In this document: positions 1 through 44,810 of the stretch, piece by piece
How positions within the stretch are numbered: position 1 is the first letter of the stretch
How the letters are laid out: every line of letters starts with the position of its first letter
From: Bacteroidaceae bacterium
Lineage (GTDB): Bacteria > Bacteroidota > Bacteroidia > Bacteroidales > Bacteroidaceae
NCBI GenBank assembly: GCA_017379075.1
Contig: JAFNXL010000016.1
Location: forward strand, 1 to 44,810
Direction of reading: 5' to 3'
DNA: 44,810 nt
Notes under the pieces: model-generated
Told to the model about the DNA's origin: nothing
The model's input: only the letters and a program-made list of their open reading frames with translations
Database searches by the model: none
Translations under genes and position numbers: made by a program

Positions 1-1
1 A

Positions 2-406
2 ATGGTGTACATCTGCTTCCTTTTGTATTTCCCTCTCAACTATTCGCGCTGCGGCATCCTTTTCTGGGGATTCATCATAGGACTCCTGACAGACATTTTC
101 TCCAACACGCCCGGCGTTGGGGCGGCGTCCACCACACTGGCCGCCATGCTGCAGCCCGTTCTGCTGCGTGCCATGGCACCAAAAGACAGCACCGAGGACA
201 TGATGCCCAATTTCCAGACAATGGGATACGGCAACTATGCCCGCTTTTTCATCATACTCATTGTCATCCACCACCTGTTGGTCTTCCTGCTTGAGAGTTT
301 CTCTTATTTCGATTCCCTTTACCTTGTCCTGTCCTGCGCCAGCAGCATTGTGCTGACCACCAGCATTGTCTGGGCAATGGAACACCTGTTGAACCGCAAA
401 TCATAA
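2..406 (+). CDS. mreD: Rod shape-determining protein MreD, 5'-truncated by the window edge
   Basis: MreD is an integral membrane protein of the elongasome that works with MreB, MreC, PBP2 and RodA in lateral wall synthesis. The 134 visible residues are very hydrophobic, with about four membrane segments, and contain the family-like loop GLLTDIFSNTPGVGA near residues 27-41. Bacteroidetes MreD proteins are usually about 165 residues, so the true start is probably upstream of base 1 and the ATG at base 2 is internal. The gene ends 13 bases before the PBP2 gene, in the standard mreBCD-mrdA-rodA order. Family assignment rests on this context and on hydrophobicity plus the short motif. Confidence 0.85.
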   Translation: MVYICFLLYFPLNYSRCGILFWGFIIGLLTDIFSNTPGVGAASTTLAAMLQPVLLRAMAPKDSTEDMMPNFQTMGYGNYARFFIILIVIHHLLVFLLESFSYFDSLYLVLSCASSIVLTTSIVWAMEHLLNRKS

Positions 407-419
407 GCATTGAGGCATA

Positions 420-2291
420 ATGTCCAATCAAGAGTATCAGCTAGAAAAGCGTAAGTATGTATTGGGAGGAATTGCGGTATGCATTGTCCTCACTTTCATT
501 GTGCGCTTGTTCTTCCTGCAGCTGATGAGCGAGGACTTCAAGCAGAATGCCGACTCCAACGCATTCCTAAAGCGTGTGCAATACCCTGCCCGAGGAGCCA
601 TCACCGACCGCAACGGTGACTTGTTGGTGTACAACCAGCCGGCCTATGACATTATGGTGGTGATGACGGAACAGAAGGGTGTGGACACCCTGGACCTGTG
701 CCGTTGTCTGGGCATCACCCCACAACAGTATGAAAAGCGTATGGAAGAAATCAAGAACCGACGCAGGAATCCCGGTTACAGCCCCTATACGCAACAGCTG
801 TTCATGAACCAGCTTTCGGTAAGCGAAATCAGCTCGTTCCAGGAAAAAATGTTCCTTTTCCCCGGTTTCTACATCCAGAAACGCAGCATCCGCCAGTACC
901 AATATCCCTACGCGGCACACGTCCTGGGCGACGTAGGCGAAGCCGATCCAGACGACATTGAGGCCGACAGATATTACCAAAGAGGCGACTACATTGGCAA
1001 ACAAGGCGTGGAACGAAGCTACGAAGAGGCACTGCGAGGCATCAAGGGTTCGGAAATCCTGCTGCGCGATGCCAGAGGAAGAATCAAGGGCAGATACCAG
1101 AACGGAAAGTTTGACCAGGCTCCCATACCCGGACGCAACCTCACGCTGAGCATCGACATCAAACTGCAGGCGCTTGGCGAAAGGCTGATGACGGGAAAGC
1201 GCGGAAGCATTGTGGCCATTGAGCCAAGCACGGGAGAGATTCTGTGCATGGTTTCCAGTCCCACCTATGACCCCCGAATGACCGTAGGCCGCCAGCGCGG
1301 AAAAAACCACCTGCTGCTGAGCCGCGACCCCAACAAGCCTCTGCTGAACAGAAGCATCATGGGACAATACCCGCCCGGTTCCACCTTCAAGACCAGCCAG
1401 GCGCTCACCTTCCTGCAAGAGGGAATCATCACCCCCTCCACGCCATATCCCTGCACCCTCGGATTCCACTTCCGCGGACTTACCGTAGGCTGCCACGCCC
1501 ACGGAGCGCCTATCCCCGTTGTGCCCGCCATCGGAACTTCGTGCAACAGCTTCTTCTGCTGGGGACTCTATTACATGTTCGGGAACCGCAAGAAATACCC
1601 CACCGTGCAGGATGCCATGACCCGCTGGAAAGACTATATGGTAAGCATGGGCTTCGGATACAAACTGGGTGTGGACCTTCCCGGCGAGAAACGCGGACTC
1701 ATCCCCAACGCTCCCTTCTATGACAAGGCCTACCGCGGTTCCTGGAACGGACTCACCGTCATCAGTATCTCCATCGGACAGGGCGAGGTGAACCTTACGC
1801 CCCTGCAGATTGCCAACCTGGGCGCCACCATCGCCAACCGCGGCTACTACATCACGCCTCACATCGTGAAGGAAATCCAAGGCGAGGAAATAGACACCGC
1901 CTTCACCCGCAAGCACTGGACCATGGCAGAGCCGAAGCATTACGAGACCGTGGTACAAGGCATGCGAAAGGCCGTGGTGGACGGCACCTGTCGCGGAGCC
2001 AACACCACCATGTATGAGGTGTGCGGAAAGACCGGCACGGCACAAAACCCCCACGGCAAGGACCACAGCGCCTTCATGGGATTCGCCCCCATGGAAAATC
2101 CCCAGATTGCCATCTGCGTGTACGTAGAGAACGGAGAGTGGGGAGCCACATACGGCGTGCCGCTGGGCGCGCTGATGATGGAGCAGTACATCAACGGCAA
2201 ACTGAGTCCGGCCAGCATGGAGAAAGCCGCACTCTTCGAGAACAGACACATCTACACCCCAACTTTCTACACCGCAAATGAAATCAAATAA
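420..2291 (+). CDS. mrdA: Penicillin-binding protein 2 (peptidoglycan transpeptidase)
   Basis: Class B PBP that cross-links peptidoglycan during cell elongation, acting in the periplasm with RodA. The 623-residue protein has one N-terminal membrane anchor (about residues 14-34), a PBP dimerisation domain including RGAITDRNGDLL near residues 58-70, and a transpeptidase domain. The three active-site motifs are visible: S321-T-F-K324 (SxxK, nucleophile Ser321), S374-C-N376 (SxN) and K537-T-G539 (KTG). It follows mreD by 13 bases and overlaps rodA by 14 bases, so the three are surely one operon. Length is normal for the family. Confidence 0.97.
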   Translation: MSNQEYQLEKRKYVLGGIAVCIVLTFIVRLFFLQLMSEDFKQNADSNAFLKRVQYPARGAITDRNGDLLVYNQPAYDIMVVMTEQKGVDTLDLCRCLGITPQQYEKRMEEIKNRRRNPGYSPYTQQLFMNQLSVSEISSFQEKMFLFPGFYIQKRSIRQYQYPYAAHVLGDVGEADPDDIEADRYYQRGDYIGKQGVERSYEEALRGIKGSEILLRDARGRIKGRYQNGKFDQAPIPGRNLTLSIDIKLQALGERLMTGKRGSIVAIEPSTGEILCMVSSPTYDPRMTVGRQRGKNHLLLSRDPNKPLLNRSIMGQYPPGSTFKTSQALTFLQEGIITPSTPYPCTLGFHFRGLTVGCHAHGAPIPVVPAIGTSCNSFFCWGLYYMFGNRKKYPTVQDAMTRWKDYMVSMGFGYKLGVDLPGEKRGLIPNAPFYDKAYRGSWNGLTVISISIGQGEVNLTPLQIANLGATIANRGYYITPHIVKEIQGEEIDTAFTRKHWTMAEPKHYETVVQGMRKAVVDGTCRGANTTMYEVCGKTGTAQNPHGKDHSAFMGFAPMENPQIAICVYVENGEWGATYGVPLGALMMEQYINGKLSPASMEKAALFENRHIYTPTFYTANEIK

Positions 2292-3750
2292 AACGCCCGG
2301 AGTTTTGCAGTCGCTGGACTGGTTCACCATCATCATCTACATTGCCCTGCTGGCCATGGGATGGATGAGCATCTGCGGTGCCAGCTACGATTTTGACCAG
2401 GCCGGAAACTTCTTCGACTTCAGCACACGCTCCGGCATGCAGATTGTCTGGATTGCCACCTCGCTGGTGTTGGGCGCCATCATCCTGTCCACGGACGACC
2501 GCTGGATTGAATCGCTTTCCTACATTATATATATAGGTTTCCTGGTGCTGCTCTTTGTCACGCCCATGCTGGCCAGGGACATCAAGGGTTCCATGTCATG
2601 GATCAAGATTGGGCCGTTCAGCATCCAGCCCGCCGAATTTGCCAAGTTCGGCACTGCCCTGTGCGTGGCCAAGCTGATGGGCACCTACGACTTCAACATG
2701 GGCAAGTGGAAGGACTTCCTGCTGTGCGCCCTGGTCATACTGGTGCCGATGGTGCTGATTATCATGCAGAAGGAGACCGGATCGGCACTGGTCTATCTGA
2801 GTTTCTTCCTCATGATGTACCGCCAGGGCATGCCCGGATGCCTGCTCTTTTCCGCTGTGGCAGCCGTGGCCTACTTTGTGGTGGGCGTGCGTTTTGCCGA
2901 CGAGCCGTTGTGGGGAATCCCCGTCATCAGCCTGGGCAAGAGCGTGGTGCTGTTCCTCATCCAGCTGTTTGTGTGCGGAATGCTCCACATCTACACGCCC
3001 CGCACCCCATCCATGTACAAGCTGGCAGGATACTGCACAGCGGCAACCCTGGCCACATTGATGCTCAGCAAGTTCATCTATCCGTTTGACATCACCTGGG
3101 TACAGCTTGCCATCAGCGTTTACACCATATTATATCTTCTGTACGTTTCGCTGCGCGAGAGGCTCCTGAACTACCTCTACATTGCGCTTTTTGCCATAGG
3201 TTCCATCGGGTTCTTCTATTCCAGCAACTATGTGCTGAACAACGTGTTGGAACCGCACCAGCAGACCCGCATCCGTGTGCTTCTGGGTCTGGAAGACGAC
3301 CCCAGAGGAGCCGGATACAACGTCATCCAGGCCAAGATTGCCATCGGTTCGGGCGGACTTCAGGGCAAGGGTTTCCTAAACGGCACGCAGACCAAACTGA
3401 AATATGTGCCCGAGCAAGACACCGACTTCATCTTCTGCACCGTGGGCGAGGAAGAGGGCTTCATTGGCTGCACAATTGTCCTGGCGCTGTTCCTGTGCCT
3501 CATTCTGCGCCTCATCCATCTGGCCGAGCGGCAACCCTATGTCTTCGGACGTGTGTACGGCTATTGCGTGATGAGCGTCTTCCTGTTCCACGTCTTCATC
3601 AATGTGGGCATGGTTCTGGGGCTCACTCCGGTAATCGGCATTCCCCTGCCCTTCTTCAGCTATGGCGGCTCCTCGTTGTGGGGCTTCACCATCCTGCTTT
3701 TCATCATGCTGCGCATTGACATCGGCCGCAACAGATTGAAAAGAAAATAA
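2278..3750 (+). CDS. rodA: RodA, SEDS-family peptidoglycan glycosyltransferase
   Basis: SEDS polymerase that extends glycan strands from lipid II and partners with PBP2. The 490-residue protein is polytopic. Recognisable family stretches are GSMSWIKIGPFSIQPAEFAK (about residues 104-123), the ETGSAL motif after the next helix, and the C-terminal GIPLPFFSYGGSSL motif near residue 455. The protein is longer than the roughly 370 residues of proteobacterial RodA, as in other Bacteroidetes, because of extra helices in the middle. Its start codon lies inside the end of mrdA (14-base overlap), implying translational coupling. Confidence 0.96.
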   Translation: MKSNKTPGVLQSLDWFTIIIYIALLAMGWMSICGASYDFDQAGNFFDFSTRSGMQIVWIATSLVLGAIILSTDDRWIESLSYIIYIGFLVLLFVTPMLARDIKGSMSWIKIGPFSIQPAEFAKFGTALCVAKLMGTYDFNMGKWKDFLLCALVILVPMVLIIMQKETGSALVYLSFFLMMYRQGMPGCLLFSAVAAVAYFVVGVRFADEPLWGIPVISLGKSVVLFLIQLFVCGMLHIYTPRTPSMYKLAGYCTAATLATLMLSKFIYPFDITWVQLAISVYTILYLLYVSLRERLLNYLYIALFAIGSIGFFYSSNYVLNNVLEPHQQTRIRVLLGLEDDPRGAGYNVIQAKIAIGSGGLQGKGFLNGTQTKLKYVPEQDTDFIFCTVGEEEGFIGCTIVLALFLCLILRLIHLAERQPYVFGRVYGYCVMSVFLFHVFINVGMVLGLTPVIGIPLPFFSYGGSSLWGFTILLFIMLRIDIGRNRLKRK

Positions 3751-4101
3751 GGCACAACACCCATCTGACAGCCAAAAAAGAGCAAAAAGCACGTTCCGAA
3801 GGTCCGCTCCCGACTCGGGAGAGCCTTCCTGAGCGTAAAAAATGCATTCCCAATGCGGGAAGCCATTTTTTGGGCATAAAAAATGAGTTCCCAACCCGGG
3901 AAACCATTTTCTGGGTGCAAAAAATGCGTTCCCGACCCGGGAGAGCATTTCCAGAGCCTCTGGAGGCCGTCCCGACTCGGGAGGACATCTGCCAAGAAGC
4001 GGAAACATAAAAAACGTTAAATGGAAGAAAGGGAAACAATATACTCCCCGTCCCCGCCGTTTTAGGAAATAGAACACTCAGATAAAAAACTTGGACAGAA
4101 C
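3751..4101. other. Noncoding interval between rodA and a membrane protein gene
   Basis: This 351-base gap has no convincing gene. Most of it is the palindromic tandem array described separately (3807-3985). Three long minus-strand open frames cross it only because the repeat lacks stop codons. The 40-41-base period shifts frame in every unit, so they are not taken as coding. No clear rodA terminator was seen other than the palindromes themselves, which could act as stem-loops in RNA. Confidence 0.7.
3807..3985. repeat. Five-unit tandem array of GC palindromes, 40-41-base period
   Basis: Five units begin with TCCC at 3808, 3848, 3889, 3930 and 3970 (spacing 40, 41, 41, 40). Each carries a short hyphenated palindrome. 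Unit 1 is CTCCCGACTCGGGAG, with perfect 7-base arms around one base; unit 2 is TTCCCAATGCGGGAA; unit 3 TTCCCAACCCGGGAA; unit 4 TCCCGACCCGGGA; unit 5 TCCCGACTCGGGA. Spacers in the inner units share a CATTTT...CAAAAAATG-like pattern. The loop bases differ while both arms are kept, which suggests selection for structure or a two-fold protein site. It is not CRISPR: the units are too short and there are no variable spacers. Confidence 0.85.
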
Positions 4102-4884
4102 ATGAATTGGAGTCAGATTGAAAGTAAGATGAAACGGTTGTGGGGATATATCAAAAAGCTATTGAACGTCTTGTACAAAGCAGGGTACGGCATCTCTTAT
4201 GCCTGGTTCCTGTTCCCCGTAGTCTTCTGGTTCAGCTATGTCAAGACATGGCAGTACATGAACTCCGACCCTCACACCACAGACCTCTATCTGGGCATCA
4301 ACCTGCTGGCCGGACTGCTGCATGTCATTGCCACCCTGTTCCTGCTGCACAGACGCCGGGCGGTACAGTTCAGCATATCCGCCATCATGTGGTTCATCTC
4401 ATTGCTTCCCTTTTATGTTCTTTCAATTTGCCTGCAATCCGCACCCACCGGTTATGCCGCAGAGCATCCCATCCCCAAAGGCTTGGCCTGCCACACGCCG
4501 ATGGCGGAGCACGCAGACATGGAAAAGGCCGTAAACCCGGAAGACTCCACTACCTATCTGCAAATACGGAAAGGCATACAAGGCGGCATCTACGAATACT
4601 CGTTCTTCTATCCTCAGCTGCCCGAGGGCACAATCTGGCTGCAATGTTACGAAGCGGGAAAGAACACGCCGCTTTCTGCATGGAAAATAAAAAAGAAGAC
4701 AAGCCAGAAGACAAAAGTCACCGACAGCTTCTCCTGTCTGGTCCGGAACAAAGAGTTCATCATATACGAAGGTGACTGGAGCGAATACTATGCCGCCAGA
4801 ATAGAAGTGTGGTTCAAGGACAAAAAAGGAAACAAGAGAAAACTTCTGGAGAAATTCTACACCGTAGAGGGCTGGAGCCGATGA
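4102..4884 (+). CDS. Membrane protein of unknown function
   Basis: A 260-residue protein I cannot assign to a family. The N-terminal half has about three hydrophobic segments (roughly residues 30-48, 62-80 and 86-106) separated by the basic loop HRRRA. The C-terminal half (about 115-260) is soluble and charged, with a lysine-rich stretch KIKKKTSQKTK near residue 200, and reads like a small beta-rich extracytoplasmic domain. It stands alone after the palindromic array and 63 bases before a lipoprotein gene, so the two may be co-transcribed. Coding is supported by length, codon use like the neighbours, and an alternative frame that is clearly a shadow. Confidence 0.75.
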   Translation: MNWSQIESKMKRLWGYIKKLLNVLYKAGYGISYAWFLFPVVFWFSYVKTWQYMNSDPHTTDLYLGINLLAGLLHVIATLFLLHRRRAVQFSISAIMWFISLLPFYVLSICLQSAPTGYAAEHPIPKGLACHTPMAEHADMEKAVNPEDSTTYLQIRKGIQGGIYEYSFFYPQLPEGTIWLQCYEAGKNTPLSAWKIKKKTSQKTKVTDSFSCLVRNKEFIIYEGDWSEYYAARIEVWFKDKKGNKRKLLEKFYTVEGWSR

Positions 4885-4947
4885 AAGGAACGGCTTTCCG
4901 GATGAAGACAAATAATAATTTACCTAAACATTCAAACTCACATTTTT

Positions 4948-5463
4948 ATGAAACATTTGAGTCAAATCTTTATCGTTGTGCTGCTTTTGCTCAGCGCATG
5001 CACGGAAAACAAAACCACACAAACGGACACGAAGCAGATAGACGCGCTTCTGGCCGAAGTACAAAAAACGCTGGCGACAGATGCTGGCAATGACAAAGCC
5101 ATCGCATTGTTGGAAAAGGGGATGAAGGATTATCCTGAATCGCACATGATTCCCTCGGTTTTAGGTTTCATAAAACTGGATGAAGGAGATTCGGCCTCTG
5201 CCCGCATTTTCTTCCAGAAAGCGCTTGAGGTGTGTGAAAAGCAGTTGGCCAAAGCCCCAACCGCTTACGACTCGGTACAAAAAGCCTGTTACCTGATGAT
5301 GATGGACGAGGATGAGAAAGCAAAAGCGGCATTCCAGGAAATTCCAAGTTTCAAACAGGCATTTGAAGACGAGGAATATGATGAGATCAAGAAAGAAATA
5401 GGAAACACCGTAGAATCCTGGCGAAACGCATATCGCACCCATAAGGAAATCTTCGGAAAGTAA
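4948..5463 (+). CDS. Small TPR-like lipoprotein
   Basis: A 171-residue predicted lipoprotein. The N-terminus has a short charged region, a run VVLLLLSA and lipobox cysteine Cys18 (LLSAC), so it should be lipid-anchored after cleavage. The mature part is helical and acidic. ALLEKGMKDYPESHMIPSVLGFIKLDEGDSASARIFFQKAL-type helices (about residues 50-95) resemble tetratricopeptide units, though a strict TPR consensus is weak. Function is unknown; TPR lipoproteins usually act as scaffolds. It ends 5 bases before the converging gldH gene. Confidence 0.8.
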   Translation: MKHLSQIFIVVLLLLSACTENKTTQTDTKQIDALLAEVQKTLATDAGNDKAIALLEKGMKDYPESHMIPSVLGFIKLDEGDSASARIFFQKALEVCEKQLAKAPTAYDSVQKACYLMMMDEDEKAKAAFQEIPSFKQAFEDEEYDEIKKEIGNTVESWRNAYRTHKEIFGK

Positions 5464-5468
5464 TCACA

Positions 5469-5951
5469 TCAAAGTCCTTTTACGGTTCCACTGAGACGGA
5501 CGCCCACTTCCTTTACGCTGGGCACCGTCTCTTTTTTCATCAGGTGGTACAGGAGAAGGGTGTTTGCCGAGCCGGCAGGAAGGGGAATGGCCATAAAAGG
5601 TTGCTCATACTGAAGACTGGTTACGCCACGGCCAGAAAACCGGCCGGCGCTGTCGCACAATTCATAGCACAAAGTATCGGTAAAGGTGGTGCCGACGCTG
5701 TCGTTCCGCACTTCCAACGCCATCCAAAGCCTTTGGTATGGGAAAGAATGCGTGATGCGCAACCCCACAAAGGCATCAAAAACAGTATCGGCCGACAAAG
5801 GCGGAAGGGCGAACATCAGTGTGTCCGTTCTTGCCCATCCGTCTTTGCCGGTAGACTGGTAGCGGTGGAACCAAATATCGCCACCGCACGCAATCAAGCC
5901 GAGGCAAAGCGCCAGCGCACTAAGCCTGACCTGTTTCCTGTGGTTTGTCAT
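5469..5951 (-). CDS. gldH: GldH-type gliding-motility lipoprotein
   Basis: GldH is a lipoprotein first defined by its need for gliding in Flavobacterium, and it is also present in many non-gliding Bacteroidetes. I place the start at 5951, giving 160 residues beginning MTNHRKQ, because this puts a signal peptide and lipobox cysteine Cys22 (LIAC) at the N-terminus. A longer frame upstream to 6167 lies antisense-like in ricT and is basic, low-complexity sequence. The mature part has GldH-like features (DIWFHRYQS near residue 25, DAFVGLRITHSFPYQRLW). The gene overlaps the end of ricT by 32 bases, and this ricT-gldH pairing is common in the phylum. Its molecular role is not settled. Confidence 0.88.
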   Translation of the reverse strand: MTNHRKQVRLSALALCLGLIACGGDIWFHRYQSTGKDGWARTDTLMFALPPLSADTVFDAFVGLRITHSFPYQRLWMALEVRNDSVGTTFTDTLCYELCDSAGRFSGRGVTSLQYEQPFMAIPLPAGSANTLLLYHLMKKETVPSVKEVGVRLSGTVKGL

Positions 5952-7218
5952 TCTGGGAAGTGTTGTCCTTGCGTTCGCGGCGGGGCTTGCGGTCCCCATC
6001 TTTCCTGTTGCCGTTTCTCTGACCCTTTTGACGGCGGGGCTGTGCGGTGTTGGGGTGTTCTTCTGCCGAAGGTGTTTCTTTTTCGTTCTGTGCGGAATCG
6101 GCGGAAGGTGCAGCCTGGCGGTTCTCGCCTTTGGACTTGTTCTTCTTCTTTTTCTTTTTCTTGTCAAAGCGGTTCATGTCATCCTGGGTGGCCAAGTCTA
6201 CGACTCCGCTTTCCTGTACAACACCTTCTGCCTGCAATGAAGCGGGTTTCTCGCCCTCCTTGTTCATGGCGATAATAGCCATGGCTCGCTCGGCGGTGAT
6301 GGTGGTAAGGTTTGCCGCCAGACGACGGTCTGATGAATAGGTGACCATTCCACTCAGAATATCGGCCTTGAAGAGATAGAATTCCGCGTCCTGGGTTTGG
6401 AGAACCATCTCGCGGCTGGGCAGTTTGCGGCCTGCCTCTACGTACTGATCCACCTCGTAGTTCATACAACATTTCAGTTTTGCACATTGTCCAGCCAGTT
6501 TCTGGGGATTCAGACTGAGATCCTGGAAACGTGCGGCACCCGTATTCACACTGACGAAAGACTTCATCCAGGAGGCGCAGCAAAGCTCGCGGCCGCAAGG
6601 GCCGAAACCGCCGATGCGACCGGCTTCCTGGCGTGCGCCAATCTGTTTCATTTCAATGCGCACACGGAATGCCTCGGCAAGCACCTTGATAAGTTGGCGG
6701 TAATCCACTCGTCCGTCGGCGATATAATAGAAAATGGCTTTGTTGCCGTCGCCCTGGTATTCCACGTCGCCAATCTTCATCTCCAGCCCCAAATCTTTGG
6801 CAATCTGGCGGCTGCGTATCATGGTGTCGTGTTCCCTTTCCTTTGCCTCGGCATATTTTTCCATATCCACCGGTTTGGCTTTTCGGTAAATGTTGCGCAC
6901 CTCGTCCATACTCTTCAGGTTTGCCTTCTTCATTTGCAGCAAAGCCAGTTTTCCGGTCAGCGTTACCGTTCCGATGTCGTGTCCGGGGTTGGCCTCCACC
7001 GCCACAATGTCTCCCTTGTCCAAAGAAAGGTTGTTGATGTTATGGTAATAACCCTTTCGGGTGTTCTTGAACTGCACTTCCACAATGTCCGTGAGTTGGT
7101 CGTTGTTGGGGATGTCGGCCAAATAGTCGTATGTGTTCAGTTGGCAATAATGCCCTATGTTGCAACCCTTACGGGAAAGACCGCGGCCGCGGCATCCGTC
7201 AATATATTCCAAATCCAT
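5920..7218 (-). CDS. ricT: PSP1-domain protein, RicT/YaaT-like
   Basis: RicT-type proteins carry the PSP1 C-terminal domain and in Bacillus form an Fe-S complex affecting RNA processing. This 432-residue version has an N-terminal cysteine cluster (GCxGRGLSRKGC...HYC, residues 6-26), a PSP1 core with the signature GPCGRELCC about residue 223, and CAKLKCC about residue 260. These are plausible metal ligands. The last roughly 90 residues are a basic, low-complexity tail rich in Lys, Arg, Glu and Gln, starting at a run of eight lysines, and may bind RNA. I chose ATG 7218 over the TTG at 7260 because homologous N-termini begin just before the first cysteine. It lies between holB and gldH. Confidence 0.9.
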   Translation of the reverse strand: MDLEYIDGCRGRGLSRKGCNIGHYCQLNTYDYLADIPNNDQLTDIVEVQFKNTRKGYYHNINNLSLDKGDIVAVEANPGHDIGTVTLTGKLALLQMKKANLKSMDEVRNIYRKAKPVDMEKYAEAKEREHDTMIRSRQIAKDLGLEMKIGDVEYQGDGNKAIFYYIADGRVDYRQLIKVLAEAFRVRIEMKQIGARQEAGRIGGFGPCGRELCCASWMKSFVSVNTGAARFQDLSLNPQKLAGQCAKLKCCMNYEVDQYVEAGRKLPSREMVLQTQDAEFYLFKADILSGMVTYSSDRRLAANLTTITAERAMAIIAMNKEGEKPASLQAEGVVQESGVVDLATQDDMNRFDKKKKKKKNKSKGENRQAAPSADSAQNEKETPSAEEHPNTAQPRRQKGQRNGNRKDGDRKPRRERKDNTSQNDKPQETGQA

Positions 7219-7275
7219 GATGTTGTATTCTTGTTTCTTTCTGATTATATTCGTTATCAATAATTATACTTATCT

Positions 7276-8400
7276 CTATTGTTTCAACTGCACCGCCATC
7301 TTCAACGCCAGGTCAAAGAAAACCATTCGTGCATTTACGTTCTGCCCGATGTCGCGCTGGGCGTCTGAAAGTTCTTCCATAATGGTGATGACATTCCGCT
7401 CATTGATGAAGCGTGCGAAGTTGGTGCTGAAACGGCTTTCCTCAAATGTCTGATAGTTCAGTTGCGGCTGGCGGAAATTGTAAATGAAATTCTCCCTGAG
7501 CATGCGCTGGAAGAAGTCCAACATTCGTTTCTGGCGCTCGCGTCCCTGCTCCGCCGCCGAATCTGCCCATTTGCGCATCTCACGGATGTCGCGCAAATAA
7601 CACTTACGCATCAGATGTACAAAAAGGTCGAAGAACTGACGCTCTTCATCCTCGCTTGCCAACATCTTCAGTGCCTTGACGTAATTGCCCTGCGCAACGC
7701 GGGCATACATTTCCGCCTCGGACTGTCCCACGCCGTGTCTCTGCATCAGCGCCTGTGCCATTTCCTGTGCGCCCAACGCCGGAACGTGAACACATTGCAC
7801 ACGACTCTGGATGGTGCCCAACACGTTCTCGGCATCCTCCGTCACCAAGAGGAAATGTGTTCCCAAAGGAGGTTCCTCTATCAGCTTCAGCAATTTGTTC
7901 GCCATCTCCACAAGCATTCTTTCCGGAAGCCAAAGAATGACCACCTTCTTTCCGCCCTGATTGGACTTCAGCGCCAGTTTGCGCTGCAAGGCATCGCTCT
8001 CGTAGACGTAATGTACAATCTGCTGATTCTCTGCCTTTATATCACTGAGCCACGTCTCTATGTCGAAATAGGGATCGGTGCACAACTGCTCACGCCACGG
8101 AGCGATGAAATCGTCCGAAACGGGGCGGTCCGTACTCTTACGCTTGTAAACGGGAAAAGAAAAATGGAGGTCGGGGTGAGTCCAGTTGTCCAGCATGCGG
8201 CATCCGTTGCAGTAGTGGCAGGCCTCGTCCGCTCCAGGATATTCGCACAAGAGATAACGCGCGAAGGCCAACGCCAAAGGCAACTTTCCTGCGCCCTGCG
8301 GTCCGCAAAACATCAGTGCATGGGGTAAACGTCCTGAATGCACCATTTCCAAGAGGTGGTGCTTGACTCTTTCCTGTCCTATTACGTCGGCAAATCTCAT
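7276..8400 (-). CDS. holB: DNA polymerase III subunit delta' (clamp loader)
   Basis: AAA+ clamp-loader subunit that helps place the sliding clamp on DNA. In the 374-residue protein a Walker-A-like loop GPQGAGK spans residues 33-39. A zinc module has four cysteines, C52, C61, C64 and C67 (pattern C-x8-C-x2-C-x2-C). The LIEEPP stretch and the sensor/arginine-finger region IQSRVQ are present, with SRV instead of the canonical SRC. An insertion of about 50 residues between the zinc module and the Walker B region (HPDLHFSFPVYKRK...) is usual for Bacteroidetes delta'. The gene sits 22 bases after metF and 57 before ricT on the same strand. Confidence 0.93.
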   Translation of the reverse strand: MRFADVIGQERVKHHLLEMVHSGRLPHALMFCGPQGAGKLPLALAFARYLLCEYPGADEACHYCNGCRMLDNWTHPDLHFSFPVYKRKSTDRPVSDDFIAPWREQLCTDPYFDIETWLSDIKAENQQIVHYVYESDALQRKLALKSNQGGKKVVILWLPERMLVEMANKLLKLIEEPPLGTHFLLVTEDAENVLGTIQSRVQCVHVPALGAQEMAQALMQRHGVGQSEAEMYARVAQGNYVKALKMLASEDEERQFFDLFVHLMRKCYLRDIREMRKWADSAAEQGRERQKRMLDFFQRMLRENFIYNFRQPQLNYQTFEESRFSTNFARFINERNVITIMEELSDAQRDIGQNVNARMVFFDLALKMAVQLKQ

Positions 8401-8422
8401 TCTGTCCTATCCTCCTTTTTCG

Positions 8423-9376
8423 TCAGTATATCCGTCTGGCTATTTCATAAATGCTGTCCACAGCACTTATGGTGTAGAAATGCAGGCTGGGCACGCCATG
8501 CTTCATCAGCTCGCGGCATTGTTCCACACTCCACTCTATTCCCACTTGCTTCACCTCTTCATCCGTCTTGCACTTCACCAACTCACGGTAAAACGGTTCG
8601 GGCAAATCGCAATGGAAGGTTTTGGGCACTACGGTCAGCTGATTCAAACGAGACAACGGCTTGATGCCGGGGATGATGGGAACTTCAATACCCAAAGCGC
8701 GGGCACGTTCCACAAAGGAAAGATATTTCTGATTGTCATAGAATAGCTGAGTTACGGCATATTCTGCTCCCAAATCCACCTTTTGCTTGAGCACCTGAAT
8801 ATCACTTTCCAGACAGGCGGCTTCCTCATGTTTCTCGGGATAGCATGCCACGCCGTAGCGAAAGCGGTTGCCGGGCACCTTTATGGGAGAGCCGTCAGCA
8901 AAGAACCCATCATTGAAGCGGTTGATCTGTTCTATCAATTCCGTAGCATGGGCAGGGCCATCGCCAGTGGGCATGAATGTGGCGTCCTCCTTGGCTTTGT
9001 CGCCACGGAGTACCAACAAATCGCTTATGCCCAGAAACTGGAGGTCTATGAGCATATATTCCAGATCCTCTCGGTCGTTTCCACTGCAAACAATATGCGG
9101 CACCACCGGAATATCATATTTCTTCTGTATGGCAGCGGCAATCGCGATGGTGCCAGGACGACGGCGCACCCGCTGACGCTGCATCAGTCCATTCTCCAGT
9201 TCATGATAGACGTATTCACTGCGATGGGTGGTGATGTTGATATATTTGGGGCTGAATTCCTTCAGACGGTCTATGGTACGGAACAGGGCAGCCGTTCCGT
9301 TTCCTTTCAGCGGCGGCAACACTTCAAAGGAGAAAGCCGTTCCGCCGCCATTGGATATGATGTCTGTTATGTTCAT
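8423..9376 (-). CDS. metF: 5,10-methylenetetrahydrofolate reductase
   Basis: FAD enzyme that reduces 5,10-methylene-THF to 5-methyl-THF for methionine synthesis. The 317-residue protein shows the start FSFEVLPP (catalytic Glu), the TTHRS loop, the DLLVLRGDK motif and AVTQLFYD typical of MetF. Length is normal for a bacterial enzyme. Its start codon overlaps the stop of the upstream GH51 gene as ATGA (9373-9376), so it may be translated by reinitiation after the arabinofuranosidase. That is an unusual partner for a folate enzyme. Confidence 0.96.
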   Translation of the reverse strand: MNITDIISNGGGTAFSFEVLPPLKGNGTAALFRTIDRLKEFSPKYINITTHRSEYVYHELENGLMQRQRVRRRPGTIAIAAAIQKKYDIPVVPHIVCSGNDREDLEYMLIDLQFLGISDLLVLRGDKAKEDATFMPTGDGPAHATELIEQINRFNDGFFADGSPIKVPGNRFRYGVACYPEKHEEAACLESDIQVLKQKVDLGAEYAVTQLFYDNQKYLSFVERARALGIEVPIIPGIKPLSRLNQLTVVPKTFHCDLPEPFYRELVKCKTDEEVKQVGIEWSVEQCRELMKHGVPSLHFYTISAVDSIYEIARRIY

Positions 9377-11385
9377 TTCTTGTCAGATTTAGCGATTCTA
9401 TATACCACAAAACATTTTGCGCCAAGGGTATGGCGCACCGTATTTCCCTGTGCTGTCAGGTAATTTTCCTGAGGCACAATGGCATTGGGGTTATCCAGCG
9501 TATTCTCTCCCTCATATTGGCTGCAATCCAGTGCCAGGGTGGTTACCTTGCCCACTCTTTTCGTTCCTTCCAACTTCAACAGCACTGGTTGCGGTTCGTT
9601 TGTGGTGTTGATTACCTTTACAATGAAACTATCGTCCGTCTCGTCCAGGACGGCGCTGCTGAAGATACCGTCTTTTCTCTTGGGCGCGATTTCCGACTGG
9701 CTGCAAGGCAAAACGTGCGTTCCCTTGTTCTGGGCATACATAGCCTGAACATGATAACTACAGGAACGGGCTATGCGAAGGTTGTCAAACCAGATGAGGT
9801 CCGGACGCCATTGCCATCCCTCAACATGGGCCAGCATTGGGGCATAAGTGGCCATCTCTACAATGTCGGCATTGCGTTCAAGTGTGGTCATGAAAGCGGC
9901 CTCGTAGATACTTGCCCCTGCGTGATTATACTTCTTTCCGTGATCATGGCAGGCATATTCTCCGGCAAACACCTTGGGACCCTTTCGGTCATAATTGTCA
10001 TAGCGGTACATATTGTTGAGGAACCAGTCCACGGGTCTGTAGAAATGTTCGTCCACCAGATCGGCCTTCAGCTCCGTCATCTCCTTCCAACCGTCTTCAA
10101 AGTCCTTTCCGTCGGGACCAGGCCCGCTGGAACCCACGATGCGGATGTCCGGGTATGCCTTTCTGATGCGCTCCACAAAAAATTTCAACCGCTCAAAATA
10201 GAAACGTCCCCACTGCTCGTTGCCCACAGCAATGTATTTCAGACAAAACGGTTCGGGATGTCCCATTTGTGCTCGGAGCTTTCCCCACTGCGTCGTGCTG
10301 TCTCCGTTGGCAAATTCAATCAAGTCCAGACAATCCTGGATATAGGGGTCGAGTGCCTGCTCCGTAGCTGGAGCATGCGCTTCCTCTCGTTCCCAGTTCT
10401 GATACTGGCAAGCCATTCCCACATTCATTACAGGCAGCGGTTCTGCGCCCAGTTCCTCACTCAGCAGGAACAACTCATAAAAACCCATTCCGTAACTTTG
10501 GAAATAATCCGGAAAGCAGCGGTAGGGGAAGCAGTCCATCCAGCGGTTCTTGTTTATCTTTCTATTTTCCACGGGACCCACGGAATGTTTCCACTGGTAG
10601 CGGTTATCCAAAGTTGTGCCCTCCACAATGCATCCGCCAGGAAAGCGGAACACACCGGGGCGCATGTCGTAAAGCGCCTGGACAATATCCTTGCGCAATC
10701 CATTTCTGTGGCCTCGCCAGGTATCAACAGGGAAAAGGCTGATGTGCTCCACATCACACGTTTCGCCAGTCCATGCGCTTCCTTTCTCGTCGGCAAGAAA
10801 AATTCGCAACTCCGCCTTCTCAACTTCGCGCGGACTGCGGATAACGGCCTCGTACTGCTTCCATTCAGGACTGTCCACCACCACCTTCACTTCGGCCAGT
10901 TGTTGATGCTCTGCCATGGTAGAGGGCTGTACCAACTGAACCTTCAGCATCTGCGGCTTTCCCTGTGGCACTCTTGCCCAGACCGAGAAACGGTAGTCGG
11001 CACTGGCGCGCAGTCCCATACCAAAGAAACCCTCGTTCTGCAGGCCAGTCCACATTTCTGAATGTCCCATACCCTGCAGACGCAGGTAGTGGGGATTCCG
11101 CTCAAAAGGACCGTCCGCCATCAGTTCAGCCCTTCCCATCACCTTCCAACCACTCAAGGCATTGGGGGTATATTCAAACGAGCGGTTTTTCACCAGCTCT
11201 GCATACATTCCTCCGTCAGCCGCAAAGTTTATATCTTCATAAAAGAGACCGTACATAGTAGGCGCAATTGGAGCGCCTTTGCGTGCCGTCTGCACGGTTA
11301 TGACCGTCTCGGACGCAAAAAGCGGCTGCCATGCAAGACACAGCAATCCCATGAAAAACGCGCCAAACAGTGACTTCAAGTGCAT
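9373..11385 (-). CDS. GH51-family alpha-L-arabinofuranosidase, secreted
   Basis: Removes terminal alpha-L-arabinofuranose from arabinan, arabinoxylan or related side chains. The 670-residue protein has a signal peptide (cleavage near LFAS-ETV, residue 25), a carbohydrate-binding-like beta domain (about 80-215), the (beta/alpha)8 catalytic domain, and a C-terminal beta-sandwich. The GH51 acid/base is E390 in GNEQW and the nucleophile is E476 in AGEYA, with GLFYEDINF near residue 46 also typical. No susC/susD genes are nearby. It heads a minus-strand run (metF, holB, ricT, gldH) and overlaps metF by 4 bases. A clear promoter was not found upstream. Confidence 0.93.
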   Translation of the reverse strand: MHLKSLFGAFFMGLLCLAWQPLFASETVITVQTARKGAPIAPTMYGLFYEDINFAADGGMYAELVKNRSFEYTPNALSGWKVMGRAELMADGPFERNPHYLRLQGMGHSEMWTGLQNEGFFGMGLRASADYRFSVWARVPQGKPQMLKVQLVQPSTMAEHQQLAEVKVVVDSPEWKQYEAVIRSPREVEKAELRIFLADEKGSAWTGETCDVEHISLFPVDTWRGHRNGLRKDIVQALYDMRPGVFRFPGGCIVEGTTLDNRYQWKHSVGPVENRKINKNRWMDCFPYRCFPDYFQSYGMGFYELFLLSEELGAEPLPVMNVGMACQYQNWEREEAHAPATEQALDPYIQDCLDLIEFANGDSTTQWGKLRAQMGHPEPFCLKYIAVGNEQWGRFYFERLKFFVERIRKAYPDIRIVGSSGPGPDGKDFEDGWKEMTELKADLVDEHFYRPVDWFLNNMYRYDNYDRKGPKVFAGEYACHDHGKKYNHAGASIYEAAFMTTLERNADIVEMATYAPMLAHVEGWQWRPDLIWFDNLRIARSCSYHVQAMYAQNKGTHVLPCSQSEIAPKRKDGIFSSAVLDETDDSFIVKVINTTNEPQPVLLKLEGTKRVGKVTTLALDCSQYEGENTLDNPNAIVPQENYLTAQGNTVRHTLGAKCFVVYRIAKSDKK

Positions 11386-11518
11386 ACTTCTACCTTATTT
11401 TTAATAGTAATTGGCTGTAAAATTAAGGATAATCTGGAAAAGATGCAAGCAAAAGCAGAAAAAACTAAGAATCTGTTTTGATTTTGGCGGACAAGTTATT
11501 TTCTCGGCATTTTTTCCG

Positions 11519-11526
11519 TATCTTTG
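11519..11526 (+). promoter_or_regulatory. Bacteroidetes -7 element before topB
   Basis: TATCTTTG matches the TAnnTTTG -7 element 22 bases before the chosen topB start. No good TTTG is seen 19-21 bases further upstream, so only the -7 half is supported. Confidence 0.6.
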
Positions 11527-11548
11527 CCCCCAAATTACAGAACAGAGA

Positions 11549-13393
11549 ATGATAGTTTGTATAGCAGAGAAACCGTCCGTTGCGCGTGAAATTGCCCAAG
11601 TGCTGGGTGCAAACCGCCCCATGGACGGGTTTATGGAGGGGAACGGCTACCAGGTTACGTGGACCTTCGGCCATCTGTGCGAGCTGAAGGAGCCACAGGA
11701 CTATTCGCCAATGTGGAAACGGTGGAGCCTGAGCCAGCTGCCCATGATCCCCGAGCGCTTCGGCATAAAGTTGAAGGCCGACAAGGGTGTGGAGAAACAA
11801 TTCCAGACCATTGCACGGCTCATCCAAGGCGCGGACAGCATTGTAAACTGCGGAGATGCCGGACAGGAGGGTGAACTGATACAGCGCTGGGTAATGCAGA
11901 TGGCACAGGCCAAATGTCCCGTCAAGCGTCTGTGGATAAGCAGTCTGACTGAGGAATCCATACGCCAGGGATTTCAAGAGTTGAAGGAGCAGAACCAGTA
12001 CCAGACGCTTTACGAGGCCGGCCTGATGCGCGCCATCGGCGACTGGCTGTTGGGCATGAACGCCACCCGCCTCTACACCCAGAAGTATGCCTCGGGACAG
12101 CAACAGGTACTCAGCATCGGTCGTGTGCAGACTCCCACATTGGCGCTCATTGTCAAGCGGCAGCAAGAGATTGAACAATTCCAACCACTACCCTACTGGG
12201 TGCTGTCCACCATCTACCGCGACACCGTATTCACCGCCATCATGAAGGAGGGCGACCGCGGATTCGCCACCCAAGAAGAGGGCGAGGCGGCACTGGCGTC
12301 CATCAGCGACGCACCGTTCACCGTTACGGAAGTGCAGGAGAAAAAGGGTACCGAGGCCGCGCCAAGACTTTTCGACCTCACCAGCCTGCAGGTGGAATGC
12401 AACAAGCGGTTCGGCTTCAGCGCCGACACCACGCTCCAGCTCATACAAAGCCTCTACGAGAAAAAACTGACCACCTATCCACGCGTAGACACCACCTATC
12501 TAAGCGATGACATCTACCCCAAATGCCCCGGCATTCTAAACGGACTCACCGCCTATTTCCCGCTGATGGAACGCATCAAGGGAAAGCCTTTGGCCAAGAG
12601 CAAAAAAGTCTTTGACAGCAAAAAGGTAACAGACCACCACGCCATCATTCCCACTGGCGTTCCGGCACAGGGAATGACCGAGATGGAAGCCAAGGTATAC
12701 GATCTCGTTTCGCGCCGTTTCATCGGTATTTTCTACCCCGACTGCAAGTTCACCGCCACCACCGTAAAGGGCGAAGTGGGCGATGTGAAGATGAAGGCCA
12801 CAGGTCGTGTCATCAACGACCCCGGATGGAAGATACTCTGGGCCAAGACCGCCACGGACGAGGACGAGAAAGCGGCCGACGAGGAAAAGACACTTCCCCA
12901 GTTCACCAAGGGGGAAAGCGGACCGCATACACCCACTCTTACAGAGAAGCAGACCACTCCCCCGAAGCCTTACACCGAGGCCACGCTGCTGCGTGCCATG
13001 GAAACGGCCGGCAAGACTGTGGACAACGAGGAACTGCGCGAGGCGCTGAAGGAAAACGGCATTGGCCGGCCCAGTACGCGAGCAGCCATCATAGAGACGC
13101 TCTTCCGCCGCCACTACATTCGCAAGGAGCGCAAGAACCTGTGGGCCACCCCCACTGGAGTGGAACTTATCAGCCTCATCCACGAAGAGATTCTCATGAG
13201 TGCAGAACTGACCGGACGCTGGGAAAAGAAGTTGCGCCAAATTGAGCGCCGCGAGTACGAGGCGAAGACCTTCCTGGACGAGCTGAAGGCCATGGTGTCA
13301 GAGATTGTCATGTCTGTTTTGCGGGACAACACCGCCCGCCACGTCCCCTGCATTGTGCCTGCCAAAGAAAAATCCAAGGGCAAAAAACAATAA
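11549..13393 (+). CDS. topB: DNA topoisomerase III (type IA)
   Basis: Type IA topoisomerase that passes single strands and decatenates DNA. The 614-residue protein starts MIVCIAEKPSVAREI, the Toprim N-terminus, which fixes the start at 11549. A longer open frame reaches 11411 but would place the promoter inside the gene. Other marks are the acidic Toprim motif GDAGQEGELI (about residue 107), the active-site tyrosine Y310 in TTYPRVDTTYL, and GIGRPSTRA in the C-terminal half. There are no C-terminal zinc fingers; the protein ends in a lysine-rich tail. Transcribed divergently from the GH51 gene. Confidence 0.95.
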   Translation: MIVCIAEKPSVAREIAQVLGANRPMDGFMEGNGYQVTWTFGHLCELKEPQDYSPMWKRWSLSQLPMIPERFGIKLKADKGVEKQFQTIARLIQGADSIVNCGDAGQEGELIQRWVMQMAQAKCPVKRLWISSLTEESIRQGFQELKEQNQYQTLYEAGLMRAIGDWLLGMNATRLYTQKYASGQQQVLSIGRVQTPTLALIVKRQQEIEQFQPLPYWVLSTIYRDTVFTAIMKEGDRGFATQEEGEAALASISDAPFTVTEVQEKKGTEAAPRLFDLTSLQVECNKRFGFSADTTLQLIQSLYEKKLTTYPRVDTTYLSDDIYPKCPGILNGLTAYFPLMERIKGKPLAKSKKVFDSKKVTDHHAIIPTGVPAQGMTEMEAKVYDLVSRRFIGIFYPDCKFTATTVKGEVGDVKMKATGRVINDPGWKILWAKTATDEDEKAADEEKTLPQFTKGESGPHTPTLTEKQTTPPKPYTEATLLRAMETAGKTVDNEELREALKENGIGRPSTRAAIIETLFRRHYIRKERKNLWATPTGVELISLIHEEILMSAELTGRWEKKLRQIERREYEAKTFLDELKAMVSEIVMSVLRDNTARHVPCIVPAKEKSKGKKQ

Positions 13394-13490
13394 TGCCGAC
13401 CCCGGATACGTTATTTTCTTAAGTCATGAGCAACGAGCGGTGAGTTCCGAGTTGTGACATTATAAAAATTGCAAACGCAAAAATGCAAAA

Positions 13491-15617
13491 ATGCAAAACG
13501 CGCCCTTCCATAACAATCCCTCCCTGGGCCGCCTTCTTCGGACAGCGGTCTTGTGTTGCGTGGCGCTGATTTCGGCCTGCAACCCCGAGACCTATGTAAA
13601 GAAAGGTGATGCCTTTTATGCCATCGGCGAATACTTCGATGCCGCCGCCGAATACAAGAAAGCCTTTTCCCGAACAGCCGTCAAGGACAAGGAAAAGCGT
13701 GGCGTGCGTGCCTGGAAGATGGCCGAATGCTATCGTCACATGAACTTTTCCGCCAAGGCGATGGGAGCCTATCAGAACGCAATCCGTTACAAATACCCCG
13801 ACAGCCTGGCGTTGCTCTATCTGGCCCAGGCACAACACAAGGCCAGCGACTACAAGAAGGCCATGGCCAGCTATCAGGCTTTTTTGGAGAAGGAACCCGG
13901 CAACCTCCTTGCCATCAACGGCATAAAGGGTTGCGAACTGGCACCGCAATGGAAGGAGAACCCCACCCGATATACCGTAAAGAAGGAACCCGTCTTCAAC
14001 GGACGGCGCTATGACTACTCGCCCGCCCTGCTGGGCGACGAGGGCGAACAGCTCTTCATCACCACCACGCGCCCGCAGGCCACCGGAGACGAGCTGAGCG
14101 GCATCACAGGCGTGAAGAGCGCCGACATCTTCTTCAGCCAAAAGGACGACAAGGGCAAGTGGTCGCAACCCGAGGCGCTGGAATCCGAAGTGAACAGCAT
14201 CTATGACGAGGGTGCCTGCTGCTTCTCGCCCGACGGCAAGACCATGTATTTTACCCGTTGCACGCACGACCCCAACTACCCCCGTTATGCGCAGATTTTC
14301 AGCAGCGCGCGCAGCGACGCTTCCTGGGGCAAGCCCGAAGCGGTACCCATCTCGCGCGACACCCTCTCAAGCTATGCCCACCCAGCCGTGTCGCCAGACG
14401 GGATGTGGCTCTATTTCGTAAGTGATATGCCCGGCGGAGTGGGCGGACTGGACATCTGGCGCATCGGACTGAGCGAATACGGACTGGGAGCCGTGGAAAA
14501 TCTGGGACCTGTCATCAACACCCCTGGAGACGAGATGTTCCCCACTTTCCGTCCCAACGGCGACCTTTTCTTTTCCAGTAACGGGCATCCTGGCATGGGC
14601 GGGCTGGACCTTTTCCGCGCCCAATGCGACTCCACCAAGAAGTGGCACATCGAGAACCTGCAATACCCCATGAACAGTCCCGGGGATGATTTCGGCATGA
14701 CTTTCCAGGGCCTGCACAACCAGGGCTTTTTCTGCAGTAGCAGAGGCGATGCCCGCGGATGGGACCACATTTTCTCATTCTACTGTCCCGAGGTCATCCA
14801 AACCGTCAAGGGATGGGTCTATGAAAAGGACGGATATGAACTGCCCGAGGGACTGGTCTATATGGTGGGCAACGACGGCACCTATCTCAAGCTTAGCGTA
14901 AAGGGCGACGGCAGCTTCACACAGCAGATACAGCCCAACGTGGAATACGTCTTCCTGGGTACCTGCAAAGGTTATCTGAACCACAAAGAAGAGTTGTGCG
15001 TGGACACCACCAGCGAAAGCCAGGAATATGTGCTGCAGTTCCCCCTGGCCAACATCCACGCCCCCGTACTGGTACGCAACGTGTTCTACGAGTTTGACAG
15101 CGCTGAGCTGACTCCCAACAGCACCCAGGCGCTGGACAGCCTCGTCACCCTGCTGAATGAGAATCCCAACATCACCATCGAACTCTCCAGCCACTGCGAC
15201 TTCCGTGGCAAGGACGAATATAACCAGAAACTGAGCCAGCGCCGCGCAGAAAGCGTGGTAAACTACCTCATTGCCCACGGCATTGCAGAAGACCGCCTCA
15301 CGCCCGTAGGCTATGGCGAGAGCCGTCCAAAGGCCGTCACACGCAAGGTGGCCGAGCAGAACCCCTTCCTGCATGAAGGCGACACCCTAACCGAGGCCTT
15401 CATCAACGCCCTTCCCAACGAGGAGCAGAAGGAAGCATGCCATGCGCTGAACCGCCGCACCGAGTTCCGCGTACTGCGCATCACTTATGGCCTCTTTGAC
15501 CAGATAAAGAAGGATGCCAAGAAGGAAGAGGAAGAGCAGAAAAAAGCTGCCGAAGAACAAGAAAGCGAGCAGGAGGAACAACCAGCCGTGGAAGATGACG
15601 ACTATTTCTTCTTCTGA
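13491..15617 (+). CDS. porE: PorE-like type IX secretion lipoprotein (TPR, beta-propeller, OmpA domain)
   Basis: A 708-residue predicted outer-membrane lipoprotein with lipobox cysteine Cys30 (LISAC). Order of parts: TPR-like helices (about 33-150); PD40/WD40-like beta-propeller with repeats such as ACCFSPDGKTMYFTR, PAVSPDGMWLYFVSD and FPTFRPNGDLFFSS (about 160-430); a carboxypeptidase-regulatory-like beta domain (about 435-520); and an OmpA peptidoglycan-binding domain with NVFYEFDSAELTPNS and GYGESRPK (about 535-660). The tail is acidic and glutamate-rich, ending DDDYFFF. The same domain order defines PorE of Porphyromonas, which ties the T9SS machine to peptidoglycan. Paralogous OmpA/PD40 proteins exist, so PorE is probable, not certain. 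Confidence 0.8.
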   Translation: MQNAPFHNNPSLGRLLRTAVLCCVALISACNPETYVKKGDAFYAIGEYFDAAAEYKKAFSRTAVKDKEKRGVRAWKMAECYRHMNFSAKAMGAYQNAIRYKYPDSLALLYLAQAQHKASDYKKAMASYQAFLEKEPGNLLAINGIKGCELAPQWKENPTRYTVKKEPVFNGRRYDYSPALLGDEGEQLFITTTRPQATGDELSGITGVKSADIFFSQKDDKGKWSQPEALESEVNSIYDEGACCFSPDGKTMYFTRCTHDPNYPRYAQIFSSARSDASWGKPEAVPISRDTLSSYAHPAVSPDGMWLYFVSDMPGGVGGLDIWRIGLSEYGLGAVENLGPVINTPGDEMFPTFRPNGDLFFSSNGHPGMGGLDLFRAQCDSTKKWHIENLQYPMNSPGDDFGMTFQGLHNQGFFCSSRGDARGWDHIFSFYCPEVIQTVKGWVYEKDGYELPEGLVYMVGNDGTYLKLSVKGDGSFTQQIQPNVEYVFLGTCKGYLNHKEELCVDTTSESQEYVLQFPLANIHAPVLVRNVFYEFDSAELTPNSTQALDSLVTLLNENPNITIELSSHCDFRGKDEYNQKLSQRRAESVVNYLIAHGIAEDRLTPVGYGESRPKAVTRKVAEQNPFLHEGDTLTEAFINALPNEEQKEACHALNRRTEFRVLRITYGLFDQIKKDAKKEEEEQKKAAEEQESEQEEQPAVEDDDYFFF

Positions 15618-15683
15618 CCCCAAATTCCGGCTGTGCGCACAGGCAACCGTTGGCCATTTAAATGTACATTGAAAGAATAACCT

Positions 15684-16673
15684 ATGGACAGAAAACAGTT
15701 TTTGACATCAATGTTATCGCTGAGCGGTGCCGCCCTGGCATCAACAGCAAATGCAGCCATTCTTGACAAGACCGCAGAAGCGATAATGGCCAAGGCAAAG
15801 GCCAGTGCCAAACGCAACAAAAGAAAGATTGACCCCGCAACGACAGTACTTTTGTCAGACATTCACATCTGCGGTGAGTTGGAAAACGGAATGTCTAAAC
15901 ACTATCCCTATAACCCCACCTGTCTGAAACTACGAATGGCCGAGATCCTCTCCATGCGGCCTCTGCCGGCAAACGTGATTGTATTCGGTGACGTGGCCTG
16001 GGATTACGGTTTGGAGGAAGACTACCGTTATGCCGCCGAGTTGCTTTCGGAACTGGAACAGGCAGGCATCAAAGTCACACTCGGAATGGGAAACCATGAC
16101 CGCCGCGAGCCGTTCTTCAAGGTCTTCCCATCATATACCACCTCCACCAAGGTTGCTGGCCACGTAGTATCAGTAGTTGAGATGCCCCACTTCAACTTTG
16201 TGATGCTCGACTCGCTTGCCGAACTCCCCAATCTGCGTTTGCGTCAGCCCACAACCGTTTCGGGCGAGATTTCGGGCGGGCAAATTGAATGGCTCCAGGA
16301 ATTTGCGAAAGACAACAAACGCCGTCTGGTATTGGGAGCCCACCACCCTCTAAACGAGATGGCCAATCTGGAACAGTTCATTGCCCAGACTCCTGCGGTA
16401 GCCGGCTATATTTATGGCCACACCCACATCTGGGACAAATCTGTTCGGGTGGTACGTCCGCGTAAGGAACTGCACATGGTACAGACAGTAGGACTTCCCG
16501 CCACATTCTATGGCGACATTGGCTTTGTGGTCATGCGCTCCACCCCCGAGGCCATAAAGTTCGAATACTCCTCAAAGGGCTTCTGGTGGCCGCAGCCCAA
16601 GGAAAATCCGCCCGCAGAGTGGCTAAGCCGCGCCAAAGACCTGTCCGACGAGCATTGCCAGTTTTTATTATAG
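15684..16673 (+). CDS. Secreted calcineurin-like metallophosphoesterase
   Basis: A 329-residue two-metal phosphoesterase. The metal-ligand motifs are in order: D-x-H in LSDIHICG (about residue 56), GDVAWD (about 98), GNHDRR (about 135), a histidine in GAHHPL (about 219) and GHTHIW (about 248). The N-terminus MDRKQFLTSMLSLSGAALA with an AxA-like site near residue 25 is a signal peptide with Tat-like character. Substrate is unknown; the family includes phosphodiesterases and purple-acid-like enzymes. It lies 66 bases after the PorE-like gene. Confidence 0.88.
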   Translation: MDRKQFLTSMLSLSGAALASTANAAILDKTAEAIMAKAKASAKRNKRKIDPATTVLLSDIHICGELENGMSKHYPYNPTCLKLRMAEILSMRPLPANVIVFGDVAWDYGLEEDYRYAAELLSELEQAGIKVTLGMGNHDRREPFFKVFPSYTTSTKVAGHVVSVVEMPHFNFVMLDSLAELPNLRLRQPTTVSGEISGGQIEWLQEFAKDNKRRLVLGAHHPLNEMANLEQFIAQTPAVAGYIYGHTHIWDKSVRVVRPRKELHMVQTVGLPATFYGDIGFVVMRSTPEAIKFEYSSKGFWWPQPKENPPAEWLSRAKDLSDEHCQFLL

Positions 16674-17308
16674 ACACCAATATTTTTGATTGTAACAGTC
16701 TGTCAAGGAACGCCTTTAGTTTGTTTCTTGTCCTCTCCTGCGTGTCCGGAATTGCAGGATGCGAAAGAATTTCAGCGCAAAGATATAGCTTTATTTTGTT
16801 TTTACAAAATAAAATATTATATTTTTTCGCTTATTTGTAAAAAATTATTCGAATACAATAAATTTCCTGCGCTTGAAGATAATTTTTTCCTCGCGAGGGA
16901 CTACATTTTTCCACGCCACGGAGCATAAAATCCATGCCGAGAGCGACAAAAAGGACCAATTTACATGTAAAGAAAAATGCAAAATGCAAAGCAAAATGCA
17001 AAGCCCCGTCATACGATTTATTGATTTTCAATTACTTATCACTTCTCTTTGCATTTTTGCATCTTTGCGCCATGCAAAATTTATAACCATGCAGCCCCTA
17101 TATAATATATTATAGTCTATTAGTCAATACTATTCACTAATATTATAAGGTGTGGGGTGTCCCCCGTTTTAAATTTGCAAAGGCAAAAATGCAAAAATTG
17201 CAAAATATGACTCGCACAAACATACAAAAAAATAATGGACTGCACTCAAATACAGCCCATTACAACAGCCATCTTATTTGGTTTGCTTTTTTGCAAATTT
17301 TGCATTTA
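16674..17308. other. Noncoding AT-rich convergent region with repeats
   Basis: This 635-base gap separates two converging genes and contains no credible gene. Open frames of 60-80 codons are in AT-rich low-complexity sequence. It holds a 10-base perfect palindrome CCTCGCGAGG (16889-16898), clusters of GCAAAAAT/GCAAAATGC-like repeats on both strands (about 16975-17080, 17174-17207 and 17285-17308), an AT dyad around 17099-17115, and a terminator for the GH43 gene (17225-17261). Confidence 0.7.
17225..17261 (-). terminator. Intrinsic terminator after the GH43 gene
   Basis: Read on the minus strand, AATGGGCTG pairs with CAGTCCATT (one mismatch) around a 10-base loop and is followed by a run of seven T. 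It lies 48 bases past the GH43 stop. Confidence 0.75.
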
Positions 17309-18247
17309 TTATTTTAAACGGCATCGGATGATGCTTTCCGTATCAACGGAAATGATGTCCGGCCCGCCATTGGGGTTCTTCTTGAAGCTCACATAGCCAA
17401 TGTGCGTATCGCGAGGATGGACCTTTGTGTCCGAGCTATGTGCGTGGAAGACTATGCGCAGCTTGCCTTTAGCGTCGCGGAAGAAGCTGTGGTGCCCCAC
17501 ACCCACAAGTTGGTTGGGTCGGCGCAGAATGGGATTATAGTCCACCTTCTGCCAGGGACCGTTGATACTTTCGCTGGTGGCGACACCAATGGCATAGTCT
17601 TTACATGTATATCCGTTGCCAGAGTACGTCATATAATACGTGCTGTTGTGCTTGATGATGAAGGGGCCTTCGTTCACCACGGCATCCAGCTTTTCCCATT
17701 CCTGTTCGGGGCGCACCACCTGTTTGAGCGTATTGAGTTTCATTGTGGTAAAGTCGGGCTCCAGTTCACAACTATAGATGATATTTCCCCGATCAAATCG
17801 TACAAAAAACATATAGGGCTTGCCATCCTCGTCGATATAAAGATGGTGGTCAATGTTGCCTTCCTGCACAAAAAGAGGGCCGGTATACAGCTCGTTAAAA
17901 GGACCTGTAGGGCTGTCGCTCCATGCTGCGCGTATCTTTTCGTTGCCCGAAAAATACATCAGATATCGGCCGTTCACATTGTATACCTCGGGAGCCCAGA
18001 ACCACTTAGGGCAGGAAGTCTGCTCCTTGCGCAAAGCCCACCCCAGACGTTCCCAGTTCTCAAGGTCTGTGCTGGAGAACACTTCTATACCGCTGTCGCC
18101 AGTGGTGCCATAGGCATAATACACACCATCCTCCACCAAAATGTAGGGATCGGCCAGCGCCAGGGGTTTCTCAACAGGAGTCTGTGCGCCGGTTTGGAAT
18201 ACGGCTGCTGCGGTCATAAAAAAGGCAAATGCAAGGCGTTTCATCAT
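17309..18247 (-). CDS. GH43-family glycoside hydrolase, secreted
   Basis: Five-bladed beta-propeller glycosidase, family members of which are arabinofuranosidases, xylosidases or arabinanases. The 312-residue protein starts at MMKRLAFAFF; earlier codons up to 18409 would cross the promoter. It has a signal peptide cleaved near GAQ-TPV (residue 21). The three acidic residues of the fold are visible: base Asp in LADPYILV (about residue 32), the middle Asp in NIDHHLYID (about 131), and acid Glu in VNEGPFIIK (about 189). Exact subfamily and substrate cannot be told by eye. Divergent from the GH5 gene. Confidence 0.9.
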   Translation of the reverse strand: MMKRLAFAFFMTAAAVFQTGAQTPVEKPLALADPYILVEDGVYYAYGTTGDSGIEVFSSTDLENWERLGWALRKEQTSCPKWFWAPEVYNVNGRYLMYFSGNEKIRAAWSDSPTGPFNELYTGPLFVQEGNIDHHLYIDEDGKPYMFFVRFDRGNIIYSCELEPDFTTMKLNTLKQVVRPEQEWEKLDAVVNEGPFIIKHNSTYYMTYSGNGYTCKDYAIGVATSESINGPWQKVDYNPILRRPNQLVGVGHHSFFRDAKGKLRIVFHAHSSDTKVHPRDTHIGYVSFKKNPNGGPDIISVDTESIIRCRLK

Positions 18248-18279
18248 GATTTTAACGTTATTTTTGTTAATATTATGGG

Positions 18280-18312
18280 CAAAGTTACAAATTTTACTGC
18301 TTTCCCTCCAAA
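18280..18312 (-). promoter_or_regulatory. Full Bacteroidetes promoter for the GH43 gene
   Basis: On the minus strand TTTG (18312-18309), a 21-base spacer, then TAACTTTG (18287-18280) fit the -33/-7 consensus. Predicted transcript start is about 27 bases before the GH43 start codon, which supports starting the gene at 18247. Confidence 0.75.
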
Positions 18313-18436
18313 CCACTTTCTCTGAAAAACAACAGGAAAGCTTCATATTTGCTTGGCAGATTGGAAGAAAAAGGCGATATTTGTGGCAAAAGAGACACAA
18401 AACACACAAGTATTACCCTAAAAAAACACACAGAAA

Positions 18437-19534
18437 ATGACAAAACGACACACCCTTCTGCTCATCCTCACCCTCGCTGGCTTTTTATTTGGCGTGGAGT
18501 TGAGAGCGGCAATCCGTCTTCACCGTGGTGTGAACATCAGCCACTGGCTCTCGCAAAGCGATACGCGCGGAAAAGGCCGTGCCGAGTATTTCACGGAAAA
18601 GGACGTAGCCTTCATCGCTTCCCAGGGCTTTGACCATCTGCGCATCCCCATTGACGAGGAACAAATGTTCACGCCCCAAGGCGAAAAGGAACCAGAAGCC
18701 TTCGCCTTGCTGCACAATGCTCTGCAATGGTGCCGCAAGTATAAGATGAAGGCGGTGGTGGACCTGCACATTCTGCGTTCTCACCACTTCAATGCAGCAG
18801 AAAAGCCCCTTTTCACCGATGAAAAGGCACAAAATGCCTTCTACGAATGTTGGCGCAAGATAAGCGGAGAACTGAAAAAGTACTCCGTAAAATGGGTGGC
18901 TTACGAGCTGATGAACGAGCCAGTGGCGGACAATCCGGAGACATGGAACATCATTGTGAACCGCTGCGCTGCCGTGGTAAGGGAGCTGGAGCCCAAACGC
19001 ACCATCATCATCGGTTCTAACCGCTGGCAAGGCTACGAAACGGTGAAAGACCTGCGCATTCCGGAGAACGACCGCAACATCATCATCAGTTTCCACTACT
19101 ACAACCCCTTCCCGCTGACCCATTACAAAGCTTCCTGGACAGACCAGAGGGACTATACCGGCGGCATCCATTACCCCGGCCAAGTGGTTCGGGAAGAGGA
19201 TTTGAAGTCCGTTCCGAAGGAAATTGCACAAAAATATCACTGGATGACAGGGTTGAAATGGGACAAAGAAGTCATATCAGACCATTTTGAACAAGTTCTG
19301 GCGCGTGCCCGACATTATGGCGTAGAGGTTTATTGCGGAGAATACGGCTGTATAAACTCATCCCCCGAAGCCGACCGCAACCGCTGGTTCAGAGACATGG
19401 AACAGACATTCGAGGAAAAAGGCATTGGCTGCGCCGTTTGGGACTACAAAGGCGGATTTGGCATCATCAAGGGTGGAAAACCCGATGAAACCATGATTCG
19501 CATTCTCACCGGCAAGGAAAACTCTTCCAAATAA
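18437..19534 (+). CDS. GH5-family glycoside hydrolase (cellulase fold), secreted
   Basis: (beta/alpha)8 retaining hydrolase acting on beta-glucan, mannan or related chains. The 365-residue protein has a signal peptide (cleaved near LRA-AIR, residue 25), the GH5 start RGVNISHWL, DHLRIPID, the acid/base E161 in MNEP and the nucleophile E302 in YCGEYGC, plus the late WDYKGGFGI strand. It is a single-domain enzyme. Substrate is not readable from sequence. A weak -7-like GATATTTG lies about 60 bases upstream. The gene converges with the GH20 gene 9 bases later. Confidence 0.92.
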   Translation: MTKRHTLLLILTLAGFLFGVELRAAIRLHRGVNISHWLSQSDTRGKGRAEYFTEKDVAFIASQGFDHLRIPIDEEQMFTPQGEKEPEAFALLHNALQWCRKYKMKAVVDLHILRSHHFNAAEKPLFTDEKAQNAFYECWRKISGELKKYSVKWVAYELMNEPVADNPETWNIIVNRCAAVVRELEPKRTIIIGSNRWQGYETVKDLRIPENDRNIIISFHYYNPFPLTHYKASWTDQRDYTGGIHYPGQVVREEDLKSVPKEIAQKYHWMTGLKWDKEVISDHFEQVLARARHYGVEVYCGEYGCINSSPEADRNRWFRDMEQTFEEKGIGCAVWDYKGGFGIIKGGKPDETMIRILTGKENSSK

Positions 19535-19543
19535 CAGACAGGT

Positions 19544-21109
19544 TCACTGCTCTGCCGCCGCTCTCTGAGGTCCGGCCGGCTCGGGCGTTGCGGAAGGGTT
19601 GAAGGGATTGTAGTAATAGACACCCAACCCGTCCAGATAATCGAGGAACAGGGGCAAGCGCTGCACGAAACGGCTGAAGTCCTTTCCCGTCTCTGGCGTC
19701 CAGGCGTCCTCTGCCACCGCTGCCAACCGCGGGAAGGCCATGTAGTCAAGACGCTTGGCATCGGCAATGCGTTCGGTCCACAAGGACATCTGCAAGCCCA
19801 TGAGCTGCTTTTCGTAACCGCGCGCCAAATGAAGCACCGGCTCGGGAAAAGCATAGACGTTCTCCAGTGCATTATAGCCGTCCCAAACACGGCCATATTT
19901 GTGCGAGGCATCCTGGTTGAAGTCGGCATAGAGGGGTCGGCGCGGTGTCATGATGACCCGATAGCCCTTTTCCAACGCCTTCAGAAGCTGGTGCTTACGG
20001 TCGTGGCGCCACCACATAATGACCGCCTTTTCTGGTGAGATGCCGGCATCTATGGCCTCGTCCCACACAATTACTTTACGTCCTTTGCGCGCCACAATGT
20101 CGGCCACTCGGCGCAGGAAATAGTGTTCCAGGCCTGTCTCGTTCATCAGCTTATTATCCGTGATGAACCGCTGAATTGCAGGATCGGTGAACCAGGCCTG
20201 GTTGCCAAAGTGAACTTCATCGCCCCCGATGTGGATATATGGAGAGGGGAACAATTGGAACAGTTCGTCCAGAATATTTTCGATGAAATCGTACGTTTCG
20301 TCCTTGCTGGGATGGAAGGTAAAGTGTTTCCAACGCCCTTCTCCACCGCCCGAAACCTCGGGATAGGCACGGCAGACAGCGGTGGCATGGCCTGGCATAT
20401 CAAACTCTGGCACCACCATGATGTGCCTTGCCTGGGCATAGGCCACAATCTCACGGATATCATCCTGGGTATAGAAGCGCGCCGGAGCCCCAGCATCGTG
20501 CCAATTGCCCACAGCACCCTCGGCTGTAAGTTTGGGATAGCGCTTTATCTCAATGCGCCAGCCCGGTTCGTCCGTCAGATGCCAATGGAAGACATTCATC
20601 TTCAAGGCGGCCATGATGTCCAGATATTGCAGAATCTTTTCCTTTCCGAAGAAATGGCGGCTTTCGTCCACCATGAAGCCTCGCCATCCATAGCGGGGAG
20701 CGTCATCAATGCTGCACGCTCTCACCTTTCCCTTCCCTGCACGGAGCATCTGCAAAAACGTCTGGCTGGCGCGGAAAAGCCCTGTCCGACATGAAGCTTC
20801 AAGCACAACTTTATCTTCCTTTACTACAATTCGATACGACTCATCATTCCACCCCACAGCGCTTTGCAGCCGGCACTCTATCCGTCCCGACTTCTGTCCA
20901 CTGGAAAAACCCAGCGAGCGTAATTGCGCCTGCAGGCTGTCCGCCATGCCACGCAAGCCGGTTTCGGCACATTCCACCACGGGACTGCCGCCCAACACAA
21001 AGGTACCAGCGCCCAGCACGCACTTTTCTGGACGGGGAATGAGGGACTGCTGCGCCTGGGTGAAAAGCGCGATGAGAAACAGCAAAAAGATAGTCAGTCT
21101 TGTTTTCAT
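19544..21109 (-). CDS. GH20-family beta-N-acetylhexosaminidase, secreted
   Basis: Removes terminal GlcNAc or GalNAc by substrate-assisted catalysis. The 521-residue protein starts MKTRLTIFLLFLIALF with cleavage near AQA-QQS (residue 20); the 15 codons upstream to 21154 cross the promoter. An N-terminal GH20b domain (about 22-130) precedes the TIM barrel with RGFMVDESRHFF, the HWHLTD motif, and the catalytic pair D297-E298 in HIGGDEVHF. WWRHD and the late WTERI motif are also present. There is no extra carbohydrate-binding domain. It shares a divergent promoter region with the GH78 gene. Confidence 0.95.
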   Translation of the reverse strand: MKTRLTIFLLFLIALFTQAQQSLIPRPEKCVLGAGTFVLGGSPVVECAETGLRGMADSLQAQLRSLGFSSGQKSGRIECRLQSAVGWNDESYRIVVKEDKVVLEASCRTGLFRASQTFLQMLRAGKGKVRACSIDDAPRYGWRGFMVDESRHFFGKEKILQYLDIMAALKMNVFHWHLTDEPGWRIEIKRYPKLTAEGAVGNWHDAGAPARFYTQDDIREIVAYAQARHIMVVPEFDMPGHATAVCRAYPEVSGGGEGRWKHFTFHPSKDETYDFIENILDELFQLFPSPYIHIGGDEVHFGNQAWFTDPAIQRFITDNKLMNETGLEHYFLRRVADIVARKGRKVIVWDEAIDAGISPEKAVIMWWRHDRKHQLLKALEKGYRVIMTPRRPLYADFNQDASHKYGRVWDGYNALENVYAFPEPVLHLARGYEKQLMGLQMSLWTERIADAKRLDYMAFPRLAAVAEDAWTPETGKDFSRFVQRLPLFLDYLDGLGVYYYNPFNPSATPEPAGPQRAAAEQ

Positions 21110-21132
21110 GGAAATCCGTGTTTGATTTGACG

Positions 21133-21140
21133 CAAAGTTA
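21133..21140 (-). promoter_or_regulatory. -7 element for the GH20 gene
   Basis: CAAAGTTA on the plus strand reads TAACTTTG on the minus strand, 23 bases before the GH20 start at 21109. The same octamer precedes the GH43 gene. No well-spaced -33 TTTG was found. Confidence 0.55.
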
Positions 21141-21277
21141 GGACTTTTCATCAAAAAATCATCTTAAGTCGACGTTTTTTTGTTATACAAACCACAAATA
21201 GCGCACTTTTTCAAGCCATTGGGCGGATTTCCCTTGTTTTTCTTAAGAAAGTTACACATTATTTTTCATTTTTTCAC

Positions 21278-21285
21278 TATCTTTG
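21278..21285 (+). promoter_or_regulatory. -7 element for the GH78 gene
   Basis: TATCTTTG lies 33 bases before the GH78 start and matches TAnnTTTG. The region upstream is AT-rich with no exact TTTG at the expected distance. Confidence 0.6.
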
Positions 21286-21318
21286 CCACAATAAAAGACA
21301 CAATAGTCCTCCCTAATC

Positions 21319-23736
21319 ATGTTTCGACTCAAAAGAACGTTCTTTTTTACCATCTTTTTTATGGCTATTCTCATGGCCATAAATGCCCAAATCCGCCTTC
21401 GCGGCTACGAGCAAGACCATATTGCTCCGGAGTTCCTAAAAGGCCAATGGAAGGCACAATGGATTGGTGTGCCGGAATGTGATTTGAGCGATTTCGGAGT
21501 GTATCATTTCCGCAAGTCCATCAACCTGGAGCAAGTTCCCGCAAAATTTATCGTCCACGTTTCCGCAGACAACCGCTACAAGCTGTTTGTCAACGACTCG
21601 CTGGTGGCGCTGGGACCCTGCCGAGGCGATGTAAGCAACTGGAACTACGAGACCATTGACCTTGCGCCCTTCCTCAAGAAAGGGAAGAACACACTGGCAT
21701 CCGTTGTCTGGCACCTGGAACCCAAAGACGCGCCTGTGGCACAGGTTTCCTTCGGCAAGGCCGGATTTCTGATGCAGGGAAACTCTCAGACCGAAGCCAT
21801 CGTCAACACGGACAAGTCGTGGAAATGCGTCCGCAACACAGCCTATAGCAAATGTACCACAGGCCGTGTGCGGGGCTATTATGCTGCCGGCGCTACTGAA
21901 CTGATACAGGCTGAAGAGTACCCCCACGGATGGACAAAGGCCGACTTTGACGACAGCCAATGGAAACAGGCGACAGAAGACGGAAGAGCCGCGGCAAAGG
22001 GCACCATGAACTACTCTGAGCGACTGCTCGTTCCCCGTTCGCTGCCTGCCCTGGAAATGACACCCGAGCGACTGAAATCCGTGCGCAAGGTTGAGGGCAT
22101 AAAGAAGGCCGGCGATTTCCTGAAGAAGCCCACCGCGCTGCAGATTCCCGCCCACACAAAAGCAGTGCTTCTGCTGGACCAAGGATATGAAACCACCGGT
22201 TACCCACACTTGTCTTGGACAGGTGGAAAGAACACCAAGTTGACACTGACTTATGCCGAAACGCTCTTCACCCGCAACGAAAAGGGGCACGAAGCGCCTT
22301 TGGGCGACCGCAACGAGGTGGAGAATCGTGTAATTTTCGGTTATGAGGATTGTGTTGTGGCCGACGGAAACGACTTCTGCTTCACTCCCCTTTGGTGGCG
22401 CACCTGGCGCTATATTCAGCTCACCGTGGAGACCAAAGAGGAGCCGCTGACGCTGAAAGATATGTATGGCACCTTCAGTGCCTATCCCTTCAAGCGCGTA
22501 AGCCAGTTTGCCGCCACCGGAGACAACGACCTGGACAAAATGTTGGAAGTGGGATGGCGCACAGCACGCCTCTGCGCCCACGAGACATATATGGACTGTC
22601 CCTATTACGAGCAGTTGCAATACTTTGGCGACACCCGCATCCAGACCATGGTGACCATGTATAACACCAACGACATGGCCATGGTGCGCCAGGCTTTGGA
22701 AATGGGCAGAATGTCAATGGTAGCCGACGGACTGACCTACAGCCGCTACCCCCACAACGTACCGCAGATGATAAGCAGCTACAGCCTTTCATGGACTGGA
22801 ATGATATATGACTATTGGATGTACCGCGGCGATGAAGCCTATGTGCGTACCCTTCTGCCCCAGACCAGAAGCATCATGAGCTGGTATGAGCAATATCTCC
22901 GCAAAGACGGTTCTCTGGACCGTATTCCTTATTGGTATTTCTGCGATTGGGCAAGCAATTTCAGAGGCGGCGAACCGATTAGAGAAGAAAAGGGAAACAG
23001 CGCATATCAGGATTTGGCATATCTCATGGCGCTTGACGAAGCAGCCAAAATGGAAGAGGCGCTGGGTCTGCCCTCCATTGCCCAGCACTACAAGGAACTG
23101 GCGGCCAGAATCCGCAAGGATTTCCACAAGAAATACTGGAACGAGGGACGCAAGATGTTTGCCGACACCTACGACCACCGCAATTTCTCTCAGCACGTCA
23201 ACATCATGGCCATCCTGACCGACATCATCACCGGCACAGAAGCCACCGCACTCTGCGAGCGCATTCTGGCGGAAAAGGGAATCACACAGACCACCATCTA
23301 TTTCAAATACTATCTGTTCCTGGCCATGAAACACTCCGGACTGGCCAACAGATACCTTGAAGAACTGGCCGTATGGCGTCAGCAACTGAAGGAAAACATG
23401 ACAACCTGGGCGGAAATGCCCGAGCCAACCCGCAGCGACTGCCACGCCTGGGGAGCGGCTCCCAACATAGAATTGTTCCGTATTGTACTGGGCATTGACA
23501 CAGACGCGCCACGCTTCGAAAAAGTACGCATCGCCCCTGCGCTGGGCAAGCTCACTAAAGCGTCTGGCACCATTCCCCATCCTGCCGGATTCATCCGCGT
23601 AGACTACAAATTGGACAAGAAAGGCCGTCTGGATGCCTTTGTGGAACTTCCTGCGGGCGTAAGCGGAACCTTCGTTTGGGAAGGAAAAGAATATCCCCTG
23701 CAAGCAGGAAAAAACAGCCCGTTGGGCATAAAATAA
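21319..23736 (+). CDS. GH78-like alpha-L-rhamnosidase, secreted
   Basis: Likely removes terminal alpha-L-rhamnose from pectic or flavonoid-linked sugars. The 805-residue protein has a signal peptide (cleaved near NA-QIR), an N-terminal beta-sandwich of the rhamnosidase type (FRKSINL...YKLFVNDS, about residues 55-100), a second beta domain, then an (alpha/alpha)6 barrel with the family motif YMDCPYYEQLQYFGDTR (about residue 425) and the late stretch TRSDCHAWGAAPN (about 705). A C-terminal beta domain ends the protein. It lacks the classical CPQRDERxGW form of the motif and has the YYEQLQY variant, so activity is inferred from the family. It is 54 bases before the oxidoreductase gene. Confidence 0.88.
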   Translation: MFRLKRTFFFTIFFMAILMAINAQIRLRGYEQDHIAPEFLKGQWKAQWIGVPECDLSDFGVYHFRKSINLEQVPAKFIVHVSADNRYKLFVNDSLVALGPCRGDVSNWNYETIDLAPFLKKGKNTLASVVWHLEPKDAPVAQVSFGKAGFLMQGNSQTEAIVNTDKSWKCVRNTAYSKCTTGRVRGYYAAGATELIQAEEYPHGWTKADFDDSQWKQATEDGRAAAKGTMNYSERLLVPRSLPALEMTPERLKSVRKVEGIKKAGDFLKKPTALQIPAHTKAVLLLDQGYETTGYPHLSWTGGKNTKLTLTYAETLFTRNEKGHEAPLGDRNEVENRVIFGYEDCVVADGNDFCFTPLWWRTWRYIQLTVETKEEPLTLKDMYGTFSAYPFKRVSQFAATGDNDLDKMLEVGWRTARLCAHETYMDCPYYEQLQYFGDTRIQTMVTMYNTNDMAMVRQALEMGRMSMVADGLTYSRYPHNVPQMISSYSLSWTGMIYDYWMYRGDEAYVRTLLPQTRSIMSWYEQYLRKDGSLDRIPYWYFCDWASNFRGGEPIREEKGNSAYQDLAYLMALDEAAKMEEALGLPSIAQHYKELAARIRKDFHKKYWNEGRKMFADTYDHRNFSQHVNIMAILTDIITGTEATALCERILAEKGITQTTIYFKYYLFLAMKHSGLANRYLEELAVWRQQLKENMTTWAEMPEPTRSDCHAWGAAPNIELFRIVLGIDTDAPRFEKVRIAPALGKLTKASGTIPHPAGFIRVDYKLDKKGRLDAFVELPAGVSGTFVWEGKEYPLQAGKNSPLGIK

Positions 23737-23790
23737 TTCGGCACAACTTATCAAACTTTATTATATTAATTCTTTAAAACACTTAAATTC

Positions 23791-25095
23791 ATGGGAATTA
23801 ACAGAAGAAAATTCTTACAAAGAGGTGCGGCAGGTGCCGCCCTGTTTACCATTCTTCCCCGAAACGTATTGGGTAGAATGAACGGTAACAAAGAATTCAT
23901 CGCCCCCAGCGATCAGTTGACTCGCGGCCTCATCGGTGTAGGTGGTATCGGCCGTAGTGCCTCACACTTCATCAGTGACCAGAACTGTAGAATGGTTGCC
24001 ATGTGCGACGTAGACCAGAAGCATCTGGACTCTGCCTTCGAGGCTGCCAAGAAGAACTGGAACGAGACAGTGAAGACCTACCACGACTTCCGCGAACTCA
24101 TCCACGACCCCAATGTAGACATCGTTCACATTGCCACTCCTCCCCACTGGCACGGTATCATGTCTGTTGAAGCAGCCAATGCCGGAAAGGACATTTTCTG
24201 CGAGAAGCCTATGACCCGTACCATCGGCGAAGGAAAACGCGTTGAGGAAGCCGTTAAGCGCAACGGACGCATCTTCCGTCTGAACACCTGGTTCCGTTTC
24301 AAGGACACCTTCTACGGACTGGGAACAGACGTGAAGCCCCTGAAGAAGCTGGTTGACAGCGGCAAGCTGGGCTGGCCCTTGAAGGTTCGCATCTCTGGCG
24401 CAACAGGCTTTACCTGGAAGTTCTTCTGGGTTGGTAAGGAAAACCTGGAAGTACAGCAGGTGCCCAAGCACTTCGACTACGATCTCTGGCTGGGTCCCGC
24501 TCCCTTCAAGCCCTACAACGCTCACCGTACACACCAGACCTTCCGCGGATACTGGGACTACGATGGAGGTGGTCTGGGCGATATGGGTCAGCACTACATC
24601 GACCCCGTTCAGTACATCCTGGGCAAGGACGACACCTTCCCCGTTAAGGTGGAAGTTGACGCTCCCCAGCAGCACTCTGACGCCATCGGTACCTGGCGTA
24701 GCGTAACCTACACTTACGAGGACGGATGCCAGATCATCCTTGAAGGCGAAGGCTATGAAAGCCCCGGCAAGGTTCCCTACATCGAAGGACCCAAGGGTAA
24801 GGTATACAAGGGATTTGAATGCACCATCCCCAACGTTCAGGAGATCATCAACGAAATGCCCGATCCCGAACCCCGCAACACTGACTATCTGGATTGCGTA
24901 CGCAACCGTCGCCAGTTCGCACTGAACGAGAGCAACGGCCACCGCAGTTGTACCATCGTAAATATGGGTGTTTGCGCCCTGCGCCTCAACCGCACATTGC
25001 ATTTCGACCCCAAGACCCAGATGTTCATCGGCGACGACGAGGCAAACCGTCTCATCTACCAGCCCATGCGCGGAGAATGGCAGAACTACATCTAA
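23791..25095 (+). CDS. Gfo/Idh/MocA-family oxidoreductase with Tat-type signal
   Basis: NAD(P)-dependent sugar oxidoreductase. In the 434-residue protein residues 1-30 carry NRRKFLQRGAAGAALF, a twin-arginine signal, so a folded, cofactor-loaded enzyme would be exported. A Rossmann motif GVGGIG (about 49-54), the EKP motif in FCEKPMTRT (about 137) and the DMGQHYIDP helix (about 265-273, catalytic His) define the family. The next gene encodes a DUF1080 protein. Pairs like this occur in Bacteroides pathways that oxidise glycosides at C3 before cleavage, and I infer the same here. Codon use is strongly biased to GGT, CGT, GTT, AAG and TTC. Confidence 0.9.
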   Translation: MGINRRKFLQRGAAGAALFTILPRNVLGRMNGNKEFIAPSDQLTRGLIGVGGIGRSASHFISDQNCRMVAMCDVDQKHLDSAFEAAKKNWNETVKTYHDFRELIHDPNVDIVHIATPPHWHGIMSVEAANAGKDIFCEKPMTRTIGEGKRVEEAVKRNGRIFRLNTWFRFKDTFYGLGTDVKPLKKLVDSGKLGWPLKVRISGATGFTWKFFWVGKENLEVQQVPKHFDYDLWLGPAPFKPYNAHRTHQTFRGYWDYDGGGLGDMGQHYIDPVQYILGKDDTFPVKVEVDAPQQHSDAIGTWRSVTYTYEDGCQIILEGEGYESPGKVPYIEGPKGKVYKGFECTIPNVQEIINEMPDPEPRNTDYLDCVRNRRQFALNESNGHRSCTIVNMGVCALRLNRTLHFDPKTQMFIGDDEANRLIYQPMRGEWQNYI

Positions 25096-25137
25096 TCAGA
25101 CGAACAGTGCATTTAATCAAATTAAACACAGTAAATC

Positions 25138-27531
25138 ATGCGTAAATTTTATAGTATCATACTGTCAGCACTGTTGCTGATGACCGTTGCCCTGCCCGGA
25201 ATTGCGCAGGACGAAAGACAGAGAAAGCCTGAGACCATTGTACAGGACGTGCTGGCGCAAGTTCCTGTGCAGAAGCAGGCCGACTACAACCGTGAAATGG
25301 AAGACCTTGCAAAGGGCGCTCCCGCAACCGTTGAGATTCTTTGCAAAATGTTGAAGCCCGTTGAAAAGGCCGTTAATAATAAGGTAGAATATGCCATCAG
25401 CGGTGTGGTAAACTACGCTTGTGCAAACAACAAGTACAAGGCTGCTGTCCGCCAGGGTCTGGAGGCTTCTGTAGCTTCTGCTCCCGACGCAGCTACCAAG
25501 CAGTTCCTGCAGGAATACGTTCGTTTCATCAAGGACGGACGTGCCGAGATTCCCGCATACAAGAACCATGCTGGCGCAGAACCCTATGCCAAGTTGTGGG
25601 ACGAACTGAAGGCTGCAGGCGCAAACTGCGCTCCCATTGTAATCAAGGCTCTCAAGAGCGATGACCGTGCGCTTCGCATGCAGGCGCTCAAGTTTGCCAA
25701 CAACTATGCCGATGCCGCATTCGTAGGCCAGGTTGCCCAGAAGTACAACTCACTGAGCACCGAAGCCAAGAACGACGTACTGGGTTGGATTGGCGACAAC
25801 AAGACCATCACTCAGCTTGACCTTGTGATCAAGGAAATCCAGAAGGGTAAGGGCACTAACGCAATGGCTATCGAAACTGCCGGCCGTCTGGGAACCGCCA
25901 CTTCTGTTGACGCCCTGATTGCCGCTCTCAGCACAGACTATAAGGCAGAAGCCACAGCCGCTCTCCTCGCCTTCAACGGCAACATCAACGAACGCGTAAC
26001 CACAGCTTTGAAGACCGCCACTGGCGATCTCCAACTGGCTCTGCTCGACATTGCCAACACCCGTCGCATCAAGAGCGCATCTCCTCAGGTATTCGAGTTG
26101 ATCAACTCATCTGATGCCACCGTGGCTGCTGCCGCCCTCAAGGCACTCCCCGGTGTGGTTACCAAGGACAACGCCACTCAGTTGGCTGGCATGATGGACA
26201 AGGCCAGCGGCGAAAAGGCTGCTATCTACCAGCAGGCATTCACCGCCAGCATCAAAGGCATGAACGCAGAAGAGCAGTACAAGGTTATCAGCAGCGAAAT
26301 CCAGAAGGCAAGCAACAAGGCACGCTTCTATCCCGCCCTGGCTGCCACCAACACTGACCAGTCTGTAGCCGACCTTCAGGCTGCATGGCAGGGCGGAAGC
26401 ACCGAGGCTCTGGCTGCATTGCAGAAAAGCAGCAACTACAAGGCTGCCGCTCCCCTCTTGGCTGCTGCTCAGAAGGGCGACGAAACTTCTCTCAAGACCT
26501 ATATCAAGCTGATCAACGCCAACGAAGGTGTCACCAAGCGTGTCCGCCTGCTCGACCAGGCTCTGCCCTTTGCAAAGAGCGCCGATGCCAAGAAGGTTAT
26601 AATTAACAGCCTTGGCAATGCTGCCAACCGCTACAGCTTCGACCTCGCTGCCAAGTATCTTGACGACAAGGAAGTAAACTACCAGGCTGCAGCAGCCTGC
26701 AAGAACATTGCTTCTAAGTGCAAGGGCGACATCGACTACAAGAAGCTTACAGCCGGTCTTAACAAGGCTTCTGAAATCTACAAGGCTCACGGCGGTGCTG
26801 ATGACGGTTATGCTGTAGACGAAATCAAGAAGATTCTGGCCGAGGTTAAACCCGGAGAAATCTACAAGCTCACAGACGAGGAAAAGAAGGAAGGCTTTGA
26901 AATCCTGTTCGACGGAACCAACCTCGACAAGTGGACCGGTGACAAGAAGGGTTACCAGGTAATCAACAACGAAATCGTGGTTTCTGCACAGTACGGTAGC
27001 TCAGGCAACCTGTACAGCGCCGAGGAGTACAAGGACTTCGTTCTGCGCTTCGACTTCTGCTTCACCCGTCCCGGTGTGAACAACGGTATCGGTATCCGCA
27101 CTCCCATGGGCGTGGACGCTGCATACCACGGAATGTGCGAAAGCCAGATTCTCGACCACGACGACCCCATCTACGGCGGTTTGGCTCCCTATCAGGTACA
27201 CGGTTCTGTTTACGGTGTAATCCCCGCAAAGCGCATCAAGCACAAGCCTCTGGGCCAGTGGAGCACCGAGGAAATCCGCGTGAAGGGTGACCACATTACT
27301 GTTACTGTTAACGGCGAAGTTATCGTAGACGGCAACGTACGCGAGGCTTGCAAGGGCCACAACGTAGCTCCCGACGGCGGCAACAGCAACCCCTACACCG
27401 CAGACCACCGCAACCACCCCGGTATGTTCAACAAGCAGGGACACATCGGATTCCTGGGTCATGGCGAAGGAATGAAGTACCGCAACGTACGCATCCTTGA
27501 CATGAGCAAGGGCAAGAAGGGCAAGAAATAA
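25138..27531 (+). CDS. Secreted HEAT-repeat protein fused to a DUF1080 (3-keto-disaccharide hydrolase) domain
   Basis: A 797-residue exported protein (signal peptide, cleavage near IAQ-DER, residue 24). Residues about 30-575 are a helical solenoid rich in Ala, Lys and Asn, with repeated HEAT-like units. Residues about 585-790 are a DUF1080/3-keto-disaccharide hydrolase domain, a concanavalin-like beta-sandwich, starting at FEILFDGTNLDKW and including NNGIGIRTP, the ESQILD strand and GHIGFLGHG. The short basic tail is SKGKKGKK. It follows the Gfo/Idh/MocA gene by 42 bases and ends at a strong terminator, so the two probably form one transcript. The solenoid may hold partner proteins or substrate; that is inference. 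Codon bias suggests high expression. Confidence 0.88.
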   Translation: MRKFYSIILSALLLMTVALPGIAQDERQRKPETIVQDVLAQVPVQKQADYNREMEDLAKGAPATVEILCKMLKPVEKAVNNKVEYAISGVVNYACANNKYKAAVRQGLEASVASAPDAATKQFLQEYVRFIKDGRAEIPAYKNHAGAEPYAKLWDELKAAGANCAPIVIKALKSDDRALRMQALKFANNYADAAFVGQVAQKYNSLSTEAKNDVLGWIGDNKTITQLDLVIKEIQKGKGTNAMAIETAGRLGTATSVDALIAALSTDYKAEATAALLAFNGNINERVTTALKTATGDLQLALLDIANTRRIKSASPQVFELINSSDATVAAAALKALPGVVTKDNATQLAGMMDKASGEKAAIYQQAFTASIKGMNAEEQYKVISSEIQKASNKARFYPALAATNTDQSVADLQAAWQGGSTEALAALQKSSNYKAAAPLLAAAQKGDETSLKTYIKLINANEGVTKRVRLLDQALPFAKSADAKKVIINSLGNAANRYSFDLAAKYLDDKEVNYQAAAACKNIASKCKGDIDYKKLTAGLNKASEIYKAHGGADDGYAVDEIKKILAEVKPGEIYKLTDEEKKEGFEILFDGTNLDKWTGDKKGYQVINNEIVVSAQYGSSGNLYSAEEYKDFVLRFDFCFTRPGVNNGIGIRTPMGVDAAYHGMCESQILDHDDPIYGGLAPYQVHGSVYGVIPAKRIKHKPLGQWSTEEIRVKGDHITVTVNGEVIVDGNVREACKGHNVAPDGGNSNPYTADHRNHPGMFNKQGHIGFLGHGEGMKYRNVRILDMSKGKKGKK

Positions 27532-27560
27532 TATACCTTATTATATATTATAGCCTATCA

Positions 27561-27594
27561 GGGGGCGCAGCCAATGGTTGCGCCCCCTTCGTTT
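27561..27594 (+). terminator. Strong intrinsic terminator after the DUF1080 gene
   Basis: GGGGGCGCAGCC pairs with GGTTGCGCCCCC (12 base pairs, one G-U) around an AAT loop and is followed by TTCGTTTT. It closes the block of carbohydrate genes. Confidence 0.92.
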
Positions 27595-27731
27595 TGTCAA
27601 AAATGCAAAAATATCTGGTGTAACTGAATGACACATTTCAGGGTTTTCAGATTTGCACTATGTTTTATTTAACAGTAAATTCAAAGTCGCAAAAATTCGC
27701 CCGTGAAGTGCGTATATTTACGTTTTCTTTG

Positions 27732-27739
27732 TATATTTG
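27732..27739 (+). promoter_or_regulatory. -7 element immediately before the AraC-type gene
   Basis: TATATTTG matches TAnnTTTG but ends only four bases before the likely ATG at 27744. Transcription would then begin at or next to the start codon, implying a leaderless message, unless the start is elsewhere. Confidence 0.5.
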
Positions 27740-27743
27740 CAAT

Positions 27744-28562
27744 ATGATTCAAGAAGAATTTAAGTTTTATAAACCATGTAAATTGTTACAACCCTATGTA
27801 AGGTATTATTGGGTGTTCAGTAGTAATCAAATGCTAAAGACCTATACATTTCCTATTGGATGCTCCCAAATCATCTTTCACAAGCGTACTCCCCTTTATG
27901 TGCCAGAATTGGATACAACGCAACATAAACTGACAATCAGTGGACAAGTCAACTTCTCCTCACATCTGCAAGCTGATGATGACATTGAGATGATTGTTGT
28001 GGTATTCTATCCTCATACAATAAACTTGTTTCTGGATACCCCAGCCTCATCTTTTTACAACAAAGAAGTCTCTGGTTACGACATTGAGGATAAGCATTTG
28101 GTCGAATTGGCAAAACAAGTGTTCGAATGCTGTGATAACAACCAATGCGTTGATCTCATCGAAAGGTGGCTTTTGTCTCGTTTGTCAATAAGACCATACG
28201 AAACAACATACAGAGTAAGGCGCATGACTGCCGCAATAGAGCAATTGTGTGCTGCTCCACAAACTCTTGTAACAGATTTGGCTTCCACTTGTTGCCTGTG
28301 CAAGAAACAATTCGAGCGGGAGTTTTGTTTGCATGTAGGAATGAATCCCAAAGAATATTCCCGCATCGTCCGCTTCCAAAAGACTCTGAAGCAGATGCAG
28401 CATCAACGGAGCAAAATCAATCAGGCAGATTTGGCATACACAAACGGCTATGCCGACCAGTCTCACCTCATAAGGGAATTCAAGAAGTTGTGTGGATACA
28501 CTCCTTTATCGTTGCTTGAAGTCGCAACACCATATTCCGACTTGTTTACCATTCCCATATAG
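27744..28562 (+). CDS. AraC-family transcriptional regulator
   Basis: A 272-residue regulator. The N-terminal half (MIQEEFKFYKPCKLLQPYVRYYW...) resembles the DUF6597/AraC sensory domain, a beta-barrel beginning with a PHxxLxPYVxxYW-like motif. The C-terminal part (about residues 155-260) has the two helix-turn-helix units, including LVTDLASTCCLCKKQFEREF and the second motif DLAYTNGYADQSHLIREFKKLCGYTP. An upstream in-frame ATG at 27660 is possible but would include the promoter element. Base composition is more AT-rich than the flanking genes. The CAT-like gene 277 bases downstream, beyond a MITE-like element, may be its target. Confidence 0.9.
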   Translation: MIQEEFKFYKPCKLLQPYVRYYWVFSSNQMLKTYTFPIGCSQIIFHKRTPLYVPELDTTQHKLTISGQVNFSSHLQADDDIEMIVVVFYPHTINLFLDTPASSFYNKEVSGYDIEDKHLVELAKQVFECCDNNQCVDLIERWLLSRLSIRPYETTYRVRRMTAAIEQLCAAPQTLVTDLASTCCLCKKQFEREFCLHVGMNPKEYSRIVRFQKTLKQMQHQRSKINQADLAYTNGYADQSHLIREFKKLCGYTPLSLLEVATPYSDLFTIPI

Positions 28563-28563
28563 A

Positions 28564-28758
28564 TGGGTTATTCTGAAAATTCTGGGATTATGTTTTTACC
28601 TGTTCTGGTGTTCTCTGTTTCGGTCGCTTTTCGTCCCTTTCGGTGTCATTTTGTCAAGTCTCATCAGTCACATAGCCCGCTATGTTCCTTCTTCAACTTA
28701 CAAAAGCACACACGAAAAAAGAACGAGAATCAACTCGACATAATTTTTAGAACACCCC
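28564..28758 (-). mobile_element. MITE-like element, copy 1 (195 bases)
   Basis: This noncoding element starts one base after the AraC stop codon and matches, in inverted orientation, the element at 38837-39030. Its ends are imperfect inverted repeats: TGGGTTATTCTGAAAATT at the left and the complement of GGGGTGTTCTAAAAATT at the right. The core 28645-28709 is identical to copy 2 at 64 of 65 bases and holds the dyad ACATAGC-n2-GCTATGT. No transposase is encoded, so movement would need an enzyme supplied elsewhere. Flanking AGA on both sides could be a short target duplication. Confidence 0.8.
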
Positions 28759-28798
28759 AGAAGTCTCGTTTGTTCTATCTTGTACTGGATATTCTTCC

Positions 28799-28806
28799 TA
28801 CTTTTG
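28799..28806 (+). promoter_or_regulatory. -7 element for the CAT-like gene
   Basis: TACTTTTG fits TAnnTTTG 33 bases before the CAT-like start. A TTTG lies 26 bases upstream of it (28769-28772), somewhat further than the usual 19-21. The promoter is outside the MITE-like element, so the gene does not need read-through from AraC. Confidence 0.5.
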
Positions 28807-28839
28807 CAGCTACATTTATGAACCAAATGAATAAAAAGT

Positions 28840-29460
28840 ATGAAAGAAGTAAATCCTAAGGAAACAAGCCGAGCTCAACAATTTGAGATTTGGAAAAACG
28901 CTCCAAATCCAATGCTTACCTTTGTCAGAAAGATGGATGTAACCAATCTTGTAAGGACAAGCAAAAAAAGACATCTGAAGTTCAATATGCTTTTGGACTA
29001 TTGTATCGGCAAAGCCGCCATCGGCCAGAAGGAGTTCTATTTGTTGCCCGTAGGAAAGAAGTTGATGCAGTTTGACAACATTGCCATAAACACAATGGTA
29101 AAGAACCACCTCGGGGAAGTAAGTTCTTGCGACATTGCGTTCAACGGTGATTTTGATTGCTACAGCCATGATTATCTGAAGTACACGTCAGAGGTTGCGC
29201 AAAGTTGTGTCGACCGAGATTTGTCAGAAGAGTATATGGTTATTGGCACCTCAGCCGTCATTGACACGGAATTGGAATTTGCAGGAGGGATGTACAGCGG
29301 AATATACAACAACCCTTTCATTATATGGGGACGCTATTCGAGGCATTTCTTCAGATACTACCTGAACATCTCTTTCCAGTTCCACCACTCTCAGATGGAT
29401 GGGGCACATGCGGCACAATTCCTAAAGAACATTCAGAAAGAGATTGACAAGATAAGATAA
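28840..29460 (+). CDS. Chloramphenicol-acetyltransferase-like O-acetyltransferase
   Basis: A 206-residue protein of the trimeric CAT fold, which moves acetyl from acetyl-CoA to a hydroxyl. The catalytic motif HxxxD is H183-SQM-D187 in FQFHHSQMDGAHAAQFL, close to the usual C-terminal position. The N-terminal stretch NPMLTFVRKMDVTNL resembles the start of CAT-family proteins. Length is just under the 213-219 typical of type A enzymes. Whether it inactivates chloramphenicol or modifies another molecule cannot be told; many CAT-like proteins do not confer resistance. AT-rich composition and neighbouring repeats suggest acquisition together with the AraC gene. Confidence 0.85.
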   Translation: MKEVNPKETSRAQQFEIWKNAPNPMLTFVRKMDVTNLVRTSKKRHLKFNMLLDYCIGKAAIGQKEFYLLPVGKKLMQFDNIAINTMVKNHLGEVSSCDIAFNGDFDCYSHDYLKYTSEVAQSCVDRDLSEEYMVIGTSAVIDTELEFAGGMYSGIYNNPFIIWGRYSRHFFRYYLNISFQFHHSQMDGAHAAQFLKNIQKEIDKIR

Positions 29461-29760
29461 GACAGACAGATTTTTACATCACTATGTAAACGGATTTACA
29501 CTTCTATGTAAACGCACTTACATAACTATGTAAATCCATTTACACTTAAGAGTAAATGCGTTTACAATTCAATGAAAGCGAGTTGTAAACGCAAACCACT
29601 ATTTGTTAGTTAGTTATACCATCCCCGAAACAACAATGAGTATTCTTTATTTCATCCTGTTTGAATGATTTCCCTCACATTGTGACTATAAGCATAAAAT
29701 GAGGTTTTGCCCCAAAAAAAACATTGTATCTACTGACAAAACGAAAGGAAAGGCAAGTAT
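29461..29760. other. Gap after the CAT-like gene
   Basis: No gene seen. The first 120 bases are the 22-base iteron array described separately. The rest is AT-rich unique sequence with no clear stem-loop or promoter. Confidence 0.6.
29473..29592. repeat. 22-base iteron array of TTTACA...TGTAAA dyads
   Basis: Units begin at 29473, 29495, 29517, 29539 and 29561, with a partial sixth at 29583. The period is exactly 22 in every step. Units 1-3 carry TTTACA-N6-TGTAAA (unit 3 begins CTTACA); unit 4 has TTTACA-N6-AGTAAA; unit 5 is decayed (TTTACA-N6-TGAAAG). The six middle bases and the four linker bases vary, while the arms are kept. A period near two helical turns puts all sites on one face of DNA. 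This looks like a multimeric protein-binding site, not a CRISPR array. Confidence 0.88.
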
Positions 29761-30759
29761 TCACTTGACGGTGCGAATGGCAGCCTCAACACGACGAAGA
29801 AGGTCGCGTTTCTCTGTTGAGGGAGAATAGACAAACCCCTCTGCCACAAGCACTTCGTTGGCGGCTGTATCAATCCGCGCCAGGGAAACAAAAGGTCCAC
29901 CCAATGCACCGTTCCTCATCTGCCACAGACCGCGCACTTCCTGCACAACACCTCCGTTGAGTTTACGTAAACGACTGGTCAGCAAGGGAAGTCCGTCCTC
30001 GCGAACCGTTTCCATCCATTGGTCTGGCTGGCTTCCGGGGATATTGGCCTGCATAACAGAATCGCGCATAGCTGCAAAATGAAGGGGTTGAAGCACATCG
30101 TTGCCGTCCCACGGATAAGTGTAGACCACCACATTGAGGTCCTTTTCGTTAAGATTGGAACCAGCCCATAAAAAATTATTTCCTCGCTTGGCGGCACGGA
30201 TTTCCTCGGGAGCAAAAATGGTACGCCCCATAACGGCCTTCAATTCAGAATGGGCCTTTTGGCTATACTTTTGCTTCAACTGAGCCACACGCATTTCCAG
30301 TTGGGCATCGGCAATCACATCGCATATATAATCCTGATTTCTTCCGATGAATTCGGCCAATTCTTTCACATTTGCCGCCTTTACCGTCACTTCTACTTGA
30401 GGTTTTGCAATGACATCATAGGAAACACCCAGGATGGGCTTGGCTGCCTGGGCATCCAATTTCACAAACAACTTGCTATGGAAAGTGGTATAAGTCTGGG
30501 TATAGTATGAAGAGAAAATGCGCGTTACACGGAAATGGCTTTCCAACTGAGGCAATCCGGGAATTGGGCCTTCCAATACCTGTTTAAGGGTGTCGGCCAC
30601 CGTGCTTTCCCACACAGCCTTGTCCACCACCAACAGCAACTCGCTGGGCAAGCCCTTGCTCTTTACTATGCGTGGAGCCGCCTTCTGTTCTTCCTTGCAC
30701 GCTGCAAACATGAGGCAAAGTGCGCCCAAGAGGCAAAGCATTTTCTTCATTCCATTCAT
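29761..30759 (-). CDS. DUF4837-family lipoprotein
   Basis: A 332-residue predicted lipoprotein of a Bacteroidetes-restricted family with no known function. With the start at 30759, lipobox Cys21 follows CLMFAA. A start at 30750 (MKKMLCLL) would give a shorter but equally good signal. The mature chain has the family's feature SKGLPSELLLVVDKAVWES (about residues 35-53) and a late GLWQMRNGALGGPFVS strand. It lies downstream of the tRNA-Met gene on the same strand, behind a terminator, so it must have its own promoter or depend on read-through. Its end faces the iteron-bearing gap. Confidence 0.87.
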   Translation of the reverse strand: MNGMKKMLCLLGALCLMFAACKEEQKAAPRIVKSKGLPSELLLVVDKAVWESTVADTLKQVLEGPIPGLPQLESHFRVTRIFSSYYTQTYTTFHSKLFVKLDAQAAKPILGVSYDVIAKPQVEVTVKAANVKELAEFIGRNQDYICDVIADAQLEMRVAQLKQKYSQKAHSELKAVMGRTIFAPEEIRAAKRGNNFLWAGSNLNEKDLNVVVYTYPWDGNDVLQPLHFAAMRDSVMQANIPGSQPDQWMETVREDGLPLLTSRLRKLNGGVVQEVRGLWQMRNGALGGPFVSLARIDTAANEVLVAEGFVYSPSTEKRDLLRRVEAAIRTVK

Positions 30760-30785
30760 TTCATGTATTGTTTTTATATGAATAT

Positions 30786-30825
30786 TTAAAAACAAAAATC
30801 CCGTAAATCAATGACTTACGGGATT
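30786..30825 (-). terminator. Intrinsic terminator after tRNA-Met
   Basis: A perfect 10-base stem, AATCCCGTAA with TTACGGGATT, surrounds a 9-base loop. On the minus strand it is followed by TTTTTGTTTTT. It begins 8 bases after the tRNA 3' end. Confidence 0.9.
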
Positions 30826-30832
30826 CATCCTG

Positions 30833-30906
30833 TAGCGGGAATGGGACTTGAACCCATGACCTTCGGATTATGAATCCGACGCTCTAACCAGCTGAGCTAT
30901 CCCGCC
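30833..30906 (-). tRNA. tRNA-Met (anticodon CAT, elongator type)
   Basis: On the minus strand a 74-base cloverleaf can be folded. The acceptor pairs GGCGGGA with TCCCGCT (first pair G-U). The D arm is GCTC-AGCTGGTTA-GAGC, the anticodon stem TCGGA/TCCGA encloses loop TTCATAA, and the T arm is ATGGG-TTCAAGT-CCCAT, with discriminator A. The anticodon stem lacks the three G-C pairs of initiator tRNA, so this is elongator Met; tRNA-Ile2 (lysidine-modified CAT) is a less likely alternative. CCA is not encoded, as usual in Bacteroidetes. Confidence 0.93.
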
Positions 30907-30925
30907 ATCCTTCAGAATTGCGCTG

Positions 30926-30957
30926 CAAAGGTAGCGCCTTTTTCTGAAACGTGCAAA
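30926..30957 (-). promoter_or_regulatory. Promoter of tRNA-Met
   Basis: Minus-strand TTTG (30957-30954), a 20-base spacer and TACCTTTG (30933-30926) match the Bacteroidetes -33/-7 consensus exactly, 19 bases before the tRNA 5' end. Confidence 0.85.
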
Positions 30958-30995
30958 TAAAAGCGGAAAAATTTCTTCGAGAAAGGTTATTTTTG

Positions 30996-31003
30996 TACCT
31001 TTG
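30996..31003 (+). promoter_or_regulatory. -7 element of the LptF/G gene
   Basis: TACCTTTG with a TTTC 20 bases upstream (30972-30975) gives a near-consensus promoter about 25 bases before the chosen ATG at 31029. It argues against the earlier in-frame ATG at 30951. Confidence 0.7.
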
Positions 31004-31028
31004 CAGTCAGATTCACATATGCGCGCAC

Positions 31029-32942
31029 ATGAGATTTATTAAGAAGTTGGACATATTCATTCTGAAAACCTATCTGCAATTGTTTGCGGGTACGTTCTTC
31101 ATCTGCCTTTTCATCTTCATGATGCAGTTTATGTGGCGATATGTGGAAGAGCTCATCGGAAAGGGACTCAGTTGGCAAGTATTAGTCCAATTCTTCTATT
31201 ATTCCGGCCTAACGCTGGTTCCGCTTTCGTTACCATTGGCAGTATTGCTGGCATCGCTGATATCTTTCGGCAACCTGGGCGAGCGTTATGAGCTGCTCTC
31301 CATGAAGGCCGCCGGCATTCCCCTGGTCCGCATTCTGCAACCCGTATGTCTTTTTGCCATTCTGGTATGCGGAGGAAGCTTCTATTTCCAGAACAAGGTG
31401 GCGCCCGAAGCCACCAAACAGCTTGCCACGCTGGTATGGAGCATGAAGCAGAAATCGCCAGAACTGGAAATCCCCGAAGGAATCTTCTACAACGAGATTC
31501 CCGGATACAATCTCTTTGTGGAGCAGAAAGACCCGGAAACAGGCATGTTGTATGGTGTGATGATTTACAGCAACACCGGCGGATATGACGATGCCGAAAT
31601 CGTATTGGCGGACAGCGCACGTCTGCAAAGCACCGAAGACAAGATGCACCTCATGCTCACCTTGTATCAGGGAGAACGTTTCCGTAATATGGACACCAAG
31701 AGTGGAGACATGCTGCGCGCCAATGTGCCTTATATGCGTGAGTCGTTCATCAGCGAGGTGGACATCATCCCCTTTGACGGAAACTTCAACATCATGGATG
31801 CCAACCTGTTCTCGGGCAACGCACAGACCAAGAACCTCACCGAGATTAACCGTGGCATAGACTCGCTTGCCCATGTAGTGGACAGCACTGGACACGCCAC
31901 CTACAATACCATGCAGGCTTCCATGCTGATGAAAAAGTTGCCCGACGGACATCCAGACTCGATACAGGTTGTGGAAAAGGCATTGGCAGAGGACGCAGTT
32001 CCCTTTGACACGCTCTATGCCGCGCTGAGCGACGACATGAAAAGCAAGGCATGGAAAAACGCCACCACCAAGGCGCAGAACATGCAGTCGGAATGCGATT
32101 TCCGAAAGATGCTCACAGAAGACCTGAACCGTACCTTCCGCCGCCACCGCATGGAAGCGCACAAGAAGTTCACCCTCTCGCTGGCCTGCCTGCTGTTCTT
32201 CTTCATCGGCGCACCGCTGGGCGCCATCATCCGCAAGGGCGGACTGGGATTGCCCGTGGTCATCAGTGTGGTCATATTCATTTTCTACTACATTGTGAAC
32301 GTGGGTAGCGAAAAGATGGCGAAGACGGGCGAATGGAACATCGTATCCGGCATCTGGCTCAGCACAATGGTGTTGTTGCCCATCGGTATTTTCCTTACCA
32401 ACCGCGCCAACAAGGATTCGGTGGTGTTCAACATAGAGGGCTACCGCGCCTTCTTCCAGAAGGTTTTAGGACTGCGCGCCAAACGCCGCCTCAACCGCAA
32501 GGAAGTTATCATCAACGAACCGAACTACCTGCAAATTACGCAAGACCTGGAACAGCTTTCGGCCGACTGTGCCGCCTATATCAAGCGTGCGCGTCTGCAC
32601 CTTATCCCCAATTATTGGAAACTGTTCTTCCGTTACCATCAGGACAAGGTTGTAGTAGGCATAAGCGAAAGACTGGAATCTTTGGTTGAACAACTGCATA
32701 ACAGCCGAGATGCTGTAATCCTGGCACGCATCAATGCACTGCCCATTCTGGTGCCGGACGCCCACACACGCCCCTTCAGCAATCCGCGCAGGAACATTGC
32801 CGCAGGTGTGTTCTTCCCATTGGGGCTGCTGCTCTTCTTCAGAGTGTGGCGCTACCGCTTGAGACTCTGGAAAGACATGCAGGAAATACAGAAACTGAGT
32901 AAACAAATCATTGACAGAATAAGAGACAAAAAATATGAGTGA
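31029..32942 (+). CDS. LptF/LptG-family lipopolysaccharide export permease
   Basis: Inner-membrane permease that moves LPS into the Lpt bridge with the LptB ATPase. The 637-residue protein starts [19 protein letters not shown], typical for the family. It has three membrane helices before a large periplasmic beta-jellyroll (about residues 130-385), then helices resuming at [25 protein letters not shown] (about 384-408). The C-terminal 150 residues are an extra soluble domain followed by another hydrophobic segment ([14 protein letters not shown]), longer than proteobacterial LptF/G. Bacteroidetes often have fused or extended versions. The stop overlaps the ribBA start by 8 bases. Confidence 0.92.
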
Positions 32943-34140
32943 CGACATTGCACTGAGTACCATCGAGGACGCGCTCGAGGACTTCAAACAGGGTAAGTTT
33001 GTTATAGTTGTGGACGATGAAGACCGCGAGAACGAAGGAGACTTCATCACCGCTGCCGAGCTGATTACACCAGAGAAGGTAAACTTCATGCTCAAGCACG
33101 GCCGAGGCGTACTTTGCGCCCCCATCACCATGAGCCGTGCCAAGGAACTGGAACTGGAACACCAGGTACAAGACAACACCAGCATGCTGGGCACGCCGTT
33201 TACCGTTACGGTAGACCTGTTGGAAGGCTGTACCACCGGAGTGAGCACACATGACCGTGCCGCCACCATCCGCGCGCTGGCCAACCCCAACTCAAAACCA
33301 AAGGATTTCGGACGTCCCGGACACATAAATCCCCTCTATGCCCAGGACAAGGGCGTATTGCGCAGAGCCGGACACACCGAGGCGGCAATTGACCTGGCAC
33401 GCCTTTGCGGCATGCAGCCCGCAGCAGCGCTGATCGAGATTCTCAATGCCGACGGCACCATGGCACGCATGCCCCAGTTGAAGAAAGTGGCGGCAGAACA
33501 CGGCATGAAGATCATTACCATCAAGGATCTGATCGCTTACCGCATGAAGCAAGAATCGTTGGTAGAGCGCGGAGAAGAAGTTGACCTGCCCACGGCATAC
33601 GGCCACTTCCGCATCATCCCCTTCCGTCAGAAAAGCACCGGGCTTGAGCACGTTGCCGTATTCAAGGGCGAATGGACACCCGAAGAACCTATTCTTGTGC
33701 GCATGCACAGCAGCTGCATGACGGGCGACATCTTCGGAAGCATGCGTTGCGACTGTGGAGAACAGCTCCACAAAGCCATGCAGCTTATTGAGAAAGAAGG
33801 TCGTGGTGTAATCATCTACCTCAGCCAGGAAGGACGCGGTATCGGACTGATGAACAAGATTGCCGCCTACAAATTGCAAGAACAAGGCGACGACACCGTA
33901 GATGCCAACATTCATTTGGGATTCCAACCCGACGAACGCGACTATGGCGTAGGGGCACAGATTCTGAACCAGCTCAATGTGGGCAAGATACGACTCATCA
34001 CCAACAATCCCGTCAAGCGTGTGGGATTGGAAGGATACGGACTGGAGATTGTGGAGAATGTCCCCATCGTCATTGAGCCGAACCCTTACAATCTGCAGTA
34101 CTTGCAAACCAAAAAGGTTAGAATGGGACACAAGCTGTAA
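32935..34140 (+). CDS. ribBA: Bifunctional DHBP synthase / GTP cyclohydrolase II
   Basis: Makes both riboflavin precursors: 3,4-dihydroxy-2-butanone 4-phosphate from ribulose 5-phosphate, and the pyrimidine from GTP. In 401 residues, the N-terminal RibB half has the acidic loop [11 protein letters not shown] (about 26-36) and [10 protein letters not shown] (about 142). The RibA half has zinc ligands in [21 protein letters not shown] (about 257-280) and the late [10 protein letters not shown] motif. It begins inside the permease gene (8-base overlap), so the two are co-translated. No FMN riboswitch was seen. Confidence 0.96.
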
Positions 34141-34211
34141 GCGACATCCCTATACATTATTATATATAATATAGAAGAAGAAGAAGAAACAACAAATCAC
34201 ATTTACAGAAT

Positions 34212-35405
34212 ATGCAGACACTTTCCGACAGACTGAACAGACTGACACCGAGCGCAACCCTGGCCATGAGCCAGCGCAGCGCAGAGCTTAAGGCACAAGG
34301 TGTGGACGTAATCAACATGAGCGTGGGCGAACCCGACTTCAACACCCCCGACCACATCAAGGAAGCAGCCATACGCGCCGTACAGGAAAACTACTCCCGC
34401 TACAGCCCCGTTCCCGGCTATCCCGCACTGAAGCAGGCCATTGTAAACAAACTCAAGAACGAGAACGGATTGGAATACGCTCCTTCCCAAATTCTCTGTT
34501 CTAACGGAGCCAAGCAGAGCGTATGCAATGTCATCATGGCAATCGTGGACAAGGGAGATGAGGTCATTATCCCTGCCCCCTACTGGGTTTCTTACCCCCA
34601 AATGGTGAAGCTGGCCGACGGTGAACCCGTCTACATCGAAGCCACCATTGAGCAAGACTTCAAGATTACCCCCGAACAGTTGGAAGCTGCCATCACTCCC
34701 CGCACCCGCGCCATCATCCTCTGCTCGCCCAGCAACCCCACCGGAAGTGTCTATACCCGTGAGGAACTGGAAGCGCTGAAGAATGTACTTGTAAAGCACG
34801 AGCGTGTCATCGTCATTGCCGATGAAATCTATGAACATATCAGCTACATGGGAAGCCACGCCAGCATTGCCCAGTTTGCAGACATCAAGGACCGTGTTGT
34901 TGTCATCAATGGTGTGAGCAAGGCATACGCCATGACTGGATGGCGCATCGGATTCATTGCCGGTCCCGAATGGATTGTGAAAGGATGCAACAAGCTGCAA
35001 GGCCAGTACACCAGCGGTCCCTGTTCCGTTAGCCAGAAGGCAGCAGAAGAAGCCTTTGCCGGTCCGCAGGAATGTGTGGAGGAAATGCGTCAGGCCTTCG
35101 AACGCCGTCGCGACCTGATTGTACGTCTGGCCAAGGAAATTCCCGGACTGGAAGTCAACTGCCCCCAGGGTGCGTTCTATCTGTTCCCCAAGTGCAGCAG
35201 TTTCTTTGGCAAGCGTTGCGGTGACCGCGTAATCAACACCAGCACCGACCTGGCCATGTATCTGCTTGAAGTGGGTCATGTGGCAACTGTGGGAGGAGAC
35301 GACTTCGGCAGCCCCGAATGCTTCCGCATGAGCTATGCCACCAGCGATGAGAACATCATCGAAGCCATGCGCCGCATCCGCGAAGCTTTGGCACAATTGG
35401 TATAA
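34212..35405 (+). CDS. aspC: Class I aspartate aminotransferase
   Basis: PLP enzyme interchanging aspartate/oxaloacetate and glutamate/2-oxoglutarate. The 397-residue protein has the class I features MSVGEPDFNTP (about 37-47), the CSPSNPTGSVY loop (about 172), and the PLP lysine K237 in SKAYAMTGWRIGF. The late RMSYATSDENI motif includes the substrate-carboxylate arginine. It lies 71 bases after ribBA, across an AT dyad, and ends before a terminator. Aromatic or other amino acids might also be used. Confidence 0.94.
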   Translation: MQTLSDRLNRLTPSATLAMSQRSAELKAQGVDVINMSVGEPDFNTPDHIKEAAIRAVQENYSRYSPVPGYPALKQAIVNKLKNENGLEYAPSQILCSNGAKQSVCNVIMAIVDKGDEVIIPAPYWVSYPQMVKLADGEPVYIEATIEQDFKITPEQLEAAITPRTRAIILCSPSNPTGSVYTREELEALKNVLVKHERVIVIADEIYEHISYMGSHASIAQFADIKDRVVVINGVSKAYAMTGWRIGFIAGPEWIVKGCNKLQGQYTSGPCSVSQKAAEEAFAGPQECVEEMRQAFERRRDLIVRLAKEIPGLEVNCPQGAFYLFPKCSSFFGKRCGDRVINTSTDLAMYLLEVGHVATVGGDDFGSPECFRMSYATSDENIIEAMRRIREALAQLV

Positions 35406-35429
35406 GCAAGAGATAAAAGCAAGAAAAGC

Positions 35430-35477
35430 AGAAGGAGGAACGCCACTTGACGTTCCTCCTTCTCTTTTCTTTTTTCT
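35430..35477 (+). terminator. Terminator after the aminotransferase gene
   Basis: AGAAGGAGGAACG and CGTTCCTCCTTCT form a perfect 13-base stem with an 8-base loop, followed by CTTTTCTTTTTT. It also separates this gene from the converging ferredoxin gene. Confidence 0.92.
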
Positions 35478-35489
35478 TGTGTCTGCTAA

Positions 35490-35654
35490 TTACAGGTTGA
35501 TGGCACCGCTGGGGCACGCATCAGCGCAAGTACCGCATTCGGTGCACTGATCGGGATCAATTGAATACTTGTCACCTTCAGAGATAGCGCCTACGGGGCA
35601 CTCATCGATACATGTGCCGCAAGCAACACAATCGTCATTGATTACATAAGCCAT
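35490..35654 (-). CDS. Small two-[4Fe-4S] ferredoxin
   Basis: A 54-residue ferredoxin that carries low-potential electrons for anaerobic enzymes such as pyruvate:ferredoxin oxidoreductase. The reading frame MAYVINDDCVACGTCIDECP... has two classical clusters: C9-x2-C12-x2-C15-x3-C19-P and C37-x2-C40-x2-C43-x3-C47-P. The two halves are internally similar, each followed by a GAI strand. Many clostridial and Bacteroidetes ferredoxins have this size. It faces the terminator of the aminotransferase gene. Confidence 0.95.
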   Translation of the reverse strand: MAYVINDDCVACGTCIDECPVGAISEGDKYSIDPDQCTECGTCADACPSGAINL

Positions 35655-35876
35655 AGTAGTAATGTTTTGTTTGGTTTATAATTAAAATTTTCTCTTACTA
35701 TTATTGCAAAGGTAATTATTTTTAATGACACAAAGCCTTTTTTTGCCACAAAATATTGTCTGTATATAACAAAATGGACAAGCGGATGCCGTTTTTATAG
35801 AAAAAGAAACGTCGGAATGGGGCTATAGGTGGCTATAAACACAATAAAAAAGCCGGATAGTGCGTTTATATAAGGT
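35655..35876. other. Divergent gap between ferredoxin and PorT-like genes
   Basis: AT-rich 222 bases. Besides the ferredoxin promoter it has two GGCTATA repeats (35821 and 35831 area) near the PorT-like gene, of unknown meaning. No clear TAnnTTTG was found on the plus strand. Confidence 0.5.
35707..35714 (-). promoter_or_regulatory. -7 element of the ferredoxin gene
   Basis: Reads TACCTTTG on the minus strand, 53 bases before the ferredoxin ATG. A TTTG lies 16 bases upstream of it (35734-35731), slightly close. Confidence 0.65.
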
Positions 35877-36596
35877 ATGAAGCGCATTATACTCTTGTCT
35901 GCCTTATGCCTGCTCTTTACAGGACTGGGATGCCGCCATGTCATGGCGCAACCCAGGAAGCTTCAATACCGCCCTTATATTGACGAGCGGAAATTCCACT
36001 ATGGCTTTCTGTTTGGCTTCAACATCCAGGACATGGAACTTTCAAACACAGGATACGCAAACCCCGAAACAGGAGAACAATGGTATGCCGATGTGGACAA
36101 TTATAATCCAGGCTTCAGCGTGGGTGTTTTAGGCGAGATGAAGCTGAACAAGCATCTTTCTCTCCGCCTCAGCCCCACAATGCACTTCGGCCAGAAGCAC
36201 ATCCTTTTCCATGAACAGCTTTCGGGGCGAGACACCACACAGAACGTCAAGAGTTCGTACATTTCCATTCCGCTCGACCTGAAAGTGGCCGCACCGCGCT
36301 ACAATAACTTCCGCCCGTATGTCATTGCCGGCCTAAATCCCATGATTGACCTTACGGCACGCAAGCGCCATGCACTGCGCACAAAGCCAATGGACTGTTA
36401 TCTGGAAGTGGGAATGGGATGCGACATCTATCTGCCTTTCTTCAAACTTATCCCCGAACTGAAATTCTGCTTCGGCCTGGCAGATATTCTGCAGAAAGAC
36501 CGTTCGGACCTTATCGACACCTCACTGCTCAAATACACGGAGGCCGTGGACAAGGCACGTTCCAAGATGATTGTGCTTACGCTTTACTTTGAATAA
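35877..36596 (+). CDS. porT: PorT/SprT-like outer-membrane beta-barrel protein
   Basis: A 239-residue secreted beta-barrel with a signal peptide (cleaved near VMA-QPR, residue 25). The start of the mature chain, KFHYGFLFGFNIQDMEL, followed by PGFSVGVLGEMKLNKHLSLRLSPTM-type strands and the late LIPELKFCFGLADIL, matches the PorT/SprT protein of the type IX secretion system. Other outer-membrane beta-barrel (OMP_b-brl_2) proteins have a similar general pattern, so the T9SS assignment is probable. Together with the PorE-like protein it suggests a T9SS in this organism, although it sits alone here. It converges with the 5'-nucleotidase pair (13-base overlap of ends). Confidence 0.78.
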   Translation: MKRIILLSALCLLFTGLGCRHVMAQPRKLQYRPYIDERKFHYGFLFGFNIQDMELSNTGYANPETGEQWYADVDNYNPGFSVGVLGEMKLNKHLSLRLSPTMHFGQKHILFHEQLSGRDTTQNVKSSYISIPLDLKVAAPRYNNFRPYVIAGLNPMIDLTARKRHALRTKPMDCYLEVGMGCDIYLPFFKLIPELKFCFGLADILQKDRSDLIDTSLLKYTEAVDKARSKMIVLTLYFE

Positions 36597-37438
36597 GGCT
36601 CAAGCACAAACGTCATTGTGCCCACAAACCTTCCATGCTTGCCCATTTGGTTGCAGGGCACATCCTCTCCCTTGCTGTTCTTCACAAACTTTGGTTGGTC
36701 AAACATGAAATGCGTATGACCACCCAACAATACATCTATGCCGTGCGTCTTGCGCACAAAGCCGATGTCATAATCTTCGCCTTCTGCCCATCCCAAATGG
36801 CTCAGACAGACGATAAAGTCGCACTTCTCTTCATTGCGCAACTTGTCCACAATGGGTTGCACCGCCTTGGCCGGTGTACGGTAACGTACTGAGCCATAGC
36901 TTTGCCCGGACACCAGTCCCTCAAGTCTCGGGCTCACGCCCACCACTCCCACACGCAGGCCGTTGCATTCCATAATCGCATAAGGTTGCACCAACCCTTC
37001 GCATGGCGTGCCAGAGAAATCGTAATTGCTGCAAACAAACGGAAAATCTGCCATCCGTATCAGACGCGCCAGATTCTCCAGTCCGCAGTCAAACTCATGA
37101 TTGCCAATGGCGCACGCATCATAACCCATAAGATTCATCAGTTTCACCTCCGCCTCGCCGCGGAAAATATTGTAATAGAGCGAACCCTGGGAAAAGTCGC
37201 CACAATCAAAAAGCATCATATCTTCCGGATGTGCCCGGCGTAACTGACTTACCAAGGCGGTCCGGCGTACAAAGCCGCCCTTGTCCGCCAATGAAGAATC
37301 TGCATGATTGGGCGAGATGGGTTCCACACACGAATGGGTATCATTCGTATGCACAAGAAAAAGAGTCTTTTCCTGCGCTACAGCAATGCTGGCACACCAC
37401 AACATCAGTATAATCAGCGAAAGTTTGCTTTTCATCAT
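36584..37438 (-). CDS. 5'-nucleotidase N-terminal (metallophosphatase) half as a separate protein
   Basis: A 284-residue secreted phosphatase with a signal peptide (cleaved near VA-QEK, residue 22). It carries the metal motifs of UshA/NucA-type enzymes: HTNDTHS (about 31), CGDFSQG (about 79), GNHEFDCG (about 111), LSHLGWAEGED (about 213) and GGHTHFM (about 239). It stops where the substrate-binding domain of full-length 5'-nucleotidase would begin. That domain is encoded by the gene just upstream (4-base ATGA overlap). This division is seen in Bacteroidetes and is not a frameshift, since each half has its own signal peptide. Confidence 0.92.
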   Translation of the reverse strand: MMKSKLSLIILMLWCASIAVAQEKTLFLVHTNDTHSCVEPISPNHADSSLADKGGFVRRTALVSQLRRAHPEDMMLFDCGDFSQGSLYYNIFRGEAEVKLMNLMGYDACAIGNHEFDCGLENLARLIRMADFPFVCSNYDFSGTPCEGLVQPYAIMECNGLRVGVVGVSPRLEGLVSGQSYGSVRYRTPAKAVQPIVDKLRNEEKCDFIVCLSHLGWAEGEDYDIGFVRKTHGIDVLLGGHTHFMFDQPKFVKNSKGEDVPCNQMGKHGRFVGTMTFVLEPYSK

Positions 37439-38181
37439 TTCTTCATTACAATACGTCCTTCAATTCGACTGTCTATCACACGGTTCTTCACCACACTCTC
37501 CATCATTATCTCCCGCACGGACATGCCGGTCTCGTGCCTGCGTTTATGTTTCTTTAGAGCGTATAGGCGGTCGTTCCCCTCGGCCAGATAATCCAGTGTG
37601 GCGATTAGGTAAGTACGCTTCTTGTCAATCGCTTTTCCTCCAATCCGCACCTGCAACACATTTCCTTCGGCATCCATCTCCATCCTCATCTCTCGGCTCA
37701 CCGCCTCCCCTTTCACTGCTGCAATGTTCCGCATCAGTTCCAGCACATCTTTCCCCTTCATTTCCAGCACAACCAGATTGTTCTCGAAGGGAGAAATCTG
37801 CAATATGTCACCCCTGCGCACAATCCCTTCTGGCATGCGGCTGCGTAGGCTTCCCACGTTGGCCAGTCCAAAATCGGCCTTGGGACCACCAGCACAGGTA
37901 CTGCCTTCCACAAGCACATCAGCCACCCAGTTGCCCAACAGGCTCTCCGGCTTACCGGCTGACATGGCCACTCTGCTCATGCCCAGCACTGGACTCACCT
38001 CTTTGTCCACACCATCTTTATACGGTTTCACAACCATCAAGGCAACTGAATCGGGCACGGCATCCAGAGCCCGCGTCACCTCCAACCGCTGCGCCGAAAC
38101 ATACTTAACCCTGTACCGCTGTGCCATTGTCACAAACGGAAATAACATGAAATACAAGCAGATAATAAAACAATTCTTCAT
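37435..38181 (-). CDS. 5'-nucleotidase C-terminal (substrate-binding) half as a separate protein
   Basis: A 248-residue secreted protein with a signal peptide (cleaved near TMA-QRY, residue 20). It matches the 5_nucleotid_C domain: ESLLGNWVADVL (about 79), ADFGLANVGSLRSRMPEG (about 101-118), the ISPFENNLVVLEMKG strand, and YLIATLDYLAEGND. It has no metal-binding residues of its own, so it must act with the phosphatase half encoded next. The C-terminal half is encoded first, the reverse of the order in fused enzymes. A consensus promoter precedes it. Confidence 0.9.
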   Translation of the reverse strand: MKNCFIICLYFMLFPFVTMAQRYRVKYVSAQRLEVTRALDAVPDSVALMVVKPYKDGVDKEVSPVLGMSRVAMSAGKPESLLGNWVADVLVEGSTCAGGPKADFGLANVGSLRSRMPEGIVRRGDILQISPFENNLVVLEMKGKDVLELMRNIAAVKGEAVSREMRMEMDAEGNVLQVRIGGKAIDKKRTYLIATLDYLAEGNDRLYALKKHKRRHETGMSVREIMMESVVKNRVIDSRIEGRIVMKK

Positions 38182-38202
38182 ACCTACAGACTAAAAACGG
38201 CT

Positions 38203-38234
38203 CAAAATTACATCTTTTTCGGCAAAAATACAAA
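38203..38234 (-). promoter_or_regulatory. Promoter of the split 5'-nucleotidase operon
   Basis: Minus-strand TTTG (38234-38231), a 20-base spacer and TAATTTTG (38210-38203) match the -33/-7 consensus. The -7 is 21 bases before the start codon at 38181. Confidence 0.75.
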
Positions 38235-38274
38235 ATAATGAGGCTGCTAGTATGGCAGAACAACTAATTTTTCG

Positions 38275-38282
38275 TACCTTTG
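38275..38282 (+). promoter_or_regulatory. -7 element of rplS
   Basis: TACCTTTG about 95 bases before the rplS ATG. This long leader contrasts with the short leaders of most other genes here and makes room for the structure at 38295-38337. Confidence 0.65.
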
Positions 38283-38294
38283 CAGCCGCTTTCC

Positions 38295-38337
38295 CGTGGG
38301 TCGCTGGCAGGAAGAAGAGAGACCTGTTATGCCCACG
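38295..38337 (+). promoter_or_regulatory. Candidate L19 leader RNA structure
   Basis: In the rplS leader, CGTGGG (38295-38300) pairs with CCCACG (38332-38337). Inside, GCAGG (38307-38311) pairs with CCTGT (38323-38327, one G-U) around a purine-rich loop. Ribosomal-protein leaders that let L19 repress its own synthesis are known in several phyla. The role here is inferred from position and pairing only. Confidence 0.45.
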
Positions 38338-38376
38338 AGTGATCGACAAAACAATTTTATAATCCAAAATCAAAAA

Positions 38377-38745
38377 ATGGCTGATTTAATTAAAATTGCT
38401 GAAGAAGCATTTGCTACTGGCAAAAGCCACCCCTCATTCAAGGCTGGTGACACCATTACCGTAGCGTACAAGATTGTCGAAGGTAACAAGGAGCGTATAC
38501 AGTTGTATCGCGGTGTTGTTATCAAGATTTCAGGTCACGGAGACAAGAAGCGCTTTACCGTGCGCAAGATGTCTGGTACCGTTGGTGTTGAGCGTATTTT
38601 CCCCTTGGAAAGCCCCAACATTGACAGCATTGTAGTGAACAAGGTAGGTAAGGTACGTCGTGCCAAGTTGTACTACCTGCGTAAGCTCACCGGTAAGAAG
38701 GCTCGCATTGCAGAAAAGCGCACCATCATCAAGAAGGAAGCTTAA
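38377..38745 (+). CDS. rplS: Ribosomal protein L19
   Basis: Large-subunit protein near the 30S-50S interface. It has 122 residues, with the core [20 protein letters not shown] (about 21-40), [26 protein letters not shown] and [10 protein letters not shown], all diagnostic of L19. The start at 38377 ([11 protein letters not shown]) is chosen over an in-frame ATG at 38296, because the family begins here and the intervening stretch forms a leader structure. Codon use is biased toward GGT, GTT and AAG, as expected for a highly expressed gene. A terminator follows. Confidence 0.98.
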
Positions 38746-38775
38746 TCGCAACGCTGAAAAAGAGCGTTCCAGTTT

Positions 38776-38810
38776 AAAAGGCATTGGGTTCTCCCATTGC
38801 CTTTTTTGTT
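38776..38810 (+). terminator. Intrinsic terminator after rplS
   Basis: AAAAGGCA pairs with TGCCTTTT, and inside it TGGG pairs with CCCA around a short loop (TTCT). The stem runs into TTTTTTGTTT. Confidence 0.88.
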
Positions 38811-38836
38811 TAACACCAGACGGGAAAATCTTTACA

Positions 38837-39030
38837 GGGGTGTTCTATAAATTATGTCGTGGTGATTTTTGAACTTCTTTCGGATGTGCTTTTGTAAGTT
38901 GAAAAAGGAACATAGCGGGCTATGTGACTGATGAGACTTGACAAAATGACGCCGAAAAAGTCAAAAAGCGGCCGAAACTCACTTTGCTAGATTTGGAAAA
39001 AACTCAAAACCAGAATTTATAGAACACCCC
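38837..39030 (+). mobile_element. MITE-like element, copy 2 (194 bases)
   Basis: Bounded by perfect 18-base inverted repeats: AGGGGTGTTCTATAAATT at 38836-38853 and its complement at 39014-39031. Taking the ends as GGGG...CCCC, the flanks are TACA on both sides, a possible 4-base target duplication. The core 38886-38950 matches copy 1 at 64 of 65 bases and includes the dyad ACATAGC-n2-GCTATGT; outside the core the two copies differ at many positions. There is no coding capacity for a transposase. It lies in the gap between rplS and the PAP2 gene. Confidence 0.85.
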
Positions 39031-39068
39031 TACACAGATTATCCCACAATGTTACTTCTTGTATTCTT

Positions 39069-39812
39069 CTAATAATTCTTCAACACCTCCTGATGCAGAC
39101 GGGCACGGCGCTTTTGGAACAGCTTGCGGTTGTTGAAGATGGCATCCGTGGCCCAATATGAGAGTTCGGCCGCGAGAATGCCCACTGCAGCCCCCACTAC
39201 TACGTCGCTGGCATAGTGCTTGTTGTTGAGGATGCGCAACGCACCGGTTGCCGTGGCTACGGAATATCCGGCTATGGGAATCCATACGCTTTTGTGGCCA
39301 TATTCGTGGCTGAGAAGCGTGGCTCCGAGAAAGGCCGTGGCGGTGTGTCCGGAAGGGAAGCCTGCCCCTTCGCCATTAGGGCGGGTGCGGTCTATGCTGT
39401 ACTTTATGCCGCCCACCGCTGCCATCATCATGGCACCGGCCATCGCATCGGTGGCCAATACTTGCCAGCGGTTACGGCTATGACCCTGCACGCCGCCCAG
39501 CGACATGCCGAGCTGTGCGGCAAGAGGTGCGAAGCGCAGATAATCGTCGACCTTGGTGCGGAAACTGGGCATTCCATCCATTACTCTGCGGCTTATGGCC
39601 TTGTCTGCCGGCCAAACGGCAAGTCCCACCGCCGCAACGGGCGCTGCCACGCAACAGGAATGGTGCAGGCGATTGAGATTAAATTCCTTACGGTCCATCT
39701 TCACCGTGAGCGGAGCCTTGTTCTCTTTATAGAGGATTGTGGAGTCGCCTTGTGCCTTGGCGTTGAATGCGCACAGCAGGAAGCAGAAAAATATGATTAC
39801 GGATTTCGTCAT
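39069..39812 (-). CDS. PAP2-family membrane/periplasmic phosphatase
   Basis: A 247-residue phosphatidic-acid-phosphatase-type enzyme, with a start at 39812 giving the signal peptide MTKSVIIFFCFLLCAFNAKAQ. A start at 39836 is also in frame but would leave a leader of only about 10 bases. The three family motifs are present: KYSIDRTRP (about 135-143), PSGHTA (about 151-156) and RILNNKHYASD (about 184-194, catalytic His and Asp). Several hydrophobic stretches lie around them. Possible substrates are lipid phosphates such as undecaprenyl pyrophosphate or lipid A phosphates; not determinable here. Confidence 0.9.
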   Translation of the reverse strand: MTKSVIIFFCFLLCAFNAKAQGDSTILYKENKAPLTVKMDRKEFNLNRLHHSCCVAAPVAAVGLAVWPADKAISRRVMDGMPSFRTKVDDYLRFAPLAAQLGMSLGGVQGHSRNRWQVLATDAMAGAMMMAAVGGIKYSIDRTRPNGEGAGFPSGHTATAFLGATLLSHEYGHKSVWIPIAGYSVATATGALRILNNKHYASDVVVGAAVGILAAELSYWATDAIFNNRKLFQKRRARLHQEVLKNY

Positions 39813-39851
39813 TGCAAAAGCGGTTATTTTTACCATTTAGAAGCGGCAATG

Positions 39852-39859
39852 CAAAGATA
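39852..39859 (-). promoter_or_regulatory. -7 element of the PAP2 gene
   Basis: Reads TATCTTTG on the minus strand, with ATTG 19 bases upstream (39882-39879) as a weak -33. Confidence 0.6.
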
Positions 39860-39881
39860 CGTCATTTTACCGGAAAAACAA

Positions 39882-39918
39882 TTTCCTCGGGAGGAAAAAC
39901 TTTTTCCCTCGGGAGGGA
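39882..39918. repeat. Two CTCGGGAG palindromes, centres 22 bases apart
   Basis: TTTCCTCGGGAGGAAA (39882-39897) has perfect 7-base arms around GG, and TCCCTCGGGAGGGA (39905-39918) has 6-base arms around GG. They share the CTCGGGAG core and resemble the palindromes at 3807-3985. They lie between the asd terminator and the PAP2 promoter. Confidence 0.75.
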
Positions 39919-39920
39919 GA

Positions 39921-39966
39921 AAAAAAACGGTGGAACGCAGGGACTGCTTTTCCACCGTTTTTTATG
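39921..39966 (-). terminator. Intrinsic terminator after asd
   Basis: AAAACGGTGGAA pairs with TTCCACCGTTTT, with an inner GCAG/CTGC stem and a GGA loop. On the minus strand it runs into TTTTTTTT. It lies 18 bases past the asd stop and could also work in the other direction. Confidence 0.9.
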
Positions 39967-39983
39967 TGTTGCTTTCTTATCTC

Positions 39984-40994
39984 TTAAAGTCCGTTTACCT
40001 GAATCAGATACTCGGCAATCTGCACGGCATTGAGGGCGGCACCCTTACGAATCTGGTCGCCGGTGAGCCAAAGGGTTACGCCGGTGTCGCTGGCGATGTC
40101 CTGACGCACTCGGCCCACATAAATGTCGTCACGTCCTGCGCTTTCAATGGGCATAGGATAGACATAGTTCTGGGGATCGTCCACCAACGATATGCCGGGA
40201 GCGTTCTGCAATGCCTGGCGCACGGCCTCAACGGTGATGGGCTGCTCGGTCTCGATCCAGACTGACTCGGAGTGGCTGCGCAGAGAGGACACACGGACGC
40301 AGGTGGCAGAGGTGCGGATGTCGCTGTGCATAATCTTGCGGGTCTCGTTGAACATCTTCATCTCTTCCTTGGTATAGTCGTTCTCGGTCATCTTGTCAAT
40401 CTGGGGAATGACGTTATAGGCCAGCTGATGGGGGAATTTCTTGATGGTCTTGCACACGCCGGTCTCAATGATCTCACGATACTGCTGCTCCAGTTCGGCC
40501 ATGGCCACGGCTCCTGCGCCGCTGGCGCTCTGGTAGCTGGATACATGGACGCGCTTGATGTGCGAGAGCTGTTCAATGGGCTGAAGCACAACTACCATCA
40601 TGATGGTGGTGCAGTTGGGGTTGGCAATGATGCCGCGGGGACGGTTGAGGGCGTCCTTGGCATTGCACTCGGGCACAACCAGGGGCACATCGGGGTCCAT
40701 GCGGAAGGCCGAGCTGTTGTCAATCATCACGGCGCCGTACTTGGTGATGGTCTCGGCAAACTCCAGGCTGGTGTCGCCTCCGGCACTGGTGAAGGCAATG
40801 TCCACATCCTTGAAGTCGTCGTTGTGCTGCAACAACTTTACCTCAATCTCCTTTCCACAGAAATTATATTTAGTGCCGGCACTGCGGGCAGAGCCGAACA
40901 ACACCAATTCGTCAAGGGGGAAGTTTCTCTCTTCCAGCACTCGCAGGAACTCCTGTCCTACAGCTCCGCTGGCACCTACAATAGCTACTTTCAT
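39984..40994 (-). CDS. asd: Aspartate-semialdehyde dehydrogenase
   Basis: Reduces aspartyl phosphate to aspartate semialdehyde with NADPH, the branch point to lysine/diaminopimelate, threonine and methionine. The 336-residue protein has [10 protein letters not shown] (about 7-16), the active-site cysteine C128 in [15 protein letters not shown] (about 155) and the catalytic-histidine region SSLRSHSES (about 235). Length and motifs are normal. A TAATTTTG element on the minus strand (41045-41038) precedes it. It is divergent from the antiporter gene. Confidence 0.97.
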
Positions 40995-41037
40995 TTCTTT
41001 CTACCTTAATATAAAATTGATTCTTACAATTCAGGTG

Positions 41038-41045
41038 CAAAATTA
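41038..41045 (-). promoter_or_regulatory. -7 element of asd
   Basis: Minus-strand TAATTTTG, 43 bases before the asd ATG. The same octamer precedes the 5'-nucleotidase operon. A -33 match is weak. Confidence 0.55.
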
Positions 41046-41100
41046 CTCATTTTCTGATAATGCAAGGGGCTTTCAGTCACAGATTTTCACAAAAATAGTG

Positions 41101-41108
41101 TATCTTTG
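41101..41108 (+). promoter_or_regulatory. -7 element of the antiporter operon
   Basis: TATCTTTG 29 bases before the antiporter ATG. No exact -33 TTTG at 19-21 bases. Confidence 0.6.
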
Positions 41109-41137
41109 CATCTTAAATACGCAAAAATACAAGAAAA

Positions 41138-43330
41138 ATGCATCTTGCCACGATACTATTGAGCGCAAACGGACCTTTAATCACGGACCCTACCTGGATT
41201 TTTTTCCTGGTATTGTCCATCATCCTGTTTGCCCCCATACTGCTGAACCGCCTGCACATCCCCAATGTGGTGGGACTGATTATTGCCGGCATTCTGGTGG
41301 GAGAATACGGATTCAACCTGTTGGAAAGAGACAGCAGCTTTGAGCTGTTCGGGCAAGTGGGCATCTATTATATCATGTTCCTTGCCGGTCTGGAACTGGA
41401 CATGGGAAGCGTGAAGAAATACGGCAGGCAGGGCATGCTGTTCGGGCTGCTGACCTTCGGTGTTCCCTTTGTCATGGGCTTCTATGCCGGCGTCCATCTT
41501 CTGCAACTCGGCACACTCCCCTCGCTGCTCCTCTCCTGTCTGCTCTCCAGCCATACGCTGGTGAGCTACCCCATTGTGGGGCGCTACGGAATGGGGCGTC
41601 ATCGCAGCGTCATCATCAGCGTGGTGGCCACAGCGTTCGCCACCTTTGCCGCCCTGCTTACCCTGGCTTTCGTTGTGGGCATGCAAGACCCTAATACCAG
41701 TGCCCTTTCCTGGGTTATCTTTTCGGCAAAGTGTATCCTCTACATCGCTTCGGTTACCTTCATCTTCCCGCGTCTGGGCCGATGGTTCCTGCGCAGGAAC
41801 GACGACAGCGTGATGCAGTACATCTTTGTCATCGCACTGGTTTTCCTCAGTGCGGCGCTGGCCAACCTGGCTGGGCTTGAAGGCCTCTTGGGTGCATTCC
41901 TTGCCGGACTGGCCATCAACCGTTTGATTCCACGCACCAGTCCGCTGATGAACCGCATAGAATTTGTTGGGCATGCCATCTTCATCCCCTACTTCCTCAT
42001 CGGCGTGGGCATGATGATTGACATCAGCGTGCTGGGCAGCGGCTTCACCACGCTTTGGTTTGTGCTGGTGATGGTGGTTGTGGCCACGGTCAGCAAGATG
42101 GCTGCCGCCTGGCTCATGCACTTGTTCAGCCCGGGCAACCGTGCCCAGTTCTGGCTGATGTTCGGCCTCACCAACGCCCATGCTGCCGGCGCCCTGGCCA
42201 TTGTAATGATTGGAAGCAGCCCGGAAGTGGGCCTCATCGATTCCGTGGCATTGAACGGCGCCATCATGGTCATTCTGTTCTCCTGCATCATCAGTTCCCT
42301 TGCCACAAACCACGGCGCACGCAAACTGGCGCTGAGTGACACCACGCTGGATGACAACCAGGGTTCTTACCACGGAAAGTGTCTGGTGGCCTACTCCCAG
42401 GAAGACAATGTGGACGTAATGACCCAATTGGCCATCCTCATCCGCAATCCCTATATCCCCGACAGTCTAATGGGGCTGAGCGTAGCTTTTGACGACGACA
42501 GCGGAGAAGACCAGGTACGAAAAGGCAAGGCATTGTTGGAGAAAGCCCAGAAAACCGCCGCAGCGGCAGACATCAGCATGGGCATCCTGTGCCGTCTGAG
42601 CACAAACGTGGCAAGCGGCATCCTGCACACCATCAAGGAATATGAGGCGGGCGAGGTCATTATGTGCCTCACCGACCGCGAAACCGGCATGGCCAAGTTC
42701 TCGCTGGGCAATGTCATAAACCATGTGCTTTCCGGTTCTCACCGCGAGCTGATGCTTGTCCGCTCCATCGTTCCCCCGGGCACACTGAAGCAGATTGTGG
42801 TGGTTGTGCCCGAGAAGGCGGAATACGAAGTGGGCTTCTACAAATGGCTGGAACACCTTGCCCGAATGGGCGAGCAGATCGACTGCCGCATAACCTTCCA
42901 CACCCACCCTGCCACCATGAAGTATATCAAGGGATACATGGCACAGAAGCACACCAACGTGCGGACCAACTTCGTGGAGATGAACAAATGGAGCGGCATC
43001 AGACAGATGGCAGTCGGCATGAACGAGGACCACATGCTGGTGGTGGTGACGGCTCGTCCCGGATTCATATCCTACTCGCGGGCAATGGACCGCTTCCCGC
43101 AGATTCTGAGCCGCCACTTCAAGCAGACCAACATAATGCTGCTCTATCCGGACCAGTGGGGAGACCCCATGGAAGAGCTTACCATCTTTGCGCCTAACGG
43201 AAGGGCGGTAACCGTGCAGCCCAAGTCCTTCGGCGGATGGATAAGGTTAGGATGGAGAAAACTATTGTCAAGAAAATACACCCTCACCAAGAAGGGGAAA
43301 AAGAAATCTTCAAAAAAGATTCCTGCATGA
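41138..43330 (+). CDS. CPA2-family cation/proton antiporter with C-terminal universal-stress-like domain
   Basis: A 730-residue Na+ or K+/H+ exchanger. Residues about 15-395 are a 12-13-helix antiporter core of the Na_H_Exchanger family ([28 protein letters not shown] near 31-58, FLAGLELDM near 86, [18 protein letters not shown] near 246). The rest (about 410-730) is a cytoplasmic region with weak UspA-like segments, probably regulatory. Expected roles are pH and cation balance. The stop codon overlaps the lolD start as ATGA, so lolD is coupled to it. Confidence 0.92.
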
Positions 43331-43998
43331 TACAGTTAAAAAACATCACCAAAAGTTTCGGTTCGTTGCAAGTGCTCCGGGGCATTGACCTGTCTGTGGA
43401 AGAAGGACAGGTGGTAAGCATCGTAGGGCCAAGCGGAGCCGGAAAGACCACCCTTCTGCAGATTATGGGCACGCTGGACAAAGCCGACAGCGGACAGGTC
43501 ATCATCAACGGACAGGACATCTCCGCCCTGAACCAGAAAAAGCTTTCCCGCTTCCGCAACAAGCATCTGGGCTTTGTCTTCCAGTTCCATCAGCTGCTGC
43601 CCGAATTCACGGCACTGGAGAACATCATGATTCCAGCCTTTATCGGCGGTGCCGACAAGAAAGAGGCGGAAGAGCGGGCCAGGGAACTGCTCCAGTTCAT
43701 GGGACTGGCAGACCGCGCCACGCACAAGCCCAACGAACTCTCCGGTGGCGAGAAACAGCGTGTGGCTGTGGCAAGAGCGCTGGTCAACCATCCCGATGTA
43801 ATCATGGCAGACGAGCCAAGCGGAAGCCTGGACAGCCGGAACAAGGAAGATTTGCACAAGCTTTTCTTCGACCTTCGCGACAAGTACGGACAGACGTTCG
43901 TCATCGTGACACACGACGAAAGCCTGGCCACACTGACTGACCGCACAATCCACATGAAAGACGGCATTATCATTGACGACAAATACAGGACAATATGA
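43327..43998 (+). CDS. lolD: LolD-type ABC transporter ATP-binding protein
   Basis: ATPase of the lipoprotein-sorting or macrolide-export (MacB-like) family. In 223 residues: Walker [10 protein letters not shown] (about 36-44), Q-loop [12 protein letters not shown] (about 84), signature LSGGEKQR (about 138-145), Walker [10 protein letters not shown] (about 158-166) and the switch HDE (about 199). The short helical-domain segment fits LolD. The start at 43327 is chosen because the frame further upstream lies inside the antiporter gene. LolC/E partner genes are not in the window. It overlaps both neighbours by ATGA. Confidence 0.92.
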
Positions 43999-44810
43999 GA
44001 AACGACGATATTAAACTGGGACGGTTCAACGTCCTGCGCGTAACAAAAGCCGTAGATTTCGGACTGTATCTTGACGGTGGCGACACCCACGGCGAAATCC
44101 TTCTGCCCACAAGATATGTTCCAGAAGGAGTGAACGTGGGCGACGAAATCAGCGTCTTTATCTATCTGGATCAGGAAGAACGCCTGATTGCCACCACCGA
44201 GACACCTTTGGCACAAATGGGCGACTTCGCTTTCCTGGAAGTGGCCTGGGTGAACAACTTCGGCGCCTTCCTCCATTGGGGACCCATGAAGGATCTTTTC
44301 GTTCCTTTCCGCGAACAAAAGCTAAAGATGATGAAGGGCCAGAGCTACATTGTCCACGTTCACATGGACGAGCAAAGCTACCGTCTCATGGCCAGTGCCA
44401 AGGTGGAACGCTACCTTTGCCAGGACTTTCCTCCTTACAGGCCGGGCAACGAGGTGGACATCCTCATCTGGTACAAGACAGACATTGGCGTAAAGGTCAT
44501 CGTCAACAACAAGTTCGGCGGAATGCTCTTCGACACGCAGATCTTCAAGGAACTGCACGTTGGCGACCGCATGAAGGCCTATATCAAGAGAGTACGTCCC
44601 GACGGCAAGATTGACCTTACCCTGCAAAAGAAAGGCAAGGCCGGTGTGAGGGACTTTGCAGACATCCTCCAGGAATACATGGAAGACCACGGCGGAATAT
44701 GCACCTTGTGCGACAAAAGCCCCGCCGATGAGATTTACCAGACTTTCGGCGTCAGCAAGAAAATCTTCAAGAAAGGCATCGGCGACCTGTACAAACGCCG
44801 CCTCATAGAG
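43995..44810 (+). CDS. CvfB-like S1 RNA-binding protein, 3'-truncated by the window edge
   Basis: The 272 visible codons are open to the last base. The frame begins [27 protein letters not shown] and contains S1-like beta-barrel units ([21 protein letters not shown] about 35-55; [19 protein letters not shown] about 77-95; a third [21 protein letters not shown] about 192-212). It ends in a winged-helix-like region ([25 protein letters not shown]). This order matches CvfB/YitL, S1-domain proteins of about 280 residues that affect virulence in Staphylococcus. Only a few C-terminal residues should be missing. It is coupled to lolD by an ATGA overlap. Confidence 0.88.

Follow-up and report, generated by a model that had tools for sequence, protein, structure and literature searches.

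A putative folded tip shared by short inverted-repeat elements with different ends in the Bacteroidales

The 44,810-nucleotide stretch of Bacteroidaceae DNA analysed here (the window) raises the question of why a short repeated element should be kept more strictly at its centre than at its ends. A previous reading, made from the sequence only, described two inverted 195-base elements that align from end to end; the inverted arrangement and the similarity stood, while the length of both elements is 194 bp and copy 1 begins at 28565, position 28564 being part of the flank (Table 1). The cores of the two copies (28645-28709 and the reverse complement of 38886-38950) are identical at 64 of 65 positions, with one mismatch, whereas the parts beside the core, compared without gaps, agree at 54 of 80 positions on the left and 39 of 49 on the right; the core is therefore indeed better kept than the outer parts. 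The dyad ACATAGCnnGCTATGT, on which the core had been said to centre, is exact in both copies (28670-28685 and 38910-38925). When this motif was searched alone with up to 3 mismatches, it was found twice versus 1.29 times expected, which is not rarer than chance. In agreement with what had been reported for copy 2, its ends are perfect inverted repeats, with 17 bp inside the element plus the A/T contributed by the TACA duplications on both sides. Copy 1 begins two bases past the stop codon of the ORF at 27660-28562; its left end has decayed (GGGTTATTCTGAAAATT), and the duplication formed by the flanks AGAT and AGAA is imperfect.

Table 1. Features of the two element copies in the window.
Feature	Position	Strand	Remarks
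Element copy 1	28565..28758	-	194 bp; long imperfect hairpin whose tip has its sense sequence on the minus strand
Copy 1, 44-nt tip (apex module and inner stem)	28656..28699	-	Covariance model R1, 71.0 bits; element fold
Copy 1, 28-nt apex GAAGGAACATAGCGGGCTATGTGACTGA	28664..28691	-	Apical stem over two tandem G-A motifs
Copy 1, intact inverted end	28742..28758	.	Opposite end (28565-28581) decayed
Copy 2, left target duplication (TACA)	38833..38836	.	Single TACA at the empty site of G072
Element copy 2	38837..39030	+	194 bp; subfamily with GGGGTGTTCTATAAATT ends
Copy 2, left inverted end	38837..38853	.	17 bp, perfect
Copy 2, 44-nt tip	38896..38939	+	Covariance model R1, 67.0 bits
Copy 2, 28-nt apex AAAGGAACATAGCGGGCTATGTGACTGA	38904..38931	+	Sequence and covariance model
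Copy 2, right inverted end	39014..39030	.	17 bp, perfect
Copy 2, right target duplication (TACA)	39031..39034	.	Single TACA at the empty site of G072

Copy 2 is a real insertion, since it has perfect ends and a TACA duplication, and since a related genome (G072) has an empty site with a single TACA (C25:49279-49308). It is a short element without a coding gene, and no transposase was found inside its 194 bp. In the genome to which the window belongs (G000), copy 2 produced 29 matches at E <= 1, a similarity far beyond chance; these include 12 near-full-length copies (the two of the window among them) aligned over at least 177 of the 194 bases, the rest being partial, split or end-only. Copies of the core and of the ends are also present in relatives, so that the condition set by the earlier reading for its own refutation (a core missing elsewhere, with no copies that share the ends) does not hold, and in genomes with other element families the end sites amount to 243 (G434) and 315 (G312). 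Among the 78 elements with matching ends that were used for the flank counts, 31 showed exact 4-bp duplications versus 7.8 expected from re-pairing of the flanks, although in 15 of the 31 the duplication is the self-complementary TTAA or TATA and is readable also as longer ends. The inverted ends, the 4-bp duplications, the empty site, the many copies and the failure to find a transposase bear out the earlier identification of a non-autonomous transposable element. An inversion of the 10 kb between the two copies, which had been proposed as a possible outcome of their recombination, was not observed in the comparison with G072; in this genome copy 1 lies 10.06 kb from the copy-2 site (10.08 kb in the window), order and orientation are unchanged, and copy 2 is absent. 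The ortholog of copy 1 in RGIG7333/G072 is located at C25:39029-39222 (locus L037), and the region around copy 1 (window 28236-29036) shows 34 differences in 801 bases with respect to G072.

Each element folds as a single long imperfect hairpin, and the core is its tip, with GAAGGAGCATAGCnnGCTATGTGACTGA as the sense strand of the core. In this fold an apical stem stands upon two tandem G-A mismatch motifs, and the consensus, defined for one strand, is a stem CRTAGC-nn-GCTAYG on GAnGGAG / TGACnGA, the latter forming two tandem G-A/A-G mismatch motifs that flank one or two Watson-Crick pairs. The tips of four element families (4/4) folded better than all 200 of their respective shuffles (z -4.5 to -9.6), and an alignment of 32 tips contained 87% standard pairs versus 25-40% when it was slid. 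A covariance search retrieved 107 matches from 100 sources, which gave 93 distinct rows with 96% of positions paired, a value favoured by the collection of these rows (alignment A3) with a structure model. In the 93 rows, 12 of the 14 tip pairs have changed on both sides, and 0 of 500 shuffles scored as high for covariation; one pair between the flanks GAAGGAG and TGACTGA occurs as A-U (58), G-U (9) and G-C (20). In both mismatch motifs the G and the A are conserved in 88-93 of the 93 rows, the inner stems differ between families yet remain paired, and loci L261 and L262 lack one pair from both strands together. Mismatches in the tip are G-T in 137 cases versus A-C in 10; in the part of the arms that the model does not cover the figures are 260 versus 108 (60 versus 15 of 94 elements), in a list in which the script set the ends of some elements wrongly. 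Given that G-T outnumbers A-C, a folded single strand is indicated; however, G-T is the mildest mismatch in DNA, and for this reason its excess cannot separate RNA from single-stranded DNA. From sequence comparison, these results suggest that the core forms the apex of a single strand that folds, and that this apex is common to families with different ends.

Hairpin elements that carry this tip on different ends were found in 102 of 399 genomes sampled from the family and in 12 of 393 from the order. They are long imperfect inverted repeats of about 170-200 bp, near-palindromes of up to 200 bp, in which the outer ends and the flank duplications vary between element families, and the tip is seen as well in other genera and families, on elements whose arms are dissimilar. 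The ends, usually but not strictly the most conserved part of a MITE, are not so here, given that they vary by family while the tip is shared. Tips that share both genome and ends form the most similar class (mean identity 0.950). The idea that the tip variant follows the host genome instead of the ends was not supported, since mean identity was 0.834 in 447 same-genome/different-ends pairs versus 0.896 in 983 different-genome/same-ends pairs, a comparison in which end detection is noisy and a few false rows are included. With regard to replication, the element orientations in the list covering 0-0.5 Mb of G434 looked evenly mixed when inspected by eye with an assumed origin position.

Between separate, non-orthologous copies the tip differs at 6.8% of positions versus 15.3% for the arms, in line with the earlier statement that the core is more strictly kept than the ends. 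In orthologous pairs, 8 of 308 tip positions and 24 of 1035 arm positions differ (7 pairs and 32 differences, with one pair, L171/L173, coming possibly from near-duplicate contigs), and these counts supersede those obtained with other comparison limits, 9/308 for the tip and 44/1125 for the arms (7 pairs, L008/L042 being doubtful). Moreover, one place, for which orthology was judged by eye, retains the tip in RGIG7333 (L033), whereas in G000 (L099) another sequence has taken its position. Because the tip decays like the arms in orthologs but not between separate copies, selection appears to act on the spreading copies; with these modest numbers, the tip appears to be retained along the line of copies that spread and not in resident orthologous copies. 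The view that the core has a function of its own is supported as well.

An alternative is that the tip acts in place, i.e., that resident copies are transcribed as a 3'-UTR or small RNA in which the tip would be bound by a host protein, either an RNA-binding protein or an RNase, with the stabilisation or silencing of adjacent transcripts as the outcome. A strand-specific fold that tolerates G-U is what such an RNA would show, 131 of 146 elements fall outside the called ORFs, in the spaces between them, and between co-directional genes the tip is in sense 64 times versus 40 in antisense, a weak bias (p 0.024 without correction for related copies). Nevertheless, both orientations are common, the tip and the arms of orthologs decay alike, the replacement of the tip in G000 goes against a resident role, and no Rfam family accounts for it: a covariance search of the window with Rfam 15 detected one tRNA only, and 15 tip loci gave at E <= 1 three matches that were far below the family cut-offs. 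We consider this explanation unlikely. The sequence-only reading had offered a small RNA or a protein site for the core; the case for the former is thus weak, given the 64 to 40 bias and the lack of tip constraint in the few orthologs, and a double-stranded site is not favoured either. Such a site, placed on the dyad and bound by a regulator or a nucleoid protein, would agree with the perfect short dyad CATAGC-nn-GCTATG and with the strong conservation around it, but GAAGGAG and TGACTGA do not form an inverted repeat and yet their non-mismatch positions covary, G-T is far above A-C, the inner stems vary by family but stay paired, and the joint loss of a pair in L261 and L262 points in the same direction, all of which makes a duplex site quite improbable.

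The near-palindromic nature of the elements, together with a constraint on one strand and on the fold, could also be expected if the tip made a long palindrome tolerable, its geometry slowing cruciform extrusion or cleavage by SbcCD, a nuclease that cleaves hairpins, so that only tip-bearing elements survive. However, any central asymmetry would suffice for this, whereas fixed G-A motifs and a near-fixed sequence over many genera call for specific recognition, and we regard this possibility as improbable. Finally, these could be plain MITEs in which the conservation of the core is only apparent, as a result of recent copying or gene conversion in one genome. Conversion between inverted copies is possible, and copies with the same genome and ends resemble each other most; nevertheless, compensatory pair changes accompany the tip in other genera and families, a cross-genus covariation that contradicts this reading, and homogenisation inside one genome cannot yield the same tip in elements with unlike arms. 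We therefore give it very little credence.

Other readings of the tip were discarded. A hidden reading frame in the window's family (AAGGAG...ATGTGA, with the start beside the stop) loses its ATG in the CGTAGC/GCTACG variants, and in TGTAGC it is shifted or lost; likewise, the hammerhead-like CTGATGA of this family is not retained in other families. A phage or plasmid origin was rejected given that copy 2 had no match in phages, copy 1 none in plasmids and the L262 element none in either; an exact-pattern scan of viral contigs gave 0 occurrences of the window's core and 1 of the general tip.

Regarding the enzyme, among the exact end sites listed there was no autonomous partner with the ends of the window's family in 139 genomes, nor a transposase between end pairs in G000, G072 and G082; a full-length transposase-bearing element that might share these ends was thus not found among the exact end patterns listed. 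The sites listed for the own genome and its relatives comprise end pairs with spacings of a few hundred bases, as well as adjacent elements separated by 0.3-2 kb. The three inter-element stretches examined carry host-like ORFs, an aldo/keto reductase in G082:C64 and, judged from the first 70 residues, host-like products in G072:C26 and G072:C14. For the ends of two other families, no evident transposase was detected in a sample of about 0.86 Mb of G434 (first 60 residues of the ORFs inside unpaired ends). The IS5-like elements (IS1031 and kin) generate a 3-bp TNA duplication and have ends of the GAGnCTGTTT type; the families ended in GTGATG and GAGCCTG show 3-bp flank duplications in 6 of 8 elements, whereas over all 78 elements the 3-bp matches (7) are not above the chance value (10.5), and no transposase was seen.

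ERIC sequences have a conserved central inverted repeat, and by this layout they are the nearest to the present elements. Integron attC sites are imperfect palindromes that are read as a folded single strand, in a strand-specific manner, through their unpaired bases; they serve cassette recombination, whereas the present elements show short flank duplications. RAYTs also recognise folded single strands. The REP/BIME sequences associated with RAYT or TIRYT tyrosine transposases are likewise dispersed imperfect palindromes (available part of PMC3733652), but REPs have a GTAG or CGTC tag at the foot of a palindrome of 20-40 bp, whereas our 44-column tip alignment is without a conserved tag and the elements are 170-200 bp long, with family-specific ends and short flank duplications. 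Bacterial MITEs such as RUP, NEMIS and ERIC (same part of PMC3733652) and MITEAba12 (PMC6382973, in part) are likewise short and geneless, with inverted ends, short duplications and many copies, and fold when transcribed; in plain MITEs the ends are shared and constrained, in contrast with these elements, whose ends differ by family and whose centre is shared and structurally constrained. In a related genus of Bacteroidetes, Porphyromonas gingivalis, the MITEs include BrickBuilt, MITE239, MITE700 and MITEPgRS, some of which are transcribed through read-through; BrickBuilt has internal 23-nt repeats and different ends, and a shared structured tip is not described in the portion of the source available (PMC4596501). 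In Bacteroides thetaiotaomicron, there are the FopS sRNAs and a second paralogous family of sRNAs that lies beside transposases or invertases; these are also multicopy non-coding RNAs of the Bacteroidaceae, bound by the RNA-binding protein RbpB, but their description as seed-bearing regulators sets them apart from hairpin transposons (PMC11697453, in part). A shared structured tip of this kind was not found in the literature search, which included the accessible parts of PMC11697453, PMC3733652, PMC5771137 and PMC4596501.

The explanation that we prefer, with about an even chance of being correct, is that these elements belong to an unnamed, new MITE-like superfamily of the Bacteroidales in which the structured tip is a putative cis signal for mobilisation by a common trans factor. 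The tip would fold in element-derived RNA, or in single-stranded DNA exposed at replication or excision, and may be the cis-acting recognition signal that a common trans-acting factor requires for efficient mobilisation; family-specific transposases would cut the ends, and copies without the tip would remain in place without spreading. More tentatively, and at somewhat below even chance, a factor common to the Bacteroidales could recognise the folded tip, as RNA or single-stranded DNA with its two tandem G-A motifs, and mobilise or license many hairpin elements that depend on different transposases, so that the tip would be a second signal beyond the ends. MITEs are described by their ends, and here the ends change while the folded centre stays. 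The covariance model provides a marker for a repeat superfamily that occurs in roughly one in four of the genomes sampled from the family (102/399), and such repeats matter for RNA maps, for the annotation of intergenic regions and for assembly from short reads. Should spreading require the tip, the transposition of bacterial MITEs would involve a structural signal in addition to the ends, and it would become practical to look for a tip-binding protein.

The two elements of the window (see the table) had been described, in a sequence-only reading, as an inverted pair with a core stricter than its surroundings. Alignment bears this out, with 64 of 65 bases identical in the core, and 54 of 80 and 39 of 49 in the parts that flank it. 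The stop codon of an ORF (27660–28562) precedes the start of copy 1 by two bases; on one side of copy 2, a terminator-like stem follows an ORF that ends at 38745, and on the other side an opposite-strand ORF has its lower end at 39069. A tRNA gene is located between the two copies (30833–30906, minus strand).

Coordinates and loci of the elements in the window and of the additional modules
Feature	Location or loci	Orientation	Length or remark
Copy 1	window 28565–28758	opposite to copy 2	194 bp
Copy 2	window 38837–39030	opposite to copy 1	194 bp
AACTTGTTTGAGATTTTCCGAGCGG module	G082:C68:15668–15911 (L136, L138, L144, L145); G072:C19:9570–9668; G082:C26:21094–21192		
ACAAAGATTG...CAATCTTCG module	L014, L103, L104, L113, also L120, L122		copies from three related genomes

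It had also been inferred that these are transposable elements, and copy 2 is indeed mobile. In the related genome G072 the sequences that flank copy 2 (48654–49278 and 49309–50045) are separated by 30 bases, and this empty site carries a single TACA, where the window shows TACA-element-TACA. In the window's own genome (G000, 3.0 Mb, 106 contigs), copy 2 has 29 matches at E ≤ 1; 12 of them span at least 177 of the 194 bases, and the remainder are partial, split or limited to the ends. Likewise, among 78 elements with defined ends, 31 are flanked by exact 4-bp duplications, and 7.8 were expected from random re-pairing of the flanks. G072 also bears on the suggestion that recombination between the copies could invert the intervening 10 kb. 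Positions 38700–39500 of its contig C25, which take in a counterpart of copy 1, match window 28236–29036 in the same orientation, 34 of 801 bases being different; the copy-2 site lies on the same contig and strand (49279–49308), at 10.06 kb from copy 1 as compared with 10.08 kb in the window. Given this agreement of strand and distance, this one genome shows no sign of inversion.

According to the fold model, the core is the end of the long hairpin formed by the element. As RNA, the sense strand of copy 1 folds into one long hairpin (-57.0 kcal/mol, z -4.5, none of 200 shuffles as good); the values for the strand as DNA are -23.8, z -2.5 and 2 of 200. The 44-nt tip consists of an inner stem, then GAAGGAG opposite TGACTGA, and finally CATAGC-nn-GCTATG. 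The non-Watson-Crick bases of the central motif are two G-A/A-G tandems, with A-U and G-C pairs between them, followed by G-U; tandems of this kind form sheared pairs. In an alignment of 32 tips without gaps, 87% of the cells are paired, versus 25–40% in slid controls. A larger alignment, with 93 distinct rows (107 matches, 100 sources), was fitted to a covariance model and leans towards it; 96% of its cells are paired, and 12 of 14 pairs show changes on both sides. Its covariation score, 0.634 versus 0.205 in shuffles, was reached by none of 500 shuffles. Each G and A of the mismatch motifs is conserved in 88–93 of the 93 rows. Structural variants preserve the design: loci L261 and L262 lack one pair between the tandems, lost from both strands together (GAGGAG/TGACGA and GAGGAA/TGACGA), and L258 and L266 have an enlarged loop and retain a stem.

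Among relatives, copies of the core occur in three MAGs, the Bacteroidaceae bacteria RGIG9105 and RGIG7333 and Prevotella sp. RGIG972, from the gut of water deer, water buffalo and cattle. Within the genus, the tip pattern, with one mismatch allowed, was found in 15 of 139 genomes (reversed control pattern, 0), and there it caps elements whose arms and ends differ from those of the window's family. With the covariance model, built from 32 tips, 102 of the 399 genomes sampled in the family are positive (18 of 30 genera), 15 of them with at least 15 scored places each. Across the order there were 12 positives in 393 genomes, ten outside the family and distributed in six other families, several with weak scores (about 30–34 bits); a phylum-wide sample gave 2 of 395, both from the own family. 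Since E-values are rough and the large searches were strictly filtered, these counts are probably underestimates. A scan of viral contigs yielded a single exact occurrence of the general tip pattern, at 8650–8687 of an IMG/VR contig of 12639 bases (L282). In two other genomes of the family, both from one genus, end sites alone number 243 (G434) and 315 (G312); in about 0.86 Mb of G434 there are 28 end pairs, with one location entering the count twice; every pair has a tip, and there are also unpaired ends and a few tips without paired ends.

All but one of the 31 elements with exact 4-bp duplications belong to families with GTTCT or GTCCT in their ends; in 15 of the 31 the duplication reads TTAA or TATA, self-complementary motifs that may alternatively belong to longer ends. 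Duplications of 3 bp flank six of eight elements with GTGATG-, GTGACG-, GTAATGG- or GAGCCTG-type ends, with no excess across all 78 elements (7 versus 10.5 by chance), and TA is present on both sides of 17 of 20 AAGTAGGTG-type elements (hand count), a candidate TA duplication. From these patterns, separate transposases probably cut separate element families. A check for a transposase-bearing element with shared ends had been suggested; among the end sites listed for three related genomes, none was seen between paired ends, and the stretch separating two neighbouring elements in the related genome G082 encodes an aldo/keto reductase and no transposase. Near the ends of the window's element family the bases vary (GGGATG, GGGTGG, GGGGTG, GGGACG, GGTATG in G000, G072 and G082) and appear to agree, as a tendency, across both ends of one element, sometimes via a T-G pair (GGGATG...CGTCCC).

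Some elements are composite. The AACTTGTTTGAGATTTTCCGAGCGG hairpin with its neighbours is nested within several of them (e.g., L036, L049, L111, L112, L114) and also appears as tandem copies spaced 73–74 bp; the module of about 80 bp delimited by ACAAAGATTG and CAATCTTCG sits within the tip, between GAAGGAG and the apical stem. L164 (324 bp) and L257 are double-hairpin elements with one tip per strand inside common ends.

Tip pairs include 137 G-T versus 10 A-C, one position supplying 73 of the former. Outside the modelled stretch, the arms of 94 elements, scored with equal treatment of both mismatches, show 260 G-T versus 108 A-C, with G-T in excess in 60 elements and A-C in 15, a count that includes non-independent kin and some misplaced ends. 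This excess suggests that the sense strand is the one that must fold, with RNA as the best fit; single-stranded DNA is also compatible, because G-T is the mildest mismatch in DNA too. An RNA role in place would find at most a weak hint in orientation. In a survey of 146 elements against simple longest-ORF gene calls, 54 lie in sense and 33 in antisense between co-directional genes (convergent 28, divergent 16, inside an ORF 11, edge 4); G434 adds 10 and 7, and the pooled ratio is 64:40 (p 0.024, copies common to kin genomes only partly removed). For seven element pairs whose flanks resemble each other on either side, 24 of 1035 arm positions and 8 of 308 tip positions are different (Fisher p 0.83), versus 15.3% and 6.8% divergence in 568 non-orthologous pairs from 38 copies of the window's element family. 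The tip of a resident copy thus decays freely, and the copies parental to others had intact tips, small as the numbers are. From equal decay in orthologs and retention among separate copies, the function of the tip was placed in spreading and not in host service, again on small numbers. At L099 (G000:C17) the tip is replaced where L033 of a related genome, orthologous by eye, keeps an intact copy; in place of the tip, L099, L107 and L017 carry a short sequence that resembles a palindrome, e.g., TTTGGCCACAGCCAAAG.

The economical reading is that the folded tip would act in cis as a structured mobilisation signal, recognised by a factor that the Bacteroidales have in common, and that the ends would be cut by whichever transposase fits them. 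Tip variants tracking the host genome over the element ends, as might be expected from close co-adaptation with a host factor, were not found. No counterpart of the tip was found in Rfam or in the open-licence literature searched, and the apparently novel aspect is that these MITE-like elements share a structurally constrained tip and not their ends.
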